A stretch of DNA of 64,000 nt from Thuidium tamariscinum (taxonomy: Eukaryota > Streptophyta > Bryopsida > Hypnales > Thuidiaceae), in NCBI GenBank assembly GCA_947034885.2, contig OX344753.2, positions 4,278,001 to 4,342,000 of the forward strand. Reading direction: 5' to 3'. Shown one piece after another: positions 1 to 64,000 of this stretch. The notes beneath the pieces are model-generated. The model saw only the letters and a list, made by a program, of their open reading frames with translations, was not told the origin of the DNA and did no database searches. The stretch's first letter is position 1. Each line of letters opens with the position of its first letter. The translations under genes and the position numbers were made by a program.

Positions 1-1267
1 TCATTGCAAGAAATGCCATCCATTTTCTATAGCATTTTGGAATTAGATAGTTTTTTTTAGAAGTACTATTTAATTAGAATACAAATTTTTTTTAATTTTA
101 AAATATGTCTAGTGTATACACCTTAAAGAAGAAGCTCCCTTACAAAGGAAAAGCTTACAAAAATTTTCTAAGTAGGAAAATTAGAAAGGTGCATGCATAA
201 TCTCATGAAAATCCCAAGTATACAACTTTTGTATTATATGCAAGGGTCATCAACATTAAAATAGCTTAGAAAATGGATTTTGTTAAAATTATATCAAATC
301 AAAAAGACCAAAAAGTTAGATAAAGGCCAAATTAAGAGAAATTTATAAGTAGAAAATGTTGCATTACATTTTAGAAAAAAACTCACAATATTTATAAAGA
401 ATTGAAACACCTATACATATTTTTTTTTAATCCATACAAAAAGATTTCTCCAGTTAAAATTCAATTTTTATTAAAAAAACAACTACAGAGTCAGGTAGCT
501 TAGCCTATGACACATGTATTTTAAGAACTCATATAATTAGGTTTTTAATGCTATTATTGTCCTCAAAAAATATTCATTTCATATATATAATTACATTTTT
601 GGATTCCTTGTTAAAAAGACTATAAGAACTTCCTACATAAAAGCAAATTATATACTTTGAGAATAGATTAAACTTCATTAAATCTAATTGTAATCAAGGC
701 CATATGATTTGGGAGTTGCATACTTGGAAAGTTGGAATGAAAATGGGCATATTAACATTTTAATTTGTAAAAAATAGGAAAAGTTATTTTTCTTGAATTT
801 GAAAATTGGCCATTTGGAAAGAGTTGATGGTGATGAGATTTCACCAAAAAATAAATCTTAGCATCATAAAAAATGTTCAAAAATTGCGTGCAATGGAAGT
901 GTTGTTTGGATGCATATAGAGGACATAAAATAATATATTTTTAAATTTGTTTGGTAGAAATATGTTTTTCTAATATGCTAATGCACCATGAAAATTTCAG
1001 CTTCGGATCATTAAATTTAGGGACTCCTAACGTAGTAAAAAAATCCTAAACCTCGATTTGTGACAAATTAAAAAAAAGGAATTTTAAGTATAAAATGATT
1101 TTTTTAATTTAAAAGAAATAAGGGATGTAAAAACCATCAAATTAGAGAGGTCCACTAATTATTTTATATTTTTAAATCTTTGAATTCAAAAGTTATAGCA
1201 GAAAAGAACAACTAACATCACTCCAATCGTGACAGAAAATAGGACTGGTGTTTTTTGCAATCACCCT
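1..1267 (-). mobile_element. Type B 4-bp-TSD family element (cut by window start)
   Basis: The first bases (TCATTGCAAGAAA) and the last (TTTTTTGCAATCACCC) form the inverted ends shared by the dispersed family in this window. The inside matches the type B copies at 16430, 26230, 50030 and 62165, including the stretch with a GTGACAAATTA core near 1060. The right boundary is supported because the sequence after 1267 matches 35643 onward, a paralogous place that lacks the element. There is no long reading frame, so it is non-autonomous. The 5' edge may lie just outside the window. Confidence 0.6.
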
Positions 1268-1737
1268 TAAGGATTTTAATGCACTTTAATTACTATTTAA
1301 ACACTATGTGAATAAATTATAAGTTTTCAAAGTTCAAAATGAAGTTGCACTATTGATTGTGACAAGGCTTTGATATTCTAATGATGCACATCTTTAGAAT
1401 AATTATTGTTTCTATTCAAGCTAGAATCTAGATGATTGTGATGGTTTCAAGTTTCTACATGATTGTGAATGCCAATTTATAGTCTCTAGATGATTTGGAT
1501 ATTTAGATGCATATAATGGTTTCTAAGATAGGTGACAATTTTAGGTATATACACCTCAAAAGCATAACTAATATAGAACTTTGTACATCATTATAATGTA
1601 ATTATTTATAATTACAGCCAACAACTACAAATTCAATTGATCTAAAATGTGCAACCTCTATTCATAAGAGCCTATAGTAAGGGTGCCAATTTTAGATACA
1701 TATGTTTTTGTATAGTGCCCAATAATTGTGTACTAAG
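1268..1737. repeat. Dispersed direct repeat, copy 1 (pair with 35643-36118)
   Basis: This stretch matches 35643-36118 in the same orientation, from CTTAAGGATTTTAATGCAC to CCCAATAATTGT..ACTAAG. It is non-coding. The second copy continues straight into sequence that resumes here only at 4663, which shows that 1738-4654 is an insertion. Confidence 0.7.
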
Positions 1738-4654
1738 CTGGGGGGGGGGAGATTAGCAGTGCAGTAGAAAATGGCAAGATATAATAAGTTGGGCCAATTT
1801 AATTTATTGAAGGTAAAATTTATACTTTTTGTAAATCTATCGTAGTATTGGTAATATATTCCTAGGGTGATTATTAAAAAAATAGGGTATAGGAAAAAGC
1901 CTTCATTTTGAATACAATAGAAAAAAAAATAGGGTGACAAAGTTTGGATCCCTTCAAAAGTACTTAGTAGGTTCAATTTTGTAATGAGGAATTAAAGGAG
2001 GTAGTTTGAAAAGTTATCTTCATTTTGAATTGAAATGAAGTGCCTAACCACAATGGAAAACTGAGAACCCAAGATTCCAAGTTGTCTTCTAGTTTGGGGT
2101 ATTCCTTATCTGGTGCATTCTACTTCATTAGGGTTGTACTGAATTCTAGTCTCCAATGATTATGGTGGTGGATTTTTTTTGGCTTAACCCTTGAAGGACG
2201 GATTGGTGGCCGCGGAAACCATGCATTTTGATACCGTGTGACATCACCTTCTTTGAAAAAGCCAAATATATGCATTGGAAGTCAAAGTACTATAGAAGAT
2301 CTTCCTTTTCCACCCCCAATACTAAGGATGAAAAGTTGCATTTTTGTCCTAAAAGGAAAGATTCTTTGTCATTCAACGGACATCAAACGTCCGCAATGTC
2401 GTTCAAGGGTTACTTGAAACAAAATTCTATTGCAGGGGTAAAATCACAAGAAGACCAACTATAAGTGCCGTGGCCAAACAAATATAGCACTACTCTAACA
2501 AACTAGTAGTCATTATGGTGATTTGATTGAACAACTACATAGTAGTGATAACTCTCATAATTGTTATTCGACCTCCTTTAATCTGTAAACGTTTGGATTC
2601 ATCTCCGGGATTGATGATTTCATAAAAATCATTATAAAGAGCTATTTGGAAGTCCATTTTGGAATTGAGATGCAAATAAAAGTTGTAGAGTTTGAGTTTC
2701 AGATTTTATCCATATGGTTAGATTTGTTAATGCTACCACCAATATTTTTCTATAAATTTTGAAAGGAAAATATTTAAATTCATTTTAAATTCAATTACAA
2801 GCAAAATATTGTCATTTTTTGAATAAATTTTGTTGGAATGGATTTGAAATTAAGTTCTCTTGACATGGTGATTTTTTGGAATTTTTATGTTCTTTGATTC
2901 TATGACCTCATTTTTGCAATTCTAAGTTTGAAGTTTGAACTAGAGTCAACTTAGGTCAACCACGTGATATACTTCCACATCTATAATTATAGGAAAATAG
3001 GTGCTCCAGTGACACCAAATCCAACCCTTAGATAGGACCACAACTTCATAAAGTATCTCTAAAAATTAGGATGACTTTCATCCAAGCTGCAAATAGAAAG
3101 AAATCTAGATTTCAATCTATACATCATCCAAAAATTGGACGTTGGAGCACTCAAGGGTTAATTTATGGAATTTTCTTCTAATAGAGTACCATCTCCTGGC
3201 TACACATATCTTATAGAATATGTGGCAAGAATGTATGGTAGGAATATTTGGTAGGAACATGTGGCAAGAATACGTTGGTGCTCACATTCCACAATGGTTG
3301 TGTTTGTAAATACAGTTTCTAATATACAAGCTATCTAAGTTTGTAGATTGTGTGTTTGAATGTGGGTTTTTTCTTTGAACTTGATATTGCAGTTGTTTTT
3401 GTTTGTCTATGATATGTTTGAAAGTGCTAGACTATTTATAAAAGGATTTCACAACACAGTTCCATATTGTAGTTATAAGTTTTGTTATGTTAGGATTTCT
3501 TTGGGGGGCAATCATGAAATTAAGTAACCCCTAAAGGTTTTTGACTATGTCTTCACCAAAATCGCTTCAAAACTGTCATTTCTTAGACAACTACCACATT
3601 TTAAGAAAAAAGTAACCATAGGATCTTTTAGAACTTAGGTTTAAGAAGATGTGAAAAAATTTCAGTAATTTTTGCCGTGTAGATTGCAAGAAATTAAAGT
3701 TTGAAGTGACATATTCCTGTGAGTCCTATGACCCTTTGGAATAAATTTTTTTTAAATTGAAAAAAATATGGATAATTTGAAGAGCAATGAGAATATTATG
3801 TCTCTTGAATTCAGACCTAAGAAATTTTTTCTCTAAATGTTATAAACAATGGAAAATACAATGAAAATAGCTCTTTTTTACTAATTTAGTAAAAATAGTA
3901 AAAAAATTCAAAAAATGAAAATAAAAAAATATTTTTTTTCCAAGTAAAGGTCTTTCTTTTCCAACAAATTTCATCTTTGGAAAAAATAAATTCTATTCTC
4001 TACACTTGTGCAAAGTCAACCACTTTGACAACATGTGGAGGTTGAACAACATAGTATTTTCAAAAAATCTCTTTGTGGTCTTGTGTAACTTTAGGTGAGG
4101 TCCTTGCATGCCAATTTTCAGCTCAAAATTTGCATTTTGGGTCAAAAATAGGACTAAAACTCCCCAAAATGACTAAAGTAGACACCCAATTGGGGGCAGT
4201 TTAAAAATAGTAAACTAATTTTGAAAAAATTGAAAAAATTACACAAAATGTAAAACTTTTGTAGGCACCTTCATTTTAAGTTTTAAGTCAAATGAACAAA
4301 AGATGCAAAAGTTATGAGCAAAAAACTACCTATTAAAGGTTAAGGGGACAAAAAAAGGACAAGTGTTTCTTGCAATCACCTGGTAGTGTGTGTTGTAATC
4401 CATATATCTTTTCGTATATGTAATGGATTGGAATGCGGGGATTGCACATGCTTGCTCTTGGAGTGTTTATGATCTTTGCAAAGTTCTATAATTATAAAAT
4501 ATATTAAAAAAATAAGGTGTTCAAAATACACACATGTAGCTTTTTTCTACTTATAGGGAAGGGAAAAAAATTTGGAAGGAGATAAATACCCCCGTATTAA
4601 ATACCCGTTTATCACATGTAGTTATAAAACTATATAGGGTATAAACCCCCTGAG
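1738..4654. mobile_element. ~2.9-kb non-autonomous element with 8-bp TSD (hAT-like)
   Basis: GTACTAAG occurs at 1730-1737 and again at 4655-4662. The paralogous locus near 36105-36125 is uninterrupted, with one TACTAAG followed directly by the sequence found here after 4662. The interval is therefore an insertion with an 8-bp target duplication. Its ends are CTGGGGGGGGG and CCCCCTGAG, giving short imperfect inverted ends. An 8-bp duplication and CAGGGG-like ends are typical of hAT transposons, but no transposase can be read. The longest frame (78 codons near 2228) is unconvincing. A type C element sits inside at about 3712-4380. Confidence 0.6.
3712..4380 (+). mobile_element. Type C element, 5'-truncated
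   Basis: The sequence matches the complete type C copy at 20140-20865 from the GTGAGTCCTATGACC region to the terminal GGACAAGTGTTTCTTGCAATCACC. The 5' inverted end is missing; what precedes it is a different dispersed repeat whose inverted copy lies near 55080-55260. Confidence 0.65.
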
Positions 4655-4662
4655 GTACTAAG

Positions 4663-5529
4663 AGAATTTGAAATTTTATTTTGAGTCCCTACAAAATCTA
4701 AACAAACTTTATATACTTTAATGATTGGATCCATACTTAAATGCTTATTTTGATCACTTTAGGCATTATTACTACAATAGCATTGTTTTTGTAGTGTAAT
4801 CTAGGCATTTTTGTTTGAGTTTTGAGTCATAATTTTGAAAATGATTAGGGTCTTAGATTAGGAATTTGAAAATTGAAAGCCCAAATCTTGATTCTTTTAG
4901 TTTGTATTTTTGGACACTTTATAAATTCATTTTAAAATTTTAAAATAGTGATTAAAGGTCTTTTACACTTTTAATTTCGAAATCTAAAATTCATATTTGC
5001 ACAATTGTATCTACGGTCAATTTACAACAACAACAATTTGCAAAAAATTATTGTAAGATAATCACAACAATAAATGTCCCTAAAAGTATCCAAACATAAT
5101 TCATGATAATAAATTATAATATTTACAGTAGATTTTGTTGGCAACTAAAAAAGATTATTAAATGATTTCTTCAGGTTGTACTTTAAACATTATATGAATA
5201 ACATTAATTTCTAAAGTATTCAATGAAGATGTACATACAAAACTGACTTAAAAATTTTCATGTTTAAAAACAAAAATCCACTCATTCTATTGGGGTTGAT
5301 TTTGCAATAGATCAATCTTGCAACATGTTATCTTAAATAAGGTAACATTCAACATCAAAAAACATCTAAGGATGCTTTATTACTATTAAATTGTTGTATT
5401 TTTGTTGTATTTTATTTGCAATAGGAAGTGGATTCTAGGTTCTTATCTAGAGCATATAATTTGGAGACACCATGTGGATGAATTATAAGTTTTAAGTGCT
5501 TGTTTTAATTGTAAATATTCAATAATTAT
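4663..5529. other. AT-rich non-coding stretch
   Basis: The first ~90 bases (to about 4755) continue the dispersed repeat shared with 36119-36215. The rest is AT-rich with no convincing gene, RNA or defined element seen. Confidence 0.5.
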
Positions 5530-6263
5530 GGGTGAATGCAAGAAGCACTTGTACTATTTGTTGCGTTTTACTACAGTACTCATGACTTTTTTTGGAGTAC
5601 TTTAAAATTTGAAAAAAAATTTGAAAAAAATTTGAAAAATATGAATAATGTATAGACCTCTAAGATGAAGGTTTTCACCAAAGGAAATTGATAGAAAAAT
5701 TCTCTAAGTAGGAGAATTTAAAAAGTGCCAAACCTCAAGAAAATACATACCTTCATGGTTTAATTCGGGAAAAATAGAAAAAATAAGTAAATACAAAAAA
5801 TGAAAAGTGGCCATTTGCGACAACTCTATGGAGATGGTCATCGACCAAAAAAAACACCAAAATAATCTTTTATATGTTTCAAAATTCAAGCAGAAAGAAG
5901 CTCACTTCGTAGACTTCCACACCACATAAAAATAACTTTTTTCAAAATCCCTCACGTGGAGTGATGTAAAATTACTAGAAGACCATCTCATCCAAATTTC
6001 ATCTCAAAATCATTAAGAAAAGGTACTCCTTAGTACTAAAAACCTCCAAATTGGCATTTGTGACATTTAATCACTAGTACTATTTTAGTATTAAATTATT
6101 TTTGAAAATTATGAAAAAATTATGTAAGGTGTATGATAGTCATGAGTACCTTCTCTAGAAATCTTGAGTCATTTCGAGCAAAAATGAAAAAGTTATGGCC
6201 AAAAAACAGATCAGCATTTAGGTGGTGACGGGTCGAAGGTACAAGTGTTTCTTGCATTTACCC
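5530..6263 (+). mobile_element. Type A/D element, complete
   Basis: It begins GGGTGAATGCAAGAAGCACT and ends GTTTCTTGCATTTACCC, and matches 28432-29164 across its length. The internal sequence is shared with type A copies (the box with CATGACTTTTT and GGAGTACTTTA). Flanks are TTAT and ATAT, so a 4-bp duplication is not exact here. A 61-codon minus-strand frame inside has no support as a gene. Confidence 0.75.
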
Positions 6264-6904
6264 ATATCCAATTTATACTATCATATCAAAAAGAGTACAT
6301 TTTAGATACAAAAATGGTGTGATCAATTTTGCAATAGGGTTGTAGTTAATACTGGAACTACAAGAAAAGGCCTTCAAGACTCAAATTGTGCAAAATAACA
6401 AAACCTATCCAAATAACAAATCAACACTCTTTAGAAAAAAAATATAGACATTTGAGAGAGCTAAGACATGTCATTCCAATGGTCCAATACATGAAATTAA
6501 AAAATTATAAATTGCAATATTTTAAAATTAAATTAAATTAAAATTCACAATTTCATATGACACTTGAGCTAGGCAATCACATGGTACATGAATGTTTTAA
6601 TTTTTTTTTAAATAATTTTAATTTTAATTTTCTGATCTATTTGAAAAATACAACAAATTTGGATATTTGAATATTTGCACATCTAACCAACAAAGAAACA
6701 ATTCTATAAAAAGTTCTAATTTTCTCTAATGTTTTCCATTGTATGAAGATGACCAAACCAACAAATTTTGCTAATTCAATCATTGTTTTCTAGCAGCATA
6801 GGTTTGGTTGCCTTAACCTTTGAGGTCCCAAGGTCATTTTGCCCAAAGTAAAAGTATTTACAAAATCCTTTTCAAATCACCAATTTAAGTAGACATCTAA
6901 GTAG
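6264..6904. other. AT-rich stretch without recognised features
   Basis: I see no gene, RNA or defined element here. Base composition starts to become less AT-rich near 6780 as the B3-gene relic approaches. Confidence 0.4.
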
Positions 6905-7250
6905 GTAGATGCAGTTTAACCTACCCTCCTGTTGCACACAACTCGCATGAGTTAGAATTTCCACTTTAGAAGTAATCGGGAGCATGTTGAAAACCTTTTG
7001 TTCCCTCCGATCGAGAAAGGCTTAGGGGCATTTTACACTATGGCCGTCCAAGTCGAGAGGCCATCAATTCCACTAATCAGATTTGAGAAACCATGATTTT
7101 CACCAATCAGATTTGAGAAAACCATGGCCTCTTGACTTGGACGGCCATAGTGTGAAACACCCCTTAGACTGCGCCATCAGTGATTGACTTTTCATGTGTG
7201 TTGTTCCCGGTTTGTATTCTTTGTCCCTCCTCGCCTGCCTGGAGTTTTGT
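6905..7250 (+). pseudogene. B3-gene relic: intron 4 and start of exon 5
   Basis: Read on the plus strand, this matches the reverse complement of the middle relic (about 30600-30785). It holds intron-4 sequence with the ATCGGGAGCATGTTGAAAA and CATCAGTGATTGAC stretches, followed by GTCCCTCCTCGCCTGCCTGGAG, which leads into exon 5 in the other copies. Exon 5 then appears deleted and degenerate (GTACAAAACGAATAGTGGAC). A 139-bp MITE interrupts it at 7025-7163. It is a fourth, very short copy of the B3 locus, lying outside the left arm. Confidence 0.6.
7025..7163. mobile_element. Tourist-type MITE with TTA target duplication
   Basis: This 139-bp element folds back on itself. It starts GGGGCATTTTACACTATGG and its reverse complement starts GGGGTGTTTCACACTATGG, with inverted arms of about 45 bp. 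TTA is duplicated at 7022-7024 and 7164-7166 inside CTTAG. The middle relic carries the empty site (GGCTTAAACTG on its minus strand). A TTA duplication inside CTTAG is the known preference of PIF/Harbinger (Tourist) elements. It has no coding capacity. Confidence 0.8.
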
Positions 7251-7870
7251 ACAAAACGAATAGTGGACAGAAAATGAACTAAAACATTCATCCAAACTTT
7301 AGATGAGTTCATCGCTTGAGAAGTACTGTTCACCTTCTTGGAAGCGTGACGTTCTGTATTCCATCGTTGTTGTTTTGTAATAGAGTTTTTCGATTGTCGT
7401 CGGTGCAAGAAGAGATCGATGCTTGTGTTTGCTTGTTGTTTGTATGTGATGTCGTTTGCATGTTAAGCATGTGAAACAAAAGGTTATGGGCCGTATTTGC
7501 ACTGATTTGCATACTCTTTTGCTTCTTTCATTGTGTTTGCTGCGCCATCTTTTCAGGCTGCTTTTCTGCAAGGCAAAATTGATTCGACTTCGGAGATTCC
7601 TCCTGTCACAACTCCTCCATTACCTAGTTCACCTGCTTACTCTCGTGTTTCTCGGCTTCCTCCTGCTCCGGTTGCATTCATGCGTGCTTTTCATTCTTTG
7701 TCAGTTTCTTCCGCATTTGGTGGTTTGGCCCGTAAGGTTGGAGCCTAAGTAGATTAGCATAGTCGAGGTTACAGAGTGATTAGAGCAATCACATTGACTG
7801 AGTAGAAGTATTTATATGCTATTTGAATTTCTTTTTCTAATCTTCTTGATTTTCTTGAACTCACTTTTCT
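7251..7870. other. Moderate-GC stretch of unknown origin
   Basis: Base composition is nearer to genic DNA than the surroundings. One plus-strand frame (7533-7748) reads as a Pro/Ser/Ala-rich segment ending RKVGA, preceded by a possible acceptor (CATCTTTTCAG) near 7554. I cannot match it to a family. It may be leader sequence of the decayed copia element downstream or a captured exon. Confidence 0.3.
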
Positions 7871-8173
7871 ATGAGCTTTCTCGATTGTCCTCATTTAGAT
7901 TGCGAACACTGTAGAGATTTAGGTGTCGAGTGTAGTACATACTCTTTTTACAGTGTTAAGGAACGCATCCAACAACTCATTGTTCATTTTTCAAGATTTT
8001 CGTACAAGGATTTTTCCTTCGATGAGCTGATTTTCCCATGGCATTTAGCTGTTGAGAGAGGACAGTGGACCAGTGAGTGTTCTGATATTTTAGATTTCCT
8101 ATTATCTCAAGTTGCTAAACAGCAGGCATTGCAAAGCGAGAAAAATTACTACAATTGCATTAATTGCATCTGA
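7871..8173 (+). CDS. Hypothetical 100-residue protein with Cys-rich N terminus
   Basis: The frame starts MSFLDCPHLDCEHC and runs to a TGA at 8171-8173. The first 22 residues hold four cysteines and two histidines (C6, H8, C11, H13, C14, C21), which could bind a metal, followed by a helical-looking segment with KERIQQLIVHFSRF and a region rich in aromatic and acidic residues. I do not recognise a family. It ends 18 bp before the copia gag start, so it may belong to that element or be a captured host exon. The ATG is the first in frame; no promoter was identified. Codon use looks more gene-like than that of the flanking AT-rich DNA. Confidence 0.35.
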   Translation: MSFLDCPHLDCEHCRDLGVECSTYSFYSVKERIQQLIVHFSRFSYKDFSFDELIFPWHLAVERGQWTSECSDILDFLLSQVAKQQALQSEKNYYNCINCI

Positions 8174-8191
8174 TTCTTGATCAAGCTCTGG

Positions 8192-8515
8192 ATGGCTTCG
8201 GATCGGGATTTACACGGCATAGAGCGATTCGATGGCACTGACTTCCCAGCGTGGAAGTTTCAGATCGTCATAATTCTTCTTAAGGCCAAACGTTCGCTTA
8301 CTTCGGATCACAGAAGGAGATGAGAGACAACCTCCTGCAACAGATGAACGTGCTCTTCACGATTGGCTTGATAAAGATTCGCAAGCAATCAGGATTATCA
8401 TGTCTTCCATAGAAAGGCGCCTGCACAAGCCACTATGCATCACTCGTATTGCTGCTGCTGCTTGTTGGGAGCGTTTGCGTGAGTTATATGATACTAAATC
8501 CGATGCTGATCTAGT
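8192..8515 (+). pseudogene. Ty1/copia gag fragment (frameshifted)
   Basis: The frame opens MASDRDLHGIERFDGTDF, followed by PAWKFQI, the start of the copia-type gag domain (UBN2/Retrotran_gag_2: F.G.NF..W). It hits a stop near 8318. In another frame the domain continues with ITEGDERQPPATDERALHDW, DKDSQAIRIIMSSIE and a CWERLRELYDTKSDADL stretch, which matches the usual W..L...Y..KS motif. A single-base shift near 8310 therefore breaks the gene. It is cut at 8515, where a type A element fragment begins. No LTR, primer-binding site, protease, integrase or reverse transcriptase was seen. Confidence 0.8.
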
Positions 8516-8618
8516 CATATTTTTCAAATTGATCAAAAGTTAGTTTCTAGTTTTATAGTGTTCTAAGAAAAATCATGAAAATGCAACAAATAGTACAAGT
8601 GATTCTTGCAATTATCCT
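8516..8618 (+). mobile_element. Type A element, 3' end only
   Basis: It matches the last ~100 bases of the type A copies, ending CAACAAATAGTACAAGTG and then TTCTTGCAATTATCC. It directly abuts the truncated copia gag. Confidence 0.6.
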
Positions 8619-8999
8619 CCATAATCACTCAATGAAGTGGCTTTTGAATTGAAGCTAGTTACCTTAAGTTCAATCATTAGAGTGCTTCTGTTTTTTGTGT
8701 GAATAAATTAAAAACAAACAAACAAATAAAACTCTAGTGATTCAACTAGCTTCAATTGAAAATACATTCTTAAACATTTAGGATTCTAAGTGGAGTAACT
8801 TTGTTAATCAACTTAGAGTCCTAAATATTTAAGAAATTGTTTTGGTGATTATTAATAATTATCTTCATTGTTGAATGGATATTGTTGGAGACACTTTTTC
8901 TTCAAGCAGCATACACTCATATAGAAGGTCCCCATTCATCTATGGCAATGAGCTATTTTTTCATCCAATTGAATAGATAAAAAATCCTATAAATTGTCC
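8619..8999. repeat. Dispersed repeat copies
   Basis: About 8640-8880 matches 39225-39465 in direct orientation (shared AATCAACTTAGAGTCCT and GTGATTATTAATAAT). About 8880-8995 matches 49680-49800 (shared AGAAGGTCCCCATTCATC). No gene is seen. Confidence 0.55.
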
Positions 9000-9156
9000 T
9001 ATTTTGAAAAAACTATAGAATGTGTAAAACTTTTTTGTTTACCTTCATTCCGAATTTCAAGTCAAAGAAACAAAAACTACAAAAGTTATGAGCAAAAGAC
9101 TACTTGTTGGAGGTCAAGGGGACAGAAAAAAGGACAAGTGTTTCTTGCAATCACCC
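9000..9156 (+). mobile_element. Type C element, 3' fragment
   Basis: It matches the final ~160 bases of type C copies, including AGTTATGAGCAAAA and the terminal GACAAGTGTTTCTTGCAATCACCC. Confidence 0.65.
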
Positions 9157-9253
9157 ACATTTGGTCATGTTTGTAAGAAAAAATCAATTATAAAATAATC
9201 TCAAGCTTTCAACTAGTGTTTTTTTTTTAAATTGCCAGTTAATTAACATAAGA

Positions 9254-9387
9254 AGATTATTTGGGTTTACTACGTAGTGAACTTACTACTATTACCACAT
9301 TCAAAGTGGTAAAATCAGTATAATTACCACTTACAAAGTGGTAATGGTACAGTAGCGAGTTTACCATTTGGTAAACCCAAATAATCT
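9254..9387. mobile_element. Small foldback MITE at the edge of the left arm
   Basis: The 134-bp sequence begins AGATTATTTGGGTTTAC and ends with the reverse complement of the same 17 bases. It contains a nested palindromic section with repeated ACAAAGTGGTAA-like words. It lies about 15 bp outside the point where homology with the right arm begins, and no copy exists beside the right arm. Its target duplication is unclear. Confidence 0.6.
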
Positions 9388-9549
9388 GCCTGTGTAACTT
9401 CAGTGTCAGTTATTGTTGGGCCTGTTCAATTCTTCTGCCCGGGCGGGCCAGCCTCAAGTCCACTCTCTTCGATCTTCGACGCTAAGCTCACAAGGCTCCT
9501 GAGTTTGAGACTCGGGCATTACAACAGAGCACTGTGAAACTGACAATCA

Positions 9550-10270
9550 TGGGACGATGGTCAACCGACACGAGTCAAAGCCTTGCGCAAGAAGTTCAAC
9601 GCTGACGAGTTGAATGAAATGGATTTCAGGTTCTTGAAAATTCTGAGCAGTTTATTGTTTTCGGTTGATTTAAACTTTTGAACAATAGAGTTTCCTTTCT
9701 GCAACTACTAGTTACGCTTGAAGATCTGAGATTCTAAATCTGCATCTGTTGTTTTTGCCATGCCAGAGCTTACCTTGCGTCAGGTTCATCGGAAGAACTG
9801 GATGATGACGAAGATGAAAGCCCAAGCAGTGGCCGGAAACAGGGGATGCGTCCGATCCAATGTAGAATTGAAGGAGCTAACTCGAAAAAGGACAAGTATC
9901 GCTCATTACTGCTCGGTGATTCTACTTAGGAGGTGGAACTTCCTGGGCAGAAGAAGAAGAAAAAAGGGGACGTGGATATGGAGGTGACTTTCCACACGGG
10001 ATTGACTTAATTGAGTGACTGAGAAACTAATGCAGAAAAAGGAGGCCGAGAAACGTGGTCATGAGACGTACTGTTTGGGAGGCTAATTTGCGCAAGAAGA
10101 AAGAGAAAAAATCACGGAGAAAACGAAGCAAAAACGCCAAGTCTGGTGACGATGATGATTCTGAAGAGGAGGTTTCCAGTTCCCGCACGGCCGCACGGGC
10201 CAGGGAGAGGCAGATCCGTTTTTCACGCATGATGATATTAGTTTCGATGGTCCATTTTTGTGAAGGTATC
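9550..10270 (+). pseudogene. ESF1: ESF1 homologue relic, middle part
   Basis: Exon 9550-9629 reads WDDGQPTRVKALRKKF, then NADELNEMDF. It joins in phase 2 across a GT-AG intron (9630-9766) to exon 9767 onward, reading RAYLASGSSEELDDDEDE and KKDKYRSLLLGDST. This is the conserved core of ESF1, the nucleolar protein needed for 18S rRNA maturation. A stop at 9927 interrupts it. In shifted frames, DMEVTFHTGL, TVWEANLRKKKEKKSRRK and ADPFFTHDD follow in the order of the family. The N-terminal part and the C-terminal DPRF domain are absent, so it is a pseudogene. The right arm keeps the C-terminal part instead. Confidence 0.85.
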
Positions 10271-10286
10271 AAGTGAACGTTGTTTG

Positions 10287-10864
10287 GGTTCCTGGAGACT
10301 CTACAGCATGCAGTGGAATCCTTTGTCTTGGTAGACGAAGCATTAAGACTGGCCGGTGTGCAAGCGTAAGTCGACTCAATTGACATGACGCTATTTGGGC
10401 CCTCTTTCAGAATGCACGTTCACGAGGTCGGATTTGCCTTGAATAGTGGTCCTGGACTCACTCTTTCAAGGTGATTATATTCTTGATTTAACTACACTTC
10501 TCACGCGGGGCCAAATGCAAGGCAGCTAGCTATATATCATCCATGATTCATGATTCACTCCAGCGTTCGTGTCAAAGTTTGCAATTGTTTTGGAATGAGC
10601 CTCATTCAGATGTTGCATTGGTGAATATTCTAATCACGAGGAGGTTGAGCGGGACTTGTTTTCGAGAATCACTGAGGGAGTTGCAAGTAAGCTTGAGTTG
10701 ATTTCGGTGTTGCGTTGGTTTTGGTGCATTGAGAATACTGACGCGTATCCCACAGGGCACAGGACTGGTTGCTTCTACCAGCAAGACTTCGACAGAGGGC
10801 GGTGGTCTAGTATCCCCGTCTGGTATGCGTCCCCGAAAGGACTGTACCCATGGAACATTAAGTG
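10287..10864 (+). other. Unidentified conserved segment, possible gene relic
   Basis: This is shared with the right arm (about 60795-61385, minus strand). One reading joins possible exons: one ending at a GTAAGTCG donor near 10366 (frame FLETLQHAVESFVLVDEA), AATGCACG..TCTTTCAAG between an acceptor near 10411 and a donor near 10470, one from about 10610 to a GTAAGC donor near 10687, and a last one after an acceptor near 10756 ending PKGLYPWNIK at 10864. I cannot assign the protein. The two copies differ by frame-changing indels, so at least one is decayed. Confidence 0.35.
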
Positions 10865-10984
10865 AACATTACCATATGTTACTGAACAAGTGATTGCCTT
10901 TTCCAAATTTTGTTTGAGACACAATATATGTTGACTCACTCTTTGGCTTCACAAATAATATTCCTGCTTTGAAGTTAGAGACAC

Positions 10985-13900
10985 ACCTCCACCTTGCTCG
11001 CGCGGTCCGTTCCAGTCGCCTCGCAGGCGCGCAAGCAGGGACAATGAATCAAACGCGCCACATCATTTATTTTGGGCACAGCTTAAACCTTTCTCTGAGG
11101 TAACAAGAGGTTTTCTACACACTCTAGGTAACTTTTATCTCCTCCGTTGGGGAGATCAGGAATGATCTGAACTGAAGAATCATGACAACCATGTGCATCT
11201 AAATCAATATGAATGCTTCCATCGTTCATTTTCGATATTTTCTCAGTTCTCACATTTTCCTGTTTCTACCATTAAACAGAGGAAAGGGAGACTTATGGAC
11301 ATCGACAAGGGAGTTCTAAAAGTTTCCCGTGGAGAACATCAAACTGAGTTTACCGTAGCGATTGAACCATGTAATTGTAAGTGCATGCTAAACCCTGTGT
11401 CATGACCATGCACAACATTTGACAAACTCTTGAAACTCCCTTGTGATCACAGATACATGTCTACATGATACATCATGGAACAAGAGGATTTACACACGCT
11501 CTCGGATACTTTTAGATATTCGATCCTCTTCTTGGGAGATCAGGAGTGATCTGAACTAATTAAAGAATCATGACAACCATGTGCATCTAAATTAATATGA
11601 ATGCTTAGGGTAAACCTGCCATTAACTGGACACATCCAGAAACGGATGCTAGCTCTGCTATGTATCGCACAAGCACTACATCACCATATGCAAATGAAGC
11701 GAGAAATCATACCACCGCGTTGTCTCTGCAAACTGTTCGATAAAGGGTTGCGTTATTTTTCCCAAATGATTTCATTCATGTTGTTTTCAAGTTGCAAGTC
11801 TGCAACAACATCAAGAAGTTAAGAAACCTTTTTTTAAAATTTTTTTTGGAGTCGAGCTGAATGTGGGATTGCCAAATTTCAGAGCTTGCAAGTGCCTATT
11901 GAGTTATAGAGGGATTTGAACTTGCTCTGTGCGGTGATTGGCAAGGTTACTCTACATTCATTTTCGATATTTTATGAGCTCTCACATTTTTTTGTTTTAT
12001 CATTAATGAAAAGAAAGGATACGTGGATGGACATCGACAAGGATGTTTTAAGAATTTCCCATGGAGTACATCGATCAAACGGAGTTTACCAAAGCGATTG
12101 ATCGAACCATTGTAAGTGCTAAACCCCGTTTCGTAACCATGCACAATGGCAAACTCTTGAAACTCCTTGTGATCCCAGATACATCATGGATTTGCTGAAG
12201 AATCAGTACATCATGGACAATTCCCATCGATTGATATCCGATCCATCCAAGGCTCCAGGCCAGGCTCCCGAAAGCAAGATATGAGTTCACTCACTCAATC
12301 CCCTTTCCTGTTGTCATGAGAACAGTTAATATATCACAAGACCGAGAAACATATATTGCAAGTTGAGCTAGATTTTCCTTACAAGATGAAACCTGTGGTA
12401 GACCTGCTCTTCCCTCATGACCATTAAGAACCTCTTATTCTCTAAAGCAGAAACAAATCGCTTCGCTGCCTCTACAACCACATGCCTCTCCTGGTCACTC
12501 ACAGCACGTCGTTCACAAGTCAATACAACCTGTGAGAACTGCGTACAACCTTGCTGTTGCAACACGTACACGCATCGCCGCTGCTTCCAGAGGAACCTCC
12601 GGCCTCGTCGGAACTTGCAACTGGAGGAGGCCGCCTCACTATGATTAGTTTCTTCCGCATCTCCGGATAGTACTGGAATGGAAGTTGATCGCTAGGGGAC
12701 GGGGAGCTGAAGTGGTCTTGGATCTGAGGAGAATGAGCTCGATCGGTTGTCACGGGAATAGAATACAGGTTGCTTGCCACGGGAGAGCTCGTTCAAGATG
12801 TGTAAGTTGCGTTGTGGGTTCAGCTGGCTCTGCATCGTTGCTGGCCGGTGGTCGATGGGAACTTCGTCGATGTCACTGCACTGGAAGATGTAATTTTGGA
12901 CCGAGTCGTGAAGCTCTTGATTCCCTTCATCCTCTATTTCCATGTCTTCTGAGTCATTTCTGCTTGTGGTTCCACCCCAGTTCCGTTAGTCTTTCGATAC
13001 GTCTGTTCTCTATAATACATACAAGCTCTAGCTTGTTAAGAATTCAGGCAACATTCAGGATTCTTCGATGTTCACAATAGAAATTCTTACATGCACACAG
13101 TATAAATTCTTCTAATTATGTTGACAGTGAAAATTGTGACATTGTGACATTGTGGATTCTTCTATGTTCACATCTTACGTACATATGAATGAACATACGT
13201 TCACAACAAGAACAACATCCTGAGTAGCAGAGGAATTGAATCCAACCTTACCCCTAATTCTGAAGACTTATGAACCAAAGCTTCAGACACCCCTAACTCA
13301 CTCAGACAGTTGTGCATGAGTGTTTTTAAGTATGAAGTATCCATTACAATAGAATTCTAAGTATTGAAAAAAGTGACATACACACCTTGTATCGATCGAA
13401 GGTGTGCTCCTCCGGCTCTCTCATAAGGTTGTACGGCAAACTGGCCTTGAGGGACAACTCTGGACCATGTTGGGGAAGAACGTTCCGGTCCATGTCCCGG
13501 TGCAAATTGGGGGTAGTTCCCATCAATGGAACTGCTGCTGATGTTTGAGCCTCAGTGCCATGGCGATGGGATGCTTGTCCTGCATCCATCACTGGCTGGA
13601 GACCATGCTGGAGCTGAGTCTGTACAACTGACAGGGACGGCCCTGACTGGTCGTCTGGGAGAGGTGGATAGCTGGTGCATCGTTTGCCCAGCTGGTCGAA
13701 GAAGTGCACCAGGAAACGGAACTTCCCCACGAGAGTGAACAGCAGCTGGTGGCCTTCGCGGAGATGATTCTCAACGGAGAATTGGCGCCAGCCTCTGCCG
13801 AAGCGCGGCCCTTGGTGGAAGTCTCGTATGATCGTGGTCCAAGTTCGCCCCTCTGGACCCTCGAGCGTTATTCTCTCCTGGAACAGATTCTTGTAACACC

Positions 13901-14895
13901 TTGCGAAGTCCATCGGGATGCTCTTTCAACACAGCAAACAAACGTATGTCATTAATGTTCGCTGACCTGACAGTGTTCAGTTGATCGATCTCGATCAGCA
14001 ATATCTGGAGTTCTGGACAAAAACATTGAACATATATAACATGTCTGAACATGATCTACACTGAATAGTAATGAAGCCCACTTGTTGATACGGCGAGGTA
14101 ATGGCGGCTCTACCCACGCGAATCGAGAAGGAAGCATCTTTTCGATAGTTTCTGTTATCGATGGCAGCTTGCATGTCGGTTTTCCAAAACTCGCCCAACT
14201 TCACTCCGTGCCACAAGATATTACCGTCTTCGTCCACGCTGTGGAAATTAAAACCCGCACTGGTGTTATACATACATACAGAACACCTTGGTGATCGCAG
14301 CCAACCTAGTGCTCAAATTAAAGGCAAGATTTGAAGGGAAATTCTCTTATTGGAGAAGGGAACTCTGTCTTCTCACACAAACAACACAAGACAACATCTG
14401 GCATACTTCAACAGAACGTCTAACACATCTTGGTCTACGAGATAAGCATATTCTTGGGAATACATTAAGTACTCTTTTACTGTGTCCAACATGTGAAGGA
14501 TACATGCAGACAGGAGGTGATGGACACCTAATAAGTTATGGCCGGTATCTAACAGGCCTCTCTCATGTGAATATGTGATGAGAGAATGTAACCCTAAATT
14601 GATATCATCAAGACAGATCTTCACAGTTCACACATGTTAGGGACTTAGGGTAATAGAGCTCTGTAAGTTGGAAAGTCTGTCAGTCTCACTAGTTGATGAA
14701 ACCTACGTTTGCACAAGCTATATATCTACAATTTGTGAGCTCAAATAGCTTGAAAAATAAGGGTGCACGACCAGCCTGAAGCGCAGTACATGCAGTCACA
14801 AACTAAACAGAGCAAAGTCAGCAAAGATCTGCACTAGCTTGCACAGCCTGGGCTCCTAACCTGGTAGAGTTGCGCCGTCGTCCTACAAAGTCCAT
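10985..14895 (-). pseudogene. Two-B3-domain gene, left-arm pseudogene
   Basis: Exons on the minus strand are 14861-14895 (start MDFVGRRRNSTR), 14082-14238, 13384/13386-13922, 12383-12959 and a remnant of exon 5 near 10990-11060. Exons 1-3 are open and encode a complete first B3 domain (DFARCYKNLF, GWRQFSVENHLREGH, FRFLVHFF). Exon 4 has a 4-bp insertion near SRDNR and a net 2-bp insertion ~190 bp later. Together they restore the frame, but the shifted stretch between them contains a stop at the end of a PRPLQLPVP reading. Exon 5 has lost its acceptor and nearly all of the second B3 domain; its remnant runs directly into sequence that lies ~1 kb further on in the right arm. Confidence 0.85.
11105..12240 (-). 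repeat. Expanded, partly duplicated intron 4 in the left copy
   Basis: The intron-4 sequence appears about twice. GAATCATGACAACCATGTG is at 11180 and 11567, GGACATCGACAAGG at 11297 and 12029, and AAACTCTTGAAACTCC at 11425 and 12152. The right-arm intron (59020-59646) has one copy. About 300 bp near 11610-11930, absent from the right arm, separates the halves; I do not recognise it. It holds only short open frames. Confidence 0.6.
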
Positions 14896-15239
14896 GTTTG
14901 TTTCTTGAATGTCTCTCTCACACCCACGAACCTGTTGTTGCATACGTGATTTGTTTAACATACCATTTCCATTTTGTAGCAAAGCAAAGGATCGCAAGCA
15001 AAGTCTGCAAAGGATCGCTCTTAAACAATACGTCAATTAACTCACTGCTAATTTCTGGCGGTTTGACGTCTTATAAACCTCCGGCCCTGTATGCACAAGA
15101 CGTCGACGTCGGTGTGAGTCAAGTATGCTTACGTTTAGAAAAAGGCGCACTTTATACTCAAAACCACGATTCCACATTTCTTAAGTCCTACACAAATCTA
15201 GCTAGCTCAAGTGCATTTTACAAACTCAAGCGCACCCAC

Positions 15240-15620
15240 CTGGATGTTGCTGAAGAATGAATTTCGAAGTTCTCCAGCTAGTTTGGAGTGAGTCGATCAA
15301 TGAGCAAGAAGTGGTCAGCTAGAATTGAAGAAGAGGGAACTCTTAATTGATTGAAGGAGGTCGAGGGAGAAGAAGTCAGAGAAGGGTCTCCAATCAACAA
15401 GAGCAGTAATGAAGCAGCGGTCCCGCCCTGAGGCCAGTCACAGCATTCAGAAAACGAAAGCTGTGCGTACGAACGAGATTCTTAAAACGACTTGACACAC
15501 TAGTTAGCTCGACTGCAGGCGACGTACTTCTTCGACAAGAGGGAGCCTGTCCAGTACACTAAGTTATGCAGTACCAGCTCCATAGTGGGAACTTACAACG
15601 GGTAATTTCTTTGGGGTGGT
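15240..15620 (-). promoter_or_regulatory. 5' UTR exon and promoter region of left B3 gene
   Basis: The region matches the right arm at 55790-56132. It ends on the minus strand in CAGCAACATCCAG followed by a GTGGGT donor at 15239. Reading away from the gene it includes the conserved AGAAAACGAAAGCTGTG and GAAGAAGTCAGAGAAGG stretches. It has no reading frame, consistent with a leader exon. The transcription start was not determined. Confidence 0.5.
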
Positions 15621-15889
15621 CAACTTGGAGCCTTGGAGGAATGGAGGGGAGCTCATTTACTTGGCATCTATGCTTGGGTCCCAGCTAGCTCACCCTAGAC
15701 TTAGAGAGTTTGTTTTTTGTGTTTTTTGTTTTTTACCTTTTCAACATTGCTGACATTGTTGGCATTGTATCTTGTACATTGGGAATGTTACATGTATGAT
15801 TGTATAAATACACTTTAGATATAAAAACTTGAAACCAAACTTTGAAAATAATGATTTTCAAATAAGAGTGAACTTAGATGGCAATTGGC

Positions 15890-16197
15890 AAATTTCATTA
15901 AAATAGTGGTATTTCAAATGTCATTTTTGAGATTGCACGTACGGTTTGAATTGAAAATTGGCATCTACAGTTGGTATATAATTTCAAACATCTAGGATTT
16001 ATATTGATTTCCAAAATCTGTGATTGATTAAGATTTAAGATCATGCAGTGTGAAACATCTTGGACAAGTCTATATTTCAGACATCTACAATTCATGTTGA
16101 TTTGAAAAATCTATGACAGTTATAGATTTCAAACCACATGGTATGAATTGTCAAAAGTGTCAAACTGATAGAATTCAGCCAATTTAATGAAATTTTT
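15890..16197. mobile_element. F-type MITE (ATTTCRTTAAAATGGCGG ends), copy 1
   Basis: It begins AATTTCATTAAAATAGTGG and ends AATTTAATGAAATT, an inverted pair. It splits left-arm sequence: GAACTTAGATGG before it and TTTAGGTTGTACATTTAAGC after it both have counterparts close together near 55480-55500 in the right arm. Confidence 0.55.
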
Positions 16198-16235
16198 CAT
16201 TTAGGTTGTACATTTAAGCTATTAGATCAAACAAA

Positions 16236-16407
16236 TATTTCGTTAAAATGGCGGTATTTGTATGCCATCTTCCTATTCATTTTCTAGGACTAGTATAGAT
16301 TTCAGACTTCAGGGTCTTAAAATCTAGGAGCGTTATACAGTTTAAACCACATGGTCTAAACCTAAAAATGCCAAGTTTGTGGCATACCGCCATTTTAACG
16401 AAATATC
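16236..16407. mobile_element. F-type MITE, copy 2
   Basis: It starts ATATTTCGTTAAAATGGCGG and ends CCGCCATTTTAACGAAATAT, a near-perfect inverted pair around a ~130-bp core that resembles copy 1. Confidence 0.65.
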
Positions 16408-16429
16408 CGTTATCAGGAGATAGATAATA

Positions 16430-17457
16430 GGGTCATTGCAAGAAAGGGTGGTACTATTTTTTGTCACAATTGGACATACTCTCTCATTGTCTGTAATAAC
16501 TTTTGAAGCACAAGTCTAATGAACATGAAATTTTTATTGAAGATGTCTAACTTTATAGTTATCACATGTCTTATTTTTTAGAAATTAATGAAAATAATTT
16601 TATTTTTAAAAACTATTTTTGTTAATTTGTTGCAAGTTGAGGTTTAGGGTTTTTAACTATGTTATGAGCCCCTAAATTTAAATTTTTGGAGTTGAAACTT
16701 TCATGGTCTACTTGCATAATAAAATAACTTGTATCTACCAAAAGAAATCTAAAAATACATTATTTTAAGTTCTCCACATGAGTCTAAACAACACTTCCAT
16801 TGCGTGCAATTTTTGAACATTGAAGATGGTTCTTGGATCTTTTTTTTGGTAAAATGTCATCAATACCAATTCTTCCTAAATGAAAAATTTTTGGTTTTAA
16901 GAAAAATTCTTTTCTCTATTTTCTATAAATTAAAATGTGAAATTACAGTGACAAAACTACTTTCATGAGATTTTGCACTTTTATAGTTCACCTATTTAGA
17001 AAAAATTTCTATACTTTTCCTTCTTAGGGCACCTTTTTCTTCAAGATATATATATATATGAAATATTGTTTTTTTAAATTATCTTTGTAATTTTAAAGTA
17101 CTCCCAAAGAAAACAGGAGTATTGTAAAAACGCTATGCTTTTTGAACACCCTTTCTAAGTGCAATGATCCAACAATAGGAGTGTTGTTTTCACTCATGCG
17201 AAGGACATAAAATAAATAATATATTTTTGGATTCTTTTTGTTGGAAATATGCTTTCTTTTTACAAAAATACACCATAAAATTTTTGTCTCTACATCATTA
17301 AATTTGGAGACTCATGGCATAGTAAAAATCCCTAAACCTTACATTGTGACTTTGTCACAAATCAGCAAAAATAAAAAATTTAGTATCATTATTTTTTAAT
17401 TTTTAAAAGCTAAAGGATGTCAAAACCATCAAATTATGCAAGTCTACTAATTATTCA
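16430..17457 (+). mobile_element. Type B element followed by an inverted partial copy
   Basis: GGGTCATTGCAAGAAAGG at 16430 opens a type B copy that closes at about 17170 with GTGCAATGATCC. Bases 17171-17457 are reverse-orientation type B sequence (GGAGTGTTGTTTTCACTC to CTACTAATTATTC), so the two lie head to head. No gene is seen. Confidence 0.6.
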
Positions 17458-17574
17458 AAAGCCACTTCATTTAGTGAGTGTGAAATTGTAAAGAGAAGTT
17501 CTTTATTCTAAGATGATAGTGGTAGGATTAATAATGCATGTGGGATATGTAAATTGGAAGGAGAAGGAGCTATA

Positions 17575-17945
17575 GGGTGATTGTTAGAAACACTTGTTCT
17601 ATTTTTTGTCCCTTAGGCCTTAGACAAGTATTTTTTTATTCATTAATTCTACATTGTTTTTTCATTTCTCAAGAAGCTTGAAATGAGGATATATATAATA
17701 GTTCTAAACACTATGTAATAAAAGAAAATTTTAATTATTAAATTAATTTAAACAGCCACCAATTAGATGTCTACTTTAACCATTTTGTGGGATTTTTAGT
17801 TCTATTTTTGTTTTGAAAATGCAAATTTTAAGCTCAAATATTCAAATTGTCATGTGAAGACTTCTACCAAAGCTACACAAGCCTATACAAAGATTTTCTA
17901 AAATCAATAAACTATCCAACTTCTACATGTACTCAAAGTGCAAAC
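17575..17945 (-). mobile_element. Type C element, truncated, inside H
   Basis: It starts GGGTGATTGTTAGAAACACT and continues with type C sequence in reverse orientation, including the AGACCACC-free TGTCTACTTTAACCATTTTG stretch. It loses similarity near 17945. Confidence 0.5.
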
Positions 17946-18065
17946 CCAAATACAAAGTATAAAGGAACATTTTCTTTGAGATTTCTTTTAGATTAACAAT
18001 TTCTTTGATATAAAAATCTCAAAGACCTTAAAGATAATCTCAAAAAATATGTTTTTGAAAAACAA

Positions 18066-18327
18066 TTGAGTTATTTGTAAAGTACCCTAAACCGGGGTTT
18101 AAACCCATGAGTTTTGTGAAAAAGCTGGTTGAGTTAGAAAAGTCAAAATAAAAGTGGATATGAAACTTATTTTTCCATCAAAATAGTGCCTAAAAAAGTT
18201 TGGTCCCCACTTTTGAAGTCGTGTGAGATAAGTATTATGCAAAAAAGTTTCACGCTTCAACTATAGTTGCCTTCTCAACTTCAAAAAAAGTCATGCCCAA
18301 AGTGGGGGGACTTTACAAATAACTCAA
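18066..18327. mobile_element. J-type MITE, uninterrupted copy
   Basis: The ends TTGAGTTATTTGTAAAGT and ACTTTACAAATAACTCAA are perfect reverse complements. The interior matches 42312-42871, where an E-type element has inserted. This copy therefore serves as the empty site (GTGCCTAAAAAAGTTTGG). Confidence 0.75.
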
Positions 18328-20139
18328 ATGTAGTTCAAAAAATTTGTTCCAAAAAAAAAAAAAAAATTGAAATCCTCAAAGGAAACTAAAATGAACCTCA
18401 AGGAAAATGTCCCTTGAAAATCAAACATCTCAAAGAATACGTTCCTCTAAAGAAAAAGTTTCTTCAGACATCTTGTTTGAATTTTGTCCATAATTTTTTC
18501 TAGGGGGATTTGAAATCTCAAACAAGCTTTAGAAATGGATACTTTTCTTTGATTCCTATCTTTTCTTTGTTGAAAGTTTTTGAAAAAAGTTGAGCTCCTA
18601 TTCCTAAATGAAGTACAAAATTTGGATTTCTATACAATTTTTTCATTTCTCTTCACTAAAAGTGGTGGCACTCCTTCTCCTTCTAATTTTCAATTTCACA
18701 TATCCACATGCATTGTAAATCCTACTACTCTCCTACTTGTATAAACACCTTCTCATCAAAACTCCTTACTCACCAAATGTCAATGAATGTAGTCATTTAC
18801 AATACAAAGAAATGATTTGGATGGTAGATGGTCATTAGACTATTTTGGGACATATTTTTTCCTCCAAAATTTGGATTAATGTTACAAACCCGTTTGTAAC
18901 AAGTAGACAGTTGTAAGGGTTGAGGTTAGTTGGTCTCTCTTTTGTCTTTAAGAACCATGAGAGGAGGTTTGTTCTTCACTTGACATTTTGCTTAATGAAG
19001 ATGAAATGATTCCAACACAATGTGCACGCCTTGATCTTTATTCTTGTTGTGGATTAAACGTAATTTAGTAAGAGTAATCTGAGCAGAGCATCGACTCCTT
19101 CGTTAAGTCGGTCTGTAACAATTAGTGCTTAAACCAAATTGTAGAAAAAAATATACATATAGTGTGATTTTAAAATGTCTAATAATCATGGTTAAGGTGC
19201 ATTATTTTAATTTAAACTTGATTATTTAATATCTTAATGTATTTGGCTTTTGGACCACTAACAAGTATCCAACATTGTAACTTACAATGACAATGAGCAA
19301 AAAGAAGGGGGGGAAATTCCTCAAGCCAAAAAAATGTAAATTGTGGGTCTCCCAAGGATTGTAGAGCAACCTTTTAGAAGCCTTGTTCTTTATCTAATGC
19401 AAGGACCTACACTTTTGTCTTAATGTAAAAGTTATCAAATTTGTTAAGATTTTATAAGAAAAATAAAACAAAATATAGTTGATAGAGATTAATTTTGTAA
19501 AGAATGAATTTAGTTTAAAAAAATCATAGATTAGTTGATCATTGTCCTCTAAGGGATCTATTAAACAATCCAACTCTCAGGCTTTCTTGACCTAATGGTT
19601 GTTTAGTTTATTATTCCCTTCTTCTTTCTTGGTACCTCTCAACACCAACAAGAAGATTGAGCATTTGTCATCTAGATATGATACTTATTGGACTTTAATA
19701 GATTTTTGTGATCACTCCCCTCCTCCTTGTTTTATAATACATCTTCATGCCAACCGGCCCCCCCTACTACAACCAAAATTTATTTTATTTTTATTTATTT
19801 ATTTTATTTTTAACTGTAACTATGGAAATCTTTTTGGTATGAAGAGGTACTAACAAAGAAGTGATCATAAAGATCTAAATTTCAAAGGAATACCCTCATT
19901 TGATTTCAAAAGAATCCTAATAAGTTATCAATTTCTTTTTAGAATCTACCACAATGTAATAAATGGTACAACAAAATTAATCAAATGACCATGATAATAG
20001 GTTCATCATATTAGGTACTAAAATTTGCTAAAGTTTATAAATTTTGGCCAAAGATTTTAGATGGAATCTTTAAAAAACTATATGCTCAAAAGTTCATAGG
20101 CTCACCCTAATAGGATAGTAACCTTGCAATTTTTGTCAA

Positions 20140-20865
20140 GGGTCGTTGCAAGAAATATTTACCGGTTTTGTCTCAAAATGGCTCAAAATCTGTGAGTCCT
20201 GTGAGTCGTGTGACTTTTGGAATAAATTCTTTTAAATTGAAAAAAATATGGATAATTTGAAAAGCAATGAGAATATTATGTCTCTTGAAATTCATACCTA
20301 AGAAATTTTTTCTCTAAATGTTATAGACAATGGAAAATACAATGAAAATAGCTCTTTTTTCACTAATTTGGTAAAAATAGTTAAAAAATTCAAAAAATGA
20401 AAATGAAAAATCCATTTTTTTCCAAGTAAAGGTCTTTTTTATCTAAAAAATTTCATCTTTGGAAAAAATAAATTTTATTCTCCACACTTGCGCAAAGTCA
20501 ACCACTTTGATGACATGTGGAGGTTGAACAATATAGTATTTTCAAAAAATATCTTTGTGGTCTTGTGTAACTTTAGGTGAGTTCTTTGCATGCCAATTTT
20601 CAGCTCAAAATTTTCATTTTTGGATCAAAGATAGGACTAAAACCCCCCAAAATGGCCAAAGTAGACACCCAACTTGGGGGAATTTAAAAATAGTAAATTA
20701 ATTTTGAAAAAATTGAAAAAATTACACAAAATGTAAAATTTTTTTAGGCACCTCTATTTCAAGTTTCAAGTCAAATGAACAAAAGATGCAAAAGTTATGA
20801 GTAAAAAACTACCTCCTAAAGATCAAGGGGACAAAAAAAAGGACAAGTGTTTCTTGCAATCACCC
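20140..20865 (+). mobile_element. Type C element, complete, 4-bp TSD TCAA
   Basis: The 726-bp element starts GGGTCGTTGCAAGAAATA and ends GGACAAGTGTTTCTTGCAATCACCC. TCAA is directly repeated at 20136-20139 and 20866-20869. There is no reading frame of useful length. Confidence 0.8.
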
Positions 20866-20869
20866 TCAA

Positions 20870-23800
20870 TCAACATACATTTCAATACAAAACTCATACA
20901 AATTGCAATATCACATTCATATAGATATTCTTCAAGAATGTGCATTTGCAATTGCCCAAAAAATACATAATACTACTCTACCCTATACAATTTCTACACA
21001 CACTACGATCTAACTAAATTACTATACTCTACTATTTTAATTGCTCTTAAATAATATCAACCTCAAAGACAAATACATGAACGAGTCAAAACAATTGCTA
21101 TAATGGAGCAACTCCTATTTACAATCCAACACCTCCAAAACCATTTTCTACAAATATAATTTTCTTGAATTATCATGTAATTTTCTTGCATCACCAATTG
21201 AAATTTGATTAATTGATTAAAAATATATCAAATGCATGTGAATGAACCACTTATAGTGCATGTGGTGTATTTATGGCCTCATTTTTTTAGTCTCGTTTGT
21301 AGACTACTAGACTTCACTTTAAGATTTCTCAATTTGAAGTACCACAATCCATATCTTAGATGAGGAAGAAGCAAGCAATATCTAAAATGTGATTATGATT
21401 GTTTTATGAATGAATTTTTGATTTAATGCAAGTTTGTATTACCAATTTTTCATTTAAAAAATGTATAATAGATAGTTTTAGATTTTTGTTCATTAATTTT
21501 CTAATTTTGAGTGGCTTAAGGCATTTTCAAACTACTTTATGTCATTTGCATGGGGGGATTCAAGCAATTTTGGGGGGCTTTTGGCTTTCCATTTTTTTAG
21601 CATAAGTTAGTAGACAAATTTTCTCCCTTTCCATATTCTTCAGAATTCCAAGGAGTTTGGAATTTTTTTCCTTCCCAATTTTTTTTAATCTTCAAGCAAT
21701 CATTAGAGGATTTTTTAACCCTCAAAGAAGTCTCTAGAATGGTCTCAATTGACAACCTTAATTGGATTTAAATGCGTACTTCTCAAGGAAGGTACAATTT
21801 TTTTCCCCTATTTCCATCTATTTTTGACATCACAATGTTTACAAAAGTACATAGCTTTTACTTGACAATGGGACACTAGGTACTTCTTGTCATTTAAATC
21901 TTAAGTACATTTAGAGATTATTTTATATGGAAAAGGACAAATTTAGTACAACTAAGTACTAATGGTTCTTCAATCTTTAGTACTATGAACAAACCTTTTT
22001 ATTTTTAAAAGATCATAGGTACTTCATGCTCATGATGTTTACATAATGAAATGCATCTTATTCGACAATAATACATTAAGTACATTTTGTCATTCAAGTC
22101 CTTGGTACTATAAGTAAATTCTTTATTTTGACATATTCATAGGTACTTGATGAAATTCACACAAGGTAGCGACACATATTATGTACTTAGGCTATCATCT
22201 CTAACCTTGAATAAATAGCTTTGCATATCAATCCCTAAAAGCCTCTTTGATGGCCCAAAAATCTTCTAATGTTTGGAAGACTTTTGACTTTGTATTTTGT
22301 TTTGTTTGAGTAGTATACAATTTTTAATCTTTCCGTTTAGTAAAAGCTTCAAGTACTCTTTGTTTTTTATGGGCTGTTTCATTTTAAGGGCACCTTAAGC
22401 CAATTTTGAGTTTGTTTCTTGCTTCCATTGTTACTTGTCTAAATTTTTTTATGTGACATATTATTCTCTTTGATTTTAGTGTTTTCCTTTTTCACATACT
22501 TTACTTTTTTTCTTATAATAAAGTAAAGATTTTGAAAATTTGTCTTTCCTTGCAAATTGTAATTAATGGTATGGAGGCCTAAAATACCATAAATTACAAA
22601 ATTAGGTAATAATAGGGACCATTTAATTGGATGTATACATCAAAATACTTCTCAAAATAAAAACCTTACCTACATGTCATGTACAATTCTCCTCACAAGG
22701 TAATCCCCCTACAAGTGATTCTATCTCCACCCTTTAGTTAGAACCTTAACATATGGGTTAAATGATGGCAATCGATGAAATAAATATTAGAGTAATCTAA
22801 ATAAACTCCTTCCAAGCAATGGTCACTTAATTTCTGCTAACCTGATCAATTTAAATCAATTTGAAAGACACTTTTTTGGTTAAAAATTTTAATTTTTTGA
22901 CATGTCTTGCAATTTAGAAGGCCAAACAGATTATAATTCAATTTAAAAATCTATCTAGTGCAATTCATAGAATTCAACGTTTCCTTTTCAAAATGGTAAA
23001 GCAACTTAAACTCTAACGTTTCTAGCAAAGGATATCAATGGATGAAATATCAACCCCTAAATTAATTTAAAACTTCATCTACCAAATTAAAATTAAAAAA
23101 ACTAATCAAAACAACTTCAAATTTTAAGGTTGAGTTTTTAGTATTGTTAATTAGCTAATTCTAAGACTAAGCCTAATTTGACCTAAAACCAAAGAACTTC
23201 ATCCAAATTAGGACCAAACTTCATCCAACCTTTTCACAATCACAAATAAATTTTTTTTCAGTAAAAATAGGTTTTGAAATCCTCAAAAGATTTCCTAATT
23301 GATTCCTGGTTCAAATTATTCTTCAGTGACTCTTTAAGGATTATTTTTAATTATCTTCTTTTCTAATCTGATTCAACCTTTCTATTCTAAAATTACTATT
23401 GTAAGGATTTTTTATATTTTTAGAATTGAACCAAGCATTTAAAAATTAAAATTTCATCCACCAATTATTTTTTATTCAAATCAAGAAATTAGACTTTTGA
23501 TTTGATCTAAACATTCTTATGCTATTTAGATTTTTTAGATTACCATTTTGATTTTTTTGAATGAAATTTGAAACTTTTCATCCAAATTAACATTCAAAGT
23601 TTGTTCACTTGTGACTTTCTGTTTTTTGGTGAATTTTTAAGTGTAATATATTTTTGGAAACTTCTTAAACTAAAGTAAGATATTCTAAATTCTAATTCCA
23701 AATCTAAAACTTTGACCACAAGGTTTATTTTTAATTGAAAATTTAGCATGTAGAAATCAAAAGAAATTGAGAAGTAAGGTTACTTTAATATACTTCTCCC

Positions 23801-25270
23801 TCAAAAGATTCCATTATGTTGTCTTCTAGTATTACCAAATGGATCGTTTTGTAATATCCTTCTTTCTCCACTTTGCTAATCCATTGAAAAATTGAAAATC
23901 AATACTAGTATTTGTTGCAATTTTTTTCCTTACACTAATTTCTTGCAAAATTATATGGCATTTTTGTTAAGATTTTGAAAATACTTTAGACAATTCCAAT
24001 TATTTTTAGATTTATTTAAATTTCCAAAGCCTTTCACAAATCTAAATCAAATCTAATCTAATTTTGTTTTTTTATTTTGTAATTTTCTAATAATTCCAAA
24101 AATATTCGTTTAAGTTTTTTGTTTTGTTTTGCTTGTTAGGTCTAAATAATAAAAGAAAACTTAAACAAGAGTCCAAATCCTATAGTTCTTTTCAAGAATT
24201 GTAATTAATACTTATCAAATAACAATTTAGAGAATAAAATAGTTAAAATCAATAGTAAGATGTTTACTTTAGATTCATCCATATATCTATATCTTTGAAT
24301 ATGTATAATGATATCGATAAAATCATATTCATAGCCATATATATTTATATCTCCGTATCTACCATGTACTATAAATCATACATTGTACATCATATTATAA
24401 CATAACCTTCATGGACCCCAAATAATTGTTTTTTTTCAACAAATCAAACTTTAGGATTATTTGCTTTTCAACATTCTAATAGTCCAGAAGTGTCTTTATA
24501 GTCTAGGGCTTCAATTGAAAGTGATAATAGTTTAGTCCAATGTCTGAATTCAATCAATCTTGTTGGAAAATTTGTGCTCCCTCTTTTAATTTGACAAGTG
24601 AAATATTCAAATTGATTCGAGATGTTGTGATTTTTTAGAAGCCAAACAAAGTTCACAATGATGCTTGTATATAAGGATGAAAATGTGAGCATGTAAGACT
24701 TAAGCATATATATAAGAAGATTTTCTACAATCATTCATTTGAAGGTGTTAATAAAATAAACACCTATAATATAAGTATTTATTGCATAGATGCACTATAA
24801 TCATAGAAGGGTTATCTAATATAGACTCCTATATAAGAGGTGTGTAGTCTTTTAGGCTCATAGGTTCATTCTCCTAGGCTCATATAATAGCAACCCTCCA
24901 AAGTTCACATATTGAATTTGAATCCACCAAACTACATTTGATGGAATGAAAGATACAATTTAGGGAGATTCTTTTTTCCTCATCCATTGTTTTTTTCTTA
25001 AAACAGAATTCTAGAATGTTTCCCTAAAAGTCTAGTTATTGTGGTAAAATTTTCATGTCAATCCAAATTCTTTTGAATATTTAAGAGCAATCTAAAATTC
25101 AAAAACGAAACACTTTTGGATTTCTAGTGAACTTTGGGAGCTTGTTTGAGTTGTTTCTTCTTTATACAATGTTCAATTCTAGTCATTAAAAAAAAGTTGT
25201 GCATACTAGTATAGATAGTGTAGTTAAAATTTTATATCAATCTAAAAAATTATAACTTATGTTTGACTGA
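20870..25270. other. Long AT-rich region without recognised genes
   Basis: I see only short frames, microsatellite-like TA runs near 24270-24360, and from about 24880 a dispersed repeat shared directly with 52480-53180. An 88-codon minus-strand frame at 24468-24734 has no family resemblance. Confidence 0.5.
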
Positions 25271-26200
25271 GGGGTCATTGCAAGAAAGCAAGTTTAAAAA
25301 GCGTAGTGTTTTTTACAATACTCATTTTTTTTTCTTTGGAAATACTTTAAAATTATACAAACTGTTTTTTTTTAAAATTAAAAAAAAAATTCATATATAC
25401 ATCTTTAAAAAGAAGGTACCAAAGGAAGGAAAAGGACAAAATGTTTTTTTAAGTATTTGAACTAGAGAAGTGAAAAATCTCATGAAAATAGTTATCATCA
25501 CTATAATTTCACAATTTAACTTATAAAAGATAGAATTAAAAAAAAAATCCTAAACATTAGGCATTTGTAAAGATTTGATGGTGATGAGATTTTACCAAAA
25601 TAATGGTCTAAGAACCATCTTCAATGCTCAAAAATTGTGCACAATGAGAGTATTGTTTGTACTCATGAGGAAGACAAAAAATAATATATTTTTCAAAGTT
25701 CTTTGGGAGATGTACATGCTCCCCTAGTTCCTACTATACAAATAGACCATGAAAATTTGAAATCTAGATAATTAAATTTGAGGACTCCTAACGTAGTAAA
25801 AAACCCTAAACTTCAATTTGTGACAAATTAATAAAATAATTTTTAAATATAAAATGTTTTTTATAATTGGTGACAAGAAGTAGTACGCTTTCTTACAATG
25901 ACCTTGAGTAGCATTCTAATAAAAGGGGGTCTAGCCTTAGATGTTTTTTTTTCAATTATTTCTTTGAGATTTCAAAGTCATTTTGCAAAGACAATCAATT
26001 AATTGAATGATATTTTCTTTCACCAGTTTGTTTGTAATTTTGTATTTTGGTATTGAAATAGATAGTAGTTCAAACTTCAAAGTCTTTCATTGGAGTAGGT
26101 TTAGAAATCAAATTCAACCTCTAAAATTATTTCAAGGAAAATTTGAGTATCATTTTTCAACAGTAAAACATTATAATCTCTAAATTTGTGTGGCCAAATG
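24880..26200. repeat. Dispersed direct repeat L, copy 1 (pair with 52480-53400)
   Basis: The stretch matches 52480-53400 (shared AAACACTTTTGGATT, CATATCAATCYAA and GGTTTAGAAATCAAAT), but a type B element interrupts it at 25271-25903. The other copy is uninterrupted there and supplies the empty site. Confidence 0.65.
25271..25903 (-). mobile_element. Type B element, complete, 4-bp TSD confirmed by empty site
   Basis: The 633-bp element starts GGGGTCATTGCAAGAAAGC and ends GCTTTCTTACAATGACC. The flanks are CTGA (25267-25270) and TTGA (25904-25907). The paralogous locus near 53172 has a single GATTGAGAAGCATTTTAG with no element, so one 4-bp word was duplicated and one copy has since mutated. Confidence 0.8.
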
Positions 26201-26479
26201 ATTCCAAATTAGATTCAAGGTAATTAAAAGAAACGCCGGTCTTTTTTTTTTAATCACAATTGGAGTGATGTTATTTTTTACTATAACTTTTGAATCCAAA
26301 GATTTAAGAATATGAAATAATTAGCAGACCTCTCAAACTTGATGGTTTTCACATCTCTTATTTATTAAAAAATTTAAGAAATCATTTTATACTTAAAATT
26401 CATTTTTGTTAATTTGTCACAAAGTGAGATTTAGGGATATTTACTATGTTAGGACTTAGGAGTCCCTAAATTTAATGAA

Positions 26480-27998
26480 GGTCATTGCAAGAAATACTTA
26501 TTGGTTTTGTCTCAAAATGGCCTATTCCCAATTTCCCATGAATTGTGTGATTTTTGGAATAATTTTTTAAAAATAAAATAAAATATGGATACAAGCATGC
26601 TTGGAAAATCCTACTTATGAACCAAAAAATCAGGAATGAAATAATTGCAATTAGCCTAATTTACAAATAAAAATAAGATTAGTTTTTAAAAAACATTAGT
26701 TTTTGTTATAACACATATAGTCAAATTATTTTCAAGAATCAAAACTTACTACATCTTTAATTTTTAATTTTCATATTTATTTGGATTTAGTAGATTATTT
26801 TATATTTATAGAGAACACAAATGTATATATAAGAATTTTACCATGGTTTTTGACCTATTTATTACTATACAACTCACTTTTCATATTTTAAATATGATAT
26901 TCAAAAGAATCTTCAATTTTGAATTCCTTTAAGACGTAGCTTTTTCTTATAATATATAAGATGATTTGAAAAATAATAATAAATAGTTAAGCATCCCATA
27001 TCAAGTTATAAATTACTTCAATTGGTTACCAAAAAATCAAAAACCAATAAAGTGATTTGAATACACTTTCTAATCAATTTTGAGATTCTTTTTTTATTCC
27101 TAAATGAAAAATAAACATTGTGACAGAGTCCTTAAATGAATTACAAGAATCAATTAAACAACATTAATCTATTAAATTTTTTTGGATGGTTTCAAATTAT
27201 ATTTTAATTGAAGTAAACAAATTTGTATTAAAACTATATTTCTACAAGAAAAATTATATTTTAATCTATATTAAAAAGAATTTAGTGAATTTGATTGTAC
27301 AATGCTATTTATGGGGTACCCCAACTCCCCAAGCCATATTTGTACCCATATGGATAATTTGAAGATCAATGAAAATATCATTTCTCTTAAAATTCATACA
27401 TAAAAAAATTTATTTCTAAAAGTTATGCACAAAAAAAGAACAATGAAAAATACAATCAAAATAGACATTTTTTTTTCTTTGATTTCTTAAAAATGATAAA
27501 TAAATTTTAAGAAATAAAATAAAAGAATACATTTTTCTAACTTAGAGATGCTCTTCTCCAACAATTTTCATCTTAGGTTGGAAAAAATTAATTGTATTTT
27601 GTACACTTGTGCATTTGTGCATAGTTACTTTGAACATATGTGGAAGTTGGATAATATAATATTTTCAGAAAATATCTTATAAACTTATGTAACTTTAGTA
27701 GAGATCCTTGTATGCCAATTTTCAAATCAAAATTTGCTTTTTTGAGTAAAAAATAAGACTAAACTATCCACCCAAAAATGGCCAAGGGAGACACCCAATT
27801 GGGGGCAATTTTAAAATAGCAAAATATTTTTTTTTAAATTGAAAAACTACACAACATATAAAACTTTTGTGTGCAGTGTACACCTTTATTTCAAATTTCA
27901 AGTCAAAAAAACAAAAGATGAAAAAGTTATGAGCAAAAAACTACTTGGTAAAGGTCAAGGGGACAAAATAAAAGGACAAGTGTATCTTGCAACCATCC
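26480..27998 (+). mobile_element. Type C element with nested insertion
   Basis: It starts GGTCATTGCAAGAAATACTT and ends GGACAAGTGTATCTTGCAACCATCC. Without the 757-bp insertion at 26591-27347 it would be about the same length as other type C copies. Its own 4-bp duplication is not clear (TGAA against TAAT). Confidence 0.7.
26591..27347. mobile_element. 757-bp insertion with 8-bp TSD (hAT-like size)
   Basis: ATATGGAT stands at 26583-26590 and again at 27348-27355, while complete type C copies have it once (AAATATGGATAATTTG). The ends ACAAGCATGCTTGG and the reverse complement of CCAAGCCATATTTGT form a short imperfect inverted pair. No open frame is present. Confidence 0.65.
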
Positions 27999-28431
27999 TA
28001 ATCTAAAGCTAAAATTTTCATAGTGCATTTGCATAGACTTAGGAGTTTATATTTCTACCAAAGAGAATCTACAAATACATTATTTTACGTCCTCCACATG
28101 TCTACAAAATTGCAAATAGCACTTTCATTGTTTGCAATTTTTGAACATTGATGATGATCCATATTAAGTTTTTTTCTTTGGTGAAATCTCATCACCATTA
28201 ACTCTTCCCAAATGGACAATTTTAAGATTTAAGAAAAATAAATTTTCTTATATTTTACAAATTAAAAATGTAAATATGCCCATTTTCATGAGATTCTGTA
28301 GTTTTTTAATTCTCTTGCTTAAAAAAATTTCCTAAGCTTTTCCTTCAAAGGATACCTACTTCTTGAAAGTGTTTACATTGGGCATATTTTTCATGTTTTT
28401 AAAAGATTGTTTTTCTAATTAAATAGTACTT

Positions 28432-29164
28432 GGGTGAATGCAAAAAACACCTGTACTATTTGTTGCATTTTACTATAGTACTCATGACTTTTTCTGGAGT
28501 ACTTTACAATTTGAAAATTAATTTGAAAAAAATTTGAAAAATATGAACAATGTATAGACCTCTAAGATGAAGGTTTTCATCGAAGGAAATTGATACAAAA
28601 ATTCTCTAAGTAGGAGAATTAAAAAAGCGCCAAACCTCAAGAAAATACATATTTTCATGTTTTAATTTGAAAAAAATAGTAAAAATAAGTAAATTCAAAA
28701 AATAAAAAGTGGCCATTTGCAAAAATTCTATGGAGATGGTCATTCACCAAAAAAAATACCAAAATAATGTTTTATATATTTCAAAATTCAAGCAAAAAGA
28801 AGCTCACTTTGTAGACTTCTACACCACACAAAAATAACTTTTTTCAAAATTCCTCATGTGGAGAGATGTAAATCTACTAGAAGACCATTTCATCCAAATT
28901 TCATCTCAAAATCATTAAAAAAAGGTACTCCTTAGTACTAAAAACCTCCAAATTCTCATTTGTGACATTTAATCACTAGTATTATTTTAGTATTAAAATA
29001 TTTTTGAAAATTATGAAAAAATTATGTAAGATGTATGATAGACATGAGTACCTTCTCTAGAAATCTTGAGTCATTTCGAGCAAAAATGCAAAAGTTATGG
29101 CCAAAAAACAGATCAGCACTTAGTTTGTGACGGAAAATAGTACAAGTGTTTCTTGCATTCACCC
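28432..29164 (+). mobile_element. Type A/D element, complete, 4-bp TSD ACTT
   Basis: It starts GGGTGAATGCAAAAAACACC and ends GTTTCTTGCATTCACCC. ACTT is repeated at 28428-28431 and 29165-29168. It matches 5530-6263 closely throughout. Confidence 0.85.
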
Positions 29165-29237
29165 ACTTCCACAAAAAAAGGTGTTCAATTCCAAAATATT
29201 ATTAACAAAAAATGAATGATGTTTCTTGCAATCAACC

Positions 29238-29694
29238 TTCACATCATCTACAACACAGACACTACAAGATTGTACAATTTAGACTTGTATACCAATGATC
29301 TCATAACAAATTCAAGGTTTTTAGCCAAATGTTCATTTTTGGAAGATTTTTAAAATTTTATACAAAGGACATGAAAAAATTAAGCAAAAAATGAGTGAAA
29401 TTTAGCGAGTTTTGGGATCACTGTTGTATACATTAATCACATTTAGAAATCACAAGGCCTTTACTGGTTAAGGCAACAAAGGGATAGTGCAACGGTTGGT
29501 TAACTTGGTTTCAAGCTGTGATCCAGTAGTTTCCAAACAAGCCCTTTGTACACTCTTGCTCAATCAATATGAACCGGCTCTTATAGCCTTGTGAAGTCAA
29601 TGTGCACTCTTGATGATTTTGACATTAATCTCATTCTCAAACCATTTACAAAATGTTGAGCATTATTTCATAATTACAACCTTCAGGTCTAGGA
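29238..29694. other. Stretch without recognised features
   Basis: No gene or element is seen. Composition becomes less AT-rich after about 29440, where it approaches the B3 relic. Confidence 0.4.
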
Positions 29695-30395
29695 ACAAGT
29701 ACTAAACTCACTTACTCACGTAAAATTGCTTGAAAGAAAGTCTCAGTGAATTCCAAGCGCTGGGCTTCAACTACACTTTTTTAATTTCTAATTGTGGGTT
29801 CTCACAAGGTTGGACATTCCTGAGGAAGCAGCCTAGCGATGCGATTGTTGCAGTGGCAAGGGTGCACGCCATTCTCAAGAGATTGTATCAAAGTGCAAAA
29901 CACCGCAAACATCGCTATGTGAGTAACTGGGAGAGATGAGCAGTAGTTACTTAGGGCGGCAAGTGAACGAAGCCATTTGCTTCTAAGTATGTTCAAGGGG
30001 AATGAGAAGTTTCTGGTGGTGATCTGGGATGCTCCAGTCCAACAAGGCGTTCATCGAGTAATACAAGATCGATTCTCCATTTCACAATCATGAAGTTCAC
30101 ACTTTGAAACATTATTAATTTGAGAATCGCAAGCATCCTAACTTGCTGCCGCAACAAGATAATTATCTGTCTTGTGGTCGTTTGAAACTCTCGAGAGTAG
30201 CAAAATGTGGGAGCAAGGCTAGCCTGCATTAGCACAGTCAGTATTATCTACAGCAAATGTCCAACATTTTCACTCTGGACACCAAAATTTGCAGTTGGAT
30301 AGTGTCTCGACTTCTCTGCCCTGGCCTAGAAGAGGCGCTGTACAAGACGTACTGTACCAGACAATTCTGTGACACGCGTTGGCAATGACTGTCTG
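29695..30395 (+). pseudogene. Third B3-gene relic: exon 4 and part of exon 5
   Basis: From about 29820 the plus strand resembles the 3' part of right-arm exon 4: GAAGCAGCCTAGCGATGCG matches the region just before RVLQQQGC, and GAGAAGTTTCTGGTGGTGA matches the start of the second B3 domain (RFLV). In-frame stops occur (GAGAGATGAGC near 29938). About 30323-30390 resembles the exon-5 stretch GCGCTGTACAAG..GTACTG. It is more decayed than the left-arm copy. Confidence 0.6.
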
Positions 30396-30417
30396 TTTCA
30401 CTGTAAAGGTTTATGTA

Positions 30418-30790
30418 TCAAAAACAAACCTTTAGAGTGGAACACACAAACATCACAAACGGGTGTATCATAGACAGAAGTTTTGTGTGGTCCAGTGCGC
30501 CTTGTCCAGCGCCTGCTCTAGGTCCAGACAGACCTCCACCTTGCTCGCGCTCCGATCCAGTCGCCTCCAGAATCTTCACTGGGATGGTCTCCAGGTAGGC
30601 AGGGAGGGACAATGAATCCAAACCGGGTACGCAACGCACATGAAAAGTCCGTCACTGATGCCACAGTTTAAGCCTTACTCGATCAGAGGGAACAAGAGGT
30701 TTTCAACATGCTCTCGATTACTTCTGAAGTTGAAATTCTAACTCATGCGATTTGAGTGCAGCAGGAGGGTAGGCTAAACGTGCGTGGAAG
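30418..30790 (-). pseudogene. B3-gene relic, exon 5 and intron 4, inverted
   Basis: On the minus strand, ETIPVKILEATGSER matches the exon-5 start AIPGEILKVTGTER. After a 2-bp deletion the frame shifts and SKVEVCLDLEQALDKAHW follows, again matching B3 domain 2. Upstream of it (about 30600-30790) lies intron-4 sequence. Because 30323-30390 holds part of the same exon on the plus strand, the locus has been rearranged head to head. The minus-strand reading frame across 30418-30639 is a frameshifted composite, not a gene. Confidence 0.7.
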
Positions 30791-31790
30791 ATCGAAGAGA
30801 GTACGTGGACTTGAGGCTCGCCGGACCGCCGGACAGAGGAATTCAACAGCCCCAACAATATCTGACACTATGAAGTTAATTGACTCGCATACATACGTAC
30901 AAATTAATTAAACATTCAACTCAGTTAAACTTGTAAACACTACATGCTCTGGACAAATCTCTCTCACAATACACACGACATATGAAACCAGCAAATGTTG
31001 CCATCTAAAAACCAACTGCTGGAGTTCGATCCCTTAGCGTACCGCTCCGATCCTTGCAATTGAAACCAGACAAATGGTGTGTGAAACTATCTTCAGGATC
31101 GATTCCTTCCAAATCGATCAAGTCATCGACTTCAATTCAGAGGAGGGCTGGGCGGCGACGCACTCTAACTCCCGGGTACTCGATCTCCTAGCCTGGATCG
31201 GAGAAACTAACAAAGACACAAAGTAACCGATCAACACAAGCCTCACTGGATGCACACACCCCGTTGTAATTGAAGTCGAAGTTCTAATGGAATGCGTGTG
31301 GAGCTAGCTAGCTAATCGACCGATCGAGCACTTGCAGCACACGCTTATCAATGGAAGCAGAAGATGAAGCTAAGGCCGGGCGGGAGAGACTCGATCAACT
31401 GGAGAGGGGACGACGTACGTACGGCCCTGGAGAAGTCAGAGAGGAGTCACGTCGTCGCGCGTCGGTCCGAATAGGACCCGTAACCACCGGCCGGCCCGGC
31501 CCAGCCCTGCTCTGCCTCTGCCTCTGCATGAGATCGACAAGGTGGAGCCATGCCATAATGAGAAAACGAAAGCTGCGAGGACGACTGAGACTACTGGAGG
31601 AAGGACGACTCAGTGGGAGGGACGGTCTCCTACGTGAGAGAGTCCAAGTGAATCGACGGGCGGGGTTCAGGACTGCCAAGGACTCACTGTACTGGGAAGT
31701 TCAATTCAAGGGCAGCTGGTTGCCCTTGGCCATCCCCTCGCTAGCTTTCTAATCAAGCCCTCACCTTGGGAGTAAGTAAGTTTTCTCTTA
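30791..31790. pseudogene. Middle relic: ESF1-side flank and B3 leader region
   Basis: About 30790-30890 matches the outer end of both arms (GGACTTGAGGCT, GAATTCAACAG..CCAACAATA). About 31300-31600 matches the B3 leader region: GAGAAGTCAGAGAGG and GAGAAAACGAAAGCTGCG correspond to ~15370 and ~15450 of the left arm in the same orientation. A GC-rich island covers 31330-31740. A plus-strand 133-codon frame there is low-complexity (Arg-rich) and runs opposite to the expected direction, so I do not call it. A minus-strand frame near 31030-31115 reading DLIDLEGIDPEDSF could be an exon of unknown origin. Confidence 0.45.
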
Positions 31791-31892
31791 CTTTCTTTAG
31801 GGGGGGAGGGTCGGTGGGTATGCCACTAACAAGCATGATGGGCTTTTATTGATCGTCACTTGAAACTGACTGAACGCTTGTGTGAATGGGAA

Positions 31893-32253
31893 TGAAAGGA
31901 GGTTGCACTGACCCAGACTTGCAGGAGGCTTTCAACTCCATTTACTCGCACCTAGATTGTGATTAGGTTGACAGCTGCTCCTTCTTAGCTTTCTTTCCTT
32001 GTGTGCCTTTCTCTTTTCTGGCTTCTGCCTGCCTTCGGGTGCCCACCTGCCCCCCCGGCCCTGCCCGGGGTCCTTCTGGGGTGTTATGGCTGCTACGGTT
32101 TCTCCCCGGCGGCTTTGGTGTCCGTTTCTCTGTTCCTCCCCGCCTTTGGGCTGCTCCTCTCTCTGCCCTCGCGCGTGTAACTTGATTCTGCCCTCGGGCA
32201 TTTTCTCAGTAAAATCCACCCCTCACGGATTTTTCCTGAAAGGAGGTTGCACT
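31893..32253 (+). mobile_element. Retrotransposon-like insertion with 17-bp TSD
   Basis: TGAAAGGAGGTTGCACT occurs at 31893-31909 and again at 32237-32253, enclosing 327 bp. The insert is GC- and pyrimidine-rich, unlike its surroundings, and ends AAAATCC-ACCCCTCAC-GGATTTT, a 7-bp stem-loop just before the second repeat. A long target duplication, no inverted ends and a 3' stem-loop fit a 5'-truncated non-LTR retrotransposon or a SINE mobilised by one. No reverse transcriptase is present to confirm this. Confidence 0.65.
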
Positions 32254-32269
32254 CTGCAAGTAATTAAGT

Positions 32270-33026
32270 GGGTGATTGCAAGGAACACTTGTCCTGTTTT
32301 TTTCCCCATGGCTTTGGAGACTTGGAGTCTTGGACAACTGGTTTTTTACTCATAGCTTTTGTATTGGTTGTCCATCTTATACAAAATTTGAAACAAAGGT
32401 ACATTTAAGAGTTTTAGACACAATGTGATTTTTTGAAATTTTTTTAGAACTATTTTACTATTTTTAAACATCCCTTGATCGAAAGTCTACCTTGGCCACT
32501 TTGGGAGGTTATAGTCCTATTTATGACCCAAAACTACAAAATTTAAGCTCAAAAATTGGCATGCAAGAACTTTTACTAAAATTACACGAGACCACAAAGA
32601 ATTTTTCTAAAAATAGTAAATTGTCCAACTTCCAATCTTCCGGCCTTCCGCATGTGCTCAAAGTGAACTACCTTTGTGCATGTGTAGTAAACACAATTTA
32701 TTTATCTAAAATCTCAACATGGTTGAAGAGAAGCACCTTGAGGTTGGGAAAAATGAATTTTTTTAAAACTAAATTTTGTTTTACTATTTCTTAAAAATCA
32801 AACATCAAAGTGTCTATTTTTATTGTATTTTTCATTGTGCCTTTTTTGTGTATAACTTTTAGAGTTAAATATTTCTTAGGTTTGAATTTTAAGAAACACA
32901 ATATTCTCATTATTTTTCAAATTATTCATATTTTATTTTATTTAAAAAAATTTATTCCAAAAGTCACAGGACTTATCAAAATAAACCATTTTGAGTCAAA
33001 ATGGTAAGGGTTTCTTGCAACGATCC
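32270..33026 (-). mobile_element. Type C element, complete
   Basis: It opens GGGTGATTGCAAGGAACACT and closes GGGTTTCTTGCAACGATCC. The inside is type C in reverse orientation. Flanks AAGT and ATAA do not match, so the duplication has decayed or the edges have shifted. A 100-codon frame inside (32492-32794) is chance. Confidence 0.75.
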
Positions 33027-33849
33027 ATAATGTATACACCTTTAACCCCTAAATGCCCAAGCCTTTTCAAATGTGTTTTGACTATGAAAAAAGTGCATGG
33101 ACTTGTAGTCATCCCTAGTGAAGCAAATTGATTTTTTTCCAAAATCTAACCGCATAGATGTATAAAGAGCTTATTTATTAGTAAGTACACAAATTTTGAG
33201 CACAAAATTGCATTGGAGTTGTGAGATTATAACAAGAGAAGAATATATTTTCCATATTTAGTATGTTGCCTTTTCTCACAATGTTTCCCAAATTTGCATA
33301 TAAATTTTTGGAGAGATTTGAGGTGACATGAACAACTACAAAAAATGTTAGCACACTAAAATGCACTTCTAAATAACATAAATTTCACATCAAAAGCTAT
33401 TAAATTCATTACACAATCTACCTTGCAATTGTTGAAATGCAATTATTTTTATAAGTAGAAATTACAGATAACTCCAAATCAATAGTTGTATGTTTAAATT
33501 TTCCATGGTAAATATCATGAAAACACTTTCTTCTTTCCATTGGGACCATTTTCAAAGCAAATGGATATGTACAATTTTTTAGATCTCAAATTAAGCGAAA
33601 TTGCATAAAGCTAGGAAATGAAGTAAAATTGGCAAGCTTTATACTTCTCTTATGGTACATGTATGCCTTTAAAGACCTCTCAATAATCAAGTATGTACTT
33701 TTTTTCAATGAAAAATGAAAGTTTTCAATAGTTAACCCTTAAAACTGCCCCCAAATTTTTTTAAATGGTCACAAGACTTTAATTGTCCATTCAGAAATGG
33801 GTTTGAAATTTCAGATTGACCATAAATGGTCAACTGGGTAATTAGGGGT
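33027..33849. other. AT-rich stretch, partly shared with 36780-37080
   Basis: Words such as AATCCCTAARTGCC..AAGCCTTT and GTGACATGAACAACTACAAA recur at 36800-37090 in the same order, so this is another dispersed repeat. No gene is seen. Confidence 0.45.
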
Positions 33850-34451
33850 TAAGATGAAGATAACCATCAAAGGAATTTTGTAAGAAGATTTTCTAATTAG
33901 GATAATTAGAAATAACCAAATCTCAAGAAAATAAATATTTAGATGATTAAATTGCTTAAAAATAGTATAAATAAATAAATAAAATAAAGTAAAAATTGTC
34001 CATTTGTAACAACTCTACAGAGATGGTCATTCACCCCCAAAAAATCACAAATCATATATTATAAAATACAAGCAATAAAAAGACCACTTTGTAGACTTCC
34101 ACATTATATAAATTAACTATTTTTTAAAATCCTTCCCTAGAAAGCTAGAAGTCTACTATAAGACTATCCCATCCACATTTCATCTCAAAATCATTAAGAA
34201 AAAATGTACTTTTTAGTACTATAATCCCTAAACTGCAAAGTGTGACATTAAATTGGGGTCAATTTTTGGATAGTAAAAAAAATTTGAAAATTATGAAAAT
34301 ATTAATGAAGGTGTATAGTAGTTATGAATTCCTTTCCTATAAATCTTGAGTCACTTGGAGCCAAAACACAAAAGTTATGGCAAAAAAATAGATTAGCAAT
34401 TTAGTATGCAATGTGTGACATAAAATAGTGCAAGTGTTTTTTACAATCACC
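33850..34451 (-). mobile_element. Type A element lacking one end
   Basis: It matches type A from the AACCATCAAAGGAATTTTG region to the terminal GTGCAAGTGTTTTTTACAATCACC. The other inverted end is missing. Confidence 0.6.
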
Positions 34452-34706
34452 TAAGTGCACATGTCTACAATTGAAACTCACATGAATTTTAGAAGCATAG
34501 CTACTATTTTAAAATATCAATCATTTTTTCTTGTGTCTTATTGGCCATTGAAAGAGGATTCCAATCCATTTGAGCTTGCATTATTTGGATGTTGTATGAA
34601 AAAGTTCTGAATTTTCAAAGTGCTATTTGTCTATCATGTACCCAAAATCAATGCTCTAGAGGCTCCCCTAACCTCTTTCATGGTTTGATCGTGTACATGT
34701 ATATTG

Positions 34707-35425
34707 GGGTGATTGCAAGAAACACTTGTCCTATTTTGTGTCACACGTTGCATGTTGATCTGTTTTTTGGCCATAACTTTTGTGTTTTAGCTCTGATTGA
34801 CTTAAGATTCTTAGGAAAGGTATTCATAACTATTATAAACCTCAAATTATTTTTTCATGATTTAAAAAAATATTTTACTATTCAAAAATGGACCCCAATT
34901 GGATGTCACACTTAGCAGTTTAGGGATTTTAAGTACTGGGGAATACCTTTCTTTAATGATTTCAACATGAAATTTAGATGAGATGGTCTTCTAGTAGATT
35001 TATAGCTCTCCAACGAAGGCTTTTTAAAAATAGTTAATTTTATGTGGTGTGGAGGGATACAAAGTGAGCTCCCTTCTGCTTGTATTTTAAAACACATAAA
35101 ATATTATTTTGGTGGGTTTTTCAGTGAATGACTATCTCCATAAAGTTGTTGCAAATGTATACTTTTTATTTTTTGAAAATATCTATTTTTACTATTTTCC
35201 CTAATTAAAACATGAAAATATGTATTTTTTGGAGGTTTGGCACTTTTCAAGTTCTCCTACTTAGAGAAATTTTCTATCCATTTCCTTTGATGAAAACCTT
35301 CATCTTAGAGGTATATACATTATTCATATTTTTTTTTAAATTTAAAAAAAAATTCTAATTTTAAAGTACTCCTGGAAAAATCAGCCAAACACAACAAATA
35401 GGACAGGTGTTTCTTGCAATCACCC
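34707..35425 (+). mobile_element. Type A element, complete, 4-bp TSD ATTG
   Basis: The 719-bp element starts GGGTGATTGCAAGAAACACT and ends GACAGGTGTTTCTTGCAATCACCC. ATTG flanks it at 34703-34706 and 35426-35429. Reading frames of 108 and 61 codons inside are shadows of the repeat. Confidence 0.85.
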
Positions 35426-35642
35426 ATTGTTTCATGACTAATTAGTTTTTTGTATTTTTTATTAGGTCCAAAATTCCAAATGTAGGTGTCACATTTTAAT
35501 TAGGTGTTTTATTGATGATTATATATAGAAGTGCATACTTTATAATTATTGATAATTCAATAGATGGATGGTGGGATGGTAAATTCTAGCTATTGTATGA
35601 TAAGTTTAAGGATTTTATTTTATTGGGTGGTTGGACCTTATT

Positions 35643-36215
35643 GATAAGTTATAACTTAAGGATTTTAATGCACTTTAATTATTATTTGAACACCGTGTGA
35701 ATAAATTATGAGTTTTTAAAGTTCAAAATGAAGGTGCACTATTAATTGTGACAAGGCTTTGATATTCAAATGATGCACATCTTTAAAATAATTATTGTTT
35801 CTATTCTAGCTAGAATCTAAATGTAATGGTTTTAAATTTCTATATGATTGAGAATGACAATTTCTAGTCCCTAGATGATTTGGATATTTAGATGTATGTA
35901 ATGGTTTAATAGGACTTTAGGTATGTGACAATTTTGAGTGAATATACCTGAAGTGCATAACTAATGTAGAACTTTACACATAATTATTGAATAACTATAA
36001 TTACAGCCAACAACTACAAATTCAATCCATCTAAAATGTGCAACTTCTATTCATGAGAGCATAGGGTTGATTTTGGATGCACATGTTTTCATATGGTGCC
36101 CAATAATTGTATACTAAGAAAATTTGGAATTTTATTTTGAGCCCCTACAAGATCTAAACAACCATTATATACTTTGTTGATTGGACCCATCTTTAAATAC
36201 TTATTTTGAAAATTT
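35643..36215. repeat. Dispersed direct repeat, copy 2 (empty site for two insertions)
   Basis: It matches 1268-1737 and then, without interruption at 36118, matches 4663-4755. It therefore represents the locus before the 2.9-kb insertion, and its start also marks the right edge of the type B element at 1267. Confidence 0.75.
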
Positions 36216-37129
36216 TAAGCAGGGTTGTTTTGTTAGAGAGGGCAATAGTGCAACAAAGAGATGTCACGCAGCATCTTGTAGAATGTAGATCCCTTAAGAC
36301 GTCTCAAAGAGTGAATATCAAGGTGACTTAAAAATAAATCATTAGAAATTAAAATTTTGAAATATTCAAGTTTGATTTCAATTAAGTGTCTCAATTTTAT
36401 GATTACACATTACATTCTAAATTTAGGTTCATATTTATAGTAAGATTTTCATTTTTTTGAACTACTGAAAATGGACTTTTGCGACGAGCTACGACATCTT
36501 TATAAAAAAATTTGAAGATGAAAATCAATGTAATTTTTGGTTGCATATTATTTTGGTTTTAAGTTCTTTTTATGTGATTTTTAATCTAATAATTTTTTAT
36601 TTTTTTAATACATATAGAATATAGGACATAAATGTTTTATTCTTATATTTTTGAAAGACCATTGAACTTTGTTTTTAAAAAAAGATTGAAAAAACTAATT
36701 TTTTAAGTCTAAATATATTGGTCTTGTAGTCCATGTGCATGTGTGGGGATCTCCTTGAAATATGAAGAAATGAAGATGTACATGAACAATTACTTAATCC
36801 CTAAGTGCCTAAGCCTTTGCAAGTGTGTTTTTCTTATTGACTTCTAGTAATCTCCAATGAAGCAAATTTGCAAAATCCAACTGCATCGATGTTTTAAGAG
36901 CTTGCATATTAAATTAGTATGAAAATCAAACTTTTAGGGTAAAATTGCAAAGGAGTTATGAGATTATAACAAAATAAATGTTTTATTTTTATTTTTAGTA
37001 TATTGCCTCTTCCCACAAATGCCACAATGTAATAAAAGATTGTAAATTAAAGTTTTTTGGAATTAATGGTGACATGAACAACTACAAATAGTGTTATATA
37101 GAAATTATATTACTTGATGAATACCAATT
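36216..37129. other. AT-rich stretch with dispersed repeat fragments
   Basis: About 36290-36470 is the reverse complement of 52835-52990 (shared ATTACATTCTAAATTTAG). About 36780-37090 resembles 33030-33330. No gene is seen. Confidence 0.45.
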
Positions 37130-39200
37130 AAAATCAAATGATTGAGGATATTCCTTTCAAATTTAGATTTTTATGATCACTCTTTTCTTGAATTCTTGGT
37201 ACTTCTTGATACCAAGAAGAGTCTTGTAGTTGGTGTTAAAATAAAATAATTTTTGGCTACAATTGGGGGGGCCTCTTGGTGCCAAGATGTATTACAAAAC
37301 AAGAGGAGGGGAGTGATCAAAACAATCTAGCAAAGTCCAATAAGTATCATATCTAGATGACAAATGCTTAATCCTCTTCTTGGTATTGTAAGGTACCAAG
37401 AAACAAGAAGGAAGTGATAAACTAAACAACTATTAGGTCAAGAAAGAAGAGTTAAATCCCTTGATGGATGCTACAACAAGACAATGATCAATTAATCAAT
37501 GATTTTTTGTAACTAGATTTATTGGTTCATTCTTTACAAAATTAATCTCTATCGACATAGTCAATTTCGTTAAAATGGCGGTATTTCAATAGAATGGCAT
37601 GACATTCCATTAAAATGGCACAAATGTAGTCTGATTTGTAGAAGGAATTCCTTGGAAGATGGCAATCCTAGCATGTATGTTTGTGAGTGGAGGGTGTAGA
37701 ATGTAGCTATCACATAATTAGAATTCAACCTAAGATACAATAAAGAGCTACAAAGTACATTTTCTTCCTCTACCTCTAGGCCTCTATATCAAATGGTATA
37801 GGGAATATGTCAAAATAGCACTTGGAATTTGTCAAAATAACATATGGAATATGTCAAAATGGCATTTGGAATTTGTCAAAATGGCACATGGAATATATCA
37901 AAATAGCACTCAGAAATACCGCCATTTTAATGAAATTGATCATCTACCAAATATTTCTTTTTTTCTTCTAAAATCTTAAAAGGTTAGATAACTTATACAT
38001 TAAGACAAAAGTCTGGGTCCTTGCATTAAATAAAGAACAAGGCCTCTAGAAGGTTGCTCCACAACCCTTAGACGATCCCACAATTTACATTTTTTTTCTA
38101 AGCTTGAGGAAATTTTTCCCCCTATTCTTGCTTATCATAAGTCATAATGTCAAATGCTTGTCAATGGCTCCAAAGCCAAATATATTAAGGTATTAAATAA
38201 TCAAGGTTAAATAAAAATAATGCACCTTAAACATGATTATTGGACATTTAAAAATCGAATTATATATTTTTTTCCTACAATTTGGTTTAAGCATCTAAAC
38301 CAAATAGGAGGGAAAAAAATGTCCCAAAATAGTCCAATGACCATCCGCCATCCAAATTATTTTTTGTTGGCATTGTAAATGACTTCATTCATTGACATTT
38401 GGTGAGTAAGGAGTTTTGATGAGAAGGTGTTTATACAAGTAGGAGAGTAGTAGGATTTACAATGCATGTGGCATATGTAAATTAGAAGGAGAAGGTGCAC
38501 CACCACTTTTAGTGAAGAAAAAATAAAAATAGTATTGAAATCCAAATTTTGTGCCTCAATTAGGCATAATAGCTCAACCTTTTTGAAAAAAATTTCAACC
38601 AAGAAAAATTAGGGACTGAAGTATAGTATCCATTTCTAAAGCTCATTTGAGATTTCAAATCCCTACAAAAAAAAAGTTATGGAAAAAATACAAGCAAGAT
38701 GTTTGAAGAAACATTTTTTGGAGGGATGTTTGAGTTTGAAGGAACATTTTTGTATAGGTTCACTTTATCTTCTTTGAGGATTTTAAATATTTTGGGCTTT
38801 TAAGAATAATTTTTTTGGAATACACATTTTTTCAAAGAATATTTTCTTTGAAATTTTCTTTGAGGTCTTTAATATTTCAATGTCAAAGAAATTTTTTGTC
38901 AAAAAACAATCTAAAAAATAATGTTCATATATACTTCTTGTTTGAATTTTTTCTATAATTTTTTCTTGAAAATTTGAAATTTCAAACGGGTTTTGAGATG
39001 GAATTTTTGCTTCAATTCCTAACTTTTCTTGGTAAAATTCTTCTCAAAATAATTTAGCTACTATGCCTAAATGACATACAATATTTGAATTTTTATACTA
39101 TTTTTAATCTCTCTTCACTAAGAGTAGTGGCACTCGTGCTTCCAATTCACATATCCCACATGCATTGTAAATCCTACCACTATCTTTTTGGTATAAGGAA
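37130..39200. repeat. Inverted repeat H, right copy, with foldback
   Basis: This is the inverted partner of 17460-19905. The words near 38455 (TTACAATGCATGTGG) and 39165 (CCACATGCATTGTAAATCC) face each other with ~240-bp arms, so 38450-39185 is a foldback element in its own right. An F-type MITE is inserted at 37561-37939. Confidence 0.7.
37561..37939. mobile_element. F-type MITE with internal 22-bp tandem array
   Basis: TCAATTTCGTTAAAATGGCGG at the start and CCGCCATTTTAATGAAATTGA at the end form an inverted pair. Comparison with 19470-19500 in the partner repeat shows no such insert there. At about 37800-37915 a unit of ~22 bp (GGAATTTGTCAAAATGGCAC) is repeated five to six times. Confidence 0.7.
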
Positions 39201-39224
39201 CTTTTCTTCACAATTCCGCACCCA

Positions 39225-39480
39225 CCAAATGAAATGGATTTTGAACTAAAGTTAGTCACCTTCAATCATTTGAGTTTTTTTTGTTTTTAATGTCAATAAA
39301 TTTTTTTTTTAAAAACATACAACATTCTAATGATTCAACTAGCTTCAAAGGAAAATAAATTCTTAAATACAATGGCTTCTAAGTTAATTAGCTTGGTTAA
39401 TCAACTTAGAGTCCTCTATGTATAAGAAATTGTTTTGGTGATTATTAATAATGATCTTCATTGCATTTCTTTGACATTGC
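39225..39480. repeat. Dispersed repeat, direct copy of ~8640-8880
   Basis: It shares AATGATTCAACTAGCTTCAA-like and AATCAACTTAGAGTCCT words in the same order as the copy near 8640-8880. Non-coding. Confidence 0.5.
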
Positions 39481-40021
39481 CTTGCCATTTTTCGTAAGTT
39501 GTTAGATCATCTAACATCCAATTTCAAATGATTTCAGAGGGTCAATGCTAAATAATATGAATAATCATAATGATGTCACTCTTGAGTAACCCTCTAAAGG
39601 CCCCATATTTACTCTAATGCATTGGCCCCCAAGAAGACCCATTCTACTACAAGATAGTCACCAACAAAATGATATTTGGTACACCATACACCTAAGCACT
39701 TTGCATACATAATGAAATCCTATGAACAATTTTTTTTTCCAAAATCTAAACAAATCTATGAACTTGCAAATCAAAAAAGAATAATTATTATCCTCCTATT
39801 GACCTCAAGAAAACTTAAGATGCTACAAAATGATGAACAACTAAAGTAAAATTCAATGTAGCAATGATCTTTATCAATAATTTTAAAAATAAATAAAATC
39901 TAAATAAAATCTAAATAACTCCAATAATAACATCAACAGAAAATTATTGGTACCTTTTCATGGGCCCAAGAGGATCTACATTAGTATAGGACAATGATCA
40001 ACCAATATTCTAAATAAACTT
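39481..40021. other. AT-rich stretch without recognised features
   Basis: No gene, RNA or defined element is seen. Confidence 0.4.
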
Positions 40022-40025
40022 ATTT

Positions 40026-40756
40026 GGTTGATTGCTAGAAACACCTGTACTATTTGTTGTGTTTTCATGATTTTCTTGGAAGTACTTTAAAATTTAAAAA
40101 TTAATATTTTTAAAATTTGAAAAATATGAATTATGTATACACCTTTTAGACAAAGGTACCCATGGAAGGAATTGCATAGAAAAATTCTCCAATTAGAAGA
40201 ACTTGAAGAGCGCCAAACCTCAAAAAAATACATACATTCATGTTTTAATTAGGAAAAAATAGTAAGAATAAGTATTTAACACAAAATAAAAAATTTCTAT
40301 TTGCAACAATTTTATAGAGATGGTCATTCACCAAAAAATCCACCAAAATAATATTTTATATGTCTCAAAATATCAATAGAAAGAAGCTCACTTTGTAAAC
40401 CTCCACAGTCCACACCACATAAAATTAACTATTTTAAAAAGTCCTTCCCTAGAGAGCTATAAGTCTACTAGAAGACCATTTCATTCAAATTTCATCTCAA
40501 AATCATTAAAAAAAAGTTACTCCATAGTATTAAAAACCCTAAATTGCAAAGTATAACATTCAATCAGAGTCTGTTTTTAGATAGAAAATTATTTTTGAAA
40601 ATTATAAAAAAAATTAAAGAAAGTTCTGGATAGTTATGAGTACCTTTTCTACAAATCTTAAGTCAATCAAAGTGAGAATGCAAAAGTTATAGCCAAGAAA
40701 TAGATCAGCATGCAACTTGTAACAGAAAATAGTACAAGAGTTTCTTGCAATCACCC
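40026..40756 (-). mobile_element. Type A element, complete, 4-bp TSD ATTT
   Basis: It starts GGTTGATTGCTAGAAACACC and ends GAGTTTCTTGCAATCACCC. ATTT flanks it at 40022-40025 and 40757-40760. Confidence 0.8.
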
Positions 40757-41208
40757 ATTTCCATCTCCAATCATCTTTCATATTGACTAACTTCATCTTC
40801 ATAATGTATATTTCTAAATAAGATTGAAAATTAGAACTTTCATCTAAGTTTTACATAACTACATTAATAGGTTCATAGTAAGAGGTCTATAGTAAATTTT
40901 CATTCAAATTTTCAAATGGAATCCATTTTTATAAACATTATTAAATTTTTTAATGTTTGTAAAATTTTTGAGCTCTAAGCTTACATAATCCTTGTTTTAT
41001 ACTCAGAGGCTCACCTTTACACATTTACTAAATAGCAGCGCTAGAATAAATTATGCAATCTTTATGAAGTTTTGTAATTTGAAAGGTATGCAAGTACAAT
41101 GTAAGTACAATAATGTCCTTATAGAATAATTTAGAACTTGCAGTATTGCAACAATATAACAATATAGATAGTGAGAGTTCTATAGTTGTCACATGGGTCT
41201 TAGAATTT

Positions 41209-41936
41209 AGGTGATTGGAAGAAACACTTGTAATAGTTGTTGCATTTTGCAACACAGTACTCATGACTTTTTCTGGAGTACTTTAAAATTAGAAAACTAA
41301 TTTTTTTTTAAATTTAAAAAATATGATTTATGTATAGACCTTTAAGACAAAGGTATCTACAAAAGGAATTGTATAGAAATTTTTTCTAAGTAGGAGAACT
41401 TGAAAAATGCCAAACCTTGAGAAAATATATACCTTCATATTTTAATTAGGGAAAAATAGTAAAAATAAGTAAATACAAAAAATTAAAAAGTGAAAATTTG
41501 CAACAACTCTATGGAAATGGTCATTCACCAAAAAAACCACCAAAGTAAAATTTTATATGTTTCAAAATACAAGCAAAAAGATGGTTACTTTGTAGATGTC
41601 CACACCATATAAATTTAACTATTTTGAAAATCCTTCCCTAGAGAGCTAGAAGTCTACTAGAAGACCATCTTATCCAAATTTCATCTCAAAATCATTAAAA
41701 AAAAGGTACTCCTTAGTTTTGAAAAGTAAAAGCCTTTAAATTGTAAAGTATGACATTCAATTGGGATCTACTTTTGGATAGTAAATTATTTTTGAAAATT
41801 ATGAAAAAATTAAAGAATGTGTATAATAGTGATAAGTACCTTTCCTATAAATATTGAATCATTTGAAGCCAAAATACAAAAGTTATGGCCAAAAAACAAA
41901 TTAGCACTCACCATGGAAAATTTCTTGCAATCACTC
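41209..41936 (-). mobile_element. Type A element, complete, 4-bp TSD ATTT
   Basis: It starts AGGTGATTGGAAGAAACACT and ends GAAAATTTCTTGCAATCACTC. ATTT flanks it at 41205-41208 and 41937-41940. It carries the CATGACTTTTTCTGGAGT box of the D copies, linking the A and D forms. Confidence 0.8.
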
Positions 41937-41940
41937 ATTT

Positions 41941-42311
41941 TCTTTCTTTTTTGCTTATTGCTAATTTTTAGGATTATTTTGGTCAAAAACAACAAAAAAA
42001 GAGTATAAGTAGAGTGTTTTGAGGAACTCCCTACAACCATGGGGAATTAGTTAGAATTGTTCAAGAGTGCTTTAAAAACTCCTTAGTGTTGGGTTTTAAG
42101 GTTTTATTAAGTATTAAAATGTGGTTTTATTAGCAGTCTAAAAGAAGTTTGAAGCAAATAGAGTTTTAGAAACAAATTAGGGTGAAAAGACTAATTTTGA
42201 CCCTTATCAAAAGTCTCTTACAAATGGGCTTAACATGTTTAGGTTTTAATAGCAATAGTAGAAGTTTGATAGGTTCCTAAGAATAAATGCAAAAAAATTT
42301 CCTAGATATAT
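41941..42311. other. AT-rich stretch without recognised features
   Basis: No gene or defined element is seen between the type A and J elements. Confidence 0.4.
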
Positions 42312-42871
42312 TTGAGTTATTTGTAAAGTACACTAAACCGTTGTTTAAACCCATGAGTTTTGTGAAAAATCCGGTTGAGTTAAAAAAAGTCAAAATAAAA
42401 GTGGGTATAAAACTTATTTTTCCATCAAAATGGTGCCTAACATAAGAAGATTTCTGGGCCCCCAGGAGACCGTTTCAGGGGTGTTCCCCGAAATTGTTCC
42501 CACTGCTGCAAACCAGCACCCTGCTGGTCTGAATTTTTGAATTTTGAAAAAAAAAATTAAATTTTTTTTTTTCAAAATATTTAATATTTAATTAAAATTA
42601 ATAAAAAATTATTATCTTCTGACGTGGCAGTCGCTCGACCACATCAACATCGTGTTCCTAGAGTTCCCAATGCGTTCCCAGCGTCTGGGAACTCGCAGTC
42701 TCTTACGGCAGTTGAAAATCCTCTTATGAAAAGTTTGGTCCCCACTTTTATTCTTTTAAAGTCGTGTGACATAAGTATCTTGCAAAAAAGTTTGACGCTT
42801 CAACTATAGTTGCCTTTTCAACTTCAAAAAAAGTCATGCCTTAAGTGGGGGGGACTTTTTAAATAACTCAA
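42312..42871. mobile_element. J-type MITE interrupted by an E element
   Basis: The ends TTGAGTTATTTGTAAAGT and TTTTTAAATAACTCAA match the intact copy at 18066-18327. The insertion at 42441-42728 accounts for its extra length. Confidence 0.75.
42441..42728 (+). mobile_element. E-family element, copy 1 (no TSD, subterminal hairpin)
   Basis: The 288-bp insert starts CATAAGAAGATTTCTGGG and ends GAAAATCCTCTTATG. The flanks CCTAA and AAAAGTTTGG rejoin to give exactly the uninterrupted J sequence at ~18190 (six A's), so no target duplication is visible. GTTCCCAGCGTCTGGGAAC at 42674-42692 forms a 7-bp stem ending 36 bp from the right end. A short frame starting MAVARPHQHR recurs in copy 2, but only because the DNA is conserved. 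Confidence 0.8.
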
Positions 42872-45800
42872 TTCTGATTACAAAATTTGGAAGAAATGGA
42901 CTTCCGCACATACATGTAGGTGAAATTTTGTGGATAAGGATTGAAGAGGAAAGATAGGTGGTTTTAGCATAAGAACGCACCTGGAGCGCAATGGCAAAGT
43001 CAAATTAAGGAGATTTTTTAATACGAGAATAATTCCTCCCTAAAGGAATGAATTCAGCAAGTATTCATTTTATAACTTATTTAGAAAATATGAGTCTTAA
43101 GTGAAACTTAGCACTTAGCTTTTGGGATCTCTCTAGGGGCCTCTCTAAAAGTTTCATAAGTTTCTAAGTTGTAGACATGATTCCATGGGAAGTCAACCGC
43201 TTTCACCGGCAATGGGAAATTCATATAAAATTTTCTAGTAATTGAAAAATCCCACTAGAAATTAGGATAGTATATTTTATCTTAAATTATAAATTTTCCA
43301 AAATTCAAGACATTCCAACATCGACAAATACCAAAACTAGCAACAACAATGACTTTTAAAAGTTTTACAAAATTCTTTATGAATTGAATGGTGTACAAAG
43401 AGCATTTGGTGTCTGATTTGGTTCAACTTGGACTCTTTTTTTACCTTTTTTTACCTTCCTAACAACCATGGCCAATCAAAACTCTTAAGAAAAATCATTT
43501 CCAAAAGTTAGATTTTCTATCTTTTTCACTAGATTTTAATTGTTAGCTTTTGAGCACAATTTGGCCCTTGGAGTAAAGATTAGAGGTTCTCACATATGAA
43601 TTTGGGTCTTCTAAAGCCAATGGCATTGTTCATTTGGCAATTAAACCATTTCTTTAGAAGATATAATGGTCACAACAATAGTCGAGAATTTTGAACATTA
43701 ATTTAAGTTTTTTCTTAGGTAGTTTAGCAAATAATTTGAAGGGGGAGGAAGCCTTGAAAAGTATAAAAGGCCTCTCCCTTGCCCTCACTTCACACCCCTT
43801 TTATGCATTTTGTACTTACAACATATGTGACCTTGTTATTGAGATTTTTTGGTATTTGCCAAAACTCTTGTTTTTCTTTGTAGTTTGACTTCCATTGTGT
43901 TTTTGAGCATTTTTTGTGTTTTTGAGCTCATTCCAAGGACATTGGGGCTACATCAAGGTCCCTTTGAAGTGCTTGGCAAATATTGTTGTGTCTTTAAGTG
44001 TACTAACCATTTGCATTCAAGCTTATTGTATGGGATTTCCCACCCTTTAGTAAAAATCCCTTAGTACAAGTTTTGTTGCTAATAATTTGCATGATTGTTG
44101 TACTATGGTTCCTCTAAAAAAGTGTTTGTTCACTAACAAATATTTCATTGATGCCTTGTTGTATGGGATTTTAAAACTGGAATAGTTGCCAAAAAATCCC
44201 CTTGAGGCTTTGACGTGGAATACATGGTCCAAGGTCGTGTAGAGCATTTAGAGAGGTTTTGGATTGGATCTAAAAGTCTAAATAAAAGTCTATATATAAT
44301 GAAACTCTTGCAAATTTGTTCTAAAATTTGAAGTTAAAACCTCTACTATAGCAAAGCTATTAGCCTATGACAAATTTCTAAAAAGACCTTTCTGGACATT
44401 TTTTTAGGATTGTTGAAAGTGTGGAGGTAATTCAATTCTTATATGACGAAGCTTTGCTTTTGCTAACAATTTATTGTCTTCCAGTTGTGGTTTTTGTTAA
44501 AGGGTCCCCCAAAGAAGACCAAAAGTTGGTTTTAAACCACTTTAGTGAACAATAGCCAAAAGTGGGAATTAAATTTCTCCAAAATGGCCAGTCAAACTCT
44601 CCACTCGGTTGAGGACCACCAATATCTAGCCAACCAGCAGATACCAACAACTAGTTGATAGTACACAATAGCAAGTAGGTAGGTCAATTGGCGATGCCTT
44701 TGGGCTACCATTGAACCAAAACTTTCACATACATCATCTAGATTCCAACCAGACTTAGGTGATATCTAAGTTGGATCCCAAATTTTGTTTTTTAAATCAA
44801 AAGCACTTGCTTTCACACTCTGACATTAGCCATTGAACACTATTTGTTGGAAAAATTCAAGAGAATAAAAATAGTTTCCAATTGAGAGGGTAGAAAGTCC
44901 AGAGTGTCTTTAATTTTCTCAAAGTACAAAGAGTGAGAGGGTTGCAATTGCCATAGAGAGTGATTGAGGAAACAAAATTCCATTTTGTTAGCAGACCAAG
45001 AGGGCTGAAATTGCAAATCAGTGTGGAAGCTAATAAAATTTGAGTTTTTTTTACACAGCAAGGGTGACTAAACATACTGAGAAGAAAGTCAATCTCAGTT
45101 GACCAAGGGTGGCTGAATCTCCAACATGCTGGCCACTCCAAGTAATTTCAGGGGTGCAAGTAAAACAAAAAGCCGCCTATTCTGTGCTTATCTAATTTAC
45201 ATCACACACACTTCCTAGCTAATTGGGGGCCACTGATTGCAAATATGAATTTAGAATTTACAAAAAATAAATTTTGCAAAAAATAAATATTCCAACATTT
45301 TCCTAAGTGGCCGAGCAAGGGGTCAGTTCAGTACTCCAGTAGAGAAATCACTCTCCATCTCTCGCTGCCAGGCCAAATTTTGGCCACCCTCCATCTGCAG
45401 ACTGCAGTGGAAACACCCAAAACCGTCCATTTAAGGAATTCAGCATAGTTGGAGGTATCTTTTTCTAAAAATGATATTTTTCTAGTATTAGCGAGTGAAA
45501 ATCATGAATACTCAAAAAGAAAATTAAATTTTTTGGAATTAGTATGTAATTTCTATAAATTTCCAAAGTGTTGCCTTCCTAGACCACTAGAACCGTCCTA
45601 TAGGTGTACCTTTAACCAAACACCTGCTGAAATCAGTTGTCAGTGAATGAAAACTATACGTGTGTCTTACAATTGCATGAGCAAATTAGAATTAAACATT
45701 TGTCGGATGCTTTAATGAATGCTTATGGACAAATTTAGTGTTACTCTGGGGTCTAGGAATAGGTCCAGGGACGGAATGGGTGTTTCTCCCTTATGGATCA

Positions 45801-47463
45801 AGCATTGAGACATTGAAATCACAAAACTAAAGGCTGTATAATAAGTGAATTGTTTTGCTTTTATTTTAAGAAAGGACAATTTCCATTGCAAGGGAAACAG
45901 TACAGTGTGATTTGGTTTCATAATCTTAATATTAGAGTAAGAAACATGAGAAGACTCAACCAACATATGAGCCATTAGGTAGGAATCATTGACTTTTGCG
46001 TCATGTTTCAACTGGGCAAAAAACACAAATAGAGAAGACAAATAGAAGAATACTTTGACTTTGGAGGAGTTTTAGAGGTTTGCTAACTTTGAGAAAGGTT
46101 GAAAGAACATAGTTGTAATTGTGGGGTTTGACTTTGGAAGCCATTAGCAAATAATTTTCAAAATTAGATTATATTAGGAATTTTTTTTGTTTTGACTTTT
46201 GAAGCTATTGTAAAGAAAAAGAAGAAAATTAAAAGGATAAAGAAAAATCTAAAAAGAAGGTAGAAGAAAAGAAGGGGCAACCAGATGGAGAATACAAGAC
46301 AATCAAGCTGTTGCATGAGTGTGGGTTGAATACCACATTTAAAAATACAAAATTGTCAAAATAGAAGTTGAATTGGTGCATTGTGGAGAAGTTATGGACT
46401 ATAAAGATGAACTTAGACATTGAAGTGGTCATACTGAAGTTTGTGAATTTGTCTTTTGCCTTTCAGTTTATTTTTCAAGCATTTATGAATATAAATTAGA
46501 CATAAGTTGTTGAAATTCAATTTGAAATTAAACACTTACAACCAGTAGGAAATTATAATTCTAAAACAATAGTAGTTAGTCAGTTTTGTTAGCTTTATCT
46601 AAACAATATCTAATCCAAAAATTAGATTAGAATTTTAGAAGTTACAATCAGATGAAATTAGCTAAAAATTGGATGAAAAATTAGAATTTATATTGAAGTG
46701 ATTTTGAAAAGGAATTTAGATTTAGATTGAAAGTAGAAGTAAAAGAATTAATCCCTAAAAGACTAGCATACTAAATTTGGAAATATAACAATTTTGGGCA
46801 AGTATGTGCAAGTGGAGATTTTCATAATTTGGGCCCAAATTTTAATAGAAGGTAGGGATGAGGAATATTTTTAATGTGTATAAAAAATCAGGACATTTGA
46901 AAATACATTTGAAAATATTTCGTCTAATATGTTACTTTTTTTCATAAATGGCAATTTGAGCAGATTGAAAGAAATCATTTTTTCCAAAAATAAAAATTTG
47001 AAATAAATTTTCTTCATTTATGTATGCATTGGAAACTTTTAATCATTCTATTGTGATCAATGAGTCAAAAGTTATGAAGGTTTTTTGTTTGGAGGCAGTC
47101 ATCAATTATCTATTCTCAAATAAACTTTAAAATCTTTTATTTTAATCAATTTTCAATATTTTTTGAAAAAATAAAACTCGAGGAAGTAGATCATTTATTA
47201 CAACATTCCAACCATTGGGATTGGCATTTTTCAATTCCACAATTAAATTCTTAACAATTTTGCATTTTGAATCATTTGCTACTTTTTTTTACTTACTATT
47301 TTTTTCCTATATGTTGTACAATTCTAAACAACTTGAAATTTTATAGGCAAGTATCCTACTTGACCTCAACAATGAATCCAAAGAGGCACAATCGTTTTAG
47401 ACTATTTTTCATATGATTGTTGCCATTTGAAGTGCAGGTGCCTTGTTTTCCAGAGGGTGAAAA
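42872..47463. other. 4.6 kb without convincing genes or elements
   Basis: The stretch is somewhat less AT-rich in parts (43740-43800, 45300-45430) but has only short frames on both strands, none with a recognisable domain. A TATA-like TATAAAAG near 43761 stands alone. From about 47220 the sequence resembles 54170-54280 and 55000-55130. Confidence 0.45.
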
Positions 47464-47828
47464 CATAAGAGGATTTTCAGCTATTGTACAAGACTGCGAG
47501 TTCCCAAACGCTGGGAACGCATTGGGAACTCTGGGAACGCAATGCTGATGTGGTCGAGCGACTGCCACGTCAGAAAATACTAATTTTTTTATTAATTTTA
47601 ATTAAATATTAAATATTTTTAAAATATTTTTTTGAAAAAAAAATTATTTTTTAAAATCAGTTTTTTGCTCTTTAGTACATTCTGAAGTTTTTTGGAAAAA
47701 GAAAATTTTAATTTTTTTTTTTCAAAATTCAAAAATTCAGACCAGTAGGGGGCTGGTCTGCAACAGTGGGAACAATTTCGGGGAACACCCCTGAAACGGT
47801 CTTCTAGGGGCCCAGAAATCCTCTTATG
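47464..47828 (-). mobile_element. E-family element, copy 2
   Basis: In reverse orientation it starts CATAAGAGGATTTCTGGGCC and ends GAAAATCCTCTTATG. GTTCCCAAACGCTGGGAAC at 47500-47518 is the family hairpin, again 36 bp from the end. It is longer than copy 1 (365 bp) because of extra AT-rich sequence in the middle. Flanks AAAA and AAAT leave a short A-rich duplication possible. Confidence 0.8.
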
Positions 47829-49809
47829 AAATGATTTTCGAGAATTCAAACATTAATATCTTGCAATTACACATTGCACATGTTTTCAAACCAATTTACA
47901 ACAAGATATTATGGTTACAAATCTCTAAAAATGTCTTAAAAAATTTGGTATTGGTACTAGAAATGATAGCTTTTGACCATTCTTGAAGAAAATATAGTCA
48001 AAATACTTAAGGGAATAAAATATATAAGTAATTCTAAGGAAAAGTAATTAGCAAGTAAATTTTGATGAACCAATTGACTATAAAAATTATTTATAACTAT
48101 TCTTTTCCAAAAGTAAAATAAAAAAAGATTTAACCCTTACTACAATAAAAACAAAAAGGCAAAACCTAATTAATTTTAAGAGACAAGGTAAAAAGAAGTT
48201 TCACAAGTAAAATTTTAATGAACCGGTTGAGGGTCAAAATTATCCATAATTATTTAACTTTTTTAGAAGTCAAAATTAAAGTTTCCACTTCCACAAGAAA
48301 GAAAAAATCAGACCTTTTTCAAGGTAAAATTAATTCACCTTTTCAAGAAGTAAAACTCAAAATTCATCAACATAGTAAGAACTAGTTAAAGATTTATCAA
48401 TTAGGTAAAAAGAGAATCAAAAAATAAGTTAAGAGTAGAATAGAGAGAATGTTTTTGGATTTCTAAAACCAAATTTATCTAAAAATTTGATCAAATAGTG
48501 AAGGAGTTAGAGTGGAATGAAGTTCTAGCCAAAAGTAGTGATCAATTGGATGAAAGTCAACTAGGGTAGACCAAATCAATTTAAAATTTAAACTTAAGTT
48601 GAAATTAAAAAATAGAAAATAATTAAAAAAATCATCATTCAATTTTGATAGTTAGAACATGTGCAATTGATGGATGAAGTTTTAGAGGTTAGTTTTGGAA
48701 TCAAACTTCATTTGCAATTATCCGCTAGGAAATTAGGTTAAATTCAGATTTCTTTATCATTTTGTAAAGAAAAAATAAAGCTCTACAATTAAGTCTAATT
48801 TATTTTTACTTGACTACCAATAACTAAACCTTAGTTTTGATTGTTATAGTCAAAATTGGCCAAAAACACTTACATGTGATTTATTTCAAACAAGCAATTA
48901 TCAATTATGAATCAATTAGGAGTAGGAAAAATAGCAAGATCTATTGCTTAGAAGGCGTAAGTGGATTACTTGTAGAATTAATATCTACTAGGATTTATTG
49001 ACAAAAGTAATAGAACCTGGTTGTGTACACTTTATTCTAAAGGTGGGAATAAAGCACCCATACATAGTAAACAAATTTTATCATGATAACATGAAAGTTT
49101 TAACTCAAAAAAAGAAATATTTTTGAATTCTAATTTAATATTGCTATAGTGAAGTATTGATTCATTTCATACATATTTTTGTTATTGACTGATTTAAACC
49201 TTTCACTTTTGAATTTGTACTTTGTAGTTAAATACAGTAGTACTATAAAATACACTTATTTCCAATATTGATTAATTTAGGCACTACATACAATGATCTA
49301 TTTTATTAATAATGCAACATTAATGTTATTGCACAAGGCAACGATGCTAGTGTGTGACAGTGTGAGCATGAACATGTGAGCTTCTAATATGTATATAAGT
49401 AGATATACTACCACCTTTGAAGGTGTTTATAGTAAATATATCTATACTATAGGTACCTATAGTATAAATATACTCTTATCAAAGAAAGTTTTTATAATGT
49501 AAGCACCTATACTATAGGTGCATCATCTTTGAGGCTCATAAGCTCACACTTCTATGCTCACATACTAGAAACCGTGTTGCGCAAGGATGCAAATTATATA
49601 TTTAGACTTTGAATGTACATAGTATCAATACTTTATGGCTTATCAGTAGTGTAGTATTGAATGTATATTCCAACATTATTGTTGGATATTTTTTTTCCGC
49701 CAAACAACATATAGAAGGTCCCCATTCATCCATGGCAATGAGCTATTACAAACATTTATTCATCCAATTGAACAGGTCAAAAGTCTTATAAATTGAACCT
49801 ACTTACATT
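47829..49809. other. AT-rich region without recognised genes
   Basis: No gene is seen. About 49680-49800 is a dispersed repeat shared with 8880-8995. A TATA-rich stretch with repeated CTATAGGTACCTATAG-like palindromic words lies near 49440-49530. Confidence 0.45.
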
Positions 49810-50650
49810 AACTTCTTAGGATGCATATTTTGAAGGGTATCTTTAAGCAAATTAAAAATATATGAGGTATTATCAATACATGTTACTTATTACTAAGTGT
49901 ACATTATTTTGTATATTGTATATTACCTCAAAGTTTTTCTAAATTTTTTGGCACTATAAATTAAGACCTTCCTATATTTTGTTGCATGTTATTAAATAAA
50001 AATTTCCAAGTGCACCCCCCATGGATGTTGTTCATTTCTACTAAAACTTTTGAATTTGAAGTCCTAAGAACATGGAATAATTAGTGGACCTATGTAACTC
50101 GATGGTTTTCACATCTTTTAGTTTTTAAAAACTAAAAAATATTAGTATTAAAAATTCAGTTTTGCTAATTTATCATAAAGTTACAATGTGAGGTTTAGAA
50201 ATTTTTCCTACGCTAAGAGTCTCCAAATTTAATGATGTAGAGATGAAATTTTTATGGTATATTTTTTGGTAGAAAAGCATATTTCTACCCAAAAAAATTT
50301 AAAAAAATCTGTTATTTATTTTATGTCTCTTGCATGAGTGCAAACAACACTCCTATTATATGCAATTTTGAAGCACGGAGGATGGTTCTAAGATTATTCT
50401 CTCAGTGCAATCTCATTAGTCATAACCACCAACTCTTTCCAAATGGTCAATTTTTAGTTTAAAAAAAATTCCTATTCATTACAAATTGAAATGTCAATAT
50501 GCCCATTCTCATGAGATTTTGCACTTTTCTAGTATTCCTAATTAGAGAATTTTCCTAATTTTTTTCTTCCAAAGATGTTTTCTTTTTAGAGATGTTTACA
50601 TTGGTAGGATATATTTTTTATATCTTGAAGGAAAACTTAATTATAAAGTA
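49810..50650. repeat. Type B copy with flank, inverted partner of 62165-64000
   Basis: Type B sequence occupies about 50030-50650. The adjoining 49810-50030 is the reverse complement of about 63790-64000 (shared GGCACTATAAATTAA, TACATTATTTTGTA and GAAGGGT). The pair thus shares sequence beyond the element, a separate inverted duplication. The inverted ends of type B are not clear here. Confidence 0.6.
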
Positions 50651-51288
50651 ATACCAATTGATATTTTGTAAAAATGGCAATAAATATTTCACAAACTTGA
50701 AATTGTCACGTTTAGACTATGCAATTTGATATCTATACTTGTACCGGAAATGAATGGAAAATTGGAATATAAAATAAACCCATTTTAACAAATCTTCTAT
50801 CTCAGAAAAAAACACAATGTCAAAATGCATAGTCTATCTTACAATAACCCCAGATATGTATCCATAATAAACTCTAAGTTCTCAAAAATTGTAGGAAAAT
50901 AGGGGTTGTACATTTCATGTAGAAACCATCACATTTGAATACAAAGATTCCACAAACCATTACATCTAGATTTTGAACACCAATCATTCAAAATACTAGA
51001 ATAATCTAAATTACAAAAAACATCATGTTTAGATATTGGAGACCATCAAATCCAAATATTCTAAACCAGTACATGACACATGTAGATTCTACATACTGAT
51101 AACCATTACATTTATATACTAGTCACTATTTGACTCTTAGAAACCATTAGGTCCTATAATAGTGATTATAGACATTGCTACATTGAAAGTATGAAACCAT
51201 CAGTCATATTGTAGATATTGCCATATTGAAAACCATCAAACATTAGAATAATTGAAAACCATTACATCTAGGTTGTGCCTAAAATGAA
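50651..51288. other. AT-rich stretch with scattered AACCATCA words
   Basis: Between about 50925 and 51285 short words like AAACCATCA and ACATCTAGATTT recur irregularly, suggesting an old degenerate repeat array. No gene is seen. Confidence 0.35.
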
Positions 51289-52030
51289 GGGTGATTGCAA
51301 GAAACACCTATTGATTTTGTTTCATTTTTATGATTTTCTCAAGTGAATTTTAAATTTTTTTTAAATAATTAAGAAAATTTCTTAAATATATGCCTAATTT
51401 GTAGTTGTATATACCTTCAAGACAAAGGTAACTACCAAAAGAAATGTATAGAAAATTTCTTTAAGTAGGAGAACTAGAAAAGTGCCAAAATTCCTTGAGG
51501 AAAGATGTATTTTAATGTTTTAATTATGAGAAAATAGGATTCTTTTCTTGAAATAAAATAAAGATTGTCCATTTTCAACAACTTTATGGAAATGGCTATT
51601 TATCAAAAAACTCACAAAAATCATTTTTTACATGTTTCAAAATACAAGCAGATAAGGGCTCATTTTGTGTACAGTACTTCTATACAATATAAATTAATTA
51701 TTTAAAAATTTGATTTAGCCATTAGATACAAGTACCATATCCTCCAAATTTTAGTTCAAAATTTGTTTTTTTGGGTGCTAAATAGTTAGTACTAAAAACC
51801 GCTTCAAATTGGCAAAAGTGACATTAAATTGGGGTCTATTTTTGGATGTTTAACTATTTCTAAAAATTACAAAAAAAAATTAGGTTAGGTATTAAGGTAT
51901 ATAATAGTTATGAGTACTTCTTTTGTAAATCTTGAGTCTTTTAAAGGCAAAATAGAAAAGTTATGGCCAAAAAATAGATTAGCACACACTATGTGATATG
52001 AAATAGTGCATGTGTTTTTTGCAATCATCC
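51289..52030 (-). mobile_element. Type A element, complete
   Basis: It starts GGGTGATTGCAAGAAACACC and ends GTGTTTTTTGCAATCATCC. Flanks TGAA and TAAA are one substitution apart, compatible with a decayed 4-bp duplication. Confidence 0.75.
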
Positions 52031-52479
52031 TAAATACATTAATCATTTTGACACTGTATTTATGTACACTATTTTTTTAAACTCCAATTAATGCCTTGTA
52101 ATAGTTAATAGTGCACCTATGTTCAATGCTTTGAAAACACATTAAACTTATACATATTGTACTAACAAAATATTTACTAAAATTTTGCATTGACATCCTT
52201 CTTCACTTAACAATACAACCCCTTAAAATTAAAATTCATCATATAATGGATAGAATCTAAGATCTATTGGATTACCAATGATTAACCCCTCATTGCTGAA
52301 GGGGACAAACAATGTCTTTAGAGTTTGGTAGTTGGATTCAAAGTGTTGTAACTCTTGCTTTCAATATTTGAATTCAATAAAACTTGTTGAGAGAGTTGTA
52401 CATACTAGTTTACTTTGTGAAGAAAAATTTTCAAATCAATTCAAGATGTCTAAATTTTGTGGGAGCCAATCAAAGTTCA
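52031..52479. other. AT-rich stretch without recognised features
   Basis: No gene or defined element is seen. Confidence 0.4.
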
Positions 52480-53400
52480 TAGGTCCAATTTGATTTTACT
52501 AAACTACAATTGATGGTTGCAACTTTGGGGGCTTGTATCTCCTTCATCTAGTGTTTGTTTTCAATAAAATTTATTGTGTTATATTTTTATAAAAGTCTAA
52601 TTATTGTGGTCAAATTTTACGGCAATCCAAGTTATTTTGAATGTTTGAGAGCAATTCAAAGTTCAAAAAACAAACACTTTTGGATTACAATGAACTTTGG
52701 AGGCTTGTTTCTTCTTCATATAGTGTTCAACCAAGATTGTGTTGTTGGACATATTTTGGATTTGGGTGTGATGTAGGATGTCCAATGTAGCATGTTGCAC
52801 ATGACAACTTGTCACGAAGGCGTCACAAACTTGCAGCTTAAAAAATAAAAATCTTACTATAATTATGAATCTAAATTTAGAATGTAATATATAATCATAA
52901 AATTGAGACTTTTAATTGACACCAAACTTGAATATGCCAAAATTTAAAATTTCTAATGATTTATTTTTTAAGTCAACTTGATGTTGACTTTTTTGAACGT
53001 CATGAAAGGTGTATTGGATGTTGTACAACATCTCCATGTCACGATGTCATATTATCGGATAGAACAACCGTGTGTCCAACTGTCCATTTCTATTAATTTT
53101 TTTAGAAAAGTTGCGCATTCTAATTTACTTTGTGTGGCTAAAATTTCATATCAATCCAAGAAGTTATGAGTGATTGAGAAGCATTTTAGTAGAAGGAAGT
53201 TTAGCTACTAATGTGTTTCTTACACCCATTTTTGCTATTTTTTTGACATTCCAAAGTCATTTTGTAAACACAGTGAGTGAATTGAATGCATTTTTCTTCA
53301 CCAATATTTTTGAATATTGATTTTGAAACACATTTTAGTTTAAAGTTTTACATTTGAGTTGGTTTAGAAATCAAATTTGACCTCCAAATGTATTAAATTT
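52480..53400. repeat. Dispersed direct repeat L, copy 2
   Basis: This is the direct partner of 24880-26200. It lacks the type B insertion (see GATTGAGAAGC near 53172) but carries its own insert at about 52742-53079. Confidence 0.65.
52742..53079. mobile_element. Possible ~340-bp insertion with short inverted ends
   Basis: GTTGGACATA at the start and GTGTGTCCAAC at the end are inverted, and the stretch is absent from the matching place in 24880-25270. A ~150-bp part of it recurs inverted at 36290-36470. No target duplication could be fixed. Confidence 0.45.
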
Positions 53401-53447
53401 TTTTTTTCCAGGGGATTGGTGCCACCAAAGGCAAATAGAGTGTTGTA

Positions 53448-53537
53448 AAAAATACTAGAATGATAGTAAAAAATATTGGAATGATAGTAAAAAATGCGAG
53501 AATGATTTGAAAAATGATGGAATGATAGTAAAAAATT
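53448..53537. repeat. Short minisatellite, ~20-24-bp units
   Basis: Units close to GAATGATAGTAAAAAAT are repeated four to five times with small length changes. Confidence 0.6.
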
Positions 53538-53930
53538 GCGTCAATGGATGGGGAAAAAGCGGTGACCAAAAAAGAAAACCCGATCTTTTAGAAGAAATAA
53601 AGGAAAGAAAGACAAATCCAATGGTGTCATCCAATGTTAAATCTCATACCTCAAAAAAAAGATATGAAATTTGAATGGAAGTGGAGGGAACCGGGAGAGT
53701 TTGAAATCAAGGTTGGAAATGACAGAGTATATATTCCACCTCCACCCCCACTCCACCCCAACCCCCGTTTGAGAATTCACAATCTTCTCCAAAGCTTGGA
53801 ACTCTCCCATTCTCAAGAAGGTTTGGAGCTCTTGGAGTTCCCTCATTCCCACAAAGACATGGAGCTCTCCCAAATTCTCACCAAGCTCCCTAAATTGTTT
53901 TGAAGGCAAGGTAAGGAAGAGGAAGGAGGC

Positions 53931-54015
53931 CAAATTGTCTTAGTCCAGGAAAGGGCAAAATTTGTCTTAGGTCAGGGAAGGGCAAAACTGTCTTAGGCCA
54001 GGTAAGGATAAAATC
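53931..54015. repeat. Short tandem repeat, ~28-32-bp units
   Basis: Three units contain TTGTCTTAG.CCAGG.AAGG or close variants, followed by CAAAA. A less regular tandem pattern of TCTCCCA/GGAGCTCT words precedes it at 53790-53880. Short frames over this region on both strands are by-products of the repeats. Confidence 0.55.
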
Positions 54016-54283
54016 GGGGGAGACCAATAAAGGACAAAATCTTGACGGCAAGAGTTAAGTGCTCCAATACTATTTAGACATAAGTTAGTAAATAATGTTG
54101 AGGGTAAAAAATAGAGAACAAGACTAATTATCAACCAACACTATTTACCAATTTTAGTGTAGTTTTGGTATTTTTCAATTTTGTAAATAAATTATTAAGA
54201 ATTTTGTAGCTTGAATTATTTTCTACTTTTTTCTACTTAATACTATATTTTTCCTACATATTGTGCAATTCCAAATGATTTGA

Positions 54284-54973
54284 GGTCATTGCAAGAAATA
54301 CTTATTGGTTTTGTCTCAAAATGGCCTATTTCTATGAGTCATGTGCTTTTGAAATAATTTTTTTCAAATAAAATAAAATATGGATAATTTGAAGAAATAA
54401 GAATATTATGTTTCTTAAAATTTAGACCTAAGAAAATTTACCTCTAAAAGTTATGCACAAATATAGGACAATGGAAAATTACATTGAAAATAGACACTTT
54501 TTTCTTTGATTTAAAAAAAAAACTAATTTAAAAATATACATTTTTTCTAACTTAAAGATGCTCCTCTCTATTAATTTTCATCTTTGGAAAAAATAAATTG
54601 TATTCTCCACATTTGCGCAAAGGCAATGCACTTTGAGCACATGTGGAAGTTGGACACTATTTTATTTTAGACTCATGTAACTTTAGTAGAGATCCTTGCA
54701 TGCCAATTTTAAAATCAAAATTTTCATTTTTGGGTCAAAAATAGGACAAAAAATCTCCAAAATGGCTAAGGTAGACACCCAATTAGGGGCAATTTAAAAA
54801 TAATAAAATAATTTTTTTAATTGAAAAAATTACACAACATGTAAAACTTTTGTGTACACCTTCATTCCAAATTTCAAGTCAAACAAACAAAATATGAAAA
54901 AGTTATGAGCAAAAAACTACCTAGTAAAGGTTAAGGGGACAAAAAAAAAGACAAGAATTTCTTGCAATTACCC
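54284..54973 (+). mobile_element. Type C element, complete, 4-bp TSD TTGA
   Basis: It starts GGTCATTGCAAGAAATACTT and ends AATTTCTTGCAATTACCC. TTGA is repeated at 54280-54283 and 54974-54977. Confidence 0.8.
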
Positions 54974-54977
54974 TTGA

Positions 54978-55469
54978 AAACTTTCAAACATGTAGCCAAT
55001 TTGACTTTAAAAATGAATCCAAAGAATTACAACTATTGTAGACAATTTTTTCATACAAATGTGGCCTTTTGAAGTATAGTTGTCTGAGTTTTTGTAAGGT
55101 TAAGAGATAGGATTATTGTCATTTCAAAGTTCAAATACTAACATCTTGCAATCTACACGGTGTTATAGTGGAAATTTCTAAAGTTCTTTTTACATCTTTT
55201 CAAGCCAGTGTATTAGAAGATCATATGGTTACATTTGTCTAAAATTTTTTTTTTCTAAAATTTAGTAGTTGGCCTAGAAATGGTAGTTTTTGAATGGTTT
55301 TAGAGAAAACATAGTCAAAAAAACTTTTAGGGTGAATCATTAATTGTTGCAAGTTTGCAACACGTGAAATATGACACTTGCATTTGGATCTCCCAATTGA
55401 TATAACATAGATGTTGAATGGATACAATATATGCAATTCCAACACATGAGACTTTGGAAAAATCTAAGC
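54978..55469. other. Non-coding stretch, inverted copy of ~3480-3700
   Basis: About 55080-55260 is the reverse complement of 3490-3700 (shared CATCTTGCAATCTACACGG). No gene is seen. Confidence 0.5.
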
Positions 55470-55599
55470 TTATTTAACTTAGATGTACAACCTAAGCTCA
55501 TTGCCTCATTCCCATTTGAAAATCATTATTTTCAAAACTTGGTTCCAAGTTTTTATATCTAAAGCTGTTCATACAATCATATATGTGACATTCCCAATG

Positions 55600-56132
55600 A
55601 ACAAGATACAATGCCAACAATGTCAGCAATGTTGAAAAGGAAAAAACACAAAAAAACACAAAAGAACTCTCTAGTAGGGTGAGCTAGCTGGGACCCAAGC
55701 ATGGATGCCAAGTAAGTAAGCTCCCCTGCATTCCTCCAAGGCTCCAACTTGACCACCCAAAAGAAATTACCCGTTGTAAGTTCCCACTATGGAGCTTGTC
55801 CTCCATAGTGTAGTGTAGTGGACAGGCCCCCTCTTGTCGAAGAAGTACGTCGCCTGCAGTCGAGCTAACTAGTGCGTCAAGTCGTTTTAAGAATCTCGTT
55901 CGTACTCACAGCTTTCGTTTTCTGAATGCTGTGACTTGCCTCAGGGCGGGACCGCTGCTTCATTACTGCTCTTGTTGATTGGAGACTCTTCTCTGACTTC
56001 TTCTCCCTCGACCTCCTTCAATCAATCAAGAGTTCCCTCTTCTTCAATTCTAGCTGACCACTTCTTGCTCATTGATCGACTCGCTCCAAACTAGCTGGAG
56101 AACTTCGAAATTCATTCTGCAGCAACATCCAG
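55600..56132 (+). promoter_or_regulatory. Promoter and 5' UTR exon of the right B3 gene
   Basis: The region is conserved in both arms, pyrimidine-rich from about 55960 to 56060 (CTTCTTCTCCCTCGACC), and ends in CAGCAACATCCAG followed by a conserved GTGGGT donor at 56133. It contains no open frame, so it is read as a leader exon whose intron runs to the acceptor CAACAACAG near 56440. The transcription start and TATA box were not identified. Confidence 0.5.
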
Positions 56133-56477
56133 GTGGGTGCGCTTGAGTTTGTAAAATGCACTTGAGCTAGCTAGATTTGTTTAGGACTTAAGAAATGTGG
56201 TATGGAATTGTGGTTTTGAGTATAAACTGCGCCTTTTTCTAAGCGTAAGCATACTTGATTCACACCAACGTCGAGGTCTTCTGCACACGTCTTTAGAAGA
56301 TGTCAAACAGTCAGAAATCAGCAGTGAGTTAATTGACATATTGTTTGAGAGCGATCCTTTGCAGACTTTGCTTGCGATCCTTTCCTTTGCTACGAAATGG
56401 AAATGGTGTGCTGAACAAATTAATTATGTATGCAACAACAGGTTCCTGGGTGTGAGAGAGACATTCAAGAAACAAAC

Positions 56478-59400
56478 ATGGACCCTGCACAACTGCGACA
56501 CAACTCTATCTGGTAAGGAGCCCAGGCTATGCAACTGCAGATCTTTGCTGACTTTGCTCTGTGTAGTTTGCGACTGTACTGCAATGCAGGCTGGTTGTAC
56601 ACCCTCGTTTTTCAAGCTATTCAAGCTCTTTGTGCTCACAAATTGTAGATATATAGCTTGTGCAAACCTAGGTTTCATCAACTAGTGAGACTGACAGACT
56701 TTCCAACTTACAGAGCTCTATTACCCTAACATGCGTGAAGATCTGTCTTGATGACATCAATTTAGGGTTACATTCTCTCATCACATATTCACATGAGAGA
56801 GGCCTGTTAGATACCGGCCATAATTTATTAGGAGTCCATCGTCTCCTGTCTGCTTGTATCTTTCACGTGTTGGACGCAGTAAAAGAGTACTTACAGTATT
56901 CCCAAGAATATGCTTATCTCGTGGACCAAGGTCTGTTAGACGTTCTGTTGAAGCATGCTAGATGTTGTCTTGTTGTGTTGTTTGTGTGAGAAGACAGCAT
57001 CTCCTTCTCCAATAAGAGAATTTCCCTTCAAATCTTGCCATTAATTTGAGCAATAGGTTGGCTGCGATCACCAAGGTGTTCTGCATGTATGTATAACACC
57101 AGTGCGGATTTAATTTCCACAGCATAGACGAAGACGGTAATATCTTGTGGGACGGAGTGAAGCTGGGCGAGTTTTGGAAAACCGAAATGCAAGTTGCCAT
57201 CGACACCAGAAACCGTCGAAAAGATGCTTCCTTCTCGATTCGCGTGGGGAAAGCCGCCATTACCTCGCCGTATCAACAAGTAGGCTTCATTACTATTGAG
57301 TGTAGATCGATGTTTATGTTCAGACGTGTTATATTTGTTCACTGTTTCTCGTCCAGATATTGTTGAGATCAACTGAACACTCTCACGTCAGCGAACATTA
57401 ATGACATACGTTTGTTTGTTGTGGGGAAAGACCATCCCGGTGGACTTCGCAAGGTGTTACAAGAATCTGTTCCAGGAGAGAATAACGCTCGAGGGTCCAA
57501 CCGGGCGAACTTGGACCACGATCATACGAGACTTCCAACCAGGACCGCGCTTCGGCAGAGGCTGGCGCCAATTCTCCGTTGAGAATCATCTCCGCGAAGG
57601 CCACCAGCTGCTGTTCACTCTCGTGGGGAAGTTCCGTTTCCTGGTGCACTTCTTCGACCAGCTGGGCAAACGATGCACCAGCTACCCACCTCTCCCAGTC
57701 GTCCAGTCAGGACCGTCCCTGTCAGTTGCACAGACTCAGCTCCAGCATGGTCTCCAGCCAGTGATGGATGCAGGACAAGCATCCCATCGCCATGGCAGTG
57801 AGGCTCAAACATCAGCAGCAGTTCCATTGATGGGAACCACATCAGCAGCAGTCCCTCCAAATTTCAACCGGGACAATGTCATTCTTCGCCAGTATGGACC
57901 AGAATTACCCCCGGAGACCAGTTTGCCGTACGACCATATGAGACACTTGGAGAAGCACACCTCCGATGCCGGGTATTAAGAAACTTATATCTGCGACTTT
58001 TGAGTGGATTTAAAACAAAATCTTGAGTGTGTAGTTTGTCACATTTTTCAATACTTAGGATTCTATTGTAATGGATACTTAAAAACACTCATGCACAACT
58101 GTCTGAGTGAGTTAGGGGTGTCTGAAGCTTTGGTTCATAAGTCTTCAGAATTAGGGGTAAGGTTGGATTCAATTCCTCTGCTACTCAGGATGTTGTTCTT
58201 GTTGTGAACGTATGTTCATTCATATGTACGTAAGATGTGAACATAGAAGAATCCACAATGTGACAATGTCACAATTTTCACTGTCAACATAATTAGAAGA
58301 ATTTATACTGTGTGCATGTAAGAATTTCTATTGTGAACATCGAAGAATCCTGAATGTTGCCTGAATTCTTAACGAGCTAGAGCTTGTATGTATTATAGAG
58401 AACAGACGTATCGAAAGACTAACGGAACTGGGGTGGAACCACGAGCAGAAATGACTCAGAGGACATGGAAATAGAGGATGAAGGGAATCAAGAGCTTCAC
58501 GACTCGGTCCAAAATTACATCTTCCAGTGCACTGACATCGACGAAGTTCCCGTCGACCACCCGCCAGCAACGATGCAGAGCCAACTGAACCCACAGCGCA
58601 ACATACACACCTTGAACGAGCTCTCCCGCGGCAAGCAACCTGTATTCTATTCCCCTGACAACCGAGCTCATTCTCCTCAGATCCAAGACCACTTCAGCTC
58701 CCCGTCCCCTAGCAATCAACTTCCATTCCACTACTATCCGGAGATGCGGAAGAAATCAGTCACAGTGAGGCGTCCTCCTCCAGTTGCAAGTTTCCACGAG
58801 GGCGGAGGTTCCTCCGGAAGCAGCCGAGCGATGCGCGTGTTGCAACAGCAAGGCTGTACGCGGTTCTCACAGGTTGTGTTGAATTGTGAACGACGTGCCG
58901 TGAGTGACCTGGAGAGGCGTGTGGTTGTAGAGGCAGCGAAGCGATTTGTTTCCGCGTTGGAGGATAAGAGGTTCTTGGTGATGATGAGAGAAGAGCAGGT
59001 CTACCACAGGTTTCATCTTGTAAGGAAAATCTAGCTCAACTTGCAATATATGTTTCTCGGTCTTGTGATGCATTAATTGTTCTCATGAAAACAGGAAAGG
59101 GATTGAGTGAGTGAAATCATATGTTACTTTCGGGAGCCTAGCCAGCCTTGAATGGGTATCATTCGATAGGAATTGTCCATGATGTCCTGAATCTTTAGCG
59201 AATCCATGATATATCTGTGATTACAAGGGAGTTTCAAGAGTTTGCCATTGTGCATGGTCATGCATGCATGACATGGGGTTTAGCACTTAAAGTTACATGG
59301 TTCAATCGCTACGGTGAACTCAGTTTGACTCCACGGGAAACTCTCTAAACTCCCTTTCTTTTCGTTCCATTATAAAACAGAAAAATGTGAGAACTGAGAA

Positions 59401-59961
59401 AATATCGAAAATGAACGATGGCAGTATTTATATTGATTTAAATGCCACGAGGTTGTCATGATTCTTTAATTAGTTCAGATCACTCCTGATCTCCCAAGAA
59501 GACGATCGAATCTCGGAAAGTAACCGAGAGCGTGTGTAAAACCTCTTATTCCCGAATCAGAGAAAGGTTTAAGCTGTGCCCAAAATAAATGACTGCGCGT
59601 TTGATTCCCGGTTTGGGTTCACTGTCCATCCTTGCATTGCCTGCAGGCCATCCCAGGGGAGATCCTGAAGGTGACTGGAACGGAGCGAGTGAGCAAGGTG
59701 GAGGTGTGTCTGCTGGACCGCGCGCAGGCGCTGTACAAGTCGTACTGGACCAGACCAGACGTCTGTGGCACGCCGTTGCTGGACCGCGACGCCTGGGCCA
59801 AGTTTGCTGTTGACCACTACCTGGAAGAAGGCGACGTGTGCGTGTTTCAGCTGCTCCAGTCGAAGCCTTCTGTTTCCGTGCCCGCTCTTCTCTTCTGTGT
59901 GCACATCTTCCGCGTTGTGCAGATTCCCGTGGGGCAGCTCGACTTCTCGAGAGCAAGCTAA
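56478..59961 (+). CDS. Two-B3-domain DNA-binding protein (REM-like), five coding exons
   Basis: The model joins 56478-56512, 57123-57279, 57431-57972, 58449-59019 and 59647-59961: 1,620 nt, 539 residues, all phases compatible. Domain 1 (about residues 49-143) reads FSIRVGKAAITSPYQQ, then TIPVDFARCYKNLF, ITLEGPTGRTW, GWRQFSVENHLREGH and FRFLVHFF. Domain 2 (about 419-525) reads RFLVMMREEQVYHRFHL, then AIPGEILKVTG, DAWAKFAVDHYLEEGDVC and HIFRV. These are hallmarks of the plant B3 fold, so a nuclear DNA-binding role is expected; the target is unknown. The linker is rich in Gln, Ser and Pro. Both domains are split by a phase-0 intron just before the xIP motif. The start follows a leader intron and is the same in the left copy. 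Weakest point: the exon-3 donor (GG-GTATTA), where the left copy has a better GTGTGT site; without splicing there, TAA follows at once. Confidence 0.75.
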
Positions 59962-60181
59962 GCGACCACAATTGATCAGGCCCACGACACAATTCAACGC
60001 TCGATGCCGAAGGAGGAAGGAAGACTGGTGCCTGCGCAGGTGCCGTAACTTGTTTAGTTCCTCTTGTTGTTACTTGGCTCTGGACTTGCCGTCTGGACAT
60101 TCCGAGAAGCTCATTACCCAATTTTCTCATTTGGAAATGGAGGGGAGGGTACTTGCTTCTCTTGGAACATTTTGATGTTAC

Positions 60182-60780
60182 CTTCTTCCGAATTTCGAGA
60201 TCGTTTTGAATCCAAAATTTCAAAATATTAGAGGGTACTAGGAGTTTTGATACATTTTAGAACGTTTTAGGCTCGGATTTTTGGAGTTCAGGATTACTGT
60301 TATGTTTCTTGATGTGTGCTCTTATTCAAGGTGCAAAGGTCAGTTATAGATTCCATTGAGGACCATCAACTTGCAATTACAATAAAACGCAATTTATTAC
60401 AAAGTTTGTATGTTTTAGGCAACAAGCATGGGGATAGAATCCTTGCGTTCAATTACATAAATGCAAAAAAAACTACATGACTACTTTAGAAAATCAGATT
60501 TCTCCATAGAAATTGCAGATGTATATACTCGCAACAATACAAAATCTAACCTCCAATTTCCAGCTCAAAATAATGAAAACTCTTCATCCTTTCTATTCCT
60601 TTGCATTCCTTTGCATTTGAAAGAGCACGTTACAATCTTGATTTCAAAAGGACACATGGATAAGTGAATGTGCTCTAAGTTCAATTCTTCAAAGCAGAAT
60701 ATTATTTGTGAAGCCAAAGAGTGAGTCAACATATATTGTGTCTAAAAAAAATTGGAAAAGGCAATCACTTGTTCAGTAGC
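60182..60780. other. Intergenic sequence downstream of the B3 gene
   Basis: This lies between the convergent B3 gene and the unidentified segment. The left arm lacks nearly all of it because of its deletion. No gene is seen; likely 3' UTR and intergenic DNA. Confidence 0.45.
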
Positions 60781-60794
60781 ATATGGTAATGTTC

Positions 60795-61385
60795 ACTTAA
60801 TGTTGCATGGTTACAGTCCTTTTAGGGACCCATAGTCCCATACTAGACCACCGCCCTCCGTCGAAGTCTTGCTGGTAGAAGCAACCAGTCCTGTGGGATA
60901 CACGTCACTCAGTATTCCCAATGCACCAAAACCACCGCAACACCCGAAAGGCCGAAATCAACTCAAGCTTACTTGCAACTCGCTTAGTATTTCTCGAAAA
61001 CAAGTCAAGCTCAACCTCCTCGTGATTCGAAATTTCACCATTGCAACATCTGAATGAGGCTCATTCCAAAACAATTGCAAACTTTGACACGAACGCTGGA
61101 GTGAATGAATCATAAATGATAGCTGCCTTGCATTTGGCCCCGCGTGAGAAGTGTAATAAAATCAAGGACATAATCACCTTGAAAGAGTGAGTCCAGGACC
61201 AGTACTGTTCAAGGCAATATTAAAATCCGACCTCGTGAACGTGCATTGTGAAAGAGGGCCCAAATAGCGTCATGTCAATTGAGTCGACTTACGCTTGCAC
61301 ACCAGTCTTAATGCCTCGTCTACCAAGACAAGGATTCCACTGCATGCTGTAGAGTCTCCAGGAACCCAAACAAACGCTGATACCT
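60795..61385 (-). other. Unidentified conserved segment, right copy
   Basis: It matches 10287-10864 of the left arm. Possible splice sites are kept (GTAAGTCG donor near 61293, acceptor TATCCCACAG near 60892). An 8-bp insertion (TTTAATAT) near 61217 and several single-base indels change the frame relative to the left copy. No protein family could be assigned. Confidence 0.35.
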
Positions 61386-61625
61386 TCACAAAAAACGTCG
61401 AAAGAGCAATTTCATTCGAAAAAACCCCTCTCAATTCTGAAATAAAATTCTACAGAAAGGATCCAACGAAAAGATGAAAAACATGGGCATCATTTCCCAT
61501 CTCACCTCTCTTTTCAAGTCAAAATTTTATAACTGCAAGAACTAATAAAGTCACCAACACTCTTGTAACTACCTATTCCCGAAAGAAAGAACTAATAGAG
61601 TTCCAACGTATATCTATCTCACTTA

Positions 61626-61981
61626 TTATTGATCAATCGACCCTGGCTTACCAGCTTTCCTTTTGAGCGACCTTACTAAAGAAGAAATTTCAGCTTTTCG
61701 CTTACGGTCGTGGACTCGTGGGATCCCAATGCAGCATCTGTAGCATCAGGATCCACAACATCGGATGCAACATTGGCTCCCTTAGAGTCGCCACCGTCAT
61801 CAGATTTCTGCAATCTTCTTCGTTGCGACTCAGCAAGAATTTTCAGCTGCGCTGCAGACTTACGGAACTGAGGATTGGTGGGATCAATGGCATAGTGATG
61901 ATTTGAAAAAAGCGCAGCAAAACGAGGATCGGAAAGATCTGCAGTGGCTAATTTCTCTTCCTCTTGCTGATAATCTTCATC
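61626..61981 (-). pseudogene. ESF1: ESF1 homologue relic, C-terminal exon
   Basis: On the minus strand, after an acceptor (ACAACATAG), the frame reads DEDYQQEEEKLATADLS and DPRFAALFSNHHYAIDPT, then NPQFRKSAAQLKIL. This is the strongly conserved C-terminal motif of ESF1 (DPRF.ALF....A.DPT.PQF..SA). Near 61715 the frame shifts and KRKAEISSLVRSLKRKAG follows to a TAA, the usual lysine-rich ESF1 tail. The total of 356 nt is not a multiple of three, confirming a frameshift. Upstream ESF1 exons are missing here, and the left arm has the complementary middle part. ESF1 acts in nucleolar 18S rRNA processing; this copy cannot encode it. Confidence 0.88.
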
Positions 61982-62415
61982 CTATGTTGTAATGCCCGAG
62001 TCTCAAACTCAGGAGCCTTGTAGCGTGGAAGAGCGAAGAGAGTGGACTTGAGGCTGACCCGCCCGGACAGAAGAATTGAACAGTCCTGGGTAACAATAAC
62101 TGACACTGTGAAGTTCATTAACTGGCAGTTTGAACAAGATATCAGTGGAGAACTTGAGATTACTTTCTAATTAAATTATTTTAAGAAGAATGAAAAACAT
62201 ATCCCATGTATACACCCATGGAAGGAAAAGATTAGGAAAATTCTCTAAATAGGCGGAGAATTAGTGAAGTGCAAAATCTCATGAAAATGGGTATGTTGAC
62301 ATTTTAATTTGTAAAAAATAGAAATTTTTCTTTAAACTAACAAAATTGTTCATTTGAGTTGATGGTAACAAGTAATGAGATTACACTAGAAAAATAATCT
62401 TAGAATCATCTTCAA

Positions 62416-63458
62416 GGTGATTGCAAGAAACACTTGTGCTATTTTGCATCACACGTTACATAGTCAGTCAATCACTAATCTATTTTTTGGCCATAACTTT
62501 TGTGTTTTGGCTCCAATTGACTTAAGATTTGTAGGGAAGGTGATCATGACTTTCATAAACCTTTTCTAATTTTTTCATAGTTTTCAAAAATAATTTACTA
62601 TCCAAAAATAGCCCCTTATTGAATGTCACACTTTGCACTTTAGGAGTTTTTAGTATTAAAGAGTACCTTTTTTTTAATGATGTTGAGATGAAATTTTGAT
62701 GAGATGGTGTTCTAATAGAGTTGTAGTTCTTCAAGGAATTTTTTTTAAAGATAGTTAATTTTATATGGTGTAAAGGCTACAAAGTGAAATGAAGTAGTGA
62801 ACTTTTTTTTGCTTATATTTTAAAACATATGAAATATTATTTTGGTGGATTTTTTGTGAACGACCATTTCTATAGAGCTATTGCAAATACCTAGTTTTTA
62901 TTTTTTGTAATAATTTTTTATTTTTACTATTTTTCCCTAATTAAAAGATGAAAGATTGAAAGTATGTATTTTCTTAAGACTTAGTACTTTTTAAATTCTC
63001 TTATTTAGAAAAATTTTCTATAGAATTATTTCATTGAATACCTTTGTTTTGAAGGTGTAGACATTAGTCATATTTTTCAAGTTTAAAAAATAATAATTTT
63101 CTAATTTTAAAGTACTCCCAAAATATTCATGAAAACGCAACAAATAGTACCATTAGGTGAAATCTGAAGGCATTACAGGGCTGTTTTGGGTATATTCCCG
63201 AAACGGCTCCCAATGCCACTAACTGCTATCAAGCTGACTTTTATCAAAAAATAAATAAATAAAAAATTGGCGGGGGGTCCTGAAATATGAAAATAAGTTC
63301 AAAAAAAATTTGAAAAAAAATAAATTATTACATGGCAGTGTCCTGACCACATAGGATTCAAGTTCAATGGGCAGAAATTGTGTTCCCGTAGTCCGGGAAC
63401 CTGCAGTCTTCTAATGCCCTCAAATTTCATCTAATGAAGTGTTTCTTGCAATCACCCC
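62416..63458 (+). mobile_element. Type A element, 4-bp TSD TCAA, carrying an E insert
   Basis: It starts GGTGATTGCAAGAAACACTT and ends AAGTGTTTCTTGCAATCACCC. TCAA flanks it at 62412-62415 and 63459-63462. Removing the E element at 63151-63436 leaves ~757 bp, the normal size. Confidence 0.8.
63151..63436 (+). mobile_element. E-family element, copy 3 (diverged)
   Basis: The 286-bp insert starts CATTAGGTGAAATCTGAAGG and its reverse complement starts CATTAGATGAAATTTGAGGG. Flanking bases AATAGTAC and AAGTGTTTC rejoin to the normal type A end with nothing duplicated. GTTCCCGTAGTCCGGGAAC at 63382-63400 is the family hairpin with a changed base pair (A-T to G-C), 36 bp from the end. GGCAGTGTCCTGACCACAT parallels copy 1. 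Confidence 0.8.
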
Positions 63459-64000
63459 TCAATGCTTAGAAATTGCACACAATGGGAGTGTTGTTTGCAC
63501 TCATGTAAAAGACACAAAATAATGTAGTTTTAAATTCCAAATATGCTTTTCTATTATGAAAATATACTATAAATGTTTTAGCTCTACATCATTAAATTTT
63601 GAGACTCCTAGTGTGGTAAAAATCCCTTTAGAAACCTTACATTGTGAGTTTGTGACAAATTAACAAAAATAAATTTAAATTAATATTATTATTATTTTAA
63701 TTTTTGAAAAACAAAAGATGCCAAAACCATCAAATTAGGAAGGTCTACTAATTATTCAATGTTCTTAAGACTTTAGATTCAAAAAATTTAGTAAAAATGA
63801 ACAACATCCATGGAAGGTGTACTTTAAAATTTTTAGCAAACATGTGGTATAGTATAGGAAGGTATTAATTTATAGTGCCAAAAAATTAGAAAACAATTTG
63901 AAGTAATATACAATGTGCAAAATAATGTACACTCAATTATAAGTAATATATATCAATAATATCTCTTTTCTTTTTTAAATTTCTTTAAGACACCCTTCAA

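Follow-up and report, generated by a model that had tools for sequence, protein, structure and literature searches.

What class of element accounts for three short inverted-repeat insertions around which no base of the target was duplicated? They lie in the window, by which we mean the whole 64,000-nucleotide stretch of DNA that was analyzed (C5:4278001-4342000 in a 363-Mb plant assembly of 19 contigs). An initial annotation described the three elements (here, E elements) and stated that they do not fit a standard plant class. When we re-examined the window sequence, all three were real, with the coordinates and ends that it had given, and its statement about class is supported by many more copies that have real inverted ends and no duplication. 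It overlooked a fourth, more distant relative. The relevant features of the window are:

42441-42728, forward strand: E copy 1, CATAAG-type, 288 bp, non-coding
42441-42453, forward strand: 5' terminal inverted repeat of copy 1, CATAAGAAGATTT (family form CATAAGAGGATTT)
42470-42496, forward strand: 5' subterminal inverted repeat a of copy 1, CCGTTTC.GGGG / CCCC.GAAA
42512-42528, forward strand: 5' subterminal inverted repeat b of copy 1, ACCAGCA-CCC-TGCTGGT
42620-42646, forward strand: inverted repeat c of copy 1 (the box of the initial annotation), TGACGTGG..CCACATCA
42674-42692, forward strand: 3' subterminal inverted repeat d of copy 1, GTTCCC-N7-GGGAAC, edge 36 bp from the terminus
42716-42728, forward strand: 3' terminal inverted repeat of copy 1, AAATCCTCTTATG
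47464-47828, reverse strand: E copy 2, CATAAG-type, 365 bp, orientation opposite to copy 1
63151-63436, forward strand: E copy 3, CATTAG-type, 286 bp, imperfect 25-bp terminal inverted repeat
21701-22271, strand not given: fourth, more distant E relative, 571 bp, ends CATTAGAGGATTTTT..AAAAATCTTCTAATG
18066-18346, forward strand: J repeat copy, the empty site for E copy 1, junction between 18193 and 18194
5546-5558, reverse strand: type-A repeat end AATAGTACAAGTG, the empty site for E copy 3 (also exact at 8589-8601 and 29136-29148)

Copies 1 and 2, in their opposite orientations, are 91-92% identical in two blocks, and copy 3 is a diverged relative of both. The fourth relative has flanks caat/../tttg (in flanking sequence, a slash marks the junction), with no duplication of 2 bp or more; inside it are many AGTACTT-like repeats. 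The window also contains two closely similar B3-domain ORFs (13344-13925 on the reverse strand and 57377-57979 on the forward strand), and a B3 DNA-binding domain was matched by two of the three window ORFs that were scanned. Since this domain is specific to plants, we take the host to be a plant.

The three window elements are part of a large, real group of MITE-like elements in this plant, with inverted repeats and zero duplication. The exact 13-mer CATAAGAGGATTT occurs 3,349 times in the genome (1,688 + 1,661), versus 18 times (7 + 11) for the reversed control. Among the first 100 of these exact termini to be listed, we counted 35 facing pairs and 30 ends without an exact partner nearby; scaled up, this proportion suggests that the genome contains about 2,200 CATAAG-type elements in which one end or both are exact. 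With copy 1 as the query, a search gave 2,240 candidates, and 40 of these were scored (at least 91 matches). From these 40 places and window copies 2 and 3, we delimited 40 CATAAG-type elements (one at each of 39 places, and window copy 2), which include window copies 1 and 2. All 40 have CATAAG..CTTATG ends and are 277-404 bp long; L019 and window copy 3 are outside the end pattern that was used for delimiting them. The search with copy 3 gave 2,081 candidates, of which 40 were scored and 30 of those places were examined as loci. CATTAG-type ends were delimited in all 30 loci, window copy 3 among them. Copies of both types have 5'-CA..TG-3' termini, except for one changed last base (in L058, of the CATTAG-type).

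Using profiles and a relaxed end scan of flanking sequence, we identified further relatives: L005, L007, L016, L044, L048, L058, L006, and the element at 21701-22271 of the window. None of these eight has a flank match of 2 bp or more. L006 (652-2921) is non-coding and has a net length of 1.93 kb; its ends (CATTAGAGGGGATTTGAGG) are intermediate, and a CATAAG-type copy is nested inside it. Within the CATAAG-type, the closest pair diverges by 0.55% and the median divergence from the nearest neighbor is 5.4%, in a sample that was mostly picked by similarity to copy 1. Such low divergence suggests that E elements may have been active fairly recently.

E elements have most of the generic features of MITEs: they are short and non-coding, with inverted ends and many dispersed copies. 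The other generic feature, a short flanking target duplication, is not regularly present at 87 insertion sites, at 30 pairs of ends on contig C1, or at empty sites. The 87 deduplicated insertions are 57 of the CATAAG-type (the 40 above and 17 further copies) and 30 of the CATTAG-type; we left out L102, L108, L118, and L119, which have an uncertain end, and L113 and L120, which are the same host insertion. For the first 40 copies, we computed the expected number of flank matches from mispaired flanks, and there was no regular duplication (three 2-bp matches vs. 3.3 expected, and three 3-bp matches vs. 0.8 expected). Nor was there any across the 87 sites, with four 2-bp matches (6.3 expected), one 4-bp match (0.6 expected), and none of 5-8 bp. 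Matches of 3 bp were above chance, yet they were found at only 5 of the 87 sites (1.7 expected). As a replication set we used 30 exact pairs on C1, out of 34 that had not been used before, with L133 and L163 (the same host insertion) counted in. Again there was no regular duplication (2-bp matches, 3 vs. 2.5 expected; 3-bp matches, 1 vs. 1.1 expected). Five of the E copies on C1 (L106, L113, L120, L133, and L163) have near-identical host flanks (..gtgttgtct/../tcactt.ttacc) and seem to ride inside a larger host repeat.

Two elements can be compared with uninterrupted host sequence from the window itself, as the initial annotation had noted. At E copy 1, the filled site reads gcctaa/aaaagtttgg and the J copy reads gcctaaaaaagtttgg, which is of equal length. 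It had been suggested that this A run could hide a duplication. L058 contains another J-like copy, with one additional A; since neither J-like copy is shorter than the filled site, there is no sign of a hidden duplication. The filled site of copy 3, compared with the type-A ends, is AATAGTAC/AAGTG. In the window, the type-A end AATAGTACAAGTG has three exact occurrences; if one mismatch is allowed, the number rises to 11 (0.15 expected). For copy 2, an empty site was found, but it aligned weakly.

We then compared the joined flanks of 89 copies to all of the sequence that we had collected, and considered an alignment to be good if it had at least 75% identity over about 24 columns. (These empty sites are paralogous related repeats, not alleles.) A junction-spanning match was found for 26 of the 89 copies, and in 22 of these the best local alignment was good. 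In 20 of the 22, with hits picked by local identity, there was no indel at the junction: 17 had no indel at all and 3 had indels away from the junction. The other two had one extra base (L036) or one base fewer (L111) at the junction. Because picking hits by local identity favors ungapped alignments, we recounted with the hit of highest overall score. This gave 19 good alignments for the 26 copies, and in 18 of the 19 no indel lay 3 columns or closer to the junction (L111 differed, with one base fewer). Across all 73 good hits, 68 had no indel near the junction, 1 had a longer filled site, and 4 had a shorter one. In L054, a CATTAG element is nested in a CATAAG element, and the host sequence rejoins without a gap (locally, the best-scoring hit has 71% identity). 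As a positive control, the same approach recovers the 3-bp TAA duplication of a 387-bp insert in the E copy L019 (offsets 156-543). Compared with uninterrupted E copies, the insert adds 3 bases against both L010 and L014, and the alignment to L025 is less clean. The TAA duplication suggests that this insert is Harbinger-like. In the E elements themselves, we did not find the 3-bp TWA duplication of PIF/Harbinger, either at the 87 sites or at the empty sites. The claim that no base is duplicated on insertion is thus borne out by the 87 sites, the 30 C1 pairs, and the related empty sites; with genomic copies collected and their flanks aligned to empty sites, there is no regular short duplication at most insertions.

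The target is symmetric about the junction. Across 115 pooled sites (leaving out L133 and L163, the same host insertion), A is present at -3 in 58 and T is present at +3 in 59. The A/T bias is weaker at -2/+2 (p = 0.011), and there is none at -1/+1. With the two sides combined, distance 3 gives p = 5.7e-9, which is uncorrected for ten distances and, like the other symmetry statistics, treats the two sides of one site as independent. The C1 pairs were read in chromosome orientation instead of element orientation, which is immaterial to a symmetric test. Because the bias towards A or T (W) at ±3 initially came to light in the first 40 copies, it is the 75 later sites that offer a fair test, and there it replicates (121/150 vs. 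97.5 expected, p = 1.9e-5). The more specific form, A at -3 plus T at +3, was chosen after a pooled look at the 115 sites; it gives 35/80 in the first 40 sites (26.1 expected, p = 0.025) and 82/150 in the later 75 (48.8 expected, p = 1.8e-8), with p ≤ 0.01 in each of three later subsets. A scan for the symmetry axis peaks at zero shift among shifts with at least 6 columns (r = 0.54), only modestly ahead of -1 (r = 0.47) and +3 (r = 0.46); a shift of -5 gives 0.71 on three columns. Symmetry favors double-strand insertion that is itself symmetric, and an axis centered on the junction would be expected if a symmetric complex inserted the element with zero stagger, so it suggests such a mechanism.

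The two families also share subterminal inverted repeats. They align along about 110 bp at each end, and repeats a (5', CCGTTTCGGG/CCCGAAACGG), c (ACGTGG/CCACGT), and d (GTTCCC/GGGAAC) are common to both, while repeat b pairs in the CATAAG-type but not in the CATTAG-type. Repeat a is better preserved in the CATTAG-type; it is partly decayed in the CATAAG-type, where its three inner pairs are intact in 0, 15, and 1 of 50 copies. In each of repeats a, c, and d, there is one pair at which the families differ by a two-sided change that preserves pairing. With two families to compare, each of these is in essence a single change, and in the CATAAG-type repeat a has lost pairing at several positions, so the paired changes do not separate nucleic-acid structure from protein-binding sites. 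GTTCCC/GGGAAC is present 4.8 times per CATAAG-type copy and 2.0 times per CATTAG-type copy, versus 0.06 in shuffles, and all but one of the occurrences are within about 120 bp of an end. Most likely, the subterminal inverted repeats are putative binding sites for a transposase. This arrangement alters the picture in the initial annotation, which had described a GGCAGT..GACCACAT box and a hairpin that ends exactly 36 bp from one terminus. The box is present, but it is itself an inverted repeat, with more inverted repeats near the other end. Several subterminal inverted repeats lie at the two ends, and the hairpin, rather than being a single asymmetric feature, is one of them. The commonest distance of its edge from the end is 36 bp, but this distance is not exact: it was found in 37 of 59 copies of the CATAAG-type (with no hairpin scored in 6) and in 14 of 30 copies of the CATTAG-type (with none scored in 3).

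We propose that E elements are non-autonomous inverted-repeat MITEs that are moved in trans by a cut-and-paste transposase, probably of the DDE type, with zero-stagger joining. We give this a probability of about 0.7. The enzyme would bind the subterminal repeats and join both transposon ends to directly opposite target phosphates; because there would be no stagger in the target, nothing would be duplicated. Zero-duplication insertion by thousands of short elements is very unusual, and it points to an enzyme that cuts bluntly. The most likely reading is that these are a zero-duplication plant variant of cut-and-paste transposons, with a blunt-inserting DDE transposase.

The initial annotation had proposed looking for a longer relative that encodes a transposase, and among the E relatives that we examined, none was coding. 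The longest, L006, has no stop-to-stop frame above 77 amino acids. We also examined 20 of the 30 single exact ends among the first 100 listed termini. In 16 cases, a partner end with one error lies at MITE distance; the remaining 4 (L102, L108, L118, and L119) also look MITE-sized, with one end damaged or lost.

It is possible, though on balance unlikely, that E elements are non-autonomous members of the CMCT lineage (CACTA/EnSpm, Transib, Plavaka, Lanisha, and kin) that have lost the usual staggered cut. The multiple GTTCCC motifs recall the subterminal repeats of CACTA elements. Also, all 150 of the Transposase_21 candidates that were scored (of 627) match in the genome. (Many of these at least 150 strong CACTA matches have open frames of about 500 amino acids or more.) However, C1:0-11.33 Mb has 7 listed hits to Transposase_21, and no exact E terminus was within 15 kb of any of them; nor were paired E termini within 1.5 kb of a hit at the 30 loci examined, with 150 of the 627 candidates scored. 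As described in PMC12730594, CA..TG termini are common to most CMCT lineages, including CACTA/EnSpm and Lanisha, and E elements share them; but CMCT elements make 2-5 bp duplications, and no regular duplication is found in E elements. For this reason we do not file them under CMCT.

Spy elements, of the PHIS superfamily, are reported to insert within AAATTT by non-staggered cuts and without duplication (PMC4482050, PMC11304231). The initial annotation named both Spy and IS3EU as parallels. The Spy parallel is apt: like Spy, E elements end in terminal inverted repeats, insert with zero duplication, and have a symmetric A..T target, and the non-staggered insertion that we propose for them is also how insertion by Spy has been interpreted (PMC11304231). 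The IS3EU parallel is wrong for the families covered in PMC12730594, whose target duplications are 6 bp long. (Among PHIS relatives taken together, duplications measure 0-4 bp; PMC10045372.) Nevertheless, we doubt that E elements are plant members of Spy itself. Across the 115 pooled sites, we did not find the strong AAA/TTT preference of Spy: the E target is far looser, with the bias mainly at -3/+3 (A at -3 in barely half of the sites). Also, the host is a plant, whereas the host groups that these sources name for Spy are animals, and the ends are CATAAG or CATTAG. Since the strict motif fails and the enzyme is only putative, we do not file E elements as Spy. The comparison suggests an insertion mode like that of the animal Spy transposons, with a looser target; membership in Spy is a separate matter.

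Rolling-circle elements (Helitron- or Helentron-like, with an HUH enzyme) or site-specific recombinase elements would also account for the lack of duplication, and there are hairpin-forming repeats near an end. Helitrons also have a hairpin near an end, and they insert between A and T and lack terminal inverted repeats of this kind. In contrast, E elements have good inverted ends of 13-25 bp at both termini, and their junctions have no fixed dinucleotide (AT at only 13 of 87, TT at 10 of 87). A symmetric target would be unexpected for a one-ended mechanism. We dropped the hairpin as evidence for rolling-circle transposition: subterminal inverted repeats occur near both ends, and three of the four are common to both families, so the hairpin does not speak for a Helitron-like route in particular. 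Overall, we consider these explanations very improbable. A one-base duplication at most insertions is harder still to credit, and we rejected it together with a same-base preference: the -1 and +1 bases agree at 45 of 87 sites (about 28 expected from the identity of neighboring bases, p = 1.6e-4), but this did not replicate in the C1 pairs (12/30, p = 0.24, with two of the pairs being copies of one host insertion), and where these bases agree and a good empty site is available (12 cases), the junction is always free of gaps.

If E elements are moved by a zero-stagger transposase, then they may represent a hitherto undescribed lineage of plant cut-and-paste transposons outside Spy, with several MITE subfamilies and thousands of copies per genome, that has been missed by duplication-based annotation. 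We hold this broader view tentatively, at somewhat less than even odds. In the open-access sources that we consulted, we found no description of zero-duplication inverted-repeat elements in plants, and zero-duplication eukaryotic DDE elements are represented there by Spy, with animals as the named hosts. Both the classification of DNA transposons and the detection of MITEs make use of the length of the target duplication. A survey from 2025, which covered the MITEs of 207 plant genomes, included a MITE Tracker step that required a duplication of at least 2 bp, and it classed MITEs mainly into five superfamilies by their ends and duplications (PMC12550479). Therefore elements like these would tend to be missed or misfiled, and many of them are probably hidden from software that seeks duplications. 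If our reading is true, an abundant zero-duplication group in plants would expose a blind spot in the annotation of plant repeats, and would show that blunt integration either arose or persisted beyond the Spy lineage described so far. This raises a testable question: which feature of the transposase sets the stagger to zero? Compared with the known superfamilies of plant MITEs, which are classed by their inverted ends and their duplications (PMC12550479), E elements are likewise short, non-coding, and of high copy number, with inverted ends, but they insert without a duplication.
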